Origin: Actinacidiphila epipremni
GTDB taxonomy: Bacteria > Actinomycetota > Actinomycetes > Streptomycetales > Streptomycetaceae
Reading direction: 5' to 3'
DNA length: 64,000 bases
Assembly (NCBI RefSeq): GCF_012034175.1
Contig: NZ_JAATEJ010000010.1
Location: 124,001-188,000, forward strand
Under the pieces are notes generated by a model. It was not told the DNA's origin, made no database searches, and saw only the letters and a list, made by a program, of their open reading frames with translations. A program made the position numbers and the translations under genes. Positions 1 through 64,000 of this stretch are shown piece after piece; position 1 is the stretch's first letter, and each line of letters starts with the position of its first letter.

Positions 1-1233
1 ACCTTCCGGTTCGGCGCCGGCACCGGCTCGTACGACACCTCGACGCACGCGGTGACGGTGGGCTTCCGGGGCAGTGTGGAGTTCGCCTCGACCGCGCACG
101 GCTTCGACATCACGCTCGCGGACCTCAAGGTGAGCACGCAGGGCACCTCCGGGACGCTGAGCGCCGATGTGACGGCGGGCGGCAGCACGAGCGACGACGT
201 GGAGTTCGCCACGCTGGACCTGTCGTCGGTGCGGCCGGGCGGGGGCGCGGACGGGGCGATGACCTTCGACGGGATACCGGCGAAGCTGACGGCGGCGGGC
301 GCGCAGGCCTTCAACGGGATGTACGCGGAGGGGACGGTGCTGGACCCGGCCGACCTGTCCGTGACGGCCGGCGCGCCGACCACGCCGCCGACGATGCCCC
401 CGACCACGCCGCCCACCACGCCGGTGACGACGCCCCCCACGACCGCGCCGGGGACGCCCGCGGGCCCCGCGTCCCTCGTGGACGGCAACCTGGACTGGGG
501 CGTCAAGGAGTCCTTCCGTACGTACGTCACCGGGCCGATCGCGGCGGGCAAGGTGGAGCTGACGGGCGGGGCCACCGCCACCGCGGCCGGCTACCGCTTC
601 CCCAAGGGCACCGGCACCTGGACGGCGGACGGGAAGGAGCTCGACGCGTCCTTCGCCGGCGGGGTGCACTTCCTCGGCCACCTCCAGCAGGGCTCGTACG
701 CGCTGGACCTGGAGCTGTCGGACCTGAAGGTGCACACCGAGGGCGCGACCGGCACGCTGACCGCCGACGTGTCCAGCAAGGACCTGGCCAGCGGGAAGAC
801 CACCGACTACGACGACCTGGCCGTCGCGGCGCTCAGCGGCGTCGCACCGGCGCAGAAGGGGTCGGTGGTGACGGTGGACGCCGCGGGCGCGAAGCTCACC
901 TCGGACGGCGCGAAGGTCTTCTCCGGCTTCTACGAGGCCGGCGCCGCGCTCGACCCGGTCACGCTCGCGGTGTCGCTGAGCGGTGACGCCGGGCTGCCCA
1001 CGCCGCCGGCCGGTACGGGCGGCACGTCGGGCGGCTCCGCGGGCGCCGGGGGGACGTCCACGGGCGGGGCGGGTACGGCCGGCGGTGACGCGGGGAGCGT
1101 CGGCGGTACGGGCGCGCAGCTCGCGGAGACCGGTGCGGGCATGCCGTCCGGCGCGCTGCTCGGGGCCGCGGGCGCGCTGGTCGTCGCCGGCGCCGCGGTC
1201 ACCGTGACGGCCGCGCGCCGGCGCCGGGTGTGA
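1..1233 (+). CDS. HtaA-domain cell-wall-anchored heme-binding protein (5' partial)
   Basis: The reading frame is open from base 1, so the start and signal peptide lie outside the window; 410 residues are visible. Two HtaA-type beta domains flank a Thr/Pro-rich linker at about residues 125-155; the first is incomplete and the second begins near the DGNLDWGVKESF segment. A Gly/Ser/Thr-rich stretch leads to LAETG, a hydrophobic segment and an RRRR tail, which is a sortase signal of the LAXTG type used by class E sortases in high-G+C Gram-positives. HtaA domains capture heme at the surface in Corynebacterium. The convergent heme oxygenase supports a role in heme-iron acquisition. The family call is firm; the ligand is inferred. 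Confidence 0.85.
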   Translation, partial: TFRFGAGTGSYDTSTHAVTVGFRGSVEFASTAHGFDITLADLKVSTQGTSGTLSADVTAGGSTSDDVEFATLDLSSVRPGGGADGAMTFDGIPAKLTAAGAQAFNGMYAEGTVLDPADLSVTAGAPTTPPTMPPTTPPTTPVTTPPTTAPGTPAGPASLVDGNLDWGVKESFRTYVTGPIAAGKVELTGGATATAAGYRFPKGTGTWTADGKELDASFAGGVHFLGHLQQGSYALDLELSDLKVHTEGATGTLTADVSSKDLASGKTTDYDDLAVAALSGVAPAQKGSVVTVDAAGAKLTSDGAKVFSGFYEAGAALDPVTLAVSLSGDAGLPTPPAGTGGTSGGSAGAGGTSTGGAGTAGGDAGSVGGTGAQLAETGAGMPSGALLGAAGALVVAGAAVTVTAARRRRV

Positions 1234-1255
1234 CGTAGCGGCCGGGTCCGGCACG

Positions 1256-1296
1256 GACGGCGCCGGGCGGACCGCTGCGGTCCGCCCGGCGCCGTC
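1256..1296. terminator. Bidirectional terminator between htaA-like gene and heme oxygenase
   Basis: An 18-base perfect inverted repeat (arms 1256-1273 and 1279-1296, loop GCTGC) lies between two converging genes. It has no long T-run, as is common for actinobacterial terminators. Its position and strength suggest it ends transcription from both sides. Confidence 0.75.
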
Positions 1297-1306
1297 GCCG
1301 GCCCGG

Positions 1307-1978
1307 TCAGGCGCTGCGCGGGAAGACCTCGCCCAGCTCGGCGAACAGCTCGCTGTTGAGCCGGAAGGCCTGCCGGCACTCCTCCACCACGCGCTGGCGC
1401 TCCAGTTCGCCCACGGGCAGGGCGTCGAGCAGCTCGCGGTACTCGCGCTTGAAGGCGGCCGGGTTGCCGATGGCCTCGAAGACGTAGAAGCGGACGCCGT
1501 CGCCCTTGTGCGGCAGGTCCCACGCCTTCTCGGCGATGCCCCGGATGACCTGGCCGCCGGACAGGTCGCCGAGGTAGCGGGTGTAGTGGTGGGCGACGTA
1601 GCCGGCCGGCCACTCCTCGGCCGCGCGGGTGATACGGGCCGCGTACCGGGCGGTGGCCGGCAGCGGGGAGGCGCGCTGCCGCCAGCCGTCGCCGAGCAGA
1701 TGCTCCAGGTCGCGTTCGAGCGAGGGGACCCTGCGCAGTTCCGGGCGCAGGAAGGGGCCGGCGACCGGGTCGCCCGCGAGGGTGTCGGCGGCGTCCTCCA
1801 GGGCCCGGTAGACGTACCACAGCTGCTCGGTGAGCCGGGCGTAGGCGGTCACGCCGAGCCGGCCGCCGAGGAGGTCGGACATGAAGCGCGAGTTCTCCGC
1901 CTCGGTGTGCTGCTGCCGGCTCGCGTCGCGGATCACGGCGGAGAAGGGCGGGGCGGTCTGCGGCATGGGCGCTGACAT
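1307..1978 (-). CDS. hmuO: Biliverdin-producing heme oxygenase
   Basis: This 223-residue protein matches the length and layout of bacterial HmuO-type heme oxygenases, which cleave heme to biliverdin, CO and Fe2+. The proximal His lies in QQHTEAE near residue 24, and the distal-helix Gly-rich motif is YLGDLSGGQ near residue 135. The ATG start is backed by a GGAGGAT ribosome site five bases upstream. The gene converges on the HtaA-type gene, so surface heme capture and intracellular heme breakdown sit together. An iron-box-like palindrome lies about 60 bases upstream of the start, consistent with iron control. Confidence 0.93.
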   Translation of the reverse strand: MSAPMPQTAPPFSAVIRDASRQQHTEAENSRFMSDLLGGRLGVTAYARLTEQLWYVYRALEDAADTLAGDPVAGPFLRPELRRVPSLERDLEHLLGDGWRQRASPLPATARYAARITRAAEEWPAGYVAHHYTRYLGDLSGGQVIRGIAEKAWDLPHKGDGVRFYVFEAIGNPAAFKREYRELLDALPVGELERQRVVEECRQAFRLNSELFAELGEVFPRSA

Positions 1979-2036
1979 GGGAATCCTCCGGTTTCCTGCC
2001 GGCGGCCCGTGCGGTGCCGGCAGCTCGATCCTGGCA

Positions 2037-2054
2037 ACTTAGGTATACCTAAGT
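2037..2054 (-). promoter_or_regulatory. Iron-box-like operator upstream of heme oxygenase
   Basis: The sequence ACTTAGGTATACCTAAGT is a perfect 18-base palindrome in the promoter region of the heme oxygenase gene. The TTAGG/CCTAA half-sites are those of DtxR/IdeR/DmdR iron boxes. The half-sites here are four bases apart, against nine in the usual 19-base box, so the regulator is uncertain. Confidence 0.6.
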
Positions 2055-2223
2055 CAATGGGTTGCCGACGTGTTGTCGGCAAGACGCCACATGAGGTCTT
2101 CCACACGGCCGTCCGGGGAACACGCGGACCCCGGGTAGGTGTTCATTCCCGGCAAGAGGGAGGATGTCCTCCACCAGCCGCGTACCGTTGACAGGGCGGG
2201 ACGGGGGCGAGGGAAGGAGCTCG

Positions 2224-2940
2224 ATGGCAGGCAAAGGCAGGTTGTCGGAGTGGGTGCGCCGCCGTACGGAAGGCGCCTCGGGCCCCGCCAGGACGGCGGA
2301 ACCCGACCTGCGCCGGGACCCGCTGGTCAGGGCCGCCGCCACCGCCGGATTCCCGGTCGCGCCTGCCGCGCACCCCGCCAACTACGGCTGTTCGTGCGAG
2401 CGCATCGGCTGTCCCATCCCCGCCGTCCACCCCGTCTCCCCCGCCTGGCAGACCCAGGCCAGCACCGAGGACGCCACGCTGGAGCGCTGGCTGCGGTCCG
2501 ACCCGCTGGCCAACTTCATCACCGCGACGGGCGTCGGCCATGACGTCCTGGACGTGCCCGCGGAGGCCGGCCGGCTCGCCCTCGAACGGCTGATCGCCGA
2601 CGGCGCCACGCTCGGCCCGGTCGCCGCGCGCGACGACCGGCTGCTGTTCTTCACCGCGACCCGCGGCAATCCCGCCGACGAGGACGAGTGGTGGCCCTGC
2701 GAGCTGGACTGCCATCCGGAGACCGCCGACGAGCACCCCGGCATCCGCTGGCATTCGCGCGGCAGCTATGTGCTGCTGCCGCCGTCCCGGCTGCCGTCCG
2801 GCGGCACCGTCGAATGGCTGCCGGGCCACGGCCCCGACCTGCCGCTGCCCGACCCGCTGCCGGTGCTGGACGTGCTGGCGGACGCGTGCGCGCAGTTCGC
2901 GTACGAGCCGGAGCGGCAGCCGGCGACCTGGCTGCGCTGA
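2224..2940 (+). CDS. Stand-alone primase/polymerase (Prim-Pol)-like domain protein
   Basis: This 238-residue protein resembles the N-terminal domain of bifunctional primase/polymerases, with no helicase part. Family-like features are FITATGVGHDVLDVP near residue 100 and the SRGSYVLLPPSRLPSGGTVEW segment near residue 180, equivalent to the G-G-h-h-PPS region of Prim-Pol. The acidic motif reads DVP where a DxD-type pair is expected, so catalytic activity is doubtful. A pair of Cys residues sits in CSCERIGC near residue 59. The start is the ATG with AAGGAG five bases upstream; an earlier in-frame start lacks this support. Confidence 0.7.
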   Translation: MAGKGRLSEWVRRRTEGASGPARTAEPDLRRDPLVRAAATAGFPVAPAAHPANYGCSCERIGCPIPAVHPVSPAWQTQASTEDATLERWLRSDPLANFITATGVGHDVLDVPAEAGRLALERLIADGATLGPVAARDDRLLFFTATRGNPADEDEWWPCELDCHPETADEHPGIRWHSRGSYVLLPPSRLPSGGTVEWLPGHGPDLPLPDPLPVLDVLADACAQFAYEPERQPATWLR

Positions 2941-2961
2941 GGCGCTTGTGGGCGCGGCGGG

Positions 2962-3927
2962 CTACTCGCCCTCGGCCGTCACCAGGCCGACGACGCGGCT
3001 GAGGAAGGCCACCTTGCCGCCGCCACCCGCCCTGGGCACGGTCACCGCGCTGTCGGCGACCCGGGAGAGGGTGATCGACGTCTTCGGGGTGCCCGTCATG
3101 AGGGCCTTGGTGTCGTCGTCGAGCTGGAGGTTGTAGCCGGCCCGGAAAGTGGCCCGCGACTGGTGCCGGCTGGCGAAGAAGACCAGCGCCCCGCCGTCGG
3201 TCGTGCGCAGCGCGACGGGCGTGTAGTCGCCGCCCGCCGAGGGCTGGTCGGCGTACTGCGTCACGGAGTTGGGGGTCCTGGCGTGCGCGTCGCGGTCGGC
3301 GCGCACCTGCGAGGTGGCGGGGCCGTCGGCGAAGACGCCGCTGCCGCCCTTGCCGAGGTAGTCGGCGTAGCCCTGGCTCAACCGGCCCGGCTGGACCAGC
3401 AGATCGGTGCCGCCGAGGCCGAGGTCTTCGGCGTAGCCGTCCTTGTCCTTGGCGAAGCCGGGTATGCGGTCGGCGGCTATCGAGGCGACGTAGACCGCCT
3501 TCCACGGCTGCCCGGCGGCCGAGCGGCGGAAGACCAGCAGCCAACGGCCGTTCTTGTCGCGGTTGGTGGCCGCGTCGGCGACGAAGAACTTCGGCCAGCC
3601 GACCTGGCGGGGTATCAGGTACTGGATGTCGGAGAAGACCAGCGGCTGGTAACCGGGGTTGCCCTGCGGGTGGTTGGTGTGCCGGGCCCGCAACCCCGCC
3701 TCGTCGGTGGCGCCGAGGACCCCGGACTCGACGGTGAGGATGGACCCCGGGTCGTACGAGGCGCCGGCGCGGTTGTTGACGGTGAGGAACTTCGCGACCA
3801 CGGAGGCGGCTTCGTCCCCGCGCACCGACGGGATGTCCGCGCGCTCGCCGTGCACCGTCACGCATCCGGCGAGCGGCACGGCCAGCGCGATCGCGGCGGC
3901 CCCGAGGGACACCCTGCGGCGGTTCAT
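2962..3927 (-). CDS. Secreted lipoprotein of unknown function
   Basis: A 321-residue protein with an n-region MNRRR, a hydrophobic stretch and the lipobox LAGC at residues 18-21, so it is probably exported and lipid-anchored. I do not recognise the mature domain. It is a beta-rich region of about 300 residues with two similar-sized halves, and one Cys only (the lipidated one). The chosen ATG has GAGGAG about nine bases upstream; a longer reading adds 20 residues ahead of the signal peptide and is unlikely. It sits immediately downstream of map on the same strand, separated by about 84 bases. Confidence 0.65.
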   Translation of the reverse strand: MNRRRVSLGAAAIALAVPLAGCVTVHGERADIPSVRGDEAASVVAKFLTVNNRAGASYDPGSILTVESGVLGATDEAGLRARHTNHPQGNPGYQPLVFSDIQYLIPRQVGWPKFFVADAATNRDKNGRWLLVFRRSAAGQPWKAVYVASIAADRIPGFAKDKDGYAEDLGLGGTDLLVQPGRLSQGYADYLGKGGSGVFADGPATSQVRADRDAHARTPNSVTQYADQPSAGGDYTPVALRTTDGGALVFFASRHQSRATFRAGYNLQLDDDTKALMTGTPKTSITLSRVADSAVTVPRAGGGGKVAFLSRVVGLVTAEGE

Positions 3928-4011
3928 GGCGCGTCGGCTCCTCAACTCGTGCCCCGCGGGGCGCTCTGCGCGAGATCGCCGCAACATTACAGGCCGGCCG
4001 GGCGGCGCCGG

Positions 4012-4869
4012 TCACGGCAGGGTCAGGATCTCCGCCCCGTCCGCGGTGACCACGAGGGTGTGCTCGAACTGCGCGGTGCGCTTGCGGTCCTTGGTCACGA
4101 CCGTCCAGCCGTCGTCCCACACGTCGTACTCGTGCGTGCCGAGGGTCAGCATCGGCTCGATGGTGAACGTCATGCCGGGCTTGATCACGGTGGTGGCGCG
4201 CGGGTCGTCGTAGTGCGGGATGATCAGCCCGGAGTGGAACGAGGTGTTGATGCCGTGGCCGGTGAAGTCGCGCACCACGCCGTAGCCGAAGCGCTTGGCG
4301 TACGACTCGATGACGCGGCCGATGACGTTGATCTGCCGGCCCGGGCGTACCGCCTTGATGGCCCGGGTGAGGGACTCGCGGGTGCGCTCCACCAGCAGCC
4401 GGGACTCCTCGTCGACGTCGCCGACGAGGTAGGTGGCGTTGCAGTCGCCGTGCACGCCGTGGATGTACGCGGTGACGTCGATGTTCACGATGTCGCCGTC
4501 GCGCAGCACGGTGGAGTCGGGGATGCCGTGGCAGATGACCTCGTTGACCGAGGTGCACACGGACTTCGGGAAGCCGCGGTAGCCCAGGTCGGAGGGGTAC
4601 GCTCCGTGGTCGACCATGTACGCGTGCGCGACGGCGTCCAGCTCGTCGGTCGTCACGCCCGGCGCGATCGCCCCGGCGGCGGCCTCCATCGCCCGCGCGG
4701 CGATCCGCGAGGCGTCCCGCATCCGCTCCACCGTCTGCGCGTCCTGCACCTCGGGCCCGGTGTACGGGGTCGGCCCGGGCTTGCCCACGTATTCGGGGCG
4801 CGGGATCGAGGCGGGCACCTGCCGGGTGGGCGAGAGCTTGCCGGGGACGAGCAGCGACTGACCAGACAT
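4012..4869 (-). CDS. map: Type I methionine aminopeptidase
   Basis: This 285-residue enzyme removes the N-terminal Met from nascent proteins. The five metal ligands of the family can be placed: Asp in VNIDVTAY, Asp in GDCNATY, His in FTGHGI, Glu in TIEPML, and Glu in FEHTLVV. The N-terminus lacks the zinc-finger extension but has the short basic stretch common to actinobacterial MetAPs. The start [11 protein letters not shown] is chosen because earlier in-frame residues are unlike any MetAP. It is divergent from the small gene at 4958. Confidence 0.96.
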
Positions 4870-4957
4870 GCGGTCGAGTGTATCGGCGCGGGAAAATGGG
4901 CTGCGCCCTGCTGTGCGGGGTAGGTGTGCCGCGTGGGGGCTGACGAAGGAGAGGCGG

Positions 4958-5170
4958 ATGGCGTTCTTCCGAGCGAAGAAGCCGGCTGGCAAGCCGGGCG
5001 AGTGGTTCTACTGCCTGGAGCACAAGCGGGCCGAGGAGGGCCCGGACTGCCCGTCCAAGAACCGCTTCGGCCCGTACCCGAGCAAGGAGGCTGCGGAGCA
5101 CGCGATGCAGCAGGCTGCTGAGCGCAACCTCGCCTGGGACACGGACCCCAACTGGAACGACAGATCCTGA
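4958..5170 (+). CDS. Small conserved hypothetical protein (70 aa)
   Basis: A 70-residue, highly charged protein starting [19 protein letters not shown]. It has two Cys (CLEH and CPSK) and a helical segment [15 protein letters not shown]. The ATG is preceded by GAAGGAGAGG, a good ribosome site. I do not recognise a function. The CLEHK...[17 protein letters not shown] layout could be a small metal- or nucleic-acid-binding fold, but that is a guess. It is divergent from map, with about 88 bases between the starts. Confidence 0.75.
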
Positions 5171-5746
5171 CCCGCACGCCCCGCCCTGCCCCGCCTCACC
5201 CGTCCCACGACCACCCGCCGGTCGATGGCTGGTCGCGCAGTTCCCCGCCCCTGAACGCCCGGGGCTGCCCCGTCCTGTCCGTGCCGCGACCATCCGCCCG
5301 GTGGGTGGCTTGTCGCTCCGTTCTCCCCCAGCGCTTCGCCTGGGGGTACCCCCACGCAGCCCCTGGGGTGGTGCCCTCGCGCCGCGGACGCCGACCGCGG
5401 GCACGACCGCCCCGGGCTGCCCCGTCCTGTGCGTGCCGCGACCATCCGCCCGGTGGGTGGTTTCTCGCGCAGTTCCCCGCGCCCCTGAGGGGCACCCTCC
5501 TGCGTGGGATTGCCCGCGCTTCGCGCAGGGCACGTCAGCGGCGCGAGGCCGGCAAACCAGGGGCGCGGGGAACTGCGCGACCAGCCAGGGGCGGCAGAAG
5601 ATCGCGGCACGGACAGGACGGGGCAGCCCCGGGCGTTGACGGGTGCGGGGGACGGAGCGACAAGCCAGTCACCGGGGGGTGGTCGCGACACGGCGGGGTG
5701 GGGCAGGGCCGGGCGTGCCCGGGGGCGGCGGAGCTAAAGTGCGGCA
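5171..5746. repeat. Intergenic repeat cluster with long inverted repeats
   Basis: This 576-base gene-free stretch holds nested repeats. A 36-base sequence at 5254-5289 recurs exactly in inverse orientation at 5602-5637, and a partial direct copy lies at about 5413-5450. A 23-base element at 5465-5487 (core GCGCAGTTCCCCGCG) recurs exactly inverted at 5558-5580, and a copy two bases shorter lies at 5233-5253. A second inverted pair brackets the GTGGGTGGCTTGTCGCTCCG-like segments. Elements of this CGCAGTTCCCCGCG type are, to my knowledge, common between Streptomyces genes. No coding frame here looks real. Confidence 0.8.
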
Positions 5747-7288
5747 ATGGAGAATGACGTCGCCGTCATCGGCGGAGGGCACAACGGGCTGGTCGCCGCG
5801 GCGTACTTGGCACGGGCCGGGCGCCGGGTCACCGTGCTGGAGCGGCAGCGCAAGCTCGGCGGGGCGGCGGTGTCGAGCCAAGCGTTCCGCGGCGTGGACG
5901 CGCGGCTCTCGCGCTACTCGTACCTCGTCAGCCTGCTGCCCCGCAAAATCCTCGACGACCTGGGCCTGGGATTCACCCTGCGGCGCCGCCGCATCTCCTC
6001 GTACACCCCGCACCCCGCCGGCGGCCTCCTCGTGGACGCCGAGCACCCCTCCCGTACCCGCGAGCGCTTCGCGCGGCTCACCGGCTCGGACCGGGAATAC
6101 GAGGCGTGGCAGGCCTTCTACGGCATGACGCGCCGCGTCGCCGAAGCCGTCTTCCCGACGCTCACCCAGCCGCTGCCCAGCCGCGCGGAGCTGGAGCGGC
6201 GGATCGGCGACCCGGCGGTGTGGGGCGCGCTGTTCGAGCAGCCGCTCGGCCCCACCGTGGAGGCGGCCTTCGCGGACGACGTCGTGCGCGGCGTCGTGCT
6301 GACCGACGCGCTGATCGGCACGTTCACGCACGCCCACGACCCGTCCCTGAAGCAGAACCGCTGCTTCCTCTACCACGTCATCGGCGGCGGCACCGGCGAC
6401 TGGGACGTCCCCGTCGGCGGCATGGGCGCCCTGACCTCCGCGCTGGAGGAGGCCGCCCGCGCGGCCGGCGCGCAGATCCGGACGGACGCCGAGGTCACCG
6501 CCCTGGCCACGGACGGCCGCAGCGCGGAGCTCACCCTCGCGGACGGCGGCACCGTCGCGGCCACCGACGTCCTGGTCAACGCCGCCCCCCACGTACTGGC
6601 CGGCCTGCTGGGCGAGCAGCCGCCGCAGCCGGCCCCGGAGGGCGCCCAGCTCAAGGTCAACATGCTGCTGCGCCGCCTGCCGCGGCTGCGGGACACCTCC
6701 GTGGACCCGCGGGACGCCTTCGCCGGCACCTTCCACGTCGCCGAGGGCTACACCGCGCTCCAGACGGCGTACGAGCAGGCCGCCGCCGGCCGGGTACCGG
6801 ACGCGCCGCCGTCGGAGATCTACTGCCACAGCCTGACCGACCCCTCGATCCTCTCCCCGCAGCTGGCCGCCGAGGGCGCCCACACCCTCACGCTGTTCGG
6901 CCTGCACGCCCCGGCGCGGCTTTTCACCACCGACCCGGCGGGTACGAAGGACGCGCTGCTGCGGGCCACCCTCGCGCAGCTGGACGCCGTGCTGGCCGAG
7001 CCGCTCGCGGACTGCCTGGCGCTGGACGCCGACGGGCGGCCCTGCATCGAGGCGAAGTCGCCGCAGGACCTGGAGCGCGAGGTGTGCCTGCCCGGCGGGC
7101 ACATCTTCCACCGGGACCTGTCGTGGCCGTTCGCGGACGGCGAGGTGACCGGCGCCACAGGGCGGTGGGGCGTCGGCACGCGGCATGCGAACGTCTACGT
7201 ATGCGGTGCGGGCGCGGTCCGCGGCGGCGGGGTCAGCGGCGTCCCCGGGCACAACGCGGCGATGGCGGTCTTGGAGAAGGCACGATGA
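5747..7288 (+). CDS. FAD-dependent oxidoreductase of the phytoene-desaturase/PYROXD2 type
   Basis: A 513-residue flavoprotein. The N-terminal dinucleotide-binding fold is plain: VIGGGHNGLVAAAYLARAG at residues 7-25, then E33 in TVLERQRKLGGAA. The C-terminal FAD motif is VYVCGAGAVRGGGVSG near residue 485. Overall size and motifs fit the CrtI-like desaturase/oxidoreductase superfamily. The Gly-His-Asn-Gly form of the loop is typical of the PYROXD2-like branch rather than carotenoid enzymes, and no carotenoid genes are near. The substrate cannot be deduced. Its stop overlaps the corA start in ATGA, so the two are probably translated together. Confidence 0.85.
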   Translation: MENDVAVIGGGHNGLVAAAYLARAGRRVTVLERQRKLGGAAVSSQAFRGVDARLSRYSYLVSLLPRKILDDLGLGFTLRRRRISSYTPHPAGGLLVDAEHPSRTRERFARLTGSDREYEAWQAFYGMTRRVAEAVFPTLTQPLPSRAELERRIGDPAVWGALFEQPLGPTVEAAFADDVVRGVVLTDALIGTFTHAHDPSLKQNRCFLYHVIGGGTGDWDVPVGGMGALTSALEEAARAAGAQIRTDAEVTALATDGRSAELTLADGGTVAATDVLVNAAPHVLAGLLGEQPPQPAPEGAQLKVNMLLRRLPRLRDTSVDPRDAFAGTFHVAEGYTALQTAYEQAAAGRVPDAPPSEIYCHSLTDPSILSPQLAAEGAHTLTLFGLHAPARLFTTDPAGTKDALLRATLAQLDAVLAEPLADCLALDADGRPCIEAKSPQDLEREVCLPGGHIFHRDLSWPFADGEVTGATGRWGVGTRHANVYVCGAGAVRGGGVSGVPGHNAAMAVLEKAR

Positions 7289-8394
7289 AGCAGCACACCC
7301 GTTCGGCGGACCGGCGGCGTACGGGCCGCCAGTGGCGGCGCGCGGCCCGGTGGCACACCCTGGAGGGCGCCGGCACCGTACCGGAGCAGCGCCGCTGCAC
7401 CGCGGACGTCGTGGTGGACTGCGCGGTGTACGAGGACGGCTGCCGGGCGGCCTCGCTGCCGCCGCAGGAGGCGCTGGACGAGGCCCGCAAGCGCGGCGGC
7501 TTCGCGTGGATAGGGCTGCACCAGCCGGAGGCGGTGCACCTGGCGGAGATCGCCCGGGTCTTCGGCCTGCACCCGCTGGCCGTCGAGGACGCGGTGCAGG
7601 CCCATCAGCGGCCCAAGCTGGAGCGGTACGGCGACACGCTCTTCCTGGTGCTGAAGACCATCGTCTTCGTCGAGCACGAGAAGCTGACGGCCACCAGCGA
7701 GGTCGTCGACACCGGCGAGGTGATGATCTTCCTCGGCCCGGACTTCGTGGTCGTCGTGCGGCACGGCAGCGCGCCGGGCCTGGCCCGGGTCCGCAGGGCG
7801 CTGGAGGCCCGGCCCGAGATGCTGCGGCACGGGCCGGTGGCCGTGCTGCACGCGATCACCGACCAGGTCACCGACGACTACCTGGACGTCGCGGACGCGG
7901 TCGAACTCGACGTGGACAACCTGGAGTTGGAGGTCTTCTCCAGCACCCACGGCGACGACGCCGAGCGCATCTACCAACTCAAGCGCGAGCTCATCGAGTT
8001 CAAGCACGCGGTCTTCCCGCTGACCCGCCCCATGGAGCGGCTCACCGAGGGCGCGGACGACCTGATCGACACCGAGATGCGCCGCTACTTCCGCGACGTG
8101 TCCGACCACTTGTCGCATGTCCGCGAACGCCTGGTGTCCAACAGCGAGTTGGTGGACGGCCTGCTCGCGGCGAATCTGAGCCAGCTCGCGGTGCAGCAGA
8201 ACGTCGACATGCGCCGGATCTCGGCGGGCGCGGCGATCCTGGCCATCCCGACGATGATCGCCGGCTTCTACGGCATGAACTTTGACCATATGCCGGAGCT
8301 GCGCTGGACGTTCGGCTATCCGCTGGTGCTCGGCGTGACGGCGGTCCTGTCGGGCGTCGTCTACCGCGCCTTCCGCCGCATCGGCTGGCTGTAG
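7285..8394 (+). CDS. corA: CorA-family magnesium/cobalt transporter
   Basis: This 369-residue protein has the CorA plan: a long acidic cytoplasmic domain, a stalk helix rich in charged residues, and two C-terminal membrane helices. The first helix ends in the signature YGMNF (GMN motif) near residue 332, and the second is VLGVTAVLSGVVYRAF. The start ATG overlaps the preceding stop by four bases, which implies translational coupling with the FAD oxidoreductase. The N-terminal 35 residues are basic and variable. Confidence 0.94.
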   Translation: MKQHTRSADRRRTGRQWRRAARWHTLEGAGTVPEQRRCTADVVVDCAVYEDGCRAASLPPQEALDEARKRGGFAWIGLHQPEAVHLAEIARVFGLHPLAVEDAVQAHQRPKLERYGDTLFLVLKTIVFVEHEKLTATSEVVDTGEVMIFLGPDFVVVVRHGSAPGLARVRRALEARPEMLRHGPVAVLHAITDQVTDDYLDVADAVELDVDNLELEVFSSTHGDDAERIYQLKRELIEFKHAVFPLTRPMERLTEGADDLIDTEMRRYFRDVSDHLSHVRERLVSNSELVDGLLAANLSQLAVQQNVDMRRISAGAAILAIPTMIAGFYGMNFDHMPELRWTFGYPLVLGVTAVLSGVVYRAFRRIGWL

Positions 8395-8398
8395 CGGC

Positions 8399-9397
8399 TC
8401 ATCCGATCTGCTCGGGCGGCCACGGGTCGCCCCATTCGGTGTCGCGGGCCGCGCGGTAGAGGGCGCCGTGGCGCTTGCTGACCGTGGTGCGGTGCAGTGC
8501 CGGGGGCACGTCGCAGGTGTCGAGGAGGACCAGGCCCTTGCGGATCTGCGGGTGCCGTACCACCCGCCCGGCGGCGGGCGCGGCCGGGAAGCGCGCGGCG
8601 GCGACGTAGCTGAACTTCTCGTCCTCGTACGGCAGTGTCGCGCCCTTGATCTGCCGGTGCAGCGCGGTGCGTTGGACGCGGGCGGCGAAGTGGCACCAGT
8701 CGGTGCCGGTGACCGGGCAGGCGGCGTCGTGCGGGCAGGGCGCGAGCACGTGCAGCCCCGCGGCGAGGAGCCGGTCGCGGGCGGCGATGACGCGGGCGTA
8801 GCCCTCGGGCGTGCCGGGTTCGACGATGACGACGGCGCCGCCGGCGGCGTCCGCGGCGGCGCCGACGAGGGCGTCGCGGTCGGCTTCGGTGAGCTCGCCC
8901 AGGACGTAGCTGACGGTGACGAGGTCGCTCGCCGGCAGTCCGGCCGCCCCGCCGAGCGGCTGCCGCCGCCAGCTCGCGCCGCGGACCGGCCCGGTGTGCG
9001 CGCCGCGGGCGAGGGCGGCGCCGAGGGTGAGGGCGGGCTGCGACCAGTCCAGCACCGTGCTGGTGTGCTTGGCGCCGGGCCAGGCGTCGGCGACCGCCCA
9101 GGTGGCCGCGCCGGTGCCGCCGCCGAGGTCGAGGTGGGTGCCCGGCGCCCACCCGCCGGCGCGCAAGCGGAACGCGCCCAGCGCGGTCCTGGCCGCCGCG
9201 TAGGTCGCCGGCATCCGGTAGGCGGCGTAGGCGGCGACGTCCGCCGCGTCGCGCAGGACGGGCGCGGCGGTGGGCGTCGTCCCGCGGTAGGCGACCATGA
9301 GCCGCTCGACCTGCGCGGAGGCGGCGCTCGGGGCGGTGGCGGCCAGCTGGCCGGCGAGCGCGGCCCGCAGGTCGTCGGGGAGGGGCACGGTAGGCAC
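8399..9397 (-). CDS. Rsm22-family ribosomal small-subunit methyltransferase-like protein
   Basis: This protein of about 332 residues has a class I methyltransferase glycine loop (HLDLGGGTGAATWA) near residue 90. It then has the Cys-rich stretch CPHDAACPVTGTDWCHF near residue 218, which is characteristic of the Rsm22/METTL17 family and probably binds a metal or Fe-S cluster. Family members act on or assemble with the small ribosomal subunit; the bacterial role is poorly defined. It converges on corA with four bases between the ends. The start is uncertain: GTG at 9397 is chosen, but TTG at 9406 and a later GTG are possible because no ribosome site stands out. Confidence 0.85.
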   Translation of the reverse strand: MPTVPLPDDLRAALAGQLAATAPSAASAQVERLMVAYRGTTPTAAPVLRDAADVAAYAAYRMPATYAAARTALGAFRLRAGGWAPGTHLDLGGGTGAATWAVADAWPGAKHTSTVLDWSQPALTLGAALARGAHTGPVRGASWRRQPLGGAAGLPASDLVTVSYVLGELTEADRDALVGAAADAAGGAVVIVEPGTPEGYARVIAARDRLLAAGLHVLAPCPHDAACPVTGTDWCHFAARVQRTALHRQIKGATLPYEDEKFSYVAAARFPAAPAAGRVVRHPQIRKGLVLLDTCDVPPALHRTTVSKRHGALYRAARDTEWGDPWPPEQIG

Positions 9398-9463
9398 GGG
9401 CCCCAACTGTACGGGGCGTTCACTGGTGTCACGGGACCTCTACACTGCGTGGTCACCCTGACG

Positions 9464-9657
9464 CCATAGCAGTGTTAACTCGGTCAAAACATCGGCCCGA
9501 ATATACGTAAACCGCAGCGGAAGAGCCGTGTGGTGCCCTAGCGTTCGCGTGGTATGCACGACGCGCCCCCGCTTGGGGAAGCGGAGGCGTGAAGTCGCGA
9601 GGTGTGCCTGGGGGGTACATGCGGCGTGTCGGATCGCAGTCGGCCATACCAGTGTTA
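9464..9657. repeat. Pair of direct repeats CCATA(G/C)CAGTGTTA, 180 bases apart
   Basis: Copies lie at 9464-9477 and 9644-9657, matching at 13 of 14 bases, in an otherwise high-G+C area. The first lies in the promoter region of the polysaccharide locus, the second just inside the coding start of its first gene. They may be paired regulator-binding sites; this is an inference from position only. Confidence 0.4.
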
Positions 9658-11268
9658 CCCGATGCACGTGAGCGGCGAACGGAGCGGACGAGCGGTCCGC
9701 GGGCGTTCGGAGCACGACCCGCACTCCCCGGCGCGATCGACGCGCCGGTTCCGCTGTGCCCGTCCGCGCCGTCACCGGCGTCGCCGTACGGGCGGGGCGG
9801 TGCCGCGGCGACGCGGGCGGGCCGTACGGCCGCCGCGGCCTGGCAGGGCGCGCAGCGCGGCAGCGGCGGCAAGGCCGGGTGGTACGTGCTGAACCTGGCG
9901 GTCGACGCGGCGGGCACCGGCGTGCCCACCGCGCTGGCGCTGCGTAGCGCCGGCGCCCCGCACCCGCTGCTGTGCGCCCTGGCGGCGGCGGTGGCGTGGC
10001 CCGCGGTCCGGGCGGCACGGCGGCGGTACGCGGCGGGCGCGCTCGGCGAGACCCGCGGCGGCTTACCGGTCCTGGTGGACTGGCTGCTGCTGCTCGGCGT
10101 GCTGTTCGTGCTGCGCGGGCTCACCGGTGACGGCACGGCGCCCTCGACGGCGCTGGCCGGGCTGGTGTTCGCGCCGCCGCTGACGGCGCTGTGCCGGCGG
10201 CTCACGTACCACCGGCTGCTCGCCGCCCGCCGGGAGGCGCACGCGGTGCGCCGGGTGCTGGTGGTGGGCGAGCCGGGCGCCGTGGACCACGCGGTGGGGC
10301 ATCTGGCGGCCAGGACCGAGCATCCGTACGTCGTCGTCGGCGTGGTGCCGGTGGGCGGCGCGAAGCTGGAGTGCGGGGCGCCGGTGGCCGCCCGGCTCGC
10401 GGTGCCCGACCCGGCCGGGGTGCGCCAGGACGCCACGGCGGTGCTGCGGGCGGCGCGTGACCTGCGCGCCGAGCAGGTGCTGGTGGCGCCGGGGCCGCGG
10501 CTGTCGGCGGAGCGGCTGCGCCGCCTGTCGTGGGGCCTGCACGACGCGGGGCTGCCGGTGGCGCTGCTGCCGGGCCTGGTGGACGTACGGGCCCGGCGGC
10601 TGCGGCTGGACGACCCGGCGGGGCTGGTGCTGCTGCACCTGGCGCCGCCGGTGCGGCACGGGGTGCAACTGCGGGTGAAGGCCGCGCTGGACCGTACGGG
10701 AGCCGCGTTCGGGCTGGTGCTGCTCGCGCCGCTGCTGTTCGCGCTGGCGGCGCTGGTCAAGGCGACCTCGCGGGGCCCGGCCTTCCACCGGCAGGTGCGC
10801 TGCGGGCAGCACCGTACGCCGTTCACCATGTGGAAGTTCCGCACGATGGTGGTGGACGCCGAGGCGCGCCGGGCGGAGTTGGAGCAGGACGGCGCCAACG
10901 AGCACGACGGGCTGATGTTCAAGATGCGCCGCGACCCGCGGACCACCGCCGTGGGGCGCTTCCTGCGGCGCTGCTCGCTGGACGAACTGCCGCAGCTGCT
11001 CAACGTGGTGCGCGGCGAGATGTCGCTGGTGGGGCCGCGCCCGCCGCTGCCCGAGGAGGTGGACCGCTACGACGAGGTGGCGCTGCGCCGGCTGGTGGTC
11101 AAGCCCGGCATCACGGGGCTGTGGCAGGTCAGCGGGCGCTCGGACCTGTCGTGGGACGAGACGCTGGCGCTGGACCTGCGGTACGTGGACAACTGGTCGC
11201 TGGCCGGCGACCTGGAGGTCATGTCCCGCACCCTGCGGGCCGTGGTCGACGGGCGCGGGGCCTACTAG
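9619..11268 (+). CDS. Polyprenyl-phosphate sugar-1-phosphate transferase (exopolysaccharide initiation)
   Basis: A roughly 549-residue WbaP/CpsE-type enzyme that puts the first sugar phosphate on the undecaprenyl carrier. After a disordered 60-residue lead come four membrane segments and a nucleotide-binding-like middle domain (VLVVGEPGAVDHAVGHL). A further membrane segment leads to the catalytic C-terminal domain with FTMWKFRTMVVDAE, RRCSLDELPQLLNVVRGEMS, LVGPRPPLP and KPGITGLWQVSGRS. All four blocks are intact. It opens the polysaccharide locus. ATG at 9619 follows a G-run; a GTG at 9589 is the alternative start. Its 3' end overlaps the convergent fucose synthase gene by four bases. Confidence 0.93.
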   Translation: MRRVGSQSAIPVLPDARERRTERTSGPRAFGARPALPGAIDAPVPLCPSAPSPASPYGRGGAAATRAGRTAAAAWQGAQRGSGGKAGWYVLNLAVDAAGTGVPTALALRSAGAPHPLLCALAAAVAWPAVRAARRRYAAGALGETRGGLPVLVDWLLLLGVLFVLRGLTGDGTAPSTALAGLVFAPPLTALCRRLTYHRLLAARREAHAVRRVLVVGEPGAVDHAVGHLAARTEHPYVVVGVVPVGGAKLECGAPVAARLAVPDPAGVRQDATAVLRAARDLRAEQVLVAPGPRLSAERLRRLSWGLHDAGLPVALLPGLVDVRARRLRLDDPAGLVLLHLAPPVRHGVQLRVKAALDRTGAAFGLVLLAPLLFALAALVKATSRGPAFHRQVRCGQHRTPFTMWKFRTMVVDAEARRAELEQDGANEHDGLMFKMRRDPRTTAVGRFLRRCSLDELPQLLNVVRGEMSLVGPRPPLPEEVDRYDEVALRRLVVKPGITGLWQVSGRSDLSWDETLALDLRYVDNWSLAGDLEVMSRTLRAVVDGRGAY

Positions 11269-12323
11269 TGGCTGCCCGCCGGTGCGCCGGCCCCCGGGTC
11301 CGCCGCCGGCCCGGGGGCCGCGTCCGCGCCCTGCGCGCGCCATTGGGCGTAGACCTGCGCGATGCCGTCGCGCAGTGCGATGCGCGGGCGCCAGCCGAGG
11401 GCGGACAGCCGGGAGATGTCGAGGAGCTTGCGCGGGGTGCCGTCGGGCTTGGTGGTGTCCCAGCCGATCTCGCCGCGGTAGCCGACCACCTCCCGTACGG
11501 TCTCGGCGAGTTCGCGGATCGTCAGGTCGGTGCCGCAGCCGACGTTGACCGGCTCGTCGGCGTCGTAGCGGCGCAGCAGCAGGGTGCAGGCGGCGGCGAG
11601 GTCGTCGACGTGCAGAAACTCCCGGCGCGGTGTTCCGCTGCCCCACAGGGCCAGTTGAGGCGCGCCGGCCTGCGCGGCCTCGTGGAAGCGGCGGATGAGG
11701 GCGGGCAGGACGTGCGAGGTCGCCAGGTCGAAGTTGTCGCCGGGGCCGTAGAGGTTGGTCGGCATCGCGCTGATGTAGCCGGCGCCGTACTGCCGCCGGT
11801 AGGACTGGACTTGGACGATGCCGGCGATCTTAGCGAGCGCGTACGCCTCGTTGGTCGGCTCCAGCGGGCCGGTCAGCAGCGCGTCCTCGCGGATGGGCTG
11901 CGGGGCGAGCCTGGGGTAGATGCAGGAGGAGCCGAGGAAGAGCAGCCGCGGCACCCCGGCGGCGTGCGCCCCGGCGACGACGCTGAGCTGGATGCGCAGG
12001 TTGTCCTCCAGGAACTGCACGGGGTAGGTCGCGTTGGCCATGATCCCCCCGACCCGGGCGGCGGCGAGCACGACCGCGTCGGGGCGGGTCGCGCGCAGCC
12101 AGCGGGCGGTCGACTCGGCGTCGCGCAGGTCGAGTTCGGCGCGGTCGCGGGTGAGCACGGCATGGCCCTCAGCGGTCAGCCGGCGGGCGATCGCCGAGCC
12201 GACCAGGCCGCGGTGGCCGGCGACGACGACGCGCGCCCGGTCGGGGAGCAGTGACCGCGCTCCCCCGGCCGGGGTCCCGTCCGGTGTCCGGCCCGCGGGG
12301 CCGGTGTCCGCCTGATCCGTCAT
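11265..12323 (-). CDS. fcl: GDP-L-fucose synthase
   Basis: This 352-residue short-chain dehydrogenase is of the GDP-4-keto-6-deoxymannose epimerase/reductase type. The Rossmann motif is VVAGHRGLVGSAIARRL near residue 35. The catalytic Ser is in FLGSSCIYPR and the Tyr/Lys pair in NEAYALAKIAG. The family segment PTNLYGPGDNFD is present. It makes GDP-L-fucose from the product of the divergent gmd gene. A 28-residue Gly/Pro-rich N-terminal extension and a 25-residue Ala/Gly/Pro C-terminal tail are extra. The start is tentative because no clear ribosome site precedes it. Confidence 0.93.
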   Translation of the reverse strand: MTDQADTGPAGRTPDGTPAGGARSLLPDRARVVVAGHRGLVGSAIARRLTAEGHAVLTRDRAELDLRDAESTARWLRATRPDAVVLAAARVGGIMANATYPVQFLEDNLRIQLSVVAGAHAAGVPRLLFLGSSCIYPRLAPQPIREDALLTGPLEPTNEAYALAKIAGIVQVQSYRRQYGAGYISAMPTNLYGPGDNFDLATSHVLPALIRRFHEAAQAGAPQLALWGSGTPRREFLHVDDLAAACTLLLRRYDADEPVNVGCGTDLTIRELAETVREVVGYRGEIGWDTTKPDGTPRKLLDISRLSALGWRPRIALRDGIAQVYAQWRAQGADAAPGPAADPGAGAPAGSH

Positions 12324-12412
12324 GAACAGCAGTGTGTCAGCACACTTCACCCTTCCGGGTTGTATTTCGGCATTCCGCACGGCTCTCGACGACGACCACT
12401 TTGGGGGAACGC

Positions 12413-13426
12413 GTGAGAAAGACCGCGCTCATCACCGGCGTGACCGGGCAGGACGGCTCCTACCTGGCCGAACTCCTGCTGGGCAAGGGCTACACCGTGC
12501 ACGGGATCGTGCGCCGCTCGTCGACCTTCAACACCGAGCGCATCGACCACATCTACCAGGGCCCGCAGGACGCGGGCCGCACCTTCGTGCTGCACCACGC
12601 GGACCTCACCGACGGGGTCGCGCTGGTCAACTTGCTGCGGGACCTGCAACCGGACGAGATCTACAACCTGGGCGCCCAGTCGCACGTACGGGTCTCCTTC
12701 GACGCGCCGCTGTACACCGGTGACGTGACGGGCCTGTCGGCGCTGCGGCTGCTGGAGGCGGTGCGGGCCAGCGGCACCCGGGCGCGGGTCTACCAGGCGT
12801 CGTCCTCGGAGATGTTCGGCTCGGCGCCGCCGCCGCAGAACGAGCACACCCCGTTCCACCCGCGCAGCCCGTACGGCTGCGCGAAGGTCTTCGGCTACTG
12901 GGCGACGGTCAACTACCGGGAGGCGTACGGGATCCACGCGGTCAACGGCATCCTGTTCAACCACGAGTCGCCGCGCCGCGGGGAGACCTTCGTGACCCGC
13001 AAGATCACCCGGGCGGTCGCCCGGATCAAGGCGGGCCTCCAGGACCGGCTCTACCTCGGCAACCTGGACGCGGTCCGCGACTGGGGCTACGCGCCGGAGT
13101 ACGTCGAGGCGATGTGGCGGATGCTGCAACGCGACGAGCCGGACGACTACGTCGTGGCCACCGGCGAGGCCGCCACCGTACGGCAGTTCGCGGAGATCGC
13201 CTTCGCGCACGCGGACCTGGACTGGACCGCCCACGTCCGCTACGACCCCAAGTACGAGCGGCCCACCGAGGTGGACGCGCTCATCGGCGACCCGGGCAAG
13301 GCCCGCGACCTGCTGGGCTGGCAGCCGCGGGTGCGGGTCGCGGAGCTGGCCGGAATCATGGTGGAGGCCGACATCCGGCAACTGGACGACCAGTTGGCGG
13401 GCGCCACCGTGCGGATCGACCGGTGA
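12413..13426 (+). CDS. gmd: GDP-mannose 4,6-dehydratase
   Basis: A 337-residue enzyme converting GDP-mannose to GDP-4-keto-6-deoxymannose, the precursor of GDP-fucose. It shows the NADP-binding loop [19 protein letters not shown] at the N-terminus, the Gmd-specific HHADLTDG and [13 protein letters not shown], and the catalytic SSSEMFG and [12 protein letters not shown]. The GTG start follows a GGGGGAA site. It is divergent from the fucose synthase gene with about 90 bases between the starts, so both may share a control region. With fcl it supplies fucose to the surrounding polysaccharide locus. Confidence 0.95.
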
Positions 13427-13518
13427 GGGCGCGGCGGGTGGCCGCCGGGGGAGGTATGGACCGGATCTGGCCAAAAGCCTCACCGCGGCAAGCGGAACGT
13501 CCTAGTCTGCCCAGCACC

Positions 13519-13542
13519 GCGGCGGTCGGCCCCGACCGCCGC
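13519..13542 (+). other. Hairpin in the 5' leader of the LamG protein gene
   Basis: Eleven-base complementary arms (13519-13529 and 13532-13542) lie about 25 bases before the ATG at 13568. The position fits a leader stem that stabilises the mRNA or affects translation, or a terminator for gmd. Which of these applies cannot be told from the sequence. Confidence 0.45.
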
Positions 13543-13567
13543 TCCTCAGCGCATCGGGGGGCAACTC

Positions 13568-15787
13568 ATGCGTAAATGGCCGGTGTTCACCGCTGCCTTA
13601 GCCCTGGCAGCCGCAAGCCTGGCGGCGTTGCCGGCGCCGCCCGCGACCGCGCTGCAGGCGCCCGTCGCGCTCACCGCCGACAACCTCGCCACGTACCAGA
13701 CCAACGGCATCGTATGGGCGATGGCCCAGGCGAACGGCATCGTCTACACCGCGGGCACCTTCTCCGCGATCCGCCCGGCCGGCTCGGCGGCCGGCACGAA
13801 CGAGACGGCGGTGGCGAACTTCGCCGCCTTCGACGCGGCGACCGGCCAACCGGCGGGCTGCCAGCTGAACTTCACCGTCGGCTCGGACAACGCCACCGTA
13901 CGGGCGCTCGCCGTCTCACCGGACGGCCACACCCTCTACGCCGGCGGCTTCTTCGGCCAGGTCAACGGCGTCGGGGTGAGCAGCCTCGCCGCGATCGACC
14001 TCGACACCTGCCAGGTCAGCGGCAGCTTCCACCCGGCCGTCGCCGGCACCGTGCGGACCGTCCAGGCCACCGCCGACACCGTCTTCTTCGGCGGCGACGT
14101 CACCAGCGTGGCGGGCCAGCACCGCGGACGGTACGCGGCCGTCACCACCGCGGGCGCGCTGCTGCCGTGGGCGCCGGACGCCGACAACCCCGGCCGCGCC
14201 CTCGCGCTCACCCCGAACGGCCAGGACGCCATCCTGGGCGGCGACTTCAACACCGTCGACGGCGTCAACTCGCACTCGCTGGCGGTGGTGGACACCTCGG
14301 CCGGCGCGCTGGTCAAGGCGTATCCGACCGGCTTCATCGACGCCACGTCGGTGACCAAGACCATCATCGTCGACCCGGCGAGCAACAGCTTCTACACCGG
14401 CAACGAGGGCACCGGCACCGGGGTCTTCGACGGCCGGATCCGCTTCAGCCTCACCGACTTCAACCAGGTCTGGCGGGACAACTGCCTGGGCGCCACCCAG
14501 TCGTTGGAGGTCTACCGGACCGTCCTGTACAGCGGCAGCCACGCGCACGACTGCTCCAGCATGGGCGAATACCCCGACTCGGTGCGCAAGCACCTGCTGG
14601 CGGAGTCCGTGGACGACCCGCACCTGCTGGCGTGGTTCCCGGACACCAACGACGGCATCGGCGAGAAGATCGGCCCGCGCGTGATGGCCCTCGCGTCGGT
14701 CGGCGGCACCGACTACCTGTGGGTGGGCGGCGAGTTCACCACCGTCAACGGCACGGCCCAGCAGGGCCTCACCCGGTTCGCCAGCGGCCCCGACACCGGG
14801 GCGCCGTCGCTGCCGCAGACGTCGGTGACAAGCATCGCGCCGGGCGCGGTGAAGGTCAGCTGGCAGTCCAGCATCGACAACGACGACGGCCTGCTGACGT
14901 ACCGCGTCTACCGCAACGGCGGCACCACGCCGGTCTACACCGTCTCCGCCAGTTCCCTGCCGTGGGTGCGCCCGCAGATCACCTACACCGACACCGATGT
15001 GACGCCGGGCGTGAAGTACACCTACCGCGTCTCGGCGAGCGACGGCACCAACACCAGCGCACTGTCGCCCAACGCGTCGGCGACCGTGCCGACTTCGGCC
15101 GAGGCGTACCCGACGCAGGTGCTCGCGGACGGCGCGACGCTCTACTGGCGCTACGACGCGGCCTCCGGGTCGTACAACGCCGACTCCTCCACCGGTGACG
15201 ACAGCGGCATCTCGGTCGGCGGGCCGGTGCACGGCGTGACGCCGGGCGCGGTGCCGGGCTCCAAGGCGTACACCTTCAACGGCAGTTCGCAGTGGACGTA
15301 CAGCGACCGGCTGCACCCGAAGCCGACGACGTACAGCATCGAGGCGTGGTTCAAGACCACCACGACCGCGGGCGGGAAGATCATGGGCTTCGGCGCCAAC
15401 ACCACCCACCCCAGCAACCACTACGACAAGCACGTCTACATGACCAACAACGGCCGGCTGACCTTCGGCGTCAACCCCGGCGCGATCCGCACGATCTCGA
15501 CCCCGGCCGCCTACAACGACGGCAAGTGGCACCTGGTCGTCGCCACCGAGGGCACGAACGGCATCAAGCTGTACGTGGACGGGGTGCAGCGGGCGGCGGA
15601 CGCGTCCGTCACCGGCAGCGAGAGCTACTCCGGCTACTGGCGGGTCGGCTACGACAAGCTCGTCGGCTGGCCCAACGTGCCGACGAGCCTGTATTTCGCC
15701 GGCTCGATCGACGAGGTCGCCGTCTATCCGGGCGTCCTCACGCCGACGCAGATCGCGCACCACTACGCCCTCGGGACCGCCGGGTGA
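13568..15787 (+). CDS. Secreted beta-propeller, fibronectin III and LamG-domain protein
   Basis: A 739-residue exported protein. MRKWPVFTAALALAAASLAAL is a signal peptide. Residues about 35-410 form repeated blades of the type YAGGFFGQVNGV, FFGGDVTSVAG, ILGGDFNTVDGV and WVGGEFTTVNG, spaced some 45-60 residues apart, which suggests a propeller. A fibronectin III module follows (SLPQTSVTSIAPGAVKVSW to about residue 505). A LamG/concanavalin-like domain ends the protein, with the family segments SIEAWFKT and KWHLVVATEG. It probably sits outside the cell and binds glycan, plausibly the polysaccharide made by this locus. Its stop overlaps the next start. Confidence 0.85.
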   Translation: MRKWPVFTAALALAAASLAALPAPPATALQAPVALTADNLATYQTNGIVWAMAQANGIVYTAGTFSAIRPAGSAAGTNETAVANFAAFDAATGQPAGCQLNFTVGSDNATVRALAVSPDGHTLYAGGFFGQVNGVGVSSLAAIDLDTCQVSGSFHPAVAGTVRTVQATADTVFFGGDVTSVAGQHRGRYAAVTTAGALLPWAPDADNPGRALALTPNGQDAILGGDFNTVDGVNSHSLAVVDTSAGALVKAYPTGFIDATSVTKTIIVDPASNSFYTGNEGTGTGVFDGRIRFSLTDFNQVWRDNCLGATQSLEVYRTVLYSGSHAHDCSSMGEYPDSVRKHLLAESVDDPHLLAWFPDTNDGIGEKIGPRVMALASVGGTDYLWVGGEFTTVNGTAQQGLTRFASGPDTGAPSLPQTSVTSIAPGAVKVSWQSSIDNDDGLLTYRVYRNGGTTPVYTVSASSLPWVRPQITYTDTDVTPGVKYTYRVSASDGTNTSALSPNASATVPTSAEAYPTQVLADGATLYWRYDAASGSYNADSSTGDDSGISVGGPVHGVTPGAVPGSKAYTFNGSSQWTYSDRLHPKPTTYSIEAWFKTTTTAGGKIMGFGANTTHPSNHYDKHVYMTNNGRLTFGVNPGAIRTISTPAAYNDGKWHLVVATEGTNGIKLYVDGVQRAADASVTGSESYSGYWRVGYDKLVGWPNVPTSLYFAGSIDEVAVYPGVLTPTQIAHHYALGTAG

Positions 15788-16581
15788 GGCGTGCGCGCAT
15801 GGTGAGGCGTGGGCGCCGTACAGGCGCTGCCGCCGCCGTCGTCGTGACGGCGGCGGCGGTGCTGCTGCTCGGCGGGTGCTCCTCGGGGTCGCCGGCGCCG
15901 TCCGCCGCGGCCCCTGGGGCGCGCACGGCGGCCGGGCAGGCGTCCGCGGGCGCCACGGGCCCGTCGGCGGGCTCCGCGGGCTCCACGGGCGCCTCTGCGG
16001 GCGCTACGGCGGACTCCGCCGCGGGCTCCTCCGGTGCCTCCGCCGAGGCGCCCGGCTCCGCGGCCGACGAGCCCAAGGTGCCCGACGCCCAGCTCACCCC
16101 GCCGGGCGGCGGCACGTTCACCGCGCAGCAGAAGAAGTACCTGTCCGGGCGGGTGCCGCGCGGCACCGACCCGGTGGCGGTGCTGGAGGGCGGCCAGGAG
16201 ATCTGCGAGCGCCTGACCCGTACCTCGGCGATCGACCCGGACGCGGCGGCGAGCGCCGTCCTGGGCGGCGACATCTCGCCGGACGGCGCCGCGGCGGCCG
16301 TCGCGGGCCTGTGCCCGGACCAGCAGGGCGTGGTGGACGCCGCCCGCCACGGCTTCGGCGACGGCACGTTCACGGTGGGCGCCAAGTCCGTGCCGGGGAC
16401 GGTCGTCGCGCCCGGGACCTACCGGGCGCCGCACACGTCGCCGTCGTGCGCCTGGCGGGTGACCGGGGCGAACGGCACCGTACTGTCCTCGGGCGGCGGG
16501 GCCCGGCTGACCGTACCGGCCGCCGCGAGCGGCGTCACGTCCAGCGGGTGCTACGCCTGGCTGGCGAGCGGGAGGAGCTGA
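15784..16581 (+). CDS. Secreted lipoprotein with low-complexity linker
   Basis: A 265-residue protein with a basic start, a hydrophobic core and the lipobox LLGGC near residue 37, so it is probably a lipoprotein. A Gly/Ala/Ser-rich linker of about 60 residues follows. The C-terminal region has two parts I cannot name: a helical segment around QKKYLSGRVPRGTDPVAVLEG, and a compact beta part with Cys pairs (CAWRV and GCYAW). The GTG start overlaps the previous stop as GTGA; an ATG five codons later is possible. It is cotranscribed with the LamG protein and probably shares its surface role. Confidence 0.65.
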   Translation: MRRARMVRRGRRTGAAAAVVVTAAAVLLLGGCSSGSPAPSAAAPGARTAAGQASAGATGPSAGSAGSTGASAGATADSAAGSSGASAEAPGSAADEPKVPDAQLTPPGGGTFTAQQKKYLSGRVPRGTDPVAVLEGGQEICERLTRTSAIDPDAAASAVLGGDISPDGAAAAVAGLCPDQQGVVDAARHGFGDGTFTVGAKSVPGTVVAPGTYRAPHTSPSCAWRVTGANGTVLSSGGGARLTVPAAASGVTSSGCYAWLASGRS

Positions 16582-16582
16582 G

Positions 16583-17455
16583 GTGGGCCAACCGGCCGCG
16601 CAGGGGCGGCAGTCGGACCGGCTGCCGCTGGTCGTGGTGATACCGACGAAGAACGAGGCGGAGAACATCGCGCGCACCGTCGCCTCGGTCGTCGACCATG
16701 TGCGGGCCGTCGTGGTCGTCGACTCGCACAGCACCGACGACACGTGCAAGATCGCCGCCGGGCTCGGCGCGGAGACCGTCGACTACACGTGGGACGGCCG
16801 CTACCCGAAGAAGAAGCAGTGGTGCCTGGACCATGTGCGCACCGACATCCCGTGGGTGCTCTTCCTCGACGGCGACGAGACGCCGAGCCCCCAACTCCTC
16901 GGCGAGCTGCGGGCGGTGTTCGCCGGCGGGCCGCCGTCGGTGGCCGCGTTCGACATCCCGCTCGGCTACTGGTTCGCCGGGCGGCGGCTTCGGCACGGCT
17001 ACACCATCGTCAAGCGCGCCCTGCTGGACCGCACCCGCTGCCGCTTCCCCGAGGTCGGCGACCTCGGCGCGCCGGGCATGGGCGAGCAGGAGGGCCACTA
17101 CCAGCCGGTCGCCGAATCCGCCGCCCGGCTGCGCTCCCCCATCGAGCACGAGGACCTGGACCCGGTGCGCACCTGGTTCGAGCGGCACAACCGCTACTCG
17201 GACTGGGAGGCGTGGCTGGAGCTCCACCCGGAGGTCAAGGAGCGCATCCGGCAGGTCAAGACCCGGCAGGGGCAGCTCTTCCACAAGGTGCCGTTCAAGC
17301 CGCTGGTGAGCTTCGGCTACGCGTACGTCTACAAGCGCGGCTTCCTCGACGGGCGGGCGGGGTTCGACTACGCGCTGGCGATGAGCTTCTACCGCTGGCA
17401 GATCGGGCTCAAGACCCGTGAACTGCGGCGGGACGGGGGTGCGTCCGGGCCATGA
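16583..17455 (+). CDS. Family 2 glycosyltransferase (WaaE/KdtX-like)
   Basis: A 290-residue GT-A enzyme. Key features are the N-terminal VVVIPTKNEAENIARTV, the nucleotide-sugar Asp in VVVDSHSTDDT, the metal-binding DGDE in LFLDGDETPS, and a C-terminal RHNRYSDWEAW segment seen in lipopolysaccharide-core-type glucosyltransferases. The acceptor is unknown but is presumably the lipid-linked repeat unit of this locus. The GTG start follows GGAGGAG and lies two bases after the preceding stop. Its 3' end overlaps the convergent glycosyltransferase gene by 47 bases. Confidence 0.9.
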   Translation: MGQPAAQGRQSDRLPLVVVIPTKNEAENIARTVASVVDHVRAVVVVDSHSTDDTCKIAAGLGAETVDYTWDGRYPKKKQWCLDHVRTDIPWVLFLDGDETPSPQLLGELRAVFAGGPPSVAAFDIPLGYWFAGRRLRHGYTIVKRALLDRTRCRFPEVGDLGAPGMGEQEGHYQPVAESAARLRSPIEHEDLDPVRTWFERHNRYSDWEAWLELHPEVKERIRQVKTRQGQLFHKVPFKPLVSFGYAYVYKRGFLDGRAGFDYALAMSFYRWQIGLKTRELRRDGGASGP

Positions 17456-18587
17456 CCTCGCCGTAGACGCCGAGCAGGGTGTCCACGACCGCGTCGATCG
17501 AGAAGCGGTCGTGGACCAACTGCCGTGCCGCCCGCGAGGCTTGCTCGTTGGCGTCGGGCTCCAGCAGTTCCAGCACCGCCTGGCCGACGAGCGGCCCGTT
17601 GTCGGCGTCCGGCAGGCTGTCGGTGACCCGCCCGGCGCCGGCCGCCGCGACGTCCGGCGAGAGCCCGCCGGTGCGGGCGACCACGACCGGCAGCCCCACC
17701 GACATCGCCTCCAGCACGGAGACGGCGAACGGCTCGACGACGGACGGCAGTACGTACACGTCCGCGCCCCGCAGCAGCGCCAGCACCTCGGCGTGCCCGA
17801 GCGGCCCCGGGCACTCCAGGGCGCCCGCGACGCCCAGTTCGGCGGCGAGCCGCCGCATGGGCCCGGTGAGCCCGCCGGTGTCGGGCCCGGCCAGCACGAA
17901 CCGGGCGTCCGGGTGCCGCGCCAGGACGGTGGGCATGGCCCGGACGAAGTCCTCCGGCCGCTTGCGCTTCTGTACCCGCGCGCAGTAGACGACGGTCGGC
18001 GGCCGGTCCCCGCGCGGCGGCCTGGGCTCCTGCACCTGCACGCCGTTGACCAGCCGCCGGAAGCTCCCCAGCGGCGTCCCCGGCACCACGGCCTGCACAC
18101 CGTCCCGCTCCATGGCCGTCAGGTGCAAGATCGCGTCCGCCCCCCGCAGCACCCGCTTCATCCCGAGCACGTCCACGGCCTTGGCGAACAGCTTCTCGGT
18201 CGGGTCGATCATCCCGTGCGTCTGCACGACCAGCGGCGTGCCCAACTCCCGCGCGATCAGCGCGAACGGCAGCGTGATCAGATCCCGCATGAGGTGCACA
18301 TGCACGACGTCGGCCCCCCGCACCATCCGCCGCGCCCGCGCGAGCAGCCCCGGCGAGGTGATCCCGCTGACCTCGAACGCCGGCAGCACATGCCGCGCCT
18401 GATGCACGAACGAGGGCACCCCCTCCACCTCGCTCGGCAACGGCCCGACGAACTTGTCCCCCAACGTCGCGATCCGCGCGTCGACCCCCCGCCGCCGAAG
18501 CCCCTTGCTGAGATTGAGCGCGACCCGCGTGGGCCCCCCGAAGTCATTGCTCGGCGTATGCAACGTCACCACATGCAAGACCCGCAC
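17409..18587 (-). CDS. Family 4 glycosyltransferase (GT-B fold)
   Basis: A 392-residue retaining glycosyltransferase. The N-terminal domain begins VRVLHVVTLHTPSNDFGGPT, whose GGP loop is typical of GT4. The C-terminal domain has PTVVYCARVQKRKRPEDFV, the donor-binding VYVLPSVVEPFAVSVLEAMS (E-x7-E motif) and GLPVVVARTGG. The GTG start has GGGGGAGG upstream; longer in-frame readings run into unrelated sequence. It is the last polysaccharide gene before the lasso block, 105 bases from the acetyltransferase stop. Confidence 0.9.
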   Translation of the reverse strand: MRVLHVVTLHTPSNDFGGPTRVALNLSKGLRRRGVDARIATLGDKFVGPLPSEVEGVPSFVHQARHVLPAFEVSGITSPGLLARARRMVRGADVVHVHLMRDLITLPFALIARELGTPLVVQTHGMIDPTEKLFAKAVDVLGMKRVLRGADAILHLTAMERDGVQAVVPGTPLGSFRRLVNGVQVQEPRPPRGDRPPTVVYCARVQKRKRPEDFVRAMPTVLARHPDARFVLAGPDTGGLTGPMRRLAAELGVAGALECPGPLGHAEVLALLRGADVYVLPSVVEPFAVSVLEAMSVGLPVVVARTGGLSPDVAAAGAGRVTDSLPDADNGPLVGQAVLELLEPDANEQASRAARQLVHDRFSIDAVVDTLLGVYGEVMARTHPRPAAVHGS

Positions 18588-18691
18588 GCAGCCTCCCCCT
18601 TCCCCCACGCCTGCCCCGCACACTACCCGCGCCCCGCCGCATCCGCGCCGCTTTGCGAGGATTGCGACGGCAGGGAGGGCGCGGGCGGAGG

Positions 18692-19258
18692 TCAACTTCC
18701 GATGGCGGCGGTCACGGCTGAAGGGCCGACGAAGTCCTCGGGCAGGGCGTCCATGAGGAGTTCGTCCACGGGCTGCCCGAGCCAGTATCCGGAGTTGCGC
18801 AGCCGGCCGGCGTCCCGGAATCCGGCCTTCCCGTAGGCGCGGACGGCCGCCCCGTTGGGTGCGAGCACCTTGAGCCACACCATGCGGACGGCCCCCAGGC
18901 GGAACGCCCAGTCGAGGGTCAGCCGGGTCGCCTCTGTCGCATAGCCCTTTCCGCGCTCCTCCGGAGCGATGAGCATGACGTACTCGCTGGTGCGTACGGC
19001 CTGGTCCACGTAGAGCACGGTCATGCCCACTGCCCGCATGTCCTCCCGGCGGACGACTTCGAAGGCGGTGCGCACGGGGCTGCCGGCCTGCCCCTGCCAG
19101 CCGGCCGAGCGGGTCTCCCAGGACTGCGGCATCTGGGTCCCGTACCCCAGCACTGTGCCGGGGTGGTTCTCCCACCGGTGGTAGGTGGGCAGCATGTCCT
19201 GACGGGGCAGGCTGAGGGCCAGGCGGTCACCGTCGAGCAGGATATGGGGCTCGCTCAC
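18692..19258 (-). CDS. GNAT acetyltransferase, probable lasso-peptide tailoring enzyme
   Basis: A 188-residue RimJ/RimL-type N-acetyltransferase. The acetyl-CoA loop is IAPEERGKGYATEA near residue 99, followed by the family helix and VLAPNGAAVRAYGKAGFRDAGR, the usual motif B. The GTG start overlaps the stop of the lasso protease gene in GTGA, so it is the last gene of the precursor-cyclase-protease operon. Acetyltransferases in this place are known from the albusnodin family, where one core Lys is acetylated. The predicted core here has a single Lys, K10. The substrate is inferred from context. Confidence 0.85.
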   Translation of the reverse strand: MSEPHILLDGDRLALSLPRQDMLPTYHRWENHPGTVLGYGTQMPQSWETRSAGWQGQAGSPVRTAFEVVRREDMRAVGMTVLYVDQAVRTSEYVMLIAPEERGKGYATEATRLTLDWAFRLGAVRMVWLKVLAPNGAAVRAYGKAGFRDAGRLRNSGYWLGQPVDELLMDALPEDFVGPSAVTAAIGS

Positions 19259-19875
19259 GGGGTGTGCTCCTCTCGTGGCCCGGGCGGTGCTCCCGGGCCG
19301 TCCGGTGTGCAGATCGGGGTGTAGAGACACGTCTCGTCCGGCTCCTCGACCGGCCGGCCCGCGGAATCGGCGATCCAGGCATGCAGGCGTATCGGGTCCG
19401 TGGCCATGCCGTGTCGCCATTCGGCTCGCCGCCCGGCGCATGCGAGCAGCAAGGCCGCGACCACCGACTGCTCCAGGCACCCCCACCGTGCGGGGACGAG
19501 GCGTGCGGCCCAACGCACAGCACGCACCGCGTGGACAGCCTGTTCGCGTGTGGCCGGTCGCCGGCACCGACCGTAGCAGCCCAGTTCCACGAGACGGGCG
19601 AATCGGCCCCGCCGCGGGCCGATGACGCGGACTCCCACGACGACGATCAGTACGGGAAGCGCGGCTGCCCGCCAGCGCGCGGGCGCGCTCCCGGCGGCGG
19701 GGAGGACGGCCAGGGTCTCGCTCGTGCCCCATGACGGCCCGCCGCGCACGTGGCGCAGGGTCGGGTGGGGTGCTGTCCGGCACGTTCCCGGTCGCAGCTC
19801 GATCCGGCCGGTCCGGTAGTCGACGGTGACCGAGGCGTTGTCCGTGAGCACGGTCACGACGGCACCGGCGTTCAC
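19255..19875 (-). CDS. Lasso peptide leader protease (B2, transglutaminase-like)
   Basis: A 206-residue protein with the lasso B2 fold signatures. The nucleophile Cys is in WGCLEQSVVAALL near residue 133, with HAWI (catalytic His) near residue 167 and an acidic GRPVEEPD loop after it. It cuts the leader from the precursor before ring closure. A hydrophobic segment, AALPVLIVVVGVRVIG, lies at about 72-87. The first 45 residues contain a beta-hairpin-like VTVDYRTGRIELR, recalling part of the RRE (B1) fold but too short for a full one. The GTG start overlaps the cyclase stop by four bases. Confidence 0.88.
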   Translation of the reverse strand: MNAGAVVTVLTDNASVTVDYRTGRIELRPGTCRTAPHPTLRHVRGGPSWGTSETLAVLPAAGSAPARWRAAALPVLIVVVGVRVIGPRRGRFARLVELGCYGRCRRPATREQAVHAVRAVRWAARLVPARWGCLEQSVVAALLLACAGRRAEWRHGMATDPIRLHAWIADSAGRPVEEPDETCLYTPICTPDGPGAPPGPREEHTP

Positions 19876-21554
19876 CGGGCCCTCGCAAGGTCGTGCCACC
19901 GGGGCGCCGCACTGTGCTCGACGGCGGCCAGCCACAACTCCGCGTTCAGAGCGGGCACCAGCATGGGCCAGGCGGTCTCGGCGCCGAGCGCCGCCGCGTG
20001 CAGTGCGGCCCGCAACGGTGCGGGCCGGACGAGGCCCAGGGCGGCGAGGCGTCCGTCCGCCAGGGCGAGGGCCCGCCGGAGATTGGCCCGCACGCCACGG
20101 TGGAACTCGCCGACGAACACGCCTTTGGTCACCCGCTCGCGGGTCATGGGGGGAAGCAAGGAACCCACGGCGGCGGTCAGGAGTGGTTTGTACCGCGTGG
20201 CAGAGCAGCGCCGCCACGGGGCCGCCGACAGGACCGCGTCGAGTACCGGCCCGTCCAGGAAGGGGTTGCGCAGTTCGATGCCGAAGGCTTCGGCGAGCTG
20301 CTGCTCGGTGTGTGCCGAGCGTGCCGTGTAGCGCACCTCCGCGAGCAGCAGTGCGTCGCAGGTCCCCAGGTGTGCTGGTGCGGCCGGCGGCTCGGGAGCG
20401 GCGGCGGGCACCCACGGCGGGCGCCGGCCCCCACCACCGATGAGCGCGTGGTGGTCGCCCCGGACGGCCGCGCGCACCAGACCCCATGGGCTTGCCCGGC
20501 GCAGCAGCGCCCACGCCTGCGCTTCCGCAGCGAGTCGCCCCCATCGCCGGGCGTGAGCGAGGTCGATCAGGTGGGTGGGGGGCGGCAGGAACAGCGAGTC
20601 CCCTCCGTCCCCGGTCAGATGGCAGACGACGCGGCTGTCGGCCAGCGCGAGCAGTTGGGCGGACAGTCGCGACCAGGTGACCGAGGAGGGAGCGGGTTCG
20701 TCGGTTGCCGGTAGCCGCGACGGCGCCTGGCTCAGGGGCGAATGGCGCTGCTCCAGGGGTAGGAGCATGTGGCGCAGGTTCGGCAGGGTGCCGGCGAGCG
20801 TCCGCGCGTAGGCGACATCACCGCCTTCGTCCACCGCGGCGGGGTGAACCGTCATCCCGAGTACGGGGCCGTGCTCCGCGGCAAGGACCGCGAGGGTGCT
20901 CGAATCCATGCCCGCCAGATCGCAGGACGTCGCCACGCCGGTCACCGCGGCCCGTACGCCTTCGCGCAGCGCCCCTCGCAGTGCCGCGGCGGCGTCGTCC
21001 CACGGCCGCGGCGCGGATGTCCACCACGGCGAGATCTGCATCTCGCCGTCGCGCAGCAGCATGCGATGCCCCGCCGGGACCATGCCGACACCCGACCACG
21101 CGCTGCGCCCCGCCGTGTCGCGGCGGCTGTCCGCCAGGTAGCCGGCCAGCCATGCGGTATCGACCAGTCCGCCGGTCAGACCGGACAGCGCCCGGGAGCT
21201 GGACCCCCACACGACTCCGCCCCGGTGAGCCACGGTGTAGACGGGACACGCGCCGGCCGCATCCGTCATGACTTCCACGGCGCCGTCGTCGAGCCGCCGG
21301 ACCAGGGTGAACGAGCCTCCCCATGCCCGAGTCGCCGCGGACAGGTCCCGGCTGTCCACCACCCGGGCGAGGTCGGCCGTGCCGGCCGCGCAGGGACCCA
21401 GGACGGCGAGTCGGGCAGTCCGGCCGCTCACCGTACGCAGCAGGCGGCCGGGCCAATGGCCCGCCGTCCACAGCGGAGGATCGCCCCAGATCACCCGGGC
21501 GCCCACGGGTACGACCGCTCGCGTGCCGGGCGAGCACCCACCGAACCAGTTCAC
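19872..21554 (-). CDS. Lasso cyclase (asparagine-synthetase homologue, C protein)
   Basis: A 560-residue protein related to asparagine synthetase B. It adenylates the ring acid (Asp/Glu) of the core and forms the amide with Gly1. The ATP-binding loop is CDLAGMDSSTLAVLA near residue 215, the form often seen in lasso cyclases. Other synthetase-like blocks are HLTGDGGDSLF near residue 318 and ELRNPFLDGPVLDAVL near residue 430. The N-terminal glutaminase-like domain starts MNWFGGC, with no Cys at position 2, so no glutamine hydrolysis is expected. GTG start with GGGGGAGG upstream. It lies 61 bases after the precursor gene. Confidence 0.92.
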   Translation of the reverse strand: MNWFGGCSPGTRAVVPVGARVIWGDPPLWTAGHWPGRLLRTVSGRTARLAVLGPCAAGTADLARVVDSRDLSAATRAWGGSFTLVRRLDDGAVEVMTDAAGACPVYTVAHRGGVVWGSSSRALSGLTGGLVDTAWLAGYLADSRRDTAGRSAWSGVGMVPAGHRMLLRDGEMQISPWWTSAPRPWDDAAAALRGALREGVRAAVTGVATSCDLAGMDSSTLAVLAAEHGPVLGMTVHPAAVDEGGDVAYARTLAGTLPNLRHMLLPLEQRHSPLSQAPSRLPATDEPAPSSVTWSRLSAQLLALADSRVVCHLTGDGGDSLFLPPPTHLIDLAHARRWGRLAAEAQAWALLRRASPWGLVRAAVRGDHHALIGGGGRRPPWVPAAAPEPPAAPAHLGTCDALLLAEVRYTARSAHTEQQLAEAFGIELRNPFLDGPVLDAVLSAAPWRRCSATRYKPLLTAAVGSLLPPMTRERVTKGVFVGEFHRGVRANLRRALALADGRLAALGLVRPAPLRAALHAAALGAETAWPMLVPALNAELWLAAVEHSAAPRWHDLARAR

Positions 21555-21577
21555 CGCGTGCCTCCCCCGGATGCGGT

Positions 21578-21604
21578 GGCGCTCCTCGGCGAAGAAGGAG
21601 CGCC
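21578..21604 (-). terminator. Intercistronic hairpin between precursor and cyclase genes
   Basis: Nine-base arms (21578-21586 and 21596-21604) with a nine-base loop lie in the 61-base gap between the precursor stop and the cyclase start. A hairpin here would lower read-through and protect the precursor message, giving more precursor than enzyme. No T-run follows, so partial termination or mRNA protection is more likely than a full stop. Confidence 0.55.
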
Positions 21605-21615
21605 GCCCGTCGTCG

Positions 21616-21765
21616 TCAGCCGTACTGGTACCGCTTGTCCTCGGTGCTGCTGCCCTGCCCGCCCTTCGTCAGCGTGGCGGCGTCGCCCAGGACGATCACC
21701 CGGGGCGAGACCAGGGGGTCCTCGTCGTCCGTCCCGCCCGGCACCGGGCCCGGTCGCTGTTCCAT
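21616..21765 (-). CDS. Lasso peptide precursor (albusnodin-like)
   Basis: A 49-residue precursor, with AGGAGG seven bases before the ATG. Its C-terminal leader segment LVSPRVIVLGDAATLTK fits the actinobacterial lasso leader pattern P-x-hydrophobic, Gly, then Thr at position -2. The predicted core is the last 15 residues, GGQGSSTEDKRYQYG: Gly1 for the ring amine, Glu8 or Asp9 as ring acid, Lys10 as possible acetylation site, and Tyr12/Tyr14 as bulky plugs. It is the first gene of the operon with cyclase, protease and acetyltransferase. The call rests on gene context and leader pattern; the exact ring size is open. Confidence 0.9.
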   Translation of the reverse strand: MEQRPGPVPGGTDDEDPLVSPRVIVLGDAATLTKGGQGSSTEDKRYQYG

Positions 21766-21982
21766 GTCGTTTCCTCCTCTCCGGTGAGCCCGCACACGGA
21801 CCATCGCGTACAGTCGTCGACCGATTACACTCGGCTCATCAGTCAGTAGGGTTGGGCCTCCTGGCCGTACGCTCCGCGCTCGTCGCGCTGCACATCCACG
21901 AACGTACGGCCGACCCCGGCCGGCTTGGACTGACTGCCGGTACGGGTTTGGCACGGATCGCTGAGACTCCCTCGGAGACACG
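21766..21982. promoter_or_regulatory. Divergent promoter region of lasso operon and HTH regulator
   Basis: A 217-base gene-free stretch between the minus-strand precursor and the plus-strand regulator, and the only place where the operon promoter can lie. It is less G+C-rich around 21815-21850, where promoter-like TGTAATC and TACAGT-type sequences occur on the two strands. I could not fix -35/-10 pairs or an operator with confidence. Confidence 0.5.
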
Positions 21983-23095
21983 ATGGCCGGGCAAGCGCCG
22001 CACGGACGCAGCCGCACCTCGAACGGTGCCGTCGCCGGGTACGTCCTGCGGCTGGCCCGCGAGAGCATCCCGGCTGTGCAGAGTTCGTTCGCCGAGGCGC
22101 TGGGCCTGGACCTCGCCACCGTGCAGGGATGGGAGTCCGGCAGAAGACCCCTGGCCAACATGAAGGCGGGGGCACTGCTCGCCTTGAAGCGGCGGCTTCC
22201 GCACCTCGGCGCCGACCAGCGCTTGGTGGGGCTGCTCGACGCCGCCCTGGACGCGGACCGGATCATCGGCGCCGCCCTCGATCCCCGGGACCGGATCGGT
22301 GAGCACCCACTGGCGGGGTGGGTGCACAACCGCCAGACGGCGCACATGATCGCGTGGGCGGTGAACGGAACCGCCCCGCCGGCCATCGGTGCCCGGGAGG
22401 TCCGAGGCCGCCGAGGACCCGTGCCGGCCGCCCCGCTTCTGCCGCCGGGCGAGCGGATGCAGCTCTTCGACCACCTCCGCGCCATGGCCGAGGTCGCTTC
22501 GGCCGCCGACGGTGGCGGCATGCTCCTGCGTCGCCAGTCCCTGTATCTCGCAAGCTACGACCAGGGTGCCGACGCCCCTGCCTGGACCACACACACGCTG
22601 CGCTCACGCCGGGATGTGCTGTCCGTACGCGGCTGGTCCGAGCACTGGTCCGAGGCCCGGTCCACGGCAACTGCCCTTGCCCGTATGGGAGATCCCCAGC
22701 CGCTTCGCGACTTCATCGGCCGGTCGATGGCCGGCGACGACAGGGGGGAGGCGGCGAACCTGAACTACTGGGCCTATTGGCTCGGCGCGATGCCTTCCCA
22801 GACCGAGCCGGACGATTCGTTCATGGCTGATCGCCATCTGGCCGGCTTCGACCCCGTCACGCTCATGCGCCGCCTCGCGCAGGGGATGGCCGAAGCCCCG
22901 ACCTATGTGGATTTGTACGCGCACTCCGTGTGGGTGCTGCTGTTCGCCCGCCCGTGGCTGCCTCTGGCGGATCCTGCCGTCGCCGCTCGGCTCGGGCGGC
23001 AGGTCATCCATGCGCTCGAAGCGCAGCAGGTGTCGGCGCAAACGCGTCGCGACCTCGGGGCAGTGCAATACCTTCTTACCGAGCACCGCGTCTGA
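21983..23095 (+). CDS. XRE-type helix-turn-helix transcriptional regulator
   Basis: A 370-residue regulator. An N-terminal helix-turn-helix covers about residues 18-60 (LARESIPAVQSSFAEALGLD then LATVQGWESGRRPLAN). A helical domain of some 300 residues follows, similar in character to the repeat-containing sensor part of Streptomyces XRE regulators. It is transcribed away from the lasso operon and 17 bases before an HD-domain gene. It could control the lasso operon, the HD gene, or both. The ATG has GGAG six bases upstream. Confidence 0.82.
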   Translation: MAGQAPHGRSRTSNGAVAGYVLRLARESIPAVQSSFAEALGLDLATVQGWESGRRPLANMKAGALLALKRRLPHLGADQRLVGLLDAALDADRIIGAALDPRDRIGEHPLAGWVHNRQTAHMIAWAVNGTAPPAIGAREVRGRRGPVPAAPLLPPGERMQLFDHLRAMAEVASAADGGGMLLRRQSLYLASYDQGADAPAWTTHTLRSRRDVLSVRGWSEHWSEARSTATALARMGDPQPLRDFIGRSMAGDDRGEAANLNYWAYWLGAMPSQTEPDDSFMADRHLAGFDPVTLMRRLAQGMAEAPTYVDLYAHSVWVLLFARPWLPLADPAVAARLGRQVIHALEAQQVSAQTRRDLGAVQYLLTEHRV

Positions 23096-23111
23096 TCACC
23101 GGAGGCCAGCC

Positions 23112-23687
23112 ATGGACGACGAGAACGCCGCAACGGGCACCGCGGGGTACCTGCTCGAACTGGGCATGCTCAAGCGGGCGAAGCGCTCGGGCTGGTGGAT
23201 CGCCGGTGTCAAGGACCCCGAGACCATCGCCGAGCACTCGTTCAGGACCGCGGTCGTCGGCTCGGTGCTGGCGCTCATGGAGGGTGCGGACCCGGCGAGG
23301 GTCGCGTTGATGTGCGTCTTCCACGACACCCAGGAGACCCGCATCGGCGACATCCCGCACATCGGTCGCCGGTATGTGACCGCCGCGAGCAACGAGCAGG
23401 TGACGGCGGACCAGGTGTCGGCCGCGCACCCGGCGGTCGCCGCGGGCATCGGCCGGGTCGTCGACGAGTACGAGAACGGTGACAGCCTGGAAGTCGTCGT
23501 GGCGCACGATGCCGACAAGCTCGAATGCCTGCTCCAGGCCGTCGAGTACCGGGAACAGGGGTATGCCAACGTGCAGAACTGGATCGACACCAGCAAGGCA
23601 TCCCTGAAGACCGCGTCCGCCCAGGAACTGGCCGAAGCGGCACTGAACATGACGTCCGTGGAGTGGCAGCAGACCTATCTCCGGTAG
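23112..23687 (+). CDS. HD-domain phosphohydrolase (YfbR/HDDC2-like)
   Basis: A 191-residue HD-superfamily protein. The metal-binding H...HD...D set is AEHSFRTA (His near residue 41), VFHDTQETRIGD (HD near 71) and AHDADKLECLL (Asp near 138). This plan and size match the 5'-deoxynucleotidase branch that includes YfbR and HDDC2. Activity on a dNMP or similar nucleotide is likely but not proven. It follows the HTH regulator by 17 bases with its own GGAGG site, so the two form a unit. No direct link to lasso chemistry is evident. Confidence 0.85.
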   Translation: MDDENAATGTAGYLLELGMLKRAKRSGWWIAGVKDPETIAEHSFRTAVVGSVLALMEGADPARVALMCVFHDTQETRIGDIPHIGRRYVTAASNEQVTADQVSAAHPAVAAGIGRVVDEYENGDSLEVVVAHDADKLECLLQAVEYREQGYANVQNWIDTSKASLKTASAQELAEAALNMTSVEWQQTYLR

Positions 23688-23718
23688 TCGCTCCGAAGCC
23701 GAGGGGGAGGGGGGTCAC

Positions 23719-24447
23719 GTGGCGGCTACGAGACCGATGACGTACCGGGAGGCGTTGGGGAGGTTGCGGGGGGCGCAGAAGGGGGCCAGGGGGGTTTCGC
23801 TGTATTCGCGGTATGTGAACCGGCCGGTGGGGCGGGTGCTGGCGGCGGGGGCGTATCGGGTGGGGCTGACGCCGAATCAGGTCACGGTCGTCAGTGCGGG
23901 GTTGAGTTACGGGGGGATCGCGGTGCTCGCCGTCGTCGCGCCGGGGTGGGGGGTGGGGCTGGGGGTGTACGCGGCGCTCGCGTTGGGGTTCGCGTGCGAC
24001 TCGGCGGACGGGCAGCTCGCACGGCTGCTGGGGGCGGGCGGGGCGGCGGGTGAGTGGCTGGACCATGTCGTGGACGCCGCGAAGATCACCGCCGTGCACG
24101 CCGCCGTGCTCATCACCTTCTACCGGCACTTCGCCCTGCCGGGCGACCGCTGGCTGCTGCTCCCGCTGGGCTTCCAGCTCGCCGCCGTCATGATCTTCTT
24201 CGGCGGGCTGCTCACCGACAAGCTCACCCCGAAGGTGCCGGGCGCCCCGCCCGCGGCGCCCTCGCGGCTGCGGGCCGTCGCCCTGCTGCCGGTCGACTAC
24301 GGGGTCTTCTGCGCCGTCTTCCTGCTTCTGGGCAGCGAACGCGCCTTCCGCTACGCCTACTTCGCGCTCTTCCTCGCGCACGCCGCCGCCCTCGCGGCCT
24401 TCCTCACGAAGTGGTTCCGCGGGCTTCGGCGGCTGGCTGCGCCCTGA
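23719..24447 (+). CDS. CDP-alcohol phosphatidyltransferase family membrane protein
   Basis: A 242-residue integral membrane enzyme. The family motif D-x2-DG-x2-AR-x8-G-x3-D-x3-D is seen in CDSADGQLARLLGAGGAAG followed by EWLDHVVD at about residues 93-118, so the catalytic acids are present. About five hydrophobic segments surround it. The family transfers a phospho-alcohol from a CDP-alcohol to an acceptor. The convergent nucleotidylyltransferase gene may make the donor, and their 3' ends overlap by 44 bases. The role is probably in a glycan or lipid of this surface locus. GTG start with GGGGAGGGGGG upstream. Confidence 0.87.
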   Translation: MAATRPMTYREALGRLRGAQKGARGVSLYSRYVNRPVGRVLAAGAYRVGLTPNQVTVVSAGLSYGGIAVLAVVAPGWGVGLGVYAALALGFACDSADGQLARLLGAGGAAGEWLDHVVDAAKITAVHAAVLITFYRHFALPGDRWLLLPLGFQLAAVMIFFGGLLTDKLTPKVPGAPPAAPSRLRAVALLPVDYGVFCAVFLLLGSERAFRYAYFALFLAHAAALAAFLTKWFRGLRRLAAP

Positions 24448-24967
24448 CCGGCTCGGCCAGCACGTCGAGCGCCCGGCGCAGCAGTGTGCTGGAGGTGTGC
24501 ACGGTGTACGGGAAGTAGACGACCTCCACGCCGACCGCCGCGAAGTCCCGTTCCAGCTTGCGGCCCTTGTCGGTGCCGCGCCAGTCGTCGCCCTTGAACA
24601 GCACGTCGAACCGCACCTGCCGCCATGTCTCGACCTTGTCCGGCACCGTCTCGACGAAGGCCGCGTCCACATGCCGCACGCTGCGGACGATCTCCAGCCG
24701 CTCCACCAGCGGCACCACCGGTGCCCGCCCCTTGGCGAGCAGGGCCATCTCGTCGGAGACGACGCCGGCGACGAGGTAGTCGCAGCGGGCGCGGGCGTGC
24801 CGCAGGATGTTCAGGTGCCCGACGTGGAAGAGGTCGTAGACCCCCGGCGCGTAGCCGACGCGGTACGCCCGCGGCGCCCCGCCCCCGCCCCCGCCCCCGT
24901 CCCTGCCCCCGCCGGCCGCCGCGCCCTCCGTGCCCGCCACGCCCCGTAAGCCGTCCTCGTGCGTCAT
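24404..24967 (-). CDS. Cytidylyltransferase-like nucleotidylyltransferase
   Basis: A 187-residue protein of the TagD/ECT-type nucleotidylyltransferase family. A Gly-rich lead of about 35 residues is followed by GYAPGVYDLFHVGHLNIL, with the HxGH motif, then VLFKGDDWRGTDKG, VYFPYTVHTSSTLLRR and a short tail. Such enzymes make CDP-alcohols (glycerol, ethanolamine) or ADP/CDP-sugars. The neighbouring CDP-alcohol phosphatidyltransferase makes a CDP-alcohol product plausible. The ATG has a GGGGGCGAG site upstream. Divergent from the glycosyltransferase at 25145. Confidence 0.88.
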   Translation of the reverse strand: MTHEDGLRGVAGTEGAAAGGGRDGGGGGGGAPRAYRVGYAPGVYDLFHVGHLNILRHARARCDYLVAGVVSDEMALLAKGRAPVVPLVERLEIVRSVRHVDAAFVETVPDKVETWRQVRFDVLFKGDDWRGTDKGRKLERDFAAVGVEVVYFPYTVHTSSTLLRRALDVLAEPVRAQPAAEARGTTS

Positions 24968-25144
24968 GACTCGCCCCCAACCGCCCGGCCATTTCGGACT
25001 TTCCGACGATAGCCGGGCCGCCGCGCGGCAAAGCGGTGATTTGCCAAAGTCCAACGCTGGGCAAGACACGGCGGGATGCCCAAGTGAACGGTTAGTGTGG
25101 GCAGTTGGCCGCCTCGTGGCGAAATCAGGGGGGAAGGGGCACTC

Positions 25145-26392
25145 GTGGCCGGTTCCGGTGCGCGCCGAAGACTCCTGCTGGTCTCCACCAACTACGCCCC
25201 CGAGCACGCCGGGATCGGGCCGTACGCGACGCAGATCGCCGAGCACTGGGCGGCGGGCGGCGCCGAGGTGCACGTCCTGGCCGGGATGCCGCACTACCCG
25301 GCCTGGCGGCTCGACCCGGCGTACGAAGGGCGCTGGCGGGCCCAGGAGTTACGCGGCGGGGTGCGGGTGCACCGGCGGCGGCACACCGTACCGGCCCGGC
25401 AGACGGCCGTGCGGCGGGCGGTGTTCGAGGCGTCCGTGCTCGGGCACGCGCTGTGGGCGCCGCCCGTGATGCGCCGGCCCGACGCGGTGGTCGCCCAGAT
25501 GCCGAGCCTGGCCGGCGGGGTCGTCGCGGCCCGGCTGGCCGCACGCCACCGGGTGCCGTATGTGCCGGTCGTGCAGGACCTGATGGGCGCGGCGGCGGCG
25601 CAGAGCGGGATACGCGGCGGGGGGCGGGTCGCCGCGGCGGCCGGGGCGGCGGAGGCGTACGCGCTGCGGCGGGCCACGCTCGTGGGCGTCATCCACGAGA
25701 CGTTCGTGCCGAAGGTCACCGCGCTCGGCGTGCCCGAGGCGCGTATCCGGGTCGTGCCCAACTGGTCGCACGTCAGCGGCCCTTCACGTCCCCGCGAGCA
25801 GACCAGGGCGCGGCTGGGCTGGCCGCCGGACCAAACCGTGCTGCTGCACAGCGGCAACATGGGGCTCAAGCAGGGCCTTGAAGTGCTGGTCGAGGCGGCC
25901 CGGCTGGACCCGGCGCTGCGGGTGGTGCTGATGGGCGACGGCAACCAGCGCTCCGTCTTACGGGAGTTGGCGGGCGCGCTGCCCAACGTGGACTTCCTGC
26001 CGCCCGCCGCCGACGCGGACTTCCCCGACGTGCTCGCCGCCGCCGACGTGCTGGCCGTCACGCAGCGCGCCTCGGTGCTGGACATGAGCGTGCCGTCCAA
26101 GCTCACCTCGTATTTCGCGGCCGGCCGCCCCGTCGTGGCCTCGGTCGCGGCGGCCGGCGGCACCGCGCAGGAGGTGCTGCGCTCCGGGGCCGGCGTCGTC
26201 GTCGGGCCCGAGGACCCGCGCGGCCTGCTGGACGCGGTCCGCGCGCTGGCCGATGATCCTTGCAGGGCCGAGGAGTTGGGGGCGCGCGGACCGGTGTACG
26301 TGACGGAGCACCTGAGCCGCAGCGCGGGGCTGGCACGGATGGACGCGCTGCTCGCGGAAGCGCTCGGGGACGAAGGGACGCGGAGCTCGTGA
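25145..26392 (+). CDS. GT-B glycosyltransferase (WbuB-like)
   Basis: A 415-residue glycosyltransferase of the WbuB/GT4 type. The N-terminal domain begins LLLVSTNYAPEHAGIGPY, and the P-E-x-x-G-I-G segment is characteristic of this group. The C-terminal half has VLLHSGNMGLKQGLEVLVEAA, VVLMGDGNQR and the donor-site VPSKLTSYFAAGRPVVASV. It probably adds a sugar (often fucosamine or similar) to the lipid-linked repeat unit. GTG start with GAAGGGG upstream. The stop overlaps the Wzz-like gene in GTGA. Confidence 0.9.
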   Translation: MAGSGARRRLLLVSTNYAPEHAGIGPYATQIAEHWAAGGAEVHVLAGMPHYPAWRLDPAYEGRWRAQELRGGVRVHRRRHTVPARQTAVRRAVFEASVLGHALWAPPVMRRPDAVVAQMPSLAGGVVAARLAARHRVPYVPVVQDLMGAAAAQSGIRGGGRVAAAAGAAEAYALRRATLVGVIHETFVPKVTALGVPEARIRVVPNWSHVSGPSRPREQTRARLGWPPDQTVLLHSGNMGLKQGLEVLVEAARLDPALRVVLMGDGNQRSVLRELAGALPNVDFLPPAADADFPDVLAAADVLAVTQRASVLDMSVPSKLTSYFAAGRPVVASVAAAGGTAQEVLRSGAGVVVGPEDPRGLLDAVRALADDPCRAEELGARGPVYVTEHLSRSAGLARMDALLAEALGDEGTRSS

Positions 26393-28077
26393 CCGACGTG
26401 ACGCGCACGGAGCAGCGGCAGCCCGACGAACCCGACCTGCTGCGGGACCAGTTCCGCCAGCTCGTCCGCTACCGGGGCCTGCTCGTGGCCGGTGTGCTGC
26501 TCGGGCTGCTGGGCGGCGCGTACCTCGCCTTCAGCGGCGCGGACGCGTACACCGCGACGAGCGAGGTGATGGTCAGGGCGGCCACCGAGGACCCGTTCGC
26601 GATCGGCGCCACCGTCGACAAGAACATCAACATCGGCACCGAGCGGCAGACCGCCCTCAGCAGCACGGTCGCCGACGCCGCGGCGAAGGCGGCGAAGGCG
26701 CCGGTCGCCCCGATGTCGCGCTGCCTCCAGGTGAGCAATCCGCCCAACACGCTGGTGCTGCGCTTCACTTGTACGACGCCCGACGCGCACCGCTCGGCGG
26801 ACTGGGTCAACGCGTTCACCACGGCGTATCTGGACAACCGGCAGGCGCAGACGAAGGCCACCATCGACCGGATGGTGGCCAGTTACCAGGCGCAGCTCGA
26901 CCCGATGGTCGCGCAGCGCAACGACCTGCTGGACCAGATCCAGCGCGCCAAGTCCGCTCAGATCGCCGGGACTTTGGTTTCCGCGCAAACCAACCTGCTC
27001 AGCCGGATCACCGAACTGACCTCCGACATCAGCCAGTTGCGCGGCCTGGACACCACGCCCGGCATCGTCATCAAGCCCGGTGTGCCGCCCCGCGCGCCCT
27101 CCGGGCCCGGCCTCGCGATGATGCTGGGCCTCGGCGGGGCGGTCGGCATCGGGCTCGGGCTGCTCGGCGCGTGGGTGCGGCTGGTCTTCGACCCGACCGT
27201 GCGCAGCGACGCCGAGGTGACGCGCACCCTGGGCGCGCCCGTGCTGGGCACGCTGCCGCGGCTGCGCCGCCGGGACGCCGCGCGGGCCGCGGACGAGGGC
27301 GGTACGCCGGGGCTGCTGGCCGGCGGGCGCGGCGGCGGGCGGCTCGCCGAGGAATACCGCGCGGTCGCCTTCCGGCTCACCCACGACAAGCGCTTCTCCG
27401 AGCGCCGCCGGCTGCTGGTCGTGGGCCCGCGCGGCGGGGCCGGCGAGACGCCCGCGGCGGTCGCCGCGAACCTGTCGGCCTCCTTCGCGGAGATGGGCAT
27501 GGAGGTGCTGCTCGTCGAGGCCGACCTGCGCACCCCGACGCTCGCGGACCGGCTGCGCACCGCGGACGGCAGCCGGCCCGGCTGGGCGAGGTCGCCCGGG
27601 CTCGGCGAGGGCGGCTGGCCCGCGGGGCTCCAAGTGCCCATCGACGCGGGCGAGTCGGGCTCCTTCGACCTCGTGCCGGGCCGCCGGGTGCGCAATGTCG
27701 CCCGCGCGCTGACCTCCGCGCCCGCCGGGCGGCTGTTCGCCGAGGCCGACGAGCCGGGCTCGGTCGTCGTCGTCCTCGCGCCGCCGGTGCTGGCGTACGC
27801 GGACGCCGTCGCGCTCGCCGACCGCGTCGACGGCGTCGTGGTGGTGTGCGACCCGCGGGCGGTGCGCCGCGCGGACCTGGAGCGGGTGGGCGAACTCATC
27901 GACGCGGCAGGGGCGTCGGTCCTCGGCGTCGTCCTGCACTCCGCCGAGCCCGGCGCCAAGCGCCGCTTCCCGCCCCGCCGTTCGCCCCGTACGCCGGCGC
28001 CCGCCGCCGACCGCCGCGGCACCGACTTCCCCCACCCGTCCCCCGCGACCGCCCCGGAGCGCCACCCGGTCCCTTGA
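26389..28077 (+). CDS. Wzz-like chain-length protein with degenerate tyrosine-kinase domain
   Basis: A 562-residue protein. Membrane segments at about 30-50 and 240-265 flank an extracytoplasmic coiled region, the Wzz plan for polysaccharide length control. The C-terminal domain is laid out like a bacterial tyrosine kinase, but the Walker A loop reads GPRGGAGETPAA, with Glu in place of the essential Lys. The A'-like motif LLVEADLRTP remains. A Tyr-rich tail, usual in active kinases, is missing. It may act as a structural partner rather than a kinase. GTG start overlaps the preceding stop, and the 3' end overlaps the flippase start. Confidence 0.85.
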   Translation: MTDVTRTEQRQPDEPDLLRDQFRQLVRYRGLLVAGVLLGLLGGAYLAFSGADAYTATSEVMVRAATEDPFAIGATVDKNINIGTERQTALSSTVADAAAKAAKAPVAPMSRCLQVSNPPNTLVLRFTCTTPDAHRSADWVNAFTTAYLDNRQAQTKATIDRMVASYQAQLDPMVAQRNDLLDQIQRAKSAQIAGTLVSAQTNLLSRITELTSDISQLRGLDTTPGIVIKPGVPPRAPSGPGLAMMLGLGGAVGIGLGLLGAWVRLVFDPTVRSDAEVTRTLGAPVLGTLPRLRRRDAARAADEGGTPGLLAGGRGGGRLAEEYRAVAFRLTHDKRFSERRRLLVVGPRGGAGETPAAVAANLSASFAEMGMEVLLVEADLRTPTLADRLRTADGSRPGWARSPGLGEGGWPAGLQVPIDAGESGSFDLVPGRRVRNVARALTSAPAGRLFAEADEPGSVVVVLAPPVLAYADAVALADRVDGVVVVCDPRAVRRADLERVGELIDAAGASVLGVVLHSAEPGAKRRFPPRRSPRTPAPAADRRGTDFPHPSPATAPERHPVP

Positions 28078-29606
28078 CCGGCCCCGCCCCGCGGCCCCCC
28101 GCCGCGGCTCCCGGGGCCGCCCCCGACCCCGCGCCGGGCGCGGATCCGTACGACGGCGAGGCGTACCCGGCCCCGTACGACCCGGAGCCCGACCCGTACG
28201 ACCCGCACGGCGACCCGTACGACCCGGACCGTGACCCGTACGCCCCGGGCCGTGACCTCTACGGCGATCCGGACGCCGACCCGTACGACCTCCCCGGCGA
28301 CGGGGACAGCGCCGGGACCTCCGGCGAGGCTCCCGGTCTCGGGGCCAAGGCGGCCATCGCCGCCTCCGTCGCCGACCAGGGTGTCGCCGCCTTCACCAAC
28401 ATCATCGTGCTGGTCGTCGCCGCCCGGCTGTCCAGCGCCGCGGGCTTCGCGGTCTTCTCGATGGTCTACATGGTCTTCACGGTGCTGCTCGGCATCAACG
28501 TCTCGTACGTCGGCCAGGCGCTCGTCCTGGAGCGCGGCACCGCCCGGGTACGGGCCGCCTGCCGGTCCGCGGCGGTCTTCACCGCGCTCGCGTCCACCGC
28601 GATCGGCCTCGCGATGGCCGCCGGGCTCGGCATGTTCGCGCGCGGCGCGACCGCGCACGGGCTCGCCGTCCTCGGCCTCGTGCTGCCCGTCGTGCTCACG
28701 CAGGACGGCCTGCGCTACTGCTTCTCCGCGCTGCGGCTGCCGCACTACGCGCTGGCCGGCGACACCGTGCGGCTGCTCGTCGCGGTGCCGGCGCTCGCGG
28801 TGCAGCCGCACGGGGCCGGCCCTGAGCGGCTGGTGGCGGTGTGGGGGGTCTCGGCGGTGCCCGCGCTGCTGGTGGCCGGCGCGCTGCTGTGGCCGCGGGT
28901 GCGGGGCGCGCGGGCGGACGTACGGGCGTACGTGCGGCGCGGGCATCTGGGGCGGCGGTTCGTCGTGGAGTTCGGCGTCGGCAACGCGACAAGCCAACTG
29001 GCCGTCGTGGGGCTGGGGTTGTTCGCCGCGCCGCTCGCGGTGGGCGCCCTGCGCGGCGCGACGACGCTCTTCGGCCCGATGAACGTCCTCTTCAACTCCG
29101 CGACCGCGTTCGGCCCGCCGCTGCTCAACCGGGTGCGCGGCACCGCCGGGAAGGTGCGGGCGACCGCCGTGCTGGCCGTCGCGCTGGCATGGGTCGCCGC
29201 GCTGTGGACGCTCGTGCTGATGCTGCTGCCCGCGCACGCGGGCCGCCAACTCCTGGGCGACACCTGGGCGGCGTCCGCCGCGCTGCTCGCCGCGTCCGGC
29301 AGCCAGTACGCGGCGATCGCGCTGGGCACCAGCGCGCTGCTGACCCTGCGGGTGCTCCGGCCGAGGGCGACGCTGCCGATCCAGGTGGTCTTCTCGCTGC
29401 TGTCCGTCGCCTTCATGCTGGCCGGCTACCGCGTCGACGGGGTGTACGGGGCCGCGTGGGGGCTGTTCGCCGGCTCGGCCCTCAAGGCGCTGGCGCTGTG
29501 GCTGCGGATCGCGTCCGTACGGCGGGCGGGCCCGGCGGCCGACGACGACGTGCCCGGCGAGGACGCGGAGCCGGTCAGCGCAGGATCGTCCGCCGGTCCT
29601 CGCTGA
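28074..29606 (+). CDS. Polysaccharide flippase-like membrane protein with DPYD-rich N-terminus
   Basis: A 510-residue protein with about 12 hydrophobic segments from residue 100 on, consistent with the Wzx/MATE-like (MOP) flippase family that moves lipid-linked repeat units across the membrane. The first 100 residues are an unusual cytoplasmic-type tail rich in Asp, Pro and Tyr, with at least six DPYD/DPYA-like units between residues 24 and 75. A TTG start at 28074 overlaps the preceding stop (TTGA); a later start would shorten the tail. Its 3' end overlaps the polymerase gene by 32 bases. Confidence 0.82.
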   Translation: MTGPAPRPPAAAPGAAPDPAPGADPYDGEAYPAPYDPEPDPYDPHGDPYDPDRDPYAPGRDLYGDPDADPYDLPGDGDSAGTSGEAPGLGAKAAIAASVADQGVAAFTNIIVLVVAARLSSAAGFAVFSMVYMVFTVLLGINVSYVGQALVLERGTARVRAACRSAAVFTALASTAIGLAMAAGLGMFARGATAHGLAVLGLVLPVVLTQDGLRYCFSALRLPHYALAGDTVRLLVAVPALAVQPHGAGPERLVAVWGVSAVPALLVAGALLWPRVRGARADVRAYVRRGHLGRRFVVEFGVGNATSQLAVVGLGLFAAPLAVGALRGATTLFGPMNVLFNSATAFGPPLLNRVRGTAGKVRATAVLAVALAWVAALWTLVLMLLPAHAGRQLLGDTWAASAALLAASGSQYAAIALGTSALLTLRVLRPRATLPIQVVFSLLSVAFMLAGYRVDGVYGAAWGLFAGSALKALALWLRIASVRRAGPAADDDVPGEDAEPVSAGSSAGPR

Positions 29607-31062
29607 AGGTCGTCACAAGTGCCAGGCACAGCGCGGCGATCGCGATCCGCCCGGACGCCTGGAGCAGCGGCCCGCGCAGCAGGATGAACGAATAGCCGCA
29701 CACCAGCGGGATCACGACCGCGGCGACCGTGCCGGGCCGCCCGTCCTCCACCGTCCGCTGCGCGTACCGGCGGTCGCCGCGGGCGCACAGGTAGCCGATC
29801 GCGAGGAAGCCGCCGGTCATTCCCAACGGGCCGAAGTCCAGCCACAGTTCGGCCCACAGCGGGGAGGAGAGGTTGGTGTTGGTCATGCCCATCCACTGGC
29901 CCACGACCACGCCCGAATCCTGCGGCTTGCCGTGCCACACCGAGCGCGGCACGAAGAACAGCACGTCGGCGGCGAGTTGCCGCCCGTCGGTGTGCCCGGC
30001 GCCGGAATGCGCGTACGTCAGGGTGTTGGCGAACATCCCGATCTGGTCGTAGTCCTTGACGGTCAGCGGCTCCAGCACGGAGGTCGTCTCGACCGGGTGG
30101 TAGCCGCCGCTGTCGTAGCGGAAGCGGTCCAGGAACGGGAAGAGCAGCAGCGCCGCGACCACGCCGGTGACCAGCGCGGCCCGGTACATCACCGGGCTGC
30201 GCGGGAAGGCGGTGAAGAGCAGCGCGAAGACGACCGTCAGGAACCAGTAACGCGGGTTGGAGACGGGGTTGTTGACGATCGCGTTGAGAACGACGAGACC
30301 GCCGAGCGCGGCGATCGCCGGGATGCTGCGGCGGGCGATGTGCGAGGTGATCATCCAGCGGGTCAGGAACAGCATCGCCAGCAGCGCCGGCACGGTCCCG
30401 AAGCCGCGCAGGAAGGCCGAGCCGACGTGGCTCTGCCCGCTCGCCCCGGCAAGCCCGCTGCTCCGCACGGACTCGCTGATCGCCTGCCGGCTGTCGAAGA
30501 AGACGGCGGGGCCGCCGAGTTTGAGGATCGAGTACGCGCTCCCGGCGTACGCGACCAGCACGAGCAGCCACAGCCGGCGCCGCGAGACCTGCGCCGGCGG
30601 CCGGGGCCTGCGCAGCCGCAGGGCGGGCCGGTTGCGGGCGAGCAGCGCGCCCACGTCGAAGGCCGCGCAGGCGATGAGGACGAGGGCGACGGCCGTGGTC
30701 GTGTCCGACCGCGGGCCCACCACCGGGGTCGGCACCTGCCCGAGCACTTCCTGCGTGAGCGGCGCGACGCCCATGGCCACGTACACGAAGAGCCAGAACG
30801 CGCCCTGGATGAGCCGGCGCCGCCTGGCCAGCACCATGGCGGCGAGCCGCCCGCCCGCGTAGACGGTGAGCGTGAGCTGCAGCCAATAGGCGCTGTCGCG
30901 CGGGGTGTTGCCGCCGCCGCCCGGCTGCGCGGTGACATACGCGGGCAGAAACCCGACGAGGGCGACCGCCAGCGGCACCGCAAGAGCCCGCGACAGCGCC
31001 GCCCGCGGCACGGAAGCGCTGCCGCTGAGCTTTCGGCCCTCCGGGGCCGCCTCGACCGCCAT
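29575..31062 (-). CDS. Wzy-like polysaccharide polymerase / O-antigen ligase-like membrane protein
   Basis: A 495-residue protein with about 12 hydrophobic segments and a large outward loop around residues 290-400 (RFRYDSGGYHPVETTSVLEP to WMGMTNTNLSSPLW). This plan is typical of Wzy-type polymerases. Wzy sequences are so divergent that the call rests on topology, length and neighbours (initiating transferase, Wzz-like and flippase genes). It is convergent with the flippase and its start region faces the XRE gene at 31219. Confidence 0.75.
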   Translation of the reverse strand: MAVEAAPEGRKLSGSASVPRAALSRALAVPLAVALVGFLPAYVTAQPGGGGNTPRDSAYWLQLTLTVYAGGRLAAMVLARRRRLIQGAFWLFVYVAMGVAPLTQEVLGQVPTPVVGPRSDTTTAVALVLIACAAFDVGALLARNRPALRLRRPRPPAQVSRRRLWLLVLVAYAGSAYSILKLGGPAVFFDSRQAISESVRSSGLAGASGQSHVGSAFLRGFGTVPALLAMLFLTRWMITSHIARRSIPAIAALGGLVVLNAIVNNPVSNPRYWFLTVVFALLFTAFPRSPVMYRAALVTGVVAALLLFPFLDRFRYDSGGYHPVETTSVLEPLTVKDYDQIGMFANTLTYAHSGAGHTDGRQLAADVLFFVPRSVWHGKPQDSGVVVGQWMGMTNTNLSSPLWAELWLDFGPLGMTGGFLAIGYLCARGDRRYAQRTVEDGRPGTVAAVVIPLVCGYSFILLRGPLLQASGRIAIAALCLALVTTFSEDRRTILR

Positions 31063-31218
31063 CCCCGTACCCCCTCCGGGGGGAGTTTACGGTGAGGTGC
31101 GCTGCGCCGGCGGTGAGTTGCGGCCTCCCGCCGGGGGGGTGAGTCCGCCCTCAGTACGCGCACGGGGGCGGCCCCCGCCCCTACCCTGGGGGGACGAGCC
31201 TCCAGGGAGGACAGGGCC

Positions 31219-32472
31219 GTGACGCCTTCGGACAACGCACCCGACCCGTACGCCGATCCGCTGGTCTTCGGCCAGCGGTTGCAGATTCTCCGCACGCGGC
31301 GGGGCATGACGCGCGAGCAGTTGGGCGGCCTGCTGGGCCGCACCGGCTCGTGGGTGAAGGCCGTGGAGAGCGGCCGGCTCAAGACGCCGAAGCTGGAAGT
31401 GATTTTGCGGGTCGCCGAGGTCCTGCGGGTACGGGACCTGTCCGACCTCACCGGCAACCAGGCCGTGCGGGTCGAGCTGTTCCAGGGCCCGGGGCACCCG
31501 CGGCTCGCCGCGGTGAAGGCGGCGGTGGACGCGTATCCGGTCGGCCCCGGGGCGGCGGCGCCGCCGGTCGCGCATCTGCGGGCCCGGCTCGACCACGCGT
31601 GGACCGCGCGGCACCGGTCGCCGCACCACCGCGAGGTGCTGGGCGCGCTGCTGCCGGACCTGATCCGGGACGCGCAGGCGGCCGTGCGGCAGTCCGAGGG
31701 GCCGGTGCAGCGCCGGGCGGCGCAGGCGCTCCTGAGCGAGACGTACTCGCTGTGCCAGTTCTTCGTCGCCTTCCAGCCGGACGCGGCGCTGCTGTGGCGG
31801 GTCGCCGAGCGCGGCCTGGTCGCGGCGCAGGAGAGCGAGGACCCGCGGGCCATCGGGGTCGCCGCATGGCTCGCGGGCCAGGCGCACCGGGACTCCGGGC
31901 CCGCGCACTTCGACGCGGCCGACCAAGTCGTGCTGGACAGCCTGGAGTTCCTGCGGCCCCTGCTGCCGGACGCGCCGGACGACGTACTGGCCATCGCCGG
32001 CGCGCTGACCTTCGAGGCCGGCTACACGGCCGCGCGGCGCGGTGCGACGGGTACGGCCTGGGGCCACTGGGACCGGGCCCGCGCCATGGCAGAGCGCCTG
32101 CCGGCCGACCACTACGACCCGGTCACGTCCTTCTCGCGGGCGATCATGGGCGCGCACGCCGTCACCGTCGCCGTCGAGCTCCACTCGGGCGGCGAGTCCG
32201 TCCGCCAGGCCGCCGCGGCCGAGGCGACCACCATCCCCTCCCGCCCGCGCCGGGCCCGGCACCGCATCGAGGAGGCCCGCGCCTACCACCTGGACGGCCA
32301 GCCCGACGCGGCCCTCGCGACCCTCGCCAAGGCGCACGAGGCCGCGCCCGAGACGATCCGCTACAACGGCTACGCCAAGCGCATCGTGCTGGAGGAGACG
32401 GAGTCCCGCGACCCCGCCCGCCGCCGCCGGGCGTCGCAACTCGCGGTGAAGCTCGGCATGTTGGCCGCGTGA
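31219..32472 (+). CDS. XRE-family transcriptional regulator
   Basis: A 417-residue regulator with an N-terminal helix-turn-helix at about residues 17-70 (LRTRRGMTREQLGGLLGRTGSW then VKAVESGRLKTP). A long Ala/Leu/Arg-rich helical domain follows, of the type forming TPR-like repeats in Streptomyces regulators. The GTG start has AGGGAGG eleven bases upstream. A perfect interrupted palindrome lies just downstream of the stop and may be its own operator site controlling the small genes that follow. Confidence 0.85.
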   Translation: MTPSDNAPDPYADPLVFGQRLQILRTRRGMTREQLGGLLGRTGSWVKAVESGRLKTPKLEVILRVAEVLRVRDLSDLTGNQAVRVELFQGPGHPRLAAVKAAVDAYPVGPGAAAPPVAHLRARLDHAWTARHRSPHHREVLGALLPDLIRDAQAAVRQSEGPVQRRAAQALLSETYSLCQFFVAFQPDAALLWRVAERGLVAAQESEDPRAIGVAAWLAGQAHRDSGPAHFDAADQVVLDSLEFLRPLLPDAPDDVLAIAGALTFEAGYTAARRGATGTAWGHWDRARAMAERLPADHYDPVTSFSRAIMGAHAVTVAVELHSGGESVRQAAAAEATTIPSRPRRARHRIEEARAYHLDGQPDAALATLAKAHEAAPETIRYNGYAKRIVLEETESRDPARRRRASQLAVKLGMLAA

Positions 32473-32478
32473 CCGAGG

Positions 32479-32495
32479 GGGCACAATCTGTGCCC
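32479..32495. promoter_or_regulatory. Interrupted palindrome GGGCACA-ATC-TGTGCCC
   Basis: Perfect seven-base arms with a three-base spacer lie seven bases past the XRE regulator stop and 88 bases before a small ORF. It could be an operator for the upstream regulator, or a weak terminator. It lacks a T-run, so I favour the operator reading. Confidence 0.4.
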
Positions 32496-32582
32496 GTGCG
32501 GTGCGGTGCGGGCCCTTAGCGTTGCTGCCGGCGAAGGCCCCGGCGTCCGGGGCGCGGCGCAACGCAGTGAGGAGCACCCACC

Positions 32583-32627
32583 GTGGCGAAGAACACCACC
32601 CGCCGGCCGAGCGAGGTGCGGTCGTGA
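32583..32627 (+). CDS. Possible 14-residue leader peptide
   Basis: A GTG at 32583 has GAGGAG eight bases upstream and opens the peptide MAKNTTRRPSEVRS. Its TGA overlaps the GTG start of the next gene in GTGA. The strong ribosome site and tight coupling suggest it is translated, perhaps only to bring ribosomes to the downstream start. Alternatively it is just an artefact of the leader. Confidence 0.4.
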   Translation: MAKNTTRRPSEVRS

Positions 32628-32965
32628 ACGGGATGCGGCTGCTGCCCTGGACGGGTGAGGGCGGCAAGCCCGCGTACCTGGCCCCGGGCAGCGGCGAGAG
32701 CTCGTTCGTGAACCGGCTCGCGGACGGCCTGGAGGCCGTGCAACTAGGCATGGCAGACGACCTGTTGGACCACGTCGAGACCTCGCTGCGCGAGCAGCCC
32801 CGCCCCGGTGAAGCGCAACTCGCCCTCACGGTCACGCACTTGTGCCACGCCCTGCGTGATGTACTGCGCGTGGCGCACAGCCGCGGCGACCGCCTCCCGG
32901 CCCGCGAGCCCGACGCCTGGACCGCCGCGGCCGACGCGGTCCTGGACCGCGAGGTCGACCGCTGA
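32624..32965 (+). CDS. Small hypothetical protein (113 aa)
   Basis: A 113-residue protein starting VNGMRLLPWTGEGGKPAYL. Residues 15-75 form a Gly/Ser turn, then a long amphipathic helix (ADGLEAVQLGMADDLLDHVE) and a His/Cys-bearing segment THLCHALRDVLRVAHSRGD. I do not recognise a function. It follows an XRE regulator, an arrangement common in Streptomyces where the small gene is a regulator target or partner. The GTG start overlaps the small upstream ORF; an ATG three codons on is the alternative. Confidence 0.7.
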   Translation: MNGMRLLPWTGEGGKPAYLAPGSGESSFVNRLADGLEAVQLGMADDLLDHVETSLREQPRPGEAQLALTVTHLCHALRDVLRVAHSRGDRLPAREPDAWTAAADAVLDREVDR

Positions 32966-33164
32966 GAGCCGGGAGCTTCGGGGGGGCGAGTGCTGGCCGC
33001 ACCCGGACGTCAGCTCCCCGCACCGCCTGCTCTGCACCCCTGCGCCACCGCCAGGCACCACACTCCACCCACCGGCGTACGCCATCGGCACCAGCACCCC
33101 CGCCCGTGAGCGGCATCGCCGACGTACTCCGTCCGGCGCAGCGCCTCCGCCGTCGGCGGGAGAA

Positions 33165-33971
33165 ATGCGACAATCCGTCTTAAGCTCGGCGCTGATGTCG
33201 ATCACTCGCCGCAACCTCCTCCAGCTCGGCGCCACCGGCGCGCTGCTCACCGGCTGCTCCGCCGGCCAGGCACCGCACCCCGCCGCCGCGCGGTCCGGCG
33301 TGCCCGCCGCACCCTCCGCGAGCCCCGCGGCGGGCAGCTCCGCCTCCCCCACCGCCGGCGCAGCCACCGCGCTGCCCGCGCAGATCGAGCACGGGCCCCG
33401 GAGCCGCCCGCAGCTCGCCCTCACCTTTCACGGGCAGGGCGACCCCGCGCAGGCCGAGGCGATGCTGAGCGCGGCGGAGAAAGGGGGTGCCCGGCTCACC
33501 GTGCTGGCGGTGGGGAGCTGGCTCGACGCGTATCCGCAGCTCGCGAAGCGTGTCCTGGGCGGCGGGCATGAGCTGGGCAACCACACGCAGACGCATGGCG
33601 ACATCGGCTCCATGGACGAAGCCGAGGCCGGCGCGGAGATCACGCGGTGCGCGGCGCGGCTGCGCCAACTGACCGGCAGCCAGGGACGCTGGTTCCGGCC
33701 CTCGCAGGCCCGGCTGACGACGCCCCGGGTCGTCGCCCTGGCCCAGCAGGCGGGCTACCCGCACCTGCTGTCGTACGACGTGGACACCCTCGACTACACC
33801 GACCCCGGCCCCACGGCCGTCCGGCAGGCGGTCGCCGACCAGGCCGGCCCCGGCTCGGTGGTCTCGCTGCACTTCGGGCACCCCGGCACGCTCGCCGCGC
33901 TGCCCGGCATCCTCGACGACCTGCGCCGCCGCGGCCTCCGCGCGGTCACGACCACGGAGCTGCTGACCTGA
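33165..33971 (+). CDS. Polysaccharide deacetylase-like lipoprotein
   Basis: A protein of 268 or 258 residues. A twin-arginine-type export signal (SITRRNLLQLGATGALLTGC) ends in a lipobox Cys. The NodB-like domain has LALTFHGQGD (where LTFDDGP is usual), HELGNHTQTHGD (the H-x3-H-like metal site) and RPSQARLTTPRV. The first Asp motif is altered from DDG to HGQG, so activity is uncertain. Start is chosen at ATG 33165; ATG 33195 would place the Arg pair nearer the N-terminus. Its stop overlaps the next start by one base. Confidence 0.78.
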   Translation: MRQSVLSSALMSITRRNLLQLGATGALLTGCSAGQAPHPAAARSGVPAAPSASPAAGSSASPTAGAATALPAQIEHGPRSRPQLALTFHGQGDPAQAEAMLSAAEKGGARLTVLAVGSWLDAYPQLAKRVLGGGHELGNHTQTHGDIGSMDEAEAGAEITRCAARLRQLTGSQGRWFRPSQARLTTPRVVALAQQAGYPHLLSYDVDTLDYTDPGPTAVRQAVADQAGPGSVVSLHFGHPGTLAALPGILDDLRRRGLRAVTTTELLT

Positions 33972-35245
33972 TGCGTAGCCCCTCCCCCCGCGCCGCGTCC
34001 CGCCCCGCCGCGAAGACTCCCGCCCGGCGCAGCCGCCTGCTCCCCCGTACGGCCGCCGCCGCCCTCGTCGCCGTCACCGCACTGCTCGCCGCGGCCTGCG
34101 GCGACTCCGGCGCCCGTTCCCTCGCCCCCTCCCGCGCCCAGGCGGCGGTCGCCGCGCAGGCGGCAGCGGCGGCTGCGGCGGCCAGGGCCCAGCAGCGGGC
34201 CGCCGCGGCCCACCCGGGCCTGCCCGGCATGCCCCCGCTGCTCGACCAGCACGACGTCTACGCCGCCGACCGCCCCGGCAACCTCTCCCCCGCCGTGCGC
34301 GGCATGCCCTCCCTGGTCTATGTGCCGAACACCGAGTCCGACACCGTCTCCGTCATCGACCCGAAGACGTACAAGGTCATCCGTACGATCCCGGTCGGCC
34401 GGCAGCCGCAGCACGTCGTGCCGTCGTGGGACCTCAAGACGCTGTGGGTCAACAACGACGTCGGCAACAGCCTGACCCCCATCGACCCGGCGACCGGCAA
34501 GGTCGGCAAGCCGGTGGACGTGCACGACCCGTACAACCTTTACTTCACGCCGAACGGCAAGTACGCGATCGTCATGGCCTCGCTCGACCGGCAGCTCGTC
34601 TTCCGCGACGCGCACACGATGGCGATCGCCAAGACCGTGCCGGTGAGCTGCTACGGGGTGAACCACGCGGACTTCTCACCCGACGGGCGCTACTTCATCG
34701 TCTCGTGCGAGTTCTCCGGCGAGCTGCTGAAGGTGGACACCGCCGCGATGAAGGTGGTCGCCCAGCAGAAGATCCCGTTCGAGGGCTCGATGCCGCAGGA
34801 CGTGAAGATCTCGCCGGACGGGCGGACGTGGTACATCGCGGACATGGTCGCGAACGGCGTCTGGACGATGAACGGCGACACCTTCTCCACGCCGAAGCTG
34901 ATCCCGACCGGCGCGGGCGCGCACGGGCTGTACGTCTCGCGCGACTCGCGCTACCTGTACATCTCCAACCGCGGCGAGGGCTCGGTCTCGCTGCTGGACT
35001 TCCGCACCGGCAAGCTCACCGCGAAGTGGCACATCGACGGCGGCGGCTCCCCCGACATGGGCGGCGTCTCCGCCGACGGCAAGGTGCTGTGGCTCACCGG
35101 CCGCTACAACGCCGAGGTCTACGCCCTCGACACCGCCACCGGCCGCACGCTCGCCAAGATCCCCGTCGGCTCCGGCCCGCACGGCCTCGCCGTCTACCCG
35201 CAGCCCGGCCGCTACTCCCTCGGCCACACCGGCATCTTCCGCTGA
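33971..35245 (+). CDS. YncE-like beta-propeller lipoprotein
   Basis: A 424-residue exported protein with a lipobox LLAAAC near residue 43, then an Ala/Gln-rich helical stretch (about residues 56-77). The body is a seven-bladed propeller of the 40-residue YVTN/YncE repeat type, with blade starts such as LVYVPNTESDTVSVIDPKTY, TLWVNNDVGNSLTPIDPATG, YLYISNRGEGSVSLLDFRTG and VLWLTGRYNAEVYALDTATG. Such proteins bind ligands or partners outside the cell. It is coupled to the deacetylase-like gene (TGATG overlap), so the pair probably acts together at the envelope. Confidence 0.85.
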   Translation: MRSPSPRAASRPAAKTPARRSRLLPRTAAAALVAVTALLAAACGDSGARSLAPSRAQAAVAAQAAAAAAAARAQQRAAAAHPGLPGMPPLLDQHDVYAADRPGNLSPAVRGMPSLVYVPNTESDTVSVIDPKTYKVIRTIPVGRQPQHVVPSWDLKTLWVNNDVGNSLTPIDPATGKVGKPVDVHDPYNLYFTPNGKYAIVMASLDRQLVFRDAHTMAIAKTVPVSCYGVNHADFSPDGRYFIVSCEFSGELLKVDTAAMKVVAQQKIPFEGSMPQDVKISPDGRTWYIADMVANGVWTMNGDTFSTPKLIPTGAGAHGLYVSRDSRYLYISNRGEGSVSLLDFRTGKLTAKWHIDGGGSPDMGGVSADGKVLWLTGRYNAEVYALDTATGRTLAKIPVGSGPHGLAVYPQPGRYSLGHTGIFR

Positions 35246-35269
35246 CGCCCCACGCCCACGCCCACGCCC

Positions 35270-35311
35270 GCACCCGCACCCGCACCCGCACCCGCACCCG
35301 CACCCGCACCC
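35270..35311 (+). repeat. Tandem hexamer repeat (GCACCC)7
   Basis: Seven exact GCACCC units lie just past the stop of the propeller gene, with related CACGCC units before (35250-35268) and one more after (35316-35330). It is a C-rich simple repeat in an intergenic stretch of about 200 bases with no other sign of a gene. Confidence 0.9.
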
Positions 35312-35446
35312 ATACTTACGCCCGCACCCGCGGGCATATCAGGGCATCATGGGAATATCCGACCCCCTTCCGCCCGCTTCAGCAGATCGCGCCCCCAGCG
35401 CCGTCACCCGCGGGGGGCGAGGGGCAGCGCGGAGGAGAGAGGACGT

Positions 35447-36553
35447 ATGCGGGTCGGGTGGAGGCGTCGGATGGCGGCGTGGAATCCCACCGGGAGCCTC
35501 GGCTACCGGTGGAACGTGGTCGCGGCGGTGGCCATCGCGCTCGTACCGATCGTCGACCACTTCGTGCCGCGCAATGTGCACCTCGCGCACGCCCTGGTCG
35601 TGCCCGTCGCGGTGACGGCCGTCTTCTTCGGGGCCCGGCGCACCGCCGTCATCGCCGGTCTGGCGATCGTCGCGCTGGTGGCCGCCGGCGCGGAGCGCAT
35701 GTCGCTCGGTACGGAGAGCGTCCTGGTCGAGCTGGGGTCGCTCGCCGCGCTGTCGGCGCTGCTCGTGCTGGTCAGCGGGCTGCTGGAGCGGCGCGGGCGG
35801 GAGCTGGCCGGGCTGCGGCATGTGTCGGAGGCGGTGCTGCCGCCGCTGCCGGGGCGGGTCGGGCCGGTCTCGCTCGCCTCGGTCTACCGGGCGGCGGACG
35901 CCGACACCCCGGTCGGCGGCGACCTCTACGCGGTGGCGCGCACCGCCGACGCCACCCGGGTGCTCATCGGGGACGTGCGCGGCAAGGGCCTGGCGTCGGT
36001 CGGCGACACCGAGACCGTGCTGGGCGCCTTCCGGGCCGCCGCGCACCGGCAGTCGCCGCTGCCGGAGCTGGTCGCGCTGCTGGAGGGCAGCGTCCGCTGG
36101 GGCTTGACCGGCCACGGCGGGGTGGCCGCGCCGCAGGACGCCGCCGAGCGGTTCGTCACCGCGGCGGTCGTGGAGATCCCGGACGGCGAGCCGACCCTGC
36201 GGGTGATCAGCTGCGGCCATCTGCCGCTGCTGCTCTTCCACGACGACTCGGTGACCTCGCTGAGCGCCGAGCACCCGGCGCCGCCGCTGGGCCTGGGCGC
36301 GCTGGCGGACGAGGGCTACACCGCGACGAGCTTCCCCTTCGCGCCGGGCGACCGGCTGCTGCTCTACACCGACGGCGTCACCGAGGCGCGGGACGGCAAG
36401 GGCGACTTCTTCCCGCTGCTGGAGCGCGCGGCCGACTGGGCCGGCCACGGGCCCGACCGGCTCGTCGAGGCCCTGACGGAGGAGCTGGAGATTTACGCGC
36501 CGGCCGGCCTGACCGACGACATGGCCGCGGTCGCCATCCGCCGCGAGGGGTGA
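35447..36553 (+). CDS. PP2C-type SpoIIE/RsbU-like serine phosphatase with membrane sensor domain
   Basis: A 368-residue protein. Four hydrophobic segments fill residues 20-115, followed by a SpoIIE-type phosphatase domain. Metal-binding Asp residues are seen in VGGDLYAV, IGDVRGKGLAS, YTDGVTEARD and LTDDMAAVAI. Such proteins dephosphorylate anti-sigma-factor antagonists. A possible local partner type is the ATP-binding protein at 46274, but it is distant. The start has GGAGAGAGG upstream. Confidence 0.9.
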   Translation: MRVGWRRRMAAWNPTGSLGYRWNVVAAVAIALVPIVDHFVPRNVHLAHALVVPVAVTAVFFGARRTAVIAGLAIVALVAAGAERMSLGTESVLVELGSLAALSALLVLVSGLLERRGRELAGLRHVSEAVLPPLPGRVGPVSLASVYRAADADTPVGGDLYAVARTADATRVLIGDVRGKGLASVGDTETVLGAFRAAAHRQSPLPELVALLEGSVRWGLTGHGGVAAPQDAAERFVTAAVVEIPDGEPTLRVISCGHLPLLLFHDDSVTSLSAEHPAPPLGLGALADEGYTATSFPFAPGDRLLLYTDGVTEARDGKGDFFPLLERAADWAGHGPDRLVEALTEELEIYAPAGLTDDMAAVAIRREG

Positions 36554-36695
36554 CCTACGCGGCCGGTGACGTTACGTGACTGGCACCCGCGCGCCCACCC
36601 TCCCCGTACCGCGATCCCTGGCCCGCAGGCTACTGACGGGTTATCGTGAATGGTCCGGGGTCCGCTCAACGGGCCCGTCAGGCAGGGGGAATGCC

Positions 36696-36896
36696 ATGGT
36701 TCTGATCCTTGCGGCGGCAGCCGTACTCGTCGTCGGCGTGATCGCCGGCATCGTCGTGCTGGCCCGGCGCGGCTCCGCCCGGGGCGATCTGCACGCCGAG
36801 GGCACGCACCGCGCGGTGCGCGAGTTCGAGCGCGCCTTCCACGACTCCCGCACGGTCCACAACGCCGCCGCGATGGGCGACGGCTACCACCGCTGA
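36696..36896 (+). CDS. Small membrane protein (66 aa)
   Basis: A 66-residue protein with one N-terminal membrane helix (MVLILAAAAVLVVGVIAGIVVLARR) and a charged cytoplasmic tail ending FERAFHDSRTVHNAAAMGDGYHR. A CAGGGGGA site precedes the ATG. No family is recognised. It lies between the phosphatase and the convergent serine hydrolase. Confidence 0.65.
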   Translation: MVLILAAAAVLVVGVIAGIVVLARRGSARGDLHAEGTHRAVREFERAFHDSRTVHNAAAMGDGYHR

Positions 36897-36905
36897 CGCG
36901 ACCCG

Positions 36906-38006
36906 CTACCCCGTACGCCGCAGCGCCCGCGCCAGGTGCGTGGCCGCGGCGGCGCGCGGGGCGCTGCCCTGGCGGTGGCGTACGGGGTGGACGGTGTTGG
37001 CCAGCAGCACCAGGAACGCACCCGACGCCGGGTCGAGGACCAGGCTCGTCCCCGTGAAGCCGGTGTGGCCGGCGGCGCCCCGGCCTGGGGCGGCCAGCTC
37101 GCCCATGAACCACGCCTGGTCGGTCTCGAAGCCCAGCTCGGGCCGCAGCGGCAGCGCGCCGGTGAGCAGGGCGTGGGCGAAGAGGGCCAGGTCCCAGGCG
37201 GTGGAGAAGAGCCCCGCGTGACCGGCGACGCCGCCCATCGCGTACGCGTTCTCGTCGTGGACGGTGCCGTGCACGAGCCCGCGGTCGAGCTTGCCCCACG
37301 GGCGCCGCTGGTCCTCGGTCGCGGCGATACGGGGCCGCCAGTCGGCCGGCGGCGCGAAACGCGTCGAGGTCATGCCGAGCGGCCCGGTGATGCCCTCGGC
37401 GACGAGCCGGTCCAGCGGGCGGCCGGTCACCCGCTCCAGCAGCGTCTGGGTGAGCAGCAGGTTCAGGTCGGAGTACGTGCGCTGCGCGCCGGGCGGGGTG
37501 AGCGGCTGCTCCGCGGCCAGCCGGGCGGTGCGCGCGGCGGCGTCCGGGAGGTCGTAGAGCGGCAGCTCGGGGCGCAGGCCCGAGGTGTGGGTGAGCAGGT
37601 GGCGCAGGGTGAGACCGGGCGCGACGAGGCCGGGGACGTACGCGGTCAGCTCGCGCTCGGGGTCCAGGACGCCGGCCTCGATCTGCTGGGCGGCGACCAC
37701 GGCGGTGAAGAGCTTGGTCAGGGAGGCCAGGTCGAAGACGGTGCCGGGGCGCATCGGCACCCGCTCCCCCGCCGGCAGCTCCACCCCGCGGCCGGTGTGC
37801 TCGTCGTACGAGCGGTAGCGCAGCGCCCAGCCCACGGCCTCGTGCAGCGCGACCACGTCCCCGCGCCCGGCCAGCACGACGGCCCCCGCGCACCACGGAT
37901 GCCCCGCCGCGGCGAGCTCGGCCCGCAGGCCCGGGACGATCCGCCCTACCTCGTCGGCGTCGAGGCCCGCCTCAGGGCAGGTACCTCTCGACAGCGGCGG
38001 CGCCAT
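36906..38006 (-). CDS. Serine hydrolase of the class C beta-lactamase / S12 type
   Basis: A 366-residue protein without signal peptide. The SxxK motif is SLTK (in DLASLTKLFTAVVA, Ser near residue 94), the YxN-like element is YSDLN near residue 175, and the HTG motif is HTGFTG near residue 310. The layout fits class C beta-lactamase, DD-peptidase or EstB-type esterases. The lack of export suggests a cytoplasmic esterase or transpeptidase-like enzyme. The ATG has GGAGG upstream and overlaps the end of the preceding small gene by 35 bases. Confidence 0.9.
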   Translation of the reverse strand: MAPPLSRGTCPEAGLDADEVGRIVPGLRAELAAAGHPWCAGAVVLAGRGDVVALHEAVGWALRYRSYDEHTGRGVELPAGERVPMRPGTVFDLASLTKLFTAVVAAQQIEAGVLDPERELTAYVPGLVAPGLTLRHLLTHTSGLRPELPLYDLPDAAARTARLAAEQPLTPPGAQRTYSDLNLLLTQTLLERVTGRPLDRLVAEGITGPLGMTSTRFAPPADWRPRIAATEDQRRPWGKLDRGLVHGTVHDENAYAMGGVAGHAGLFSTAWDLALFAHALLTGALPLRPELGFETDQAWFMGELAAPGRGAAGHTGFTGTSLVLDPASGAFLVLLANTVHPVRHRQGSAPRAAAATHLARALRRTG

Positions 38007-38166
38007 TTTCCTCCAGCTCTCTGCGGGCCTTCTCGATCCGCTCGGGTGTGCAGTCCGCTCCGGAGGCCATCACCAGGTCCTCCGGGTCCACCGGGGACTC
38101 CGCCCCCGTCCGCAGTGCGCTGTCGGCTGTCTTGAACGCCCAGGTGCGTTCGTCCGGATCGGACAT
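37972..38166 (-). CDS. Small hypothetical protein (64 aa)
   Basis: A 64-residue acidic protein, MSDPDERTWAFKTADSALRTG then a helix PERIEKARRELEENGAAAVERYLP. GGAGGAAGC directly before this ATG decides the start over an earlier ATG inside the ribosome site. It overlaps the serine hydrolase start. No function is known to me. Confidence 0.7.
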   Translation of the reverse strand: MSDPDERTWAFKTADSALRTGAESPVDPEDLVMASGADCTPERIEKARRELEENGAAAVERYLP

Positions 38167-38203
38167 CGCTTCCTCCATACGGGCTAGGTACGGGCGAGAA
38201 CGC

Positions 38204-39502
38204 CTATAGTCCCTCCACACTACGTCGGCGCGGCACGCAGAGCCCGACAAATGCCACGCACGCGATGAGTGTGCAGGTCACGATGGTGATCGCCATCGGC
38301 ACCGCGGTGCCGTCCCCGGCGATCCCGGCGAGCGGCGAGATCACCGCGCCGATCAGGAAGGACGACGTCCCGATGAGCGCGGAGGCCGCGCCGGCGTTGC
38401 GCTTGGTCCGCAGCAGCGCCTGCGTGTTGGTCGTGGGCAGCACCAGGCCCATCGAGGCCATCATCACGAACAGCGACCCGGCGATCTCGGGCAGCGAGGC
38501 CCGGCCGAATACGCCGGTGGTGAACAGCAGCAGCATCACCGCGGCGCCGGTGATGAGGACCAGGCCGACCGCGAGCACCCGGTCCAGGTCCACCCGGCCC
38601 ACCAGCATCTTGCCGTTGAGCTGGCCGATGCCGACGATGCCGATCGAGTTGAGCCCGAACAGCAGGCTGAAGGTCTGCGGCGAGGCGCCGTAGATGTCCT
38701 GCACGACGAACGACGACGCGGACACGTACGTGAACAGCGCGGCGAAGGCGAAGCTGCCGGCGACGACGTAGCCGCTGAAGACCCGGTCGGCCAGCAGCCC
38801 GCGGAAGGCGCCGAAGGTGCCGGCCAGCTCGCCGCAGTGGCGGTCCTCGGGCGGCAGCGTCTCGCCGAGGCTGCGCCACACCACGGCGGTGAGCAGGATG
38901 CCGATGGCGGTGCAGACGACGAAGACGCCGCGCCAGTCGGTCAGCCGCAGGATCTGGCCGCCGATGACGGGCGCGACGATCGGGGCGACACCGGAGATCA
39001 GCATCAGGGTGGAGAAGAAGCGGGCCATCTCCACGCCGTCGTAGAGGTCGCGGACGATCGCCCGGGAGATGACGATGCCGGCCGCGCCCGCGAGGCCCTG
39101 GACGAGCCGGAAGCCGACCAGCAGCGGGGCGGTCGGCGCGAACGCGCACACCGCGGTGGCGACGACGTAGACGACCATGCCGATCAGCAGCGGGCCGCGG
39201 CGGCCGAAGCGGTCGCTGAGCGGGCCGACGAGGAGCTGGCCGAGGGCCATGCCGGCCAGGCACGCGGTGAGGGTGAGCTGGACGGTGGAGGTGGTGCTGT
39301 GCAGGGCGTCGGTGACCTGGGGCAGCGCGGGCAGGTACATGTCCATGGACAGCGGCGGCAGCGCCGTCAGCCCGCCGAGGACCAGGGTGACCAGCAGGCC
39401 GACCCGGGCCTGGCGGGCCGCGCCCGGGGTGAGGGAGGAAGCGGGGGACTGGGGGGTGGGCGGGGCGGCAGATCTCGGCCCGGCGTCCTGCACGGTAGGC
39501 AC
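38204..39502 (-). CDS. Bcr/CflA-type multidrug efflux transporter (MFS)
   Basis: A 432-residue major-facilitator protein with 12 hydrophobic segments after a Pro/Ser-rich lead. Family signatures are PLSMDMYLPALPQV in segment 1, LLVGPLSDRFGRRGPLLIG (motif A) near residue 90, and SRAIVRDLYDG. These match the Bcr/CflA drug-efflux subfamily. No regulator is adjacent on the same strand. It is divergent from the oxidoreductase at 39580. Confidence 0.92.
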   Translation of the reverse strand: MPTVQDAGPRSAAPPTPQSPASSLTPGAARQARVGLLVTLVLGGLTALPPLSMDMYLPALPQVTDALHSTTSTVQLTLTACLAGMALGQLLVGPLSDRFGRRGPLLIGMVVYVVATAVCAFAPTAPLLVGFRLVQGLAGAAGIVISRAIVRDLYDGVEMARFFSTLMLISGVAPIVAPVIGGQILRLTDWRGVFVVCTAIGILLTAVVWRSLGETLPPEDRHCGELAGTFGAFRGLLADRVFSGYVVAGSFAFAALFTYVSASSFVVQDIYGASPQTFSLLFGLNSIGIVGIGQLNGKMLVGRVDLDRVLAVGLVLITGAAVMLLLFTTGVFGRASLPEIAGSLFVMMASMGLVLPTTNTQALLRTKRNAGAASALIGTSSFLIGAVISPLAGIAGDGTAVPMAITIVTCTLIACVAFVGLCVPRRRSVEGL

Positions 39503-39579
39503 TCTCTCTCGGAGGTCGTTGAATCGTTGCCTATTCTTTCAGTCGTCGGGGACGGCCGAGACCAGGTTTTGGGGCATCG

Positions 39580-40593
39580 ATGAGTGACGTGAACCGCACG
39601 ATCCGCTGGGGCGTGCTGGCGACCGGCGGCATAGCCGCGACCTTCACGGAGGCGCTGGCCACCGTGCCGGGCACCGAGGTGGTGGCGGTGGGCTCGCGCA
39701 GCCTGGACAGCGCCAAGGCGTTCGCCGGCCGGTACGGGATACCGCGCGCGTACGGCAGCTGGGCCGAGCTCGCGGCCGACGACGGCGTGGACGTCGTCTA
39801 CGTCGCGACCCCGCACTCGGCGCACCGGGAGGCCGCCGGGCTGTGCCTGGAGGCGGGGCGGGCGGTGCTGTGCGAGAAGGCGTTCACCCTCAACTCCCGT
39901 GAGGCGCACGAGTTGGTGGGCCTTGCCCGGGAGCGCGGGCTGTTCCTCATGGAGGCCATGTGGACGTACTGCAACCCGCTGGTCCGGCACCTGGTCGCGC
40001 TGGTCGCCGACGGCATCATCGGTGACATCCGCACGGTCTCCGCGGACTTCGGCTTCGCCGGCGACTTCGCGCCCACCCACCGCATGCGCGACCCCGGACA
40101 GGGCGGCGGCGCGCTGCTGGACCTCGGCGTCTACCCGGTCTCCTTCGCCCAACTGCTGCTGGGCGAGCCGGACAGCGTCGACGCGTGGGCGCATCTGACG
40201 CCCGAGCGCGTCGACGACACCACCGGGGTGCTGCTGGGCTGGAACAGCGGCGCGCTGGCCACCTTGACCTGCACCTTCGCCGCCGACACCGGCGCGCCGG
40301 CGGCGATCAGCGGCACGCGTGGCCGGATCGAGCTGCCCGAAGGCTTCTTCAACCCGGGGAAGTTCGTCGTCCACCGGCAGGGCGAGACCCCGCACACCGT
40401 GGAGTTCGCCGACGTCACCGACGACGGCCTGATCCGCGGCACGATGCGCTACGAGGCGATCGAGGTCAACCGCTGTTTGCGCGAGGGGCTTACGCAGTCG
40501 CCGCTGGTGCCGCTGGAGGGCTCGCTGTCGGTGATGCGCACGCTGGACGCGATCCGCGGGCGCATCGGCGTGCGCTACCCGGGCGTCGACTGA
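39580..40593 (+). CDS. Gfo/Idh/MocA-family oxidoreductase
   Basis: A 337-residue NAD(P)-dependent oxidoreductase. The Rossmann fold begins IRWGVLATGGIAATFTEAL, and the catalytic Lys motif is VLCEKAFTLNSREAHE near residue 92. A substrate-domain His/Asp set is seen in LLDLGVYPVSFAQLLLGEP. Substrates of the family are mostly sugars and inositols; this one cannot be assigned. No partner genes stand next to it. Confidence 0.9.
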   Translation: MSDVNRTIRWGVLATGGIAATFTEALATVPGTEVVAVGSRSLDSAKAFAGRYGIPRAYGSWAELAADDGVDVVYVATPHSAHREAAGLCLEAGRAVLCEKAFTLNSREAHELVGLARERGLFLMEAMWTYCNPLVRHLVALVADGIIGDIRTVSADFGFAGDFAPTHRMRDPGQGGGALLDLGVYPVSFAQLLLGEPDSVDAWAHLTPERVDDTTGVLLGWNSGALATLTCTFAADTGAPAAISGTRGRIELPEGFFNPGKFVVHRQGETPHTVEFADVTDDGLIRGTMRYEAIEVNRCLREGLTQSPLVPLEGSLSVMRTLDAIRGRIGVRYPGVD

Positions 40594-40659
40594 CGCCGCG
40601 GCCCGGGGAGTCGGCCCCTTCACCGCGCCGGCGGCCGGCTCCCGGGCCGGGCACGGCCG

Positions 40660-41877
40660 TCACCGCTCGTCCGGCGGCGGCGGTGCCTTCGGCGCCCACG
40701 GCGTGAAGGTCACCGGCAGCGAGGTGAGCGCGCGGTGGAAGGGCCCGGGGCGCCAGCGCAACTGCTCGGCGGGCACGGCCAGTTCCATGTCGCACAGCCG
40801 GCTGGTCAGCTCCTCGATCGCGGTGATCGCGATGAGCAGCGCCGGCTGCCGGGCCGGGCAGCTGTGCGGGCCCGCGCCCCACGCCAGGTGCGCGCTCTCG
40901 CTCGCGCCCCACGCGTCGGTCTCGCCGCCGGGCTGCGAGGAGCCGTTGGCGGCGGCGTAGGAGACCAGCACCAACTGGCCGGCGCGCAGGCCCACTCCGT
41001 GGAAGGTGGTGTCGTAGCGCACGTAGTAGCCGGTGGAGGTGGACTGCGGCGGGTTGCGCCACAGCACCTCGTTGATGGCCTCGTGCGCGGTCATGGCGCC
41101 GGCGTAGACCGAGCCGTCGTAGCGCGGGTCGGCGATCATGTGCTGGAGGGTGTTGGCGATCAGGTTGGTGGTGAAGTCGTGCCCGCCGCCGAAGGTGACA
41201 CCGATCTGCCGAATCGTTTCCGCGTCGTCCAGCCCGGCCGGGTGCTGGAGGAAGTACGAGGTCAGGTCGCGGCGCGGCCGGGCCCGCCGCTCGGCGACCA
41301 GGGCGCCGATGACCTCGCCCAGCTCCTCGTAGCCGGTCTGCGCGTCGGCCCCGGAGCCGGACAGCGCCGCCAGCCGCGCCACCAGGCGCTCGCCGTCCGC
41401 CTCGGGCACCCCGAACCACAGGTTGAACACCCGCAAGGGGATCTGCAGCGCGTAGTCGGCGACGAGGTCGGCGCGCCCGGTGCCGGCGAAGCGGCCGATG
41501 AGGCGGGCGGCGACGTCGGAGACCTGGGTCTGGAGCAGGTGTGGGCCGAGCAGCGCCAGGCTGTCGCCGATGACCCGGCGGTAGCGGGCGTGGGTGTCGC
41601 CGTCGGAGAAGGTCACGGCGGGCCGGTAGCCGAGCACCGAGCGCACCGGGCTGTCCTCGGGCACCGCGTCGGGCCAGGGCCGCGGGTCCTTGGAGAAGGT
41701 GTGGGTGTCGCGCAGCACGTCGAGCGCGGCCTCGTAGTCGGTGACCAGCACGGCCTCGACGCCGGGCGCGATCTCCACCCGGGTGAGCGGGCCGAGCCGG
41801 CGCAGCTCGCGGTAGCCGCGGGCGGGGTCGGCGGCGAAGTCCTCGCCGTACAGCGCGGGCAGGGTGCCGGCGGGCAT
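40660..41877 (-). CDS. cvnE: Conservon cytochrome P450 (CYP157-like, atypical K-helix)
   Basis: A 405-residue P450. The heme-ligand loop is LAWGAGPHSCPARQPALL (Cys near residue 350), with Trp for the usual Phe and Ala for the usual Gly after Cys. The I-helix is VTFGGGHDFTTN. The K-helix reads NEVLWRNPP, with Trp where the EXXR Arg should be. To my knowledge the Streptomyces CYP157 family, found in conservons, lacks EXXR in this way. The start overlaps the cvnD stop (TGATG), so it is the last gene of a five-gene conservon. Its substrate is unknown. Confidence 0.9.
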   Translation of the reverse strand: MPAGTLPALYGEDFAADPARGYRELRRLGPLTRVEIAPGVEAVLVTDYEAALDVLRDTHTFSKDPRPWPDAVPEDSPVRSVLGYRPAVTFSDGDTHARYRRVIGDSLALLGPHLLQTQVSDVAARLIGRFAGTGRADLVADYALQIPLRVFNLWFGVPEADGERLVARLAALSGSGADAQTGYEELGEVIGALVAERRARPRRDLTSYFLQHPAGLDDAETIRQIGVTFGGGHDFTTNLIANTLQHMIADPRYDGSVYAGAMTAHEAINEVLWRNPPQSTSTGYYVRYDTTFHGVGLRAGQLVLVSYAAANGSSQPGGETDAWGASESAHLAWGAGPHSCPARQPALLIAITAIEELTSRLCDMELAVPAEQLRWRPGPFHRALTSLPVTFTPWAPKAPPPPDER

Positions 41878-42512
41878 CAGTCGTCCTCCGGGAGGCGGGT
41901 CAGGACATGCTCGGCGAGGGCGATGAGGGTGCCGATGCTGTCCCGGCGGTTGCGGGCGTCGCACTGCACGAGCGGGGTCTGCGGGGCGAGGTCCAGGTGC
42001 TTGCGCAGCGTGTCGTCGCTGTGCGCGGGCGCGCCGGGGAAGCGGTTGACGGCCACCGCGTAGGGCAGGCCCTCCTCCTCGACCATGTCCATCACCGGGA
42101 AGGAGTCGGCCAGCCGCCGGGTGTCGGCCATCACCAGCGCGCCGAGCGCGCCGCGCGCGATGTCCTGCCACAGCGGGAAGAACCGCTCCTGGCCCGGGGT
42201 GCCGAACAGGTACAGCACCAGGTCGCCGGGCACGGTGAGCCGCCCGAAGTCGACCGCGACGGTGGTGGTGGCCTTCTCCGGCAGTCCCTTGAGGTCGTCG
42301 TGGCCGACGCTGGAGCGGGTCATCACCTCCTCGGTGTGCAGGGTGGGGATCTCCGACAGGGTGCGGATGAGGGTGGTCTTGCCGACGCCGAACGGGCCGG
42401 TGATGATCAGCTTCATCAGGGTCTGCCCGGTCGCGGGCAGATAGCGGACCTGGCCTGGCCGCGGTTCGGCGGCCGGGGCGGTCGCCGGTTCAGGGGAGGG
42501 CACGGAGTCCAA
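41877..42512 (-). CDS. cvnD: Conservon GTPase (CvnD)
   Basis: A 211-residue small GTP-binding protein of the MglA/Rab-like bacterial type. Walker A is GPFGVGKTTLI near residue 39, the G3 motif is FGTPGQERF, and VAVNRFPG stands at the NKxD site. A 30-residue Pro/Glu lead precedes the core. A TTG at 42512 is taken as start with GAGAGG upstream; GTG at 42503 is possible. It overlaps cvnC by 23 bases. In conservons it is thought to work with the kinase-like CvnA at the membrane. Confidence 0.93.
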   Translation of the reverse strand: MDSVPSPEPATAPAAEPRPGQVRYLPATGQTLMKLIITGPFGVGKTTLIRTLSEIPTLHTEEVMTRSSVGHDDLKGLPEKATTTVAVDFGRLTVPGDLVLYLFGTPGQERFFPLWQDIARGALGALVMADTRRLADSFPVMDMVEEEGLPYAVAVNRFPGAPAHSDDTLRKHLDLAPQTPLVQCDARNRRDSIGTLIALAEHVLTRLPEDD

Positions 42513-42903
42513 CGAGCAGCCTCTCGATGAGCGTTCGGTCGATCTCCTCGGCCTTGGGGACCGGGGACCGGGCGAGCAGGTGGCCGCCGCCGACCAGGTC
42601 GGCGGCCAGGAAGACGGTGGCGCTGACCGGCAGCCCGAGATGGGCCGCGCACTCCACGACGGTCAGTGCGCCCGGGCGCAGCAGCGTCCACAGCCTGCGG
42701 TGCTCGGGTCCGAAGTCCAGTTCCGGCGGCTGCTGGTCGGTGGCGACCAGCAGCGTCAGCCGGTCGAAGCCGGCCGTGCCGCGCGGGCGTTCCCGGCCAC
42801 CGGTGGCCAGGTAGGCCGGTATCAGGCGGCGCCCCCGTCCGCCCGGCGGCCCGCCCTTGGGGGCAGCCGCCGCTCCTGAAGTGCCGGGCCGGCCTGCTGT
42901 CAT
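42490..42903 (-). CDS. cvnC: Conservon DUF742 protein (CvnC)
   Basis: A 137-residue protein matching DUF742: a Gly/Pro-rich lead, RLIPAYLATGGRERP, then PEHRRLWTLLRPGALTVVE, an HTH-like AAHLGLPVSATVFLAADLVGGGHL and the C-terminal EIDRTLIERLLVGLRAL. The canonical RP..Y..TGGRT element reads IPAYLATGGRERP here. The start overlaps the cvnB stop in ATGA. Members are helper components of the conservon complex. Confidence 0.93.
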   Translation of the reverse strand: MTAGRPGTSGAAAAPKGGPPGGRGRRLIPAYLATGGRERPRGTAGFDRLTLLVATDQQPPELDFGPEHRRLWTLLRPGALTVVECAAHLGLPVSATVFLAADLVGGGHLLARSPVPKAEEIDRTLIERLLVGLRALP

Positions 42904-43331
42904 GGCCGGCCGGCTGCGTCCGGCTCGCGGGCGGGTGCGCTCATCGCCCGGGCGAGGGCGGCGACCTGCACCTGCATCTGGTAGGCGATGTTGCCCAGTT
43001 GGGTGTCCGGGGCGGCGAACACCGCGAGCGAGGTGTTCTGCCCGGCGGGCACGACGATCGCGAAGCCCTGCTCGGACTCCACCACCGTCTGCTGCAGCCG
43101 CGGCGACTCGTCGTCGGTGAAGGCGGTGGTGAAGGCGCGGGCCGAGGCGTGCAGGGTGGCGGTCATCGCGGCCACCCGTTCGGCGGCGGCGCGGTCGAGG
43201 CCGGGTGAGGAGCCCTCCAGCAGCCCGTCGCCGGTGGCGATCACGGCGTGCTGGACGCCCGGCAGTTCGAGCAGCGGCTCCAGGACCCAGGCCAGGTCCT
43301 GTGCCTGGGGCTGGGGTCGGCGGGTGGTCAT
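42900..43331 (-). CDS. cvnB: Conservon roadblock/LC7 protein (CvnB)
   Basis: A 143-residue roadblock/LC7-domain protein. It has LAWVLEPLLELPGVQHAVIATGDGL at the N-terminus and VVPAGQNTSLAVFAAPDTQLGNIAYQM toward the end. These are the usual beta/helix elements of the family, which binds and regulates small GTPases such as CvnD. It overlaps both neighbours by four bases (ATGA). Confidence 0.94.
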   Translation of the reverse strand: MTTRRPQPQAQDLAWVLEPLLELPGVQHAVIATGDGLLEGSSPGLDRAAAERVAAMTATLHASARAFTTAFTDDESPRLQQTVVESEQGFAIVVPAGQNTSLAVFAAPDTQLGNIAYQMQVQVAALARAMSAPAREPDAAGRP

Positions 43332-44650
43332 GAACGGATGTCTCCTTGCTCGTCGCCGGTGGCGTTCCCGGCCGCGGTCCTGCCGCTGCGGGTGCCGTCC
43401 TGCAGTGCGCCCCACAGCGCGCCTGCCTGCTCTGGTGTGCGTGCCGCGGGCGCCGCCTCGGGCTGCGGCACCGCCGCGACCGGGCGGGCCGCGGCGGTCT
43501 TCGGGCTGCGGCGGCGGCGCGAGGGCAGCGGCACGGCCTCGGTCACCGGGGAGTCCTCCAGGGGTTCGGCCGGCCGCTGCGGGGCGGCGGTGTCGGCCGG
43601 CGCGGGCACCAGCACGGAAAGGGTGTGCTCCTCGTCGAGTACGGTCAGCAGCTCGGCCGGCACCCGCAGCATCGCGCGGACCCCGCCGTACGGCGAGGAC
43701 TCGATGTGCACGGAGAAGCCGTACTGCTTGACCAGCCGGCCCACGACGGCGAAGCCGGCCTGCGGCGGGTTGCCGAGCTCGGTCAGCAGCAGCGTGTCGG
43801 GCCCGGCGAGCAGCCGCCGGGCGCGGGCCAGGGTCTCGTCGTCCATGCCGATACCGGCGTCGTCCACCACGACCAGCGCGCCGCGCCCGCCGCTCTGCTG
43901 GATCGTGACCGGCACGGCGGTGTCGGGGTGGGAGTACGAGGTCGCGTTCGCCAGCAGCTCGGCGACCGCGATGGCCAGCGGCTCGGCGGCCCTGGCGACC
44001 ACGCCGAGGCGCTGCTCGCGCAGGTGGTTGGCCATCTTGATACGCGCGTAGCCGGCGACCCGGGACTGCGCGCCGATCACGACCTCGGCGAGCGGCGAGT
44101 CGCTGCGGGCCAGGCCCGGCCACGCCTCGCACAGCACGGCGGTGGCCTGGATGCGGCGCAGCGCCAGCTCGTTGCGGAAGTCCAGCTCCAGCAGCCGCGG
44201 GTCGTCCAGCTCGTGCTGGAGGTCGTGCAGCACGCTCTGCGTCTGGTACAGCAGCGACTGCACCTTGGAGGTGGCGCCGCGCATCGCGGCCCGGGCCGCG
44301 GCGTCGACCCGGTCGCGCTCGCCCGCGGCGGCGTCGGTGGCCGACGACAGCACGTCCCGCATCGCCTTTGCCAGCTGGGCGTTGGCCGCCTGCGGGTGCA
44401 ACAGGCCCGGTACGGGGGCGTGTTCGTGGGTCAGGGCGAGGACGGCGGCCGGGATGCGGTCGGCGGCGAGGTAGCGCAGCTCCTCGATGGCGACCTGGAG
44501 TTGCTCCTCGGCGTTCTTGGCCCTCACCTCCGCCGTCTGGACGGTGGTGCGGGCCATGCGCACCAGTTGGGCGTCCCGCACATGTCTGAGGCCGGACCAG
44601 ATGCCGCCGATGGCGGCGGCCAGGAGTACAGCGATGAAAGCTATGAGCAC
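43328..44650 (-). CDS. cvnA: Conservon sensor histidine kinase-like protein (CvnA)
   Basis: A 440-residue protein with one N-terminal membrane helix, a coiled helical region (residues 30-150) and a GHKL ATPase domain. The N box is VAELLANATSYSHPD near residue 230, and the G1 box is VVVDDAGIGMDDETL near 265. A clear phospho-acceptor His motif is not obvious, as in other CvnA proteins. The C-terminal 100 residues are Ala/Pro-rich. It is the first gene of the conservon operon, overlapping cvnB in ATGA. Confidence 0.93.
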   Translation of the reverse strand: MLIAFIAVLLAAAIGGIWSGLRHVRDAQLVRMARTTVQTAEVRAKNAEEQLQVAIEELRYLAADRIPAAVLALTHEHAPVPGLLHPQAANAQLAKAMRDVLSSATDAAAGERDRVDAAARAAMRGATSKVQSLLYQTQSVLHDLQHELDDPRLLELDFRNELALRRIQATAVLCEAWPGLARSDSPLAEVVIGAQSRVAGYARIKMANHLREQRLGVVARAAEPLAIAVAELLANATSYSHPDTAVPVTIQQSGGRGALVVVDDAGIGMDDETLARARRLLAGPDTLLLTELGNPPQAGFAVVGRLVKQYGFSVHIESSPYGGVRAMLRVPAELLTVLDEEHTLSVLVPAPADTAAPQRPAEPLEDSPVTEAVPLPSRRRRSPKTAAARPVAAVPQPEAAPAARTPEQAGALWGALQDGTRSGRTAAGNATGDEQGDIRS

Positions 44651-44808
44651 GACGCGATCCCACCCCGCAACAGTCTTGGAGCGTGATTATGCCGTGGCGA
44701 GTTCCCGCCACAAGGTTTGGCGGCAAAATTCGTTGCACTTTCGTGCGCTTCCGGAAGTCGGACGACGATTTCGGACGATCGGACGGCCTCCGTGCTGCCG
44801 ACGGGTGG

Positions 44809-46239
44809 TCAGGGGGTGGACGTCCGGCGGTGGTTGTGTGAAGGCGCGGGCGCCGGGGTGCGGCCGAGGGGGTCGTCGAGCAGCGGGGCGAAGGCGCGTT
44901 CGGCGGCGCCGACCAGCGGGGCGCGGTAGCCGAGGGCCGAGCGGCGCAGCACGTAGGGGGCGCGGGCGCGGGCCAGGCCGGTGGAGGCGCCGTAGTGGGC
45001 GATGCGCTCGGCGGTGGCGTCGTGGATGTCCTGGAGCCCGCCGCCGAAGACGACCAGGCGCGGGCTGAGGACGACCGCGAGGTTGCCCAGGCCGATCGCG
45101 AGCCAGCGGGCGGCGTCGTCCAGCGCGCGGGCGGCGCGCTCGTCGCCGGCCTCGGCGGCCTCGACGACGCCGGTGAGGGCGTGGTCGTACGGCACGGGGA
45201 GCCCGGCGGCCTCGATGATGACGTCGGTGCCGATCTCGGTCTCCCAGCAGCCGCGGGCCCCGCAGCGGCAGCGGCGGCCGTCCGGGTTGACGGTCATGTG
45301 GCCGATCTCGCCGGCGTATCCGCCCTGCCCTGGCACGGGCCGGCCGCCGCAGAACAGCCCGCCGCCGACGCCGACGTTCGCCGAGAGGTAGACGAAGTCC
45401 CGGCAGCCGCGGGCCGCGCCCCGGCTGTACTCGCCGAGCGCGCCGAGGTCGGCGTCGTTGCCGACGGCGATTTCCAGCCGGTCCAGGGGCGCGGGGAGCC
45501 GCGCGCTCAGCGCCCGCGCGAACGGCGCGTCGGTCCAGTCGAGGTTCGGGGCGTACCGTACGAGGCCGTCCGCGCGGCGGACGAGGCCGGGGACGGCGAC
45601 GCCGATGCCGGTGATCGGGGCGGGGTGCGCGGGAGCGCCCTCGGGGCCGGGAGGGGGCGCGGGGGCGTCGGCCCCGGGTCGTACGGGCGGGTCGACCTCG
45701 GGTCGTACGGGCGGGGCGGCGCCGGCGCGTACCGGCGGGTCGGCCTCCGGTCGTACGGGCTCGTCCGCCCCCGGGCGTACGGGTGCCGGCTCCGCTGCTC
45801 CGAGGGCCGGCGTGGCGACCGACGTGACGAGGGCGGCGATCCGGTCGACCGTGGCGTCGAAGGTCATCGGCTCGCCGGCTCCGGGCAGGGTACGGCGCTC
45901 CAGCACCTCGCCGCCGAGGCCCACCCGCTCGATCCGGATCCGCTCGACGCCGACCTCCAGCGCGAGGGCCTGCGCGCGGGCCGGCACCGGCAGCACAAGG
46001 GGCGAGGGCCGCCCGGCGGCGCGGTGGCTGCGCGGCGTCTCCTCGCGGACCAGCCCCGCCTCCGCGAGGGCCGCGACCAGCGCGCCGGTGGTGCTGCGGT
46101 TGAGCCCGGTGAGCCGGGTCAGCTCCGCGCGTGCGACGGCGCCGCCGAGGTGCACCCTGCGCAGCACCTGGCCGAGGTTGTGCTGCCGCACCTCCGCCTG
46201 CGGGCCCTGCCCGGGCGGGCGGTCCGTCGCCGGGGGCAT
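44809..46239 (-). CDS. ROK-family transcriptional regulator with internal octapeptide repeat
   Basis: A 476-residue regulator. The N-terminal winged helix-turn-helix covers about 18-75 (ELTRLTGLNRSTTGALVAAL). The sugar-kinase-like ROK domain follows, with TGIGVAVPGLVRRADG, the zinc-binding CRCGARGCWETEIG near residue 330 and LVVFGGGL. A strongly Pro/Val/Arg-rich insertion of five octapeptide units (residues 153-193) sits between the first part of the domain and GIGVAVPG, a place where relatives have a short loop. The likely ligand is a sugar; no local sugar target is obvious apart from the genes to the right. Confidence 0.9.
   Translation of the reverse strand: MPPATDRPPGQGPQAEVRQHNLGQVLRRVHLGGAVARAELTRLTGLNRSTTGALVAALAEAGLVREETPRSHRAAGRPSPLVLPVPARAQALALEVGVERIRIERVGLGGEVLERRTLPGAGEPMTFDATVDRIAALVTSVATPALGAAEPAPVRPGADEPVRPEADPPVRAGAAPPVRPEVDPPVRPGADAPAPPPGPEGAPAHPAPITGIGVAVPGLVRRADGLVRYAPNLDWTDAPFARALSARLPAPLDRLEIAVGNDADLGALGEYSRGAARGCRDFVYLSANVGVGGGLFCGGRPVPGQGGYAGEIGHMTVNPDGRRCRCGARGCWETEIGTDVIIEAAGLPVPYDHALTGVVEAAEAGDERAARALDDAARWLAIGLGNLAVVLSPRLVVFGGGLQDIHDATAERIAHYGASTGLARARAPYVLRRSALGYRAPLVGAAERAFAPLLDDPLGRTPAPAPSHNHRRTSTP
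45661..45783 (-). repeat. In-frame 24-base tandem repeat inside the ROK gene
   Basis: Five imperfect 24-base units encode PVRPGADE, PVRPEADP, PVRAGAAP, PVRPEVDP and PVRPGADA. The reading frame is kept in every unit. The segment is a minisatellite and probably differs in copy number between strains. Confidence 0.85.
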
Positions 46240-46273
46240 GGCGGCCTCCTCGTCCCGGGCCGGCGCAGCGCCG

Positions 46274-46777
46274 CTAGGGGGCGTCCTGCGCGGCGAATTC
46301 CGCCCAGGCCAGGGTGCCGGCCGGGCCCACGTGGCGGCCGTGCGCCTGGGAGAGGGCCTCGACGAGCGCGAGGCCGCGCCCGCCGTCGCCCGGGTCGCGC
46401 TCCCGGCGCGCCCCGCACGGGCCGCCGTCGGCGACCTCGACGCGCAGGATGCCGCACGGCAGCCGCGACAGGTGCAGGCAGACCTCGGGCAGCGCGTGGT
46501 TCAGGGCGTTGGTGACGAGCTCCGAGACGACCAGGACGACGTCGTCCGCGGTCGGCGCCGGCACCTGCCAGCCGTCCAGCACGCCCTGCGCGGCCGTGCG
46601 GGCCTGCCGGCCGGCCTCCGGGCGGTGCGGGAGCGGGAGGCACCCGGCGAAGCGGTGCGGGCCGCTCCCGCGCGGACCGGCGAGCCACGGGGTGCGGGGC
46701 AGGTCCAGGCCCGCCCGCTGCGGCCGGCGCGGCGGGTGGAATACCGGGAGGGCGGAGTCGGGGGTGATCATGCGCAT
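46274..46777 (-). CDS. ATP-binding anti-sigma-factor-like regulator (HATPase_c)
   Basis: A 167-residue protein of the RsbW/SpoIIAB-like HATPase type, common in Streptomyces. The N box is VVSELVTNALNHALP near residue 87, followed by VEVADGGPCG and the G2 loop GGRGLALVEALSQAHG. The first 55 residues are Pro/Arg-rich and carry no known domain. The ATG at 46777 is tentative; 46771 is another choice. It lies 34 bases from the ROK start, and upstream sits a long leader with a Z-DNA-prone tract. Confidence 0.85.
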   Translation of the reverse strand: MRMITPDSALPVFHPPRRPQRAGLDLPRTPWLAGPRGSGPHRFAGCLPLPHRPEAGRQARTAAQGVLDGWQVPAPTADDVVLVVSELVTNALNHALPEVCLHLSRLPCGILRVEVADGGPCGARRERDPGDGGRGLALVEALSQAHGRHVGPAGTLAWAEFAAQDAP

Positions 46778-47163
46778 GTCGATACCGTCGATACCTGGGC
46801 GTCGGAGGGGTCCCGGCCGCCGGGCGGAGCCGGCAGACCTGGCGGGTGACGCGCCGTGCGTCGGAGCCGGTCGTCGTCGCCTCGTATGTACGTACACACG
46901 TACGCGCGTACGGGCGCGGTGCGGCACGGGCCGCGCATCGGGCCGGGCGGGCACACGCCACGTCGGCCGGCGGCCTATTTGTTGTCGATCACCACAATAC
47001 GACTGTTCGGGGCAAATACCCCCCTTGGTCCGGAGAAGTTTTCCGCGCGCCCATATCCCGGCACTCCGCCGCACCCACGGTGACCGCCAGGACCGGCTCC
47101 GTGGCCCTCCCCCGCCGCCCGCCGCCCGGCGCCCGGGGGAGGGCGTCCGGGGAGGGCGGCGGC
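46778..47163. other. Gene-free region upstream of the HATPase gene, with alternating pyrimidine-purine tract
   Basis: This stretch of about 386 bases has no credible gene. Bases 46883-46912 alternate strictly pyrimidine-purine for 30 bases (part reads GTATGTACGTACACACGTAC). A less G+C-rich block at 46975-47040, with CACAATACGA and TATTTGTTG, probably holds a promoter for the leftward gene. Confidence 0.6.
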
Positions 47164-48737
47164 TCAGCCGGTGAAGGTGTAGACCGGGGTCGTGTTCTGG
47201 TAGGTCTGCGTGCTCGGCTGGTAGTCGAAGAAGTACGTGAGCGTGTGCCCGGCGGGCACGGTGACGGGCAGCTCCCAGCGGCCGGCGGCGGCGTCGTAGG
47301 TCGCCATGTAGTTGAGCCGGCCACCGCCGTCGAGGGCGTAGTGGACGGCCACGAAGGTCTCGGTGCCGCCGTTCGGCCGGAACCAGACGGTGTCGTGGCC
47401 GCCGCTGCCGGCCGCCACGCCTTGCGTGTAGTCCCCCGAGCCGGGCGGCGTGGTCGGGGGCGTCGTCGGCGGTGTGGTCGGGGGCGTCGTGCCGCCGCCC
47501 GGGCAGTCCCCCGCCGTACCGCCGACGAAGACGCATTTGCGCAGCTCGTTCAGGAACGCGTCCCGGATCGCGGGGTTCGCCTGGATGCGGGCGTCGCCCC
47601 AGTAGCCGTTGCCGCACCCGGCCCCGCCCGCGGCGGCGCCGTCGGCGCACTGCCACTGCGTCTGCGCGTCCCAGTCGGTGTTGATGTAGGAGGCGATCCG
47701 GATGACGTCACGGTTCTGCTCGATCCAGCTCCAGTAGCCCGCGTACCACTCGCTCAGCACCGCGGCTGCGGTCGTGGCCTGCGGGCCCTTGCGCATGATG
47801 CAGCTCCTGCTCGGGCCGGACGTGGTGTAGCCCTGCGGGGACGCCTCGGCGATCATGACGGGCTTGCCGTGCGAGCGGGCGAAGTCCAGGACGCGGTTCT
47901 GCAGGGTGACGGGGTTGACGTCGTAGCTGCTGCACCCCCACTGGGTGGCCAGCGACCCGGCATTGTAGAAGTCGGACAGGCCCACGTAGTCGACGTAGGC
48001 GTCCCCCGGGTACCAGGGGTCCAGGTGGTCGGGGTCGGTGACCAGGTAGCCGTACTCGGGGTGGTCGGGCGAGGCGTCGAGCGGCCAGGCGGCGGACTAC
48101 CACACGGTGGCGACTTTGGTGGCGCCGAGCGCGTCGATGCGGCCCTTGATGTACTGGAAGGCCTGCTTGTAGAAGTCGGCGTTGTAGCAGTTCCACGGGC
48201 CGTCGAACTCGTAGCCGATGCGCAGGAAGACCGCGCGGTCCCAGCTCTTGAACCGGTTGATCATCCGGTCGACGTCGCCGCGGTACTGCGCGGTGAGCTG
48301 CGGGGTGATGTCGGCGTCGGCGCGGCCGATGATCGCGCGCAGCGGCTGGTTGCCGCAGCCCGCGGTGGCGTCGGACAGGTACAGGCCCACGCGAGGGCGG
48401 CGCCCGGGTACTGGTTCAGCGTCGTGGTGAAGTCGACCGTGCCGCTGCCCCAGTCGGCGGGCGAGAACATCCCGGCCAGCGGCGCCGGGCTGCCGCCTTC
48501 GACGAGGTTGGTGTAGAGCGTGACGCCGCCGGGCCGCGGGGCGTCCAGCGCCGCGTCGTCCAGGACCTGGCTGCGGTAGTCGGCGAGGGTGCCGGAGTCC
48601 TGGCCCATGACGGGCAGGATCTTCCCGTCGGCGGGCAGGTTGCGGGCGGTCGGTCCGACCCCTCGGCGGAAAGTTCCCACTCGCGGGTCGGAAACTATCT
48701 CGGTGTTTCCGATGCGGAACCGTAGAAGCCGAGGCAT
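47164..48737 (-). pseudogene. Disrupted secreted glycoside hydrolase with C-terminal carbohydrate-binding module
   Basis: The minus-strand protein can be traced as one piece across three lesions. There is no export signal at the N-terminus, although the C-terminal module is of a secreted type. A one-base loss near 48388-48393 shifts the frame between LNQYPGAALA and VGLYLSDATAG. An in-frame TAG at 48097-48099 follows ATVW, where Gln is the likeliest lost residue. The catalytic part has FLRIGYEFDGPWNCYN and MIAEASPQGYT, placing acids as in clan-A (GH26-like) TIM barrels. A PT-repeat linker leads to a beta-sandwich resembling CBM56. The defects could be sequencing errors, but three lesions argue for decay. 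Confidence 0.8.
48668..48710. promoter_or_regulatory. Candidate LacI operator region near the 5' end of the broken hydrolase
   Basis: GGAAAGTTCC lies at 48668-48677, and GGAAAC-N9-GTTTCC at 48690-48710 (arms perfect for six bases). The same words, GAAACTATC and GGAAAGTT, recur before the ABC importer operon at 50155-50172. The LacI regulator gene between them is the natural candidate binder. Confidence 0.5.
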
Positions 48738-48840
48738 GCCGCGTCAATGGATCGGACCGGATCTCCCCCGCCCGGTCTCGACGCCCGATGTCGCGCACCC
48801 GAAACACCACCGGCGGGACGCCGCGTCCGGGCAGCACAAA

Positions 48841-48876
48841 GCCCCTGCCCGGAGCGGGATTCCGGCGGGCAGGGGC
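48841..48876 (-). terminator. Intrinsic terminator of the LacI regulator gene
   Basis: Perfect 11-base arms (48841-48851 and 48866-48876) with a 14-base loop lie about 46 bases past the regulator stop. On the minus strand the stem is followed by TTT. Confidence 0.65.
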
Positions 48877-48922
48877 AGGCAGGCGCGGGCAGGGCCGGGC
48901 AGGGGGCGCGGCAGGCGGGGCG

Positions 48923-49984
48923 TCAGCGCGCGGGCACGGGCGCGGTGCTCTCGCGTTCGACGAGCGCGGTGGCCAGCTCCGCGCGGCGCATCTCGCCGGG
49001 CAGCACGGTCTCGACGCCCTCCAGGACGATACGGGCGGCCATCGCCGCCATGTCGCTGAGCGGCTGGCGGACCGTGGTCAGCGGCGGTGAGGCCCAGCTC
49101 GCCACCGGCAGGTCGTCGAACCCGACGATGCTGACGTCGGGCCCGACCCGCAGCCCCGCCCGGCGCACGGCGTCGTACGCGCCGAGGGCCTGCAGGTCGC
49201 TGCTGGCGAAGATCGCGGTGGGCGGCTGCGGCAGCGACAGCAGGTGCCGCGCGCCGGAGAAGCCGGTCTCGTGGTGGAAGTCGCCGCGGACCTCCAGCGC
49301 CGGGTCCACCCCGACGCCGGCGCCTTCCAGCGCGGCGCGGTAGCCGTCGAGCCGGGCGCGGGCGCTGAGGATGTCGTCGGGGCCGGTGATGATGCCGACC
49401 CTGCGGTGGCCGAGGGCGAGCAGATGCTGCGTGGCGGCCAGGCCGCCGTGCCAGTTGGTCGCGCCGACCGAGGGGATCGTGGGGTCGGGATGCCCTATCG
49501 GGTCCACCACGACCAGCGGAATCCCGAACTCCTCGACCTTGCGCCACTGGGCGGGCGCGAGCGCGGTCACCGCGAGGATCACCCCGTCGCTGCCGCGCTT
49601 GACGAGGTTGTCCAGCCAGCGCCGGGTGTCGGCGGCGCGGCCGTGCACGGCGGTGACGACCAGGCCGCTGTCGTGGCTCGCGGTGGTCTCCTCGACCCCG
49701 CGCACGACCTCGATCGACCAGGGGCTGTCCAGCTCGTTGATGACCAGGTCGATCAGGCCGACGGTACGGACCGTGCGGCTGCGCCGGCGCAGGTAGTTGT
49801 GCCCGGCGAGCAGCGCCTCGACCTTCTGCCGGGTGGCGTCGGCGACATGGGCGTGGCCGTTGAGGACCTTCGACACCGTCGCGACCGACACACCCGCCTC
49901 CTCGGCGATGTCCGCGATCGTCACCCGCGGCACGCGGGCGGCCTGCCGGGGCGCGTGCGTACGGCCCTCTTCCTCCACGGTCAC
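48923..49984 (-). CDS. LacI-family transcriptional regulator
   Basis: A 353-residue repressor. The helix-turn-helix with hinge is clear at about 20-70 (VTIADIAEEAGVSVATVSKV then LNGHAHVADATRQKVEALL). The periplasmic-binding-like sensor domain follows, with GLIDLVINELDSPWSIEVVRG and the C-terminal VSIVGFDDLPVASWASPPLTT. It is divergent from the sugar importer operon and almost certainly controls it. It may also control the hydrolase gene, since both have a shared candidate operator word. The inducer is probably a xylo-oligosaccharide or related sugar, given the GH43 gene downstream. Confidence 0.93.
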   Translation of the reverse strand: MTVEEEGRTHAPRQAARVPRVTIADIAEEAGVSVATVSKVLNGHAHVADATRQKVEALLAGHNYLRRRSRTVRTVGLIDLVINELDSPWSIEVVRGVEETTASHDSGLVVTAVHGRAADTRRWLDNLVKRGSDGVILAVTALAPAQWRKVEEFGIPLVVVDPIGHPDPTIPSVGATNWHGGLAATQHLLALGHRRVGIITGPDDILSARARLDGYRAALEGAGVGVDPALEVRGDFHHETGFSGARHLLSLPQPPTAIFASSDLQALGAYDAVRRAGLRVGPDVSIVGFDDLPVASWASPPLTTVRQPLSDMAAMAARIVLEGVETVLPGEMRRAELATALVERESTAPVPAR

Positions 49985-50115
49985 CTCACTGGTCGGTCGG
50001 TCGCGGGCAGCCTAGAGGACCGCCCGCGCATTTCTCGATTCCCGCCCCGCGGAGCGGACGGTACGGCCCGCCGGCGCCGCCGGCCGCCGTGACCGCACTG
50101 TGACCCGTTCCGGCG

Positions 50116-50172
50116 TTGACGCGCCCGCTCGTAAACTCTACGTTCCTGCGAGCAGAAACTATCGTAACTTTC
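50116..50172 (+). promoter_or_regulatory. Promoter and LacI-type operator of the sugar importer operon
   Basis: A -35 TTGACG (50116-50121) and a -10 TACGTT (50139-50144) are 17 bases apart. Just after the -10 lies GAAACTATCGTAACTTTC (50155-50172). This is an 18-base inverted repeat with a central CG and six of nine matching pairs, the usual form of a LacI-family operator overlapping the transcription start. Confidence 0.65.
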
Positions 50173-50221
50173 CAAGGCCAGGAGCAGCAATGTTTCCGGC
50201 ACCGAAGGAGCGTGTTCCGGG

Positions 50222-51559
50222 ATGAAGAGTGCCCCGACCCTCGGAGTGACCCTCGGCGCAACCCTCAGAGCGACGGCCGCGGTGAGCGCCGCGGCGGTGC
50301 TCGCCGTCACCGCGACGGCGTGCGGCAGCAGCGGCCCCGGCGCAGCCGGCGGCAGCGGGGGCGGCGGCCGGGTCACCGTGTGGACGTTGCAGGACACGGC
50401 GTTCAACCCCGTGCAGAAGAAGTCCGTCAGCGCCTACAACGCGGCGTCCAAGGACACCAGGGCCACGATGCAGACCTTCGTCAACGACCCCTACAAGCAG
50501 AAGCTGCAGACCGCGCTCGGCTCCCCGAACGCCCCCGACGTCTTCCTCAACTGGGGCGGCGGCAACCTGTCGACGTATGTGAAGTCCGGCGAGGTCGCCG
50601 ACCTGAGCGCCGATCTCGACGCGACGTTCACCGCAAAGTTCCTGCCCAGCGTGCTCGCCGCCGGCACCCTGGACGGCAAGGTCTACGGTGTGCCGATGGA
50701 GGGCGTGCAGCCGGTCGCCCTGTTCTCCAACAAGGACGTCTTCGCCGCGGCCGGCATCACCGCCCCGCCCGCCACCTGGCAGGACCTGCTGGCCGACATC
50801 GACACGCTCAAGGCGAAGAAGGTCACGCCCATCGCGCTCGCCGGCTCGCAGGCGTGGACCGAGCTGATGTGGCTGGAGTACCTGCTCGACCGGGTCGGCG
50901 GCCCCGAGGTCTTCGCCGGCATCCAGGCGGGCACGCCCGGCGCATGGGACGACCCCGCCGTCGCGACCGCCCTCGGCATGATCAGGGACCTCGTCGAGCG
51001 CGGTGCCTTCGGCACCAACTACGGCTCGGTCAGCCAGGATTCGGGCGGCGCCGACGCGCTGCTGGCCAAGGGCCGGGCCGGCATGGAGCTGATGGGCTCC
51101 TGGGAGTACGCCGGCCAGCTCGCGACCGCCCCGAAGTTCGTCAAGGACGGCAAACTCGGCTGGACCACCTTCCCGACCGTGCCCGGCGGCAAGGGCGACC
51201 CGAAGAACGTCGTCGGCAACCCGTCCAACTTCTTCTCCGTCACCGCCAAGTCCGCGAACAGGTCCGACGCGGTGGACTTCGTCAAGAAGACCGTCACCGA
51301 ACCGTCGTACGTCTCCGACCTGTTGTCCATCGGCCAGGTCCCGGCGGTCGCCGGCATCGACGCGCAGATCAAGGCGAGCCCCAACGCCGACTACACCGGC
51401 TTCATCTACCAACTGGTCGCCGGCGCCCCGTCGTTCACCCAGTCCTGGGACCAGGCGCTGGACCCGGCCACCGCCCAGAAGCTGCTGACGAACCTGCAGA
51501 AGGTCTTCAACAAGCAGTCCACACCGCAGCAGTTCGTCTCCGCGATGGACGCGAAGTGA
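50222..51559 (+). CDS. ABC sugar importer, extracellular solute-binding lipoprotein
   Basis: A 445-residue family 1 solute-binding protein. The signal peptide ends in a lipobox VTATAC near residue 36, followed by a Gly-rich linker. The mature part begins RVTVWTLQDTAFN and has VFLNWGGGNLSTYV, YGVPMEGVQPVALFSNKDVF and GRAGMELMGSWEYAGQ, the usual landmarks of oligosaccharide-binding proteins. It is the first gene of a three-gene importer operon behind a LacI operator. No ATPase gene is present, so a shared MsiK-type ATPase is expected, as for other Streptomyces sugar importers. Confidence 0.94.
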   Translation: MKSAPTLGVTLGATLRATAAVSAAAVLAVTATACGSSGPGAAGGSGGGGRVTVWTLQDTAFNPVQKKSVSAYNAASKDTRATMQTFVNDPYKQKLQTALGSPNAPDVFLNWGGGNLSTYVKSGEVADLSADLDATFTAKFLPSVLAAGTLDGKVYGVPMEGVQPVALFSNKDVFAAAGITAPPATWQDLLADIDTLKAKKVTPIALAGSQAWTELMWLEYLLDRVGGPEVFAGIQAGTPGAWDDPAVATALGMIRDLVERGAFGTNYGSVSQDSGGADALLAKGRAGMELMGSWEYAGQLATAPKFVKDGKLGWTTFPTVPGGKGDPKNVVGNPSNFFSVTAKSANRSDAVDFVKKTVTEPSYVSDLLSIGQVPAVAGIDAQIKASPNADYTGFIYQLVAGAPSFTQSWDQALDPATAQKLLTNLQKVFNKQSTPQQFVSAMDAK

Positions 51560-52455
51560 GCATCGCGGTCCCGCGCGGGAGCGACGGACGGCCCGGAGCC
51601 CTCTGGGCCGTCCCCGCCCTGCTGTACTTCGCCCTGTTCGCCGTGGTGCCGATGGCCCTGGTGGTCGCGCTGAGCTTCACCGACTGGAGCGGCCTCGGCA
51701 GTCCGCACTGGGCCGGCGCCCGCAACTGGACCCGGCTGCTGCACGACCCCGGGCTCGGCCAGAGCCTGCGGCTCTCGCTGCTGCTGACCGTGGTCACCTG
51801 GGCGGTGCAGACCCTCATCTGCCTGCCGCTGGGCGTGTGGTGCGCCGGGCCGCAACGCTCCCGGGCGGTGCTCGGCACCCTGTTCTTCGTACCGCTGCTG
51901 ATGTCCAGCGCGGCCGTCGCACTGCTCTTCGGCGCGCTGCTCGACCCCAACTTCGGCCTGGCGCACACCGTGGGCCCGTGGATCGGCGTCGACGACGGCA
52001 ACTTCATCGGCGACCCGCACAAGGCGCTGTGGACCGTGACGGCCGTCATCACCTGGCAGTTCGTGCCCTTCCACACCCTGCTCTACCAGGCCGCCGCACG
52101 CCAGGTGCCGGCCCAGCTCTACGAGGCCGCGACGATCGACGGGGCGGGCCGGTGGCGGCAGTTCGCGTCCATCACGCTGCCGCAGCTGCGCAACACCGTC
52201 GTCACGTCCTCGGTGCTGATCCTCGTCGGCTCGCTGACGTACTTCGACATCGTGCTGATCCTCACCGACGGCGGCCCGGGCACGTCCACCCGCATCCTGC
52301 CGCTGCACATGTACCTCACCGGCTTCAGCAGCTTCGACATGGGCTACGCCAGTGTGCTCGCCGTGCTGCTGCTCGCCGCCGGCACCACCTTGTCCCTGCT
52401 GGTCGTCCGCATCACCGGCTTCCGGCGCATGACCAGCCAGCGGGAGGGCCTGTGA
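51556..52455 (+). CDS. ABC sugar importer permease (MalF-type)
   Basis: A 299-residue inner-membrane permease with six hydrophobic segments. The EAA loop is YEAATIDGAGRWRQFASITLP near residue 193, where the ATPase docks. The N-terminal segment is ALLYFALFAVVPMALVVALS. The GTG start overlaps the binding-protein stop in GTGA, and its stop overlaps the next start likewise. Confidence 0.94.
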   Translation: MSIAVPRGSDGRPGALWAVPALLYFALFAVVPMALVVALSFTDWSGLGSPHWAGARNWTRLLHDPGLGQSLRLSLLLTVVTWAVQTLICLPLGVWCAGPQRSRAVLGTLFFVPLLMSSAAVALLFGALLDPNFGLAHTVGPWIGVDDGNFIGDPHKALWTVTAVITWQFVPFHTLLYQAAARQVPAQLYEAATIDGAGRWRQFASITLPQLRNTVVTSSVLILVGSLTYFDIVLILTDGGPGTSTRILPLHMYLTGFSSFDMGYASVLAVLLLAAGTTLSLLVVRITGFRRMTSQREGL

Positions 52456-53369
52456 GCACCACCGACACCCTGACCCGGGAACGCCGCCCGCACCGTACCG
52501 CCGCCGCCCGCAGCCCGCGCCGGGCCCGCGCCCGGCGGACCGGCCGGCCGTACCGCCGCGCCGACTGGGCCGGCGGGGCCGCGGCGGCGGTGTGGCTGGT
52601 GATCGTGGCCGTACCGCTGTACTACGTGGTGGCCTCCAGCCTGCGCGACCGCAGCGACTACCTGGACGCCGGGCCGCTGTCGCTGCCGCACCACCTGGTC
52701 TTCTCCAACTACCGCACGGTGCTGGACTCCGGCTTCCCGACCTACCTGTGGAACAGCATCGTGGTGTCCGCCGCGACGGTCGCGCTGGTCCTGCTGCTCG
52801 CGCTGCCCGCGGCGTACGCCGTCGTCCGCAGCCGCAGCCGGTTCGTGTCGGCCGGCTTCTCGGTGATGCTGATGGGCCTGGCGATCCCCGCGCAGGCCAC
52901 GATCGTGCCGGTCTACCTGATCATCACCCGGCTGCACGTCTACGACACCCTGCTCGCCGTCATCCTGCCCACCGCGGCCTTCTCGCTGCCGATGGCGATC
53001 CTCGTGCTCACCTCCACGATGCGCGACATCCCCGGCGAGCTCTACGAGGCGATGACGATGGACGGCGCCGCCGCGCTGCAGACGCTGCGCTCGCTCGTAC
53101 TGCCGCTGAGCCGGCCGGGCCTGGTCACCATCGGCATCTACACCGCGCTGGGCGCCTGGAACGGCTTCATCTTCCCGCTGGTGCTCACCCAGAGTGACGC
53201 CCGCCGCACCGTGACGCTGGGCCTGTGGAACTACCAGGGCCAGCAGGGCGGGGTGAACGTACCGGCGACCATGGCCGCCGTCCTGCTGTCGCTGCTGCCG
53301 CTGCTCGTGGCGTACCTCTTCGGCCGCCGGCAGCTGCTCAGCGGGCTCACCGCGGGCTTCGGCAAGTAG
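52452..53369 (+). CDS. ABC sugar importer permease (MalG-type)
   Basis: A 305-residue permease with a basic 35-residue lead and six membrane segments. The EAA loop is YEAMTMDGAAALQTLRSLVLP near residue 198. The C-terminal end has the family YLFGRRQLLSGLTAGFGK. It is coupled to the preceding permease by a GTGA overlap and is followed about 100 bases on by GH43. The gap holds a pyrimidine-rich tract with two GTCTTCTTCT units (53421-53440). Confidence 0.94.
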   Translation: MSTTDTLTRERRPHRTAAARSPRRARARRTGRPYRRADWAGGAAAAVWLVIVAVPLYYVVASSLRDRSDYLDAGPLSLPHHLVFSNYRTVLDSGFPTYLWNSIVVSAATVALVLLLALPAAYAVVRSRSRFVSAGFSVMLMGLAIPAQATIVPVYLIITRLHVYDTLLAVILPTAAFSLPMAILVLTSTMRDIPGELYEAMTMDGAAALQTLRSLVLPLSRPGLVTIGIYTALGAWNGFIFPLVLTQSDARRTVTLGLWNYQGQQGGVNVPATMAAVLLSLLPLLVAYLFGRRQLLSGLTAGFGK

Positions 53370-53472
53370 CCCCCGCGCTCCCTCGCCCTTGCCCCCTTCT
53401 GGCCCCCTCTGCCTTCCTCCGTCTTCTTCTGTCTTCTTCTGTCTTCGCCGAAGGTCTCCCTGAAAGGCATCC

Positions 53473-55137
53473 ATGTCCACCGGAGCCACCACCTCCCCCG
53501 CCGCTCCCCCGGCGGCCGGGGCGACCGACCGCCGGGCCGTCATCGCCAACCCGGTGCTGACCGGCTTCCACCCCGACCCGTCGATCCTGCGGGTCGGCGA
53601 CGACTACTACCTGGCCACCTCGACCTTCGAGTGGTGCCCGGGCGTGCGCCTGCACCACTCGCGCGACCTCGTCCACTGGCGCCCGCTGCCCGGCGTCCTC
53701 GACGAGCGCCGGCTGCTGGACCTGACCGGCGTGCCCGACTCCGGCGGGGTGTGGGCGCCGTGCCTGTCGTACGCGCACGGGCTGTTCCACCTGGTCTTCA
53801 CCCGGGTCGACAACCACCACGGCGGCTGGTGGGACGCGCAGAACTACGTCGTGACCGCGCCCGCCCCCGAGGGCCCGTGGTCCGATCCGGTGCCGGTGCA
53901 TGCGCGCGGCTTTGACCCGTCGCTCTTCCACGACGAGGACGGCACCTGTTGGATGCTCGCCCTCACCGGCGACTGGCGGCCCGGCCGTACGCCCTTCGCC
54001 GGCATCCAGGCGCAGGCGTGGGACTGCGCCGCGGGCCGGCTCACCGGCGCGGCGCACCCGCTCTTCGCCGGCACCGACGCCGGTGTCACCGAGGGCCCGC
54101 ACCTCTACCGGCACGGCGGCTGGTACTACCTGATGACCGCCGAGGGCGGCACGTCCTACGACCACCAGGTGACCGTCGCCCGCTCCCGCACCCTGCTCGG
54201 GCCCTACGAGCCCGACCCCGCCGGGCCCACCCTGACCTCGCGCGGCCGGCCGGGACTCGCGCTGCAGAAGGCCGGGCACGGCAGCCTGGTCGAGACCGCC
54301 TCCGGCGAGTGGTACCTCGCCCACCTCACCGGCCGGCCGCTCACCCCGCTCGGGCGCTGCGTGCTCGGCCGGGAGACCGCGATCCAGCGCGTGGAGTGGA
54401 GCCCGGACGGCTGGCCCCGGGTCGCCGGCGGCGTCCCCGCCGAGCAGGTGCCCGCGCCGCGGCTCGCACCGCACCCCTTCCCCGCCGCGCCCGCCCGCGA
54501 CGACTTCGACGGCGACCGGCTCGGCCCGCACTGGGCCACCCTGCGCCGGCACGCCGCCGCCGACTGGGCCGACCTCACCTCCCGGCCCTCCCATCTGCGC
54601 CTGCACGGCGGCCAGTCGCCGCGCGGCCTGCGCTCCCCGAGCCTGGTCGCCCGCCGCGCCGGCAGCCTGCACTGCTCGCTGGAGACGTCGCTGGAGGCCG
54701 CCCCCGCGGACGTACGGCAGCTCGCGGGCGTCACCGCGTACTACGACACCCGCAACTGGCACTACGCCTACGTCTCCCGCGACGACGAGGGCCGTACCGT
54801 GCTGGCCGTGCTGACCTGCGACGACGGGGTGCGGGTGGCCGGCGCGCAGGTGGTGCTCGCCGAGGGGGCACGCAGCGGGCCGGTGGAGCTGCGGGTGACG
54901 CTGGACGAGCCGCATGTGCTCTTCGACCACCGGACGCCGGGCCGGGACTGGACGGAGCTGGGGCCGCCGCTCGACGCGACGATCCTGTCCGACGAGTACG
55001 CCGGCGAGAAGCAGGACACCGACGGGCGGGCGGCCAGCCCCGCCTTCACCGGTGCCTTTCTCGGCCTGTGGGTGCAGGACATCGGGGCGGACGGCGGCTA
55101 CGCCGACTTCGACCACGCCACCTACCGGCAGCACTGA
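53473..55137 (+). CDS. Glycoside hydrolase family 43 beta-xylosidase / arabinofuranosidase
   Basis: A 554-residue enzyme. The five-bladed GH43 domain (about residues 25-320) has the catalytic base Asp in GFHPDPSILRVGDDYYLAT, the pKa-adjusting Asp in RGFDPSLFHDEDG and the acid Glu in TEGPHLYRHGGWYY. A C-terminal beta-sandwich (about 335-554, FDGDRLGPHW to YADFDHATY) is the module typical of beta-xylosidases. No signal peptide is seen, so it acts inside the cell on oligosaccharides brought in by the upstream importer. That makes xylo-oligosaccharide use the best guess for the operon. Confidence 0.93.
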   Translation: MSTGATTSPAAPPAAGATDRRAVIANPVLTGFHPDPSILRVGDDYYLATSTFEWCPGVRLHHSRDLVHWRPLPGVLDERRLLDLTGVPDSGGVWAPCLSYAHGLFHLVFTRVDNHHGGWWDAQNYVVTAPAPEGPWSDPVPVHARGFDPSLFHDEDGTCWMLALTGDWRPGRTPFAGIQAQAWDCAAGRLTGAAHPLFAGTDAGVTEGPHLYRHGGWYYLMTAEGGTSYDHQVTVARSRTLLGPYEPDPAGPTLTSRGRPGLALQKAGHGSLVETASGEWYLAHLTGRPLTPLGRCVLGRETAIQRVEWSPDGWPRVAGGVPAEQVPAPRLAPHPFPAAPARDDFDGDRLGPHWATLRRHAAADWADLTSRPSHLRLHGGQSPRGLRSPSLVARRAGSLHCSLETSLEAAPADVRQLAGVTAYYDTRNWHYAYVSRDDEGRTVLAVLTCDDGVRVAGAQVVLAEGARSGPVELRVTLDEPHVLFDHRTPGRDWTELGPPLDATILSDEYAGEKQDTDGRAASPAFTGAFLGLWVQDIGADGGYADFDHATYRQH

Positions 55138-55199
55138 GGTCTTCGCGGGCGGGGGCATCACCGTCAGGGTCTGTGCCGGTGGGGGCTTTGCCGGGACGT

Positions 55200-55244
55200 G
55201 CCGGCGGGCCGGCGGGCCCGAGGGGGGTCCGCCGGCCCACCGGC
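55200..55244. terminator. Terminator between converging GH43 and GH92 genes
   Basis: Sixteen-base arms with one mismatch (55200-55215 and 55229-55244) and a 13-base loop lie in the 150-base gap between the converging stops. This suits a bidirectional terminator. Confidence 0.6.
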
Positions 55245-55287
55245 CGTGCAGAGGCTGTGCTTCAGGGGGTGTGCACAGGGGTGCCGG

Positions 55288-58200
55288 TCAGCTCGGGTCC
55301 GGGCACAGGTGCAGCGCCAGGACGTTGCCGCCGGAGACGGTCACCGCGACGCGGCCGAGCGTGCCGGCGTCGCCGCTGTTGGCGACCCGGAAGTCGCTGC
55401 CGGCGTTCTCCCCGTTGTGGAAGACCGCGTCGTCCAGCGTGAAGGTCGCCGTCTTCCAGGTGTCGGTGCCGGTCTTGGCCACCGACGGCGACTGCTTGTA
55501 GGCGCCGGACGCGGAGTCGTACTGCAACGCCCAACTGCCGGTGCCGTGGTCGTAGTAGTCGATAGTGACGGTGGCGTGGTAGGGCGAGCCGGCCGCGGCG
55601 CCGGGCACGATCGTGTTGTCGACGTCGAAGTACTCGAACGGCGAACCGTCCGTCGTGGACCGGCCGCTGCGTCCGCCGAGGGTCACCGCGACGGTGTGGC
55701 CGTCGCCGTTGTCCCGGAAGCGCAGCCCGCATTCGGTGTCGGTCGCGCCGAGCGTGTCGCACGCGGTGGCCGCGCCGTCCGCCGCCGGTACGGTCACCAC
55801 GGCGGCGCCGCCCGGCAGTTGGGTGCCGTCCGCGGTGCGGAAGGCGACCTCGACCGGGTGGTAGCCGGACGGGGTGCCGGCCGCGACGGCGATCGTGACC
55901 GGCACGCTCGCCCGGTCGGCGCGGCGCAGGTCGAGGGTGCCGGAGGACGGGGTGACCGTCACGCCCGGCACGTCGGAGGTCGCCGTCCAGCGTACGGAGC
56001 CGGCGTGCCCGGCCAGCGTCGAGGCGCCGACCGTCGCGGGCAGGGTGCTGCCGCCGGGCAGGACCTGCGTACCGGTCGGGGTGAGGTAGCCGACCGCCGG
56101 GACCTCACCGGTGCGCCAGGACGGCGGGGCCGCCTTGGGGCTGGTGGCCCAGTGGGTGTCGGGCCGCGTCGCGAGGTCCACGTCGAGGTCGCCGCCGCGC
56201 AGGGCGAAGTCGGCGGGCAGCGCGGTGGACTCGAAGTGCCGCCCGTCCAGGCGCATTCCGGTGACGTAGGGGGCGTTCGTGGCGGCCCTGGGCGCGTCGA
56301 TGGTGATGCGGTGGCCGTTGCCGAGGCTGATCACCGCCCGCTTGACCAGTGGGGAGTTGAGGGCGAGCGTGGGGGTGCCGGGGGTCGCCGGGATCATGCC
56401 GAGTGCGGCCCATACGTATTCGGACGACAGCGCGCCGTTGTCGTCGTTGCCGGGCAGCCCGTCGGGCGCGGTGGTGAACAGCTCGCTCTCGAACCGCCGG
56501 GTGACCTCCTGGGTCTTCCACGGCTGGCCCACGTAGTCGTACATCCACGGGGTGGTGGTGTCGATCTCGTTGCCGGCCCAGTCGTAGGGCGCGTTGCCGC
56601 CCGCGTTGAGCTGGCTGAAGTAGTCGTCCAGGCGCGGGACCACCTGCGCCGGGCCGCCCATCGCGGTGACCAGGCCGGCGATGTCCTGCTGGACGGAGAA
56701 GTTGTACTGCGCGGCGTTGCCCTCGTCGTAGCCGTCCTGGCCGAAGGCGCCGGCGGGCGGGGTCTGGAAGCCGGGGCCGGCCGGGAAGGCGCCGTTGTCG
56801 TCGCGCGGGCGCAGGTAGCCGGTGGCCGGGTCGTAGATGTTCTGCCAGTTGTTGCCGCGCACCGCGTACTCGCGCGCGGTCGCCTTGTCGCCGATGCGGG
56901 CGGCGAGTTGGGAGATGGTGAAGTCGTCGGTGGCCCACTCCAGGGTCTCCGAGGCGCCCTGGAGTCCGTGATCGCCTTGCGAGGTGGCGTTGTTGGGCGC
57001 GTAGCCGAGGCGGACGTAGTCCTCGACACCGGGGCGCTCGACCCAGCCCCAGCCGACCTTCTCGGAGGTCGTGGCGGCCTTCTTCATGATGGGCAGGGCG
57101 TCCTTGATGTCCACGCCGGTCGCGCCGAAGGCGACGTACTGCGCGAAGAGCGGGACGCCGTTGTCGCCGTTCATGACGTTGCCGGTCATGTTCTGCGAGG
57201 GCCACTTGGGCCACCAGCCGCCCTGCTGCTGGGCGTCGCGCAGCAGCGAGTTGGCCATGTCGCCGGCCTCGCGCGGGTAGAGCATCGTCTGCAGCGGGGC
57301 GAGCGAGCGGTAGATGTCCCAGTCGGAGAAGGTCGCGTACTGCGTGTGCCCGCGCGGCACTTGGTGGATGGCGTTGTCGAAGCCGATGTAGCGGCCGTCC
57401 ACGTCGTTGAAGACGCTCGGGGATTGCAGCGAGCGGTAGAGCGAGGTGTAGAAGACGGTGAGCTCGTCCTTGGTCGCGCCGCCGACCGACACCTTGCGCA
57501 GCGCGTCCCGCCAGGCGTCGCGGGTCTGCGCCTGCACCTTCGGCACGCTCCAACCCGGTATCTCCGCCTTGGCGTTGGCCGCCGCGCCGGACGTACTGAC
57601 GTAGCTCATGCCGATCTTGGCCGTGACGGTGCGGTCGGTGGCGGTGCCGAAGGTGAGGTACGTGCCGGAGCCGGAGCCGGTCGCGGTGTCCGAGCCCGGG
57701 GTGACGGTCGTCGCGCCGGAGCCGGTGCCCGTGCCGCTGCCGCGCTGCCAGGTGCCGTGCGCGGTGAAGGGGCGGTCGAAGGTGATGTCGAAGTACATCG
57801 TGTAGCGGCTGTTGTTGCACAGGCCGTGCGGTGTGGTGGTGCCCGAGATCTCGTGGTCGCTGACGACATCGACCTCGGCGGCGTAGTCGCCGCCCAGGTT
57901 CGTGCCCGACTTGACCAGCACCTGGGCGGTGCTGCCGGCCGGGTAGCCGAAGGAGGCGATGCCGGTGCGGGTCGTGGCGCCGATGTCCACCTGGACGTCG
58001 GAGTCGGTGAGGTGGACGTCGTACGCGCCGGGCGACGCGTGCTCGTCCTGGTGGCTGAAGTGCTCGGTGCGGCCGGCCGGGTCGGCGCCGACGTCGCCGG
58101 TGACCGGCAGCAGGGGGATGTCGCCGAAGGAGGAGCAGCCGCCGGAGAAGTGGTCCAGGCTGAAGCCCTTGACGGCGGTGTCGGTGTAGCCGTAGCCGGT

Positions 58201-58530
58201 GGGGGCGCTGGTGGTGTCCGGGCTGAACTGCATCATCCCGAAGGGCGCGGTGACGCCGGGGAAGGTGTTCTCCCAGTCGACGCCTTTCTGGGTGCCGATG
58301 AAGGGGTCGACGTACGCAGCGGGGTCCCCGACGAGTGCGACCCCACCCTTGTGCCCGCCGGGCACCCCGCTGTGCGCGCCGGGCGCGGCGGCAACGGCGG
58401 AGGGCACGGCGAGCGCCCCCACGGCGGCGAGCACGACGGCAACGAACCCGGGCCGCCGGTACGCCCGCGAGCCGCGCCTCTTCGCGTTTCCACGACCTCT
58501 GACGTGCTGTTTCTCTCGGTGTCGGTACAC
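55288..58530 (-). CDS. Secreted GH92 alpha-1,2-mannosidase with C-terminal sandwich domains
   Basis: A 1,080-residue exported enzyme. A basic lead and hydrophobic VAVVLAAVGALAVPSAVAAA form the signal peptide. The GH92 domain starts DPFIGTQKGVDWENTFPGVT. Family landmarks are FSLDHFSGGCSSFGDIPLLP, YATFSDWDIYRSL, GNDDNGALSSEYVWAALGM and ISLGNGHRITIDAP. The calcium-dependent catalytic acids lie in these blocks. Past residue 770 come Ig-like and galactose-binding-like modules. It trims alpha-linked mannose from glycans outside the cell. Its promoter has a CG-centred palindrome, so it is probably under a LacI-type regulator coded elsewhere. Confidence 0.95.
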   Translation of the reverse strand: MYRHREKQHVRGRGNAKRRGSRAYRRPGFVAVVLAAVGALAVPSAVAAAPGAHSGVPGGHKGGVALVGDPAAYVDPFIGTQKGVDWENTFPGVTAPFGMMQFSPDTTSAPTGYGYTDTAVKGFSLDHFSGGCSSFGDIPLLPVTGDVGADPAGRTEHFSHQDEHASPGAYDVHLTDSDVQVDIGATTRTGIASFGYPAGSTAQVLVKSGTNLGGDYAAEVDVVSDHEISGTTTPHGLCNNSRYTMYFDITFDRPFTAHGTWQRGSGTGTGSGATTVTPGSDTATGSGSGTYLTFGTATDRTVTAKIGMSYVSTSGAAANAKAEIPGWSVPKVQAQTRDAWRDALRKVSVGGATKDELTVFYTSLYRSLQSPSVFNDVDGRYIGFDNAIHQVPRGHTQYATFSDWDIYRSLAPLQTMLYPREAGDMANSLLRDAQQQGGWWPKWPSQNMTGNVMNGDNGVPLFAQYVAFGATGVDIKDALPIMKKAATTSEKVGWGWVERPGVEDYVRLGYAPNNATSQGDHGLQGASETLEWATDDFTISQLAARIGDKATAREYAVRGNNWQNIYDPATGYLRPRDDNGAFPAGPGFQTPPAGAFGQDGYDEGNAAQYNFSVQQDIAGLVTAMGGPAQVVPRLDDYFSQLNAGGNAPYDWAGNEIDTTTPWMYDYVGQPWKTQEVTRRFESELFTTAPDGLPGNDDNGALSSEYVWAALGMIPATPGTPTLALNSPLVKRAVISLGNGHRITIDAPRAATNAPYVTGMRLDGRHFESTALPADFALRGGDLDVDLATRPDTHWATSPKAAPPSWRTGEVPAVGYLTPTGTQVLPGGSTLPATVGASTLAGHAGSVRWTATSDVPGVTVTPSSGTLDLRRADRASVPVTIAVAAGTPSGYHPVEVAFRTADGTQLPGGAAVVTVPAADGAATACDTLGATDTECGLRFRDNGDGHTVAVTLGGRSGRSTTDGSPFEYFDVDNTIVPGAAAGSPYHATVTIDYYDHGTGSWALQYDSASGAYKQSPSVAKTGTDTWKTATFTLDDAVFHNGENAGSDFRVANSGDAGTLGRVAVTVSGGNVLALHLCPDPS

Positions 58531-58590
58531 GTGACCTCCCTGTCACCCGGTACGGCTCCCGCGTGGGTGGTCGGTGTCAATTAACTCCCC

Positions 58591-58604
58591 TGACAACGTT
58601 GTCA
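58591..58604 (-). promoter_or_regulatory. LacI-type operator upstream of GH92 mannosidase
   Basis: TGACAACGTTGTCA is a perfect 14-base palindrome with a central CG, about 60 bases before the mannosidase start. It differs from the candidate sites of the local LacI gene, so another family member is implied. Confidence 0.6.
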
Positions 58605-58606
58605 CC

Positions 58607-58905
58607 CACCCGCCCGAGCTTTCCCCCGCCCCTGAGCCCACGTCAACCCCTCTCCGTCCACGAGATGCCCTGTCAGACAATGCCTACCAACACGTCCGAC
58701 GCAGCATCCAAGCCCGGCACGACGGGGCGCGGCCGGCGATGCGCGTGCCGCGGTTCCCGCGCTCCTGGGCAGTAGCGCGGGGCCAGGACAGACACTCGCG
58801 GTCATCCCAGACCGGCGACAGCATCAGCGGCGGGCCGCCAAGCTCAGCAACACATCGCCGGCAGCAACCGCGGCCTTCCCGCACCCTCCGCACGGGCGGC
58901 TTGGC
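58607..58905. other. Gene-free stretch left of the integrase remnant
   Basis: About 300 bases between the GH92 promoter and the integrase remnant. Frames on both strands are open but have no ribosome site, no family motif and poor composition for streptomycete coding sequence. I see nothing assignable here; it may be further decayed element DNA. Confidence 0.5.
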
Positions 58906-59748
58906 CACGTGGCTGACGTACCGGCTTCACACATCGCCGTCCATCAGCTTTACCGGAACCCGCATACCCGCCACACCCTTGTGTGCGCCTCCATCTGTTG
59001 CCTGGCCTCGGCCGGAAGAAGGTCGCCAAGCTCACCCCCAAGAGACGTCCACACCTGGCTCGACCGCTTGCACACCACCTGCCGGTGCCGCACACACGGC
59101 CTCAACACCGCCCACGACCAGCCCCAGCGCTGTGCCATCGGAAAGTGCTGCCGCAAGCAAAGAGCCCCACCACAAAGTCTGACGCGCGACAGGAAGACCT
59201 CGACCTAACCGGCGGAATGGCCAGCATCCGCCGCACCCTCCAACGCACCAACAGTGCCGGCCTGACCGCCCTCCCCGACGAAGACTCAGAGCTCCGAACG
59301 CCGTATCGCCCTGCCCAGGCCGTGTCTGCGCTCCCTTGAACAGCACCGCGACCACCAGTCCCAGGAGCATGAAGCGGCGGGGACGGGATGGAAGGACAGC
59401 GGCTACGTCTTCACCCGGACCGACGGCAACCCGATCGAGGGAGCCACCCTCACCCGAGACTTCAACGCCCTGCTCCGCCGAGCCGCCCTCCGCCGCATCC
59501 GCTTCCACGACCTCCGCCATTCGGCGGCCACCCTCTTCCTGGAACAGGGCGTCGAACTCGTCGTCATCAAGCAACTACTGGGCCACGCCCACATCGGCGT
59601 GACCGCCACCGTGTACGCCCACGTCCGGCTCCACCTCCAGCGCGACGCCATCGACCTCCTCGGACGCGCCCTCCGCAACCCCACCGAGATCACCGGCAAG
59701 CCCGACGGCGGCAACGAACCACCCCTCGTCGGAGCCGCCGTCCGCTGA
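58906..59748 (+). pseudogene. Decayed tyrosine-recombinase integrase
   Basis: Fragments of one integrase lie in order but in different frames. The first is RLHLLPGLGRKKVAKLTP, then RDVHTWLDRLHTTCR with the Cys-rich RCAIGKCC. After an internal loss comes GGMASIRRTLQRTNSAGLTALP, then, past a frameshift near 59278, KTQSSERRIALP to the end. The last piece keeps the active-site boxes: FHDLRHSAATLFLEQG (HxLR), LLGHAHIGVTATVYAHV (GHA and the Tyr nucleophile). The middle of the catalytic domain and the N-terminal part are missing. It marks an old integrative element; no matching att sites or tRNA gene were found in view. Confidence 0.82.
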
Positions 59749-59784
59749 CATTGCCGTCAGCTACGGCCGTCACTCCGCCCATAC

Positions 59785-59811
59785 GCCCCGCCAGATGTCA
59801 TCTGACGGGGC
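59785..59811. terminator. Bidirectional terminator between integrase remnant and immunity gene
   Basis: Thirteen-base arms (59785-59797 and 59799-59811) match at 12 positions around one central base. It lies between two converging reading directions and is followed by an AT-rich CATCATATTC. Confidence 0.65.
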
Positions 59812-59841
59812 ATCATATTCGCTCGCGCACGCACCTCAAGG

Positions 59842-60606
59842 TCAGCAAGTGGCGAGATCTACGCTGAATTCTCGCATTAGTCCCACAATCGAATCCAGGA
59901 AGGTATGATCAAGAAATTCTTGAGACGTCTGAAAGTTCCGCCAAATAATCCTCGCCGGCGGCCCCTCGCCGAAACTCGAAGAAATACAGTCCGCGAGAGC
60001 GTCAAGATTTGATCCAAAGTAACCGCCCGGGCCATTGACCGCCTCACCCAATGCGCAGTAGAACCCCGACTTCGTGGAAATTTGCCCACCGTCCAAGTGG
60101 ACAACGTCCTCCACTCCATAACGAGCAGCCCTACGGTTCGAAGCGAACCAGGAATTCTGAACAACGTGCAGCCATGCGCCCTGATAGTTCACAGGCCACC
60201 GAAACCATTCACCCTTCTCCAGGGCGACCCCTGATGCCCAACGCGGCCAAATTCTCTCAGCTTCGGGATACTCGCAACGATTACCAAAGAACCGGAAAGC
60301 GACTCTTGGAATATTTCCGCCTGGCTCCCATACGCCAGGGTCTCCGAGCACAGCCCGACCAATGAAGTACTCCCCAATCTTCTCCCGTTGACGATTCATG
60401 ACCGCCATCACTGCATCTTCGACCCTCCGCCTACCCTTCTCGACCTCATGGGCCCTCAGGAAGGCCACTTCCGGCGATTCCGCTTCCGGGTCGACAAAAA
60501 ACCCCTCCACTCCCTCAGCCGCAACAAGCACCCCCCCGGACTCTTCATCCGATACCACGTACAGCGGAAAATCTGCCTTGCCCACGACGGGCAGTTCGCC
60601 AGCCAC
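59842..60606 (-). CDS. Barstar-domain immunity protein
   Basis: A 254-residue protein whose last 90 residues fit barstar, the barnase inhibitor: VVHLDGGQISTKSGFYCALG, then EAVNGPGGYFGSNLDALADC, with the Gly-Asn-Leu-Asp-Ala-x-x-Asp-Cys signature of the family. The N-terminal 150 residues are a separate domain I do not recognise. It follows directly after a toxin gene with a barnase-like tip, so it probably guards the producer. The GTG at 60606 (GGGGAT upstream) is chosen because the earlier GTG at 60684 would put a 36-base hairpin inside the coding start. The gene is visibly AT-richer than its neighbours; bases 59881-59940 are 26/60 G+C. Confidence 0.85.
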   Translation of the reverse strand: MAGELPVVGKADFPLYVVSDEESGGVLVAAEGVEGFFVDPEAESPEVAFLRAHEVEKGRRRVEDAVMAVMNRQREKIGEYFIGRAVLGDPGVWEPGGNIPRVAFRFFGNRCEYPEAERIWPRWASGVALEKGEWFRWPVNYQGAWLHVVQNSWFASNRRAARYGVEDVVHLDGGQISTKSGFYCALGEAVNGPGGYFGSNLDALADCISSSFGEGPPARIIWRNFQTSQEFLDHTFLDSIVGLMREFSVDLATC

Positions 60607-60624
60607 GCCTAATCCCCAAACCGG

Positions 60625-60660
60625 AACTGGTGCAGCGACAATCAAGTCGCTGCACCAGTT
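60625..60660 (-). terminator. Hairpin after the toxin gene
   Basis: Perfect 15-base arms (60625-60639 and 60646-60660) with a six-base loop begin 14 bases beyond the toxin stop in the direction of transcription. It could end or attenuate toxin transcription before the immunity gene. Partial read-through would link the levels of the two. Confidence 0.65.
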
Positions 60661-60674
60661 AACCAATAGAGCTA

Positions 60675-63600
60675 CTAATTCCACCCCGAGTCAGGGAAAT
60701 GGGGTGCACTGAAGCGTTGAATCTTCGCGTAATGCGTGGACGTCCAGCCGTATACCTTGACGCCGTTCGGCAGCTCCTTTTCCAGGATTCTGTCAGTGTC
60801 AGGCCTGCCCGGCACGCGGTACTCCTTAGAACCTGCCCACCAGGAGTATTCACGTCCCTTATACGTAGCGTGCGAAGGAATCCGCCCTGCCCTCACGTCG
60901 TCGTAGGCCGAAGCGATCTTATTGTTCATCCCATCCGGCAGGGGACTCGACAACCTCCCAGTGGGACAGCCATCGCTGTTGTGAACGAGTACCGGCGTAT
61001 GGCCCGCGAGTACATAGTACGTGTGCAGGTCCTGGACGGTGAGGTTGTACATGTTCCGGGCTGGACTCGGGATGCGCCGGAGGGCGGAGACTACTGCGTT
61101 GCGGTCCGTCTGCGTGTTGAGGTTGTGGCCGACTTGCAGCTTGCCGGCCGCGGTCCAGGCGTGGGTGGTGTTGTCCCAGAAGGGGTGGTTCGCGGTGGTG
61201 TGCAAGGTGGCGAGCTGACCTTCAGGGCCTTTGACGATGACGTCGAGGAGGTTGGCGTCATGGTTTATCCAGGTGGCGGTGACGGAGTGCGGCCCTTCGT
61301 GCTTCCCGGTGACGGGGTCTCCCGCTTCGACTTTCTCGCCGGGCTTGATCTTGCTGATGGGCGTTGTTTTGCCGCCGTCCATCAACACAGGTGTGTCGGG
61401 ATCGAAGCTGCACCCACCGCCCCCGCCGCCACTCCCGCCCTGGCCCCCGCCGCCTCCGGAGTACGAGAACACTCCGAACGCAAGGGCGGTCACAAAGCCC
61501 TTTACATTGACCGCTGTCAGCTCTTGGGCTTGCTCGTCCGATGCGCATTCGGAGGCATGAGTGAGACAGTACGTTGCAGCGACAGCCCTGGCTCCATCAA
61601 GATCGTCCTGGTGGTGCAACAGGTATTTGTATGCCCGACTGCAGCCTGTACGACCGAGGCAGAGGTTGGTCATGTGGCCGTCTATGTTGGCCTGAGGTTC
61701 CCAGTAGTCCGCACCGCTTCCCCAGTTTCCGTTGCCGCCCTCCCAGAGCCATCCCAACAACTCCTGGGTGTTGCTGGCAGGCGGCGACCAATGATTGATC
61801 TCGCTGCGCTTTATCGAGGCGATGTCGTTGGCAGAAGGTTTTCCGCTGGATGTACCGCAGCTTCCTGGCCGGCAGCCGCCACCGTGAGTGGGGGATTGGC
61901 CGTGGTTCTTACCCCATTCCTGGTTTGCGGTGGTGCCGCAGCCGCCGGGGCATCCGTTCTGGGGGCTGTAGCCGTAACAGGCGCCTTCGGTGCCGCAGCC
62001 GAGGGGGATGAGGCCGGATGGGTCGGCTTGGCCGATGGGGTTGTCGCGGGTGTAGGTGTAGCCGTTGAGGAGTTGGTCGTCGGTGGCTTCGAAGAGGGGG
62101 TCGAGGCTGATGAAGCGGCCGAGGGTGGGGTCGTACTGGCGGGCGCCGAGTTGGGTGAGGCCGGTGTTGGTGTTGGTCGGGGCGTCGAGGAATCCGCGGT
62201 TGTCGGTCCAGGTGACGGTGGTGCCGCGGGTGTCGCCGTAGGGGGTGAACTGGCGCCAGGTGGGGGTTTGGGCGGTGCTGTCGAGGCGGATGCCGTTGGT
62301 GCCGTGGAGGTCGCCGAACTCGAAGCCGTAGTTGGTGCCGAGGCCTGTGCGTACGGCGGTGCCGCCGCCGGGAAGGGCGAGATAGCGGACGCCGGTGGCG
62401 GTGTCGGTGGCGGTGTTGAGGGTGATCTGCTGGCCGGGCAGGTACAGGATCGTGCTGCCGGGGTCCTTCTGCAGCAGGACGTTGCCGTCGGCGTCGTAGA
62501 CGTAGGAGGTGGTGCCGGAGGCGGTGGCGGTGATCTGGCTGAGGCGGCCGGTGTCGTCCCACGTCAGGTTCTGGGTGCCGGCGGCGGTGTTGCGGGTGAG
62601 GGTGTTGCCGTCGGCGTCGTAGGTGTAGGCGGTCGAGGCGGTGGTGGCGCCGGTGGACTGGGTGCCGGTGAGGGTGTGGGGCTGGTTGGCGGTGTTGCCG
62701 TTGCCGGTGCCCTTGTACATGTAGCCGGTGGTGGTGTCGGTGCCGCCGGCGGTGGTGGCGTGGTCGGTCTGGCTGGTGCGCTGGCCGAGGATGTCGAAGG
62801 TCCAGCTGGTCCAGTACGCGGTGCCGCCGGTGAGCTGGTCGCCGACCTGGGCGTGGCTGCCTGGCGTGGGCGCGGCGGCGCAGGAGTCGGTGGCGGTCCA
62901 GGCAGAGGTGAGGCGGTCGAGGTGGTCGTAGGCGTAGCACTGGGTCTCGGTGGCGGCGGTGGCACCGAGGCGGGTGCTGGTCTGGCGGGTGATGTTGCCG
63001 GCCGGGTCGTAGTCGTAGGCCTCGTCGTCGATCGCGGCCGGTGTGATGGTGCGGGTGAGGAGCTGGTCTTTGACCGCTCCGGTGTGCGGGTCGTAGGTGT
63101 TGGTGAGGTAGGCGTTGTTGCCGCTGTTGCCGATGGTCTCCTGCAGGACCTGCCCGTAGGCGGAGTAGGTGGTGTCGTGGGCGTAGGTGTAGGAGGTGTC
63201 GGCGACGCTGTTGGGCAGGTCCAGGGCCGTGGAGTAGCCGTGGGCGACCGTCTGGGCCGGCAGGCCGCCTGCCGCGGGGTAGTTGTCGGTCAGGGGGAGG
63301 CCGGCGTTCGCGGAGTAGGTGTGCTTGAACGTCCAGACCCGGCCCAGGGCCGCACCCTCGGTGGTGGGGATGTTGACGGTTTCGCCGAGCGACTCGCCGA
63401 AGGCGTTGAAGCCGGTCTGCTGTGTGACGTAGGCAGCGCCGCCGCTGTAAGAGGTCTCTGTGGTGAGCTTCCCGATCGCGTTTGTGACGTTTGCGACGCC
63501 GTTGTCGTTGTCGTAGACCCACGACGCCGTCTGGTTGGCCGACGCTTGCGCGTTCAGCGGCGCCGCGTACTGGGAGGTCTTGCGGTTCAGGGCGTCGTAG

Positions 63601-64000
63601 ACGAAGGAGACGCTCTTGCCGCGGGCGTCGGTGGTCTGGGTGAGGTTGCCGTTGTCGTCGTAGACCATGGTGCTCGTGCCGGCGTCCGGGTCGGACTTGG
63701 AGATGGCCCGGCCGAGCAGGTCGTAGGTGGTGGACCAGGTGCTGCCCCCGCTGGCGACGGTGTCCTGGTTGCCGTGCCCGTCGTAGCCGTAGGTGATCGC
63801 GTTGGACGTACCGCCGCTGATCGACCAGATGCCGGTGAAGGTGTCGGCCGGCTTGGACAGCGTCGGCGGCGTGCTGTACGAGGCGACCGACGTGGTACGG
63901 CCGAGCGGGTCGGTCGTGGTCGACTTCACCGTTCCGCCGTCCGGCGGGATCACGGTGGTGGTGTCCCCGTTGTAGACCGTGGTGGTGGTCTGCTTGGTCA
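60675..64000 (-). CDS. RHS-repeat polymorphic toxin with Hint domain and barnase-like RNase tip (5' partial)
   Basis: The frame is open to the right edge, so the N-terminus is missing; 1,107 residues are seen. Residues to about 600 are RHS/YD repeats (GNLTQTTDARGKSVSFVYDA and similar), closed by the RHS core GARQYDPTLGRFISLDPLFE. A variable linker leads to a Hint autoprocessing domain (CSFDPDTPVLM to HTPVLVHN) with the HPFW block. The last 100 residues hold RPDTDRILEKELPNGVKVYG and WTSTHYAKIQRF, matching barnase DRIL (Arg87) and the His102 region; R-E in KGREY fits Glu73. A barstar-type gene follows. The export route is not visible. Confidence 0.88.
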   Translation of the reverse strand, partial: TKQTTTTVYNGDTTTVIPPDGGTVKSTTTDPLGRTTSVASYSTPPTLSKPADTFTGIWSISGGTSNAITYGYDGHGNQDTVASGGSTWSTTYDLLGRAISKSDPDAGTSTMVYDDNGNLTQTTDARGKSVSFVYDALNRKTSQYAAPLNAQASANQTASWVYDNDNGVANVTNAIGKLTTETSYSGGAAYVTQQTGFNAFGESLGETVNIPTTEGAALGRVWTFKHTYSANAGLPLTDNYPAAGGLPAQTVAHGYSTALDLPNSVADTSYTYAHDTTYSAYGQVLQETIGNSGNNAYLTNTYDPHTGAVKDQLLTRTITPAAIDDEAYDYDPAGNITRQTSTRLGATAATETQCYAYDHLDRLTSAWTATDSCAAAPTPGSHAQVGDQLTGGTAYWTSWTFDILGQRTSQTDHATTAGGTDTTTGYMYKGTGNGNTANQPHTLTGTQSTGATTASTAYTYDADGNTLTRNTAAGTQNLTWDDTGRLSQITATASGTTSYVYDADGNVLLQKDPGSTILYLPGQQITLNTATDTATGVRYLALPGGGTAVRTGLGTNYGFEFGDLHGTNGIRLDSTAQTPTWRQFTPYGDTRGTTVTWTDNRGFLDAPTNTNTGLTQLGARQYDPTLGRFISLDPLFEATDDQLLNGYTYTRDNPIGQADPSGLIPLGCGTEGACYGYSPQNGCPGGCGTTANQEWGKNHGQSPTHGGGCRPGSCGTSSGKPSANDIASIKRSEINHWSPPASNTQELLGWLWEGGNGNWGSGADYWEPQANIDGHMTNLCLGRTGCSRAYKYLLHHQDDLDGARAVAATYCLTHASECASDEQAQELTAVNVKGFVTALAFGVFSYSGGGGGQGGSGGGGGGCSFDPDTPVLMDGGKTTPISKIKPGEKVEAGDPVTGKHEGPHSVTATWINHDANLLDVIVKGPEGQLATLHTTANHPFWDNTTHAWTAAGKLQVGHNLNTQTDRNAVVSALRRIPSPARNMYNLTVQDLHTYYVLAGHTPVLVHNSDGCPTGRLSSPLPDGMNNKIASAYDDVRAGRIPSHATYKGREYSWWAGSKEYRVPGRPDTDRILEKELPNGVKVYGWTSTHYAKIQRFSAPHFPDSGWN

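Follow-up and report, generated by a model that had tools for sequence, protein, structure and literature searches.

The 64,000-nucleotide stretch of Actinacidiphila epipremni DNA analyzed here (the window) carries a four-gene minus-strand operon that we read as a self-contained A-C-B-T module for a lasso peptide acetylated at Lys10, in which acetylation would serve chiefly as self-protection; we put the probability of this reading at roughly 70%. The evidence supports placing the cluster as a new member in an already known family of lasso peptides, that of albusnodin; its exact product is undescribed in the open-access papers searched. The operon is known here from its genes, and its product, acetylation, activity, and expression are predictions. 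What the evidence points to is the role of the acetyltransferase and the reduced leader-binding domain rather than the product, and the added interest would lie at the level of the family, in what acetylation does and in a leader-recognition domain that has repeatedly been reduced.

The window operon and its family

An earlier note on this DNA had placed four open reading frames on the minus strand, and its positions proved exact to the base. The features of the operon are as follows.

21616-21765, minus strand: precursor gene A, 49 aa, ATG start, with GGAGAGGAGG before the start
21664-21765, minus strand: leader of A, MEQRPGPVPGGTDDEDPLVSPRVIVLGDAATLTK, 34 aa, from a pattern compared with relatives
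21619-21663, minus strand: predicted core of A, GGQGSSTEDKRYQYG, 15 aa, from conserved positions across family cores
21616-21618, minus strand: stop codon of A
19872-21554, minus strand: cyclase gene C, 560 aa, GTG start, NF033561 (598 bits)
19872-19875, minus strand: GTGA overlap of the C stop and the B start
19255-19875, minus strand: B protein gene, 206 aa, GTG start, NF033537 (79 bits), alignment, and AlphaFold2 model
19255-19258, minus strand: GTGA overlap of the B stop and the T start
18692-19258, minus strand: GNAT acetyltransferase gene T, 188 aa, GTG start, PF13302 (E value 5.8e-14) and family alignment

The genes thus run in the order A-C-B-T over positions 18692-21765, with a gap of 61 bp between A and C and, as the earlier note had also said, GTGA overlaps joining the last three. 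A lasso-family match for cyclase and protease was looked for with curated NCBIfam models and found in both cases: the cyclase scored far above the 300-bit cut-off of NF033561, the albusnodin/ikarugamycin-family cyclase model, and B above the 33-bit cut-off of NF033537, the lasso B2 model. The cyclase also matched PF00733 (8.9e-23) and B also matched PF13471. Precursor A reached 35.2 bits against the albusnodin-family precursor model NF033525 (cut-off, 30), so that curated models of precursor and cyclase both bear out the earlier assignment to an albusnodin-type cluster with an acetyltransferase gene. Because these scores exceed their cut-offs and the A-C-B-T order recurs in dozens of actinobacterial genomes, the operon is not a chance arrangement. 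A promoter and terminator scan gave no match.

Relatives were drawn from one scan of GTDB genomes and from a sample of 396 genomes belonging to the window's family, of which 24 carried a precursor; together these gave ~90 non-redundant related cyclases. In the cyclase tree, the window sequence pairs with that of Streptomyces celluloflavus within a clade of 26, separate from the albusnodin clade. The S. celluloflavus NRRL B-2493 cluster (L049), known from its genes alone, has the core GGSGTSTEDKRYQYG, which differs from the window core at 2 of 15 positions; its cyclase, B, and GNAT are 63%, 65%, and 74% identical to those of the window, and the RRE is reduced in both; no homology was found between the flanking regions. 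Albusnodin of Streptomyces albus DSM 41398 (albA-C-B-T; GQGGGQSEDKRRAYNC) resembles the window in gene order, precursor and cyclase family, and GNAT. Its core has Glu8, Lys10, Arg11, and Tyr14 in register with those of the window, but most other positions differ, and the reduced RRE and shortened PP-loop described below are features of the window.

Predicted product

As in lasso precursors generally, Thr stands at -2 in the window precursor, the core opens with Gly1, and Asp/Glu falls within positions 7 to 9 (LTK followed by GGQGSSTED). Two marks of the albusnodin family are present as well, a GNAT gene in the same operon and a Lys as the tenth core residue. The precursor's leader carries the lasso pattern P-x-V-x3-G-x5-T-x-G, with Leu in place of the Tyr of YxxP. 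Across ~60 distinct family cores, Lys10 and Tyr14 are invariant and position 8 is Glu (rarely Asp), while position 9 may be D, S, N, G, or A; on account of this variability Asp9 was rejected as the ring acceptor. From the invariance of Glu/Asp8 and of Lys10, the latter being the residue acetylated in albusnodin, we expect the ring to close between Gly1 and Glu8 and acetylation to fall on Lys10. The predicted product is therefore GGQGSSTEDKRYQYG with a Gly1-Glu8 ring and acetylated Lys10, at [M+H]+ 1656.725; by analogy with the albusnodin family, the peptide would indeed be acetylated. We infer the ring residue, the acetylation site, the threading, and the toxicity of the unacetylated peptide alike. 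No second copy of the exact core turned up among the other clusters examined or in the open papers searched, and, taken as a prediction, the suggestion in the earlier note of an acetylated member that had not been described is reasonable. Cores of a Promicromonosporaceae group are one residue longer ahead of Glu. One cluster, L115, was tallied automatically as having an E-x-K core, but with its TADMK it belongs to another type of core.

In the pathway that we propose, the residual beta-sheet of B's RRE would bind the precursor, and the cysteine protease of B would cleave after Lys34, with Thr at -2. The cyclase would then link the Gly1 amino group to the Glu8 side chain around the threaded tail, and the GNAT would acetylate Lys10, adjoining the ring, either before or after threading. 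The peptide would most likely be antagonistic or growth-inhibiting, and Lys10 acetylation would chiefly protect the producer itself.

Reduced motifs in the B protein and the cyclase

The earlier label of B as a B2 protease suits its C-terminal domain, a B2 cysteine protease spanning residues ~66-190 in which Cys133 and His165 are invariant in the alignment. It does not suit the N-terminal 65 residues, which appear to be a remnant of a fused B1/RRE domain; residues 1-30 form a reduced RRE of three strands and no helices. In the AlphaFold2 model (pLDDT, 87.6), these strands lie at residues 6-10, 14-19, and 25-29, followed by coil to residue 66 except for a three-residue strand at 39-41. In family members with a full-length B protein, 59-79 residues separate the DYRTG hairpin from the SWGT motif, compared with 28-33 in the window clade, 38 in a sister clade, and 23-24 in some of the clusters whose core is exactly that of albusnodin. 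Between full and reduced RREs, parsimony counts six changes on the cyclase tree, to be read as five to six because this is a quick tree with open forks; on this tree, RRE reduction has recurred in several lineages.

Pfam PqqD did not match the B proteins, but it also misses full-length fused RREs, so that the missing match proves nothing and structure models were needed. The model of one full-length B protein (L095) has both strands and helices, and its best PDB match was TbiB1 with bound leader, at a probability of 0.97 and with an E value of 0.19 that makes the match weak in itself. A Foldseek search of the PDB with the window B gave nothing usable and no TbiB1 match, and the flanks of relatives hold no conserved separate B1/RRE gene. 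In solved complexes, the Y/W and P of the leader occupy a cleft formed with helices, and the residues that follow extend the sheet (PMC13381572). The window leader retains the P-x-V strand, and the bare three-stranded sheet may still bind it. If the reduced RRE works, it would offer lasso engineering a minimal element for binding leaders.

The ATP PP-loop of the window cyclase is one residue short (LAG-MDSS instead of LSGGLDSS). The same deletion (AG-xDS for SGGxDS) occurs in 24 of 24 readable cyclases of the window clade and in 0 of 59 others. It is possible to see in the truncated RRE and this deletion in an ATP motif a decaying or silent cluster whose B and C are inactive. We regard this as the least probable of the alternatives considered here, since both features are common to the whole 26-member clade, which spans Streptomyces and Nocardiopsis and has intact frames in nearly all members, and since the catalytic Cys and His and the HLTGDGGD motif are retained.

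The acetyltransferase and the role of acetylation

Albusnodin is acetylated at Lys10, and the reason has been in question since 2018, with a folding aid and self-resistance as the two proposals (PMC8498205). In the triculamin and lariocidin clusters, which like the window combine a lasso peptide with a GNAT, lysine acetylation gives self-resistance (PMC13352647). In the lariocidin cluster, B1 and B2 are encoded separately and an ABC transporter is present (PMC11451635), whereas the window operon has no ABC transporter.

The GNAT, whose acetyl-CoA loop reads RGKGYA in the window, was present in all 72 assessable complete clusters with an E-x-K core, and no complete A-C-B cluster lacking it was seen among assessable clusters. 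Related cyclases without a GNAT have other cores and form a single outgroup, so they are not independent cases. Such constant presence fits acetylation as an obligatory maturation step, in which B and C could fold and close the linear precursor only once the GNAT has modified it, and self-protection would not come into it. Albusnodin is lost when albT is deleted, and its unacetylated intermediate was not observed (PMC9266682, PMC8498205), an absence that fits this explanation too. We nevertheless consider it unlikely, as a purely biosynthetic role leaves unexplained the purifying selection on GNATs whose A, C, and B genes are gone.

Of the 66 strong GNAT matches among the 396 genomes, 25 adjoin an albusnodin-type cyclase and the other 41 lie elsewhere. 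More than half of the latter (24 of 41) are single copies in genomes of the window's genus (24 of 35 genomes), are ~50% identical to the lasso GNAT, and branch from a long stem of 1.21 changes per column; their function may differ. Orphan loci were taken from tblastn coordinates, and the orphans that tell most have 79-92% identity to cluster GNATs. At L203 and L204, both flanks are syntenic with the intact cluster L130, and a deletion runs from upstream of A through B except for a scar of its last ~9 codons, leaving the GNAT intact. Four further loci (L188, L193, L201, and L202) keep only C-terminal pieces of B beside an intact GNAT, that of L193 being more divergent, and L200 has a truncated cyclase beside an intact GNAT. 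That orphan GNATs pre-date the clusters was rejected for L203/L204 and the remnant loci, because ends of B are still present there. GNATs without clusters also emerge at several points inside the tree of cluster GNATs.

Orphan GNAT pairs that share flanks are under purifying selection. The L203 and L204 genes differ by 13 nonsynonymous and 20 synonymous changes (P = 8e-5 against neutrality), and L186/L190 (P = 2e-11) and L205/L011 (P = 2e-11) are likewise constrained; dN/dS is 0.09-0.28 for orphan GNATs and 0.12-0.21 for cluster GNATs. A gene serving biosynthesis only should decay with its cluster, whereas a protective gene should not, and the survival of the GNAT where A, C, and B have been lost thus gives the strongest argument, though an indirect one, for self-protection, with which an additional role of acetylation in folding would be compatible. 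Orphan GNATs may, on the other hand, have other substrates, and for the conjugation failure of Sven-LP other explanations were offered by its authors. No antimicrobial activity of albusnodin or the window peptide was reported in the literature searched.

The enzyme might also be a general protein or small-molecule acetyltransferase of the RimJ/RimL or spermidine type, in the operon by chance and not acting on Lys10. Weak matches of the window GNAT to spermidine and RimI-type acetyltransferases and the orphan copies in cluster-free genomes are in line with this. The gene's translational coupling with B, its occurrence in every complete cluster with the invariant Lys10, and the demonstrated acetylation of Lys10 in albusnodin (PMC9266682) make it very improbable.

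Self-protection remains our preferred reading, and the scarred loci with intact GNATs amount to a natural experiment on why albusnodin is acetylated (PMC8498205). A bolder version, which we hold only tentatively and at somewhat less than even odds, is that the GNAT confers immunity and has spread further than the antibiotic-like peptide that it disarms. Producers would then make the acetylated form, which is safe for themselves, and non-producers would keep the GNAT for protection, while the RRE would repeatedly have been cut down to a three-stranded sheet that still guides processing.

Genomic surroundings and distribution

The following genes, unrelated to the window operon, lie on its two sides.

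16583-18590: glycosyltransferases, flanking the operon
21983: divergent gene, family unassigned
23118: HD-domain protein gene
23719: CDP-alcohol phosphatidyltransferase gene
24404: cytidylyltransferase gene

For nine flanking genes tested, no homologue was found beside the cluster of any relative, and the divergent gene at 21983 was for this reason rejected as a member of the module. There is no transporter, ABC type included, in the window operon, and none is conserved in the flanks of relatives; the only conserved extra gene is an XRE-type regulator group common upstream of relatives' clusters. Complete A-C-B-T modules are also plasmid-borne in Pseudonocardia and Amycolatopsis, which, together with the unshared flanks, indicates that the module is confined to its four genes and includes no transporter.

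Elsewhere in the window's genome there is another albusnodin cluster, near-canonical (G000:C25:420659-423934; L007, L013), with the core GQGSGRSEDKRRAYNS and a full RRE, and a third, lone GNAT (L011:2412-2942; G000:C23), which is one of the 24 long-stemmed GNATs of the genus. In Sinosporangium album (L087:4238-5808), fragments of cyclase and B are nearly identical to those of a Streptomyces clade, which may reflect transfer or contamination; neither precursor nor GNAT was found on that contig. In a metagenome-assembled genome (L081:5929-7941), the cyclase is apparently fused in frame with the GNAT and B is missing, possibly through an assembly fault. In one genome, clusters L144 and L145 (G168:C1) lie ~16 kb apart; they are close relatives whose cores differ slightly. 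The cluster of Nocardiopsis kunsanensis (L059:8198-9440) has two different GNAT genes in tandem. Finally, in a Pseudonocardia from the ant Apterostigma, a mobilizable plasmid carries an albusnodin-type cluster that is complete (L151:2145-5552).
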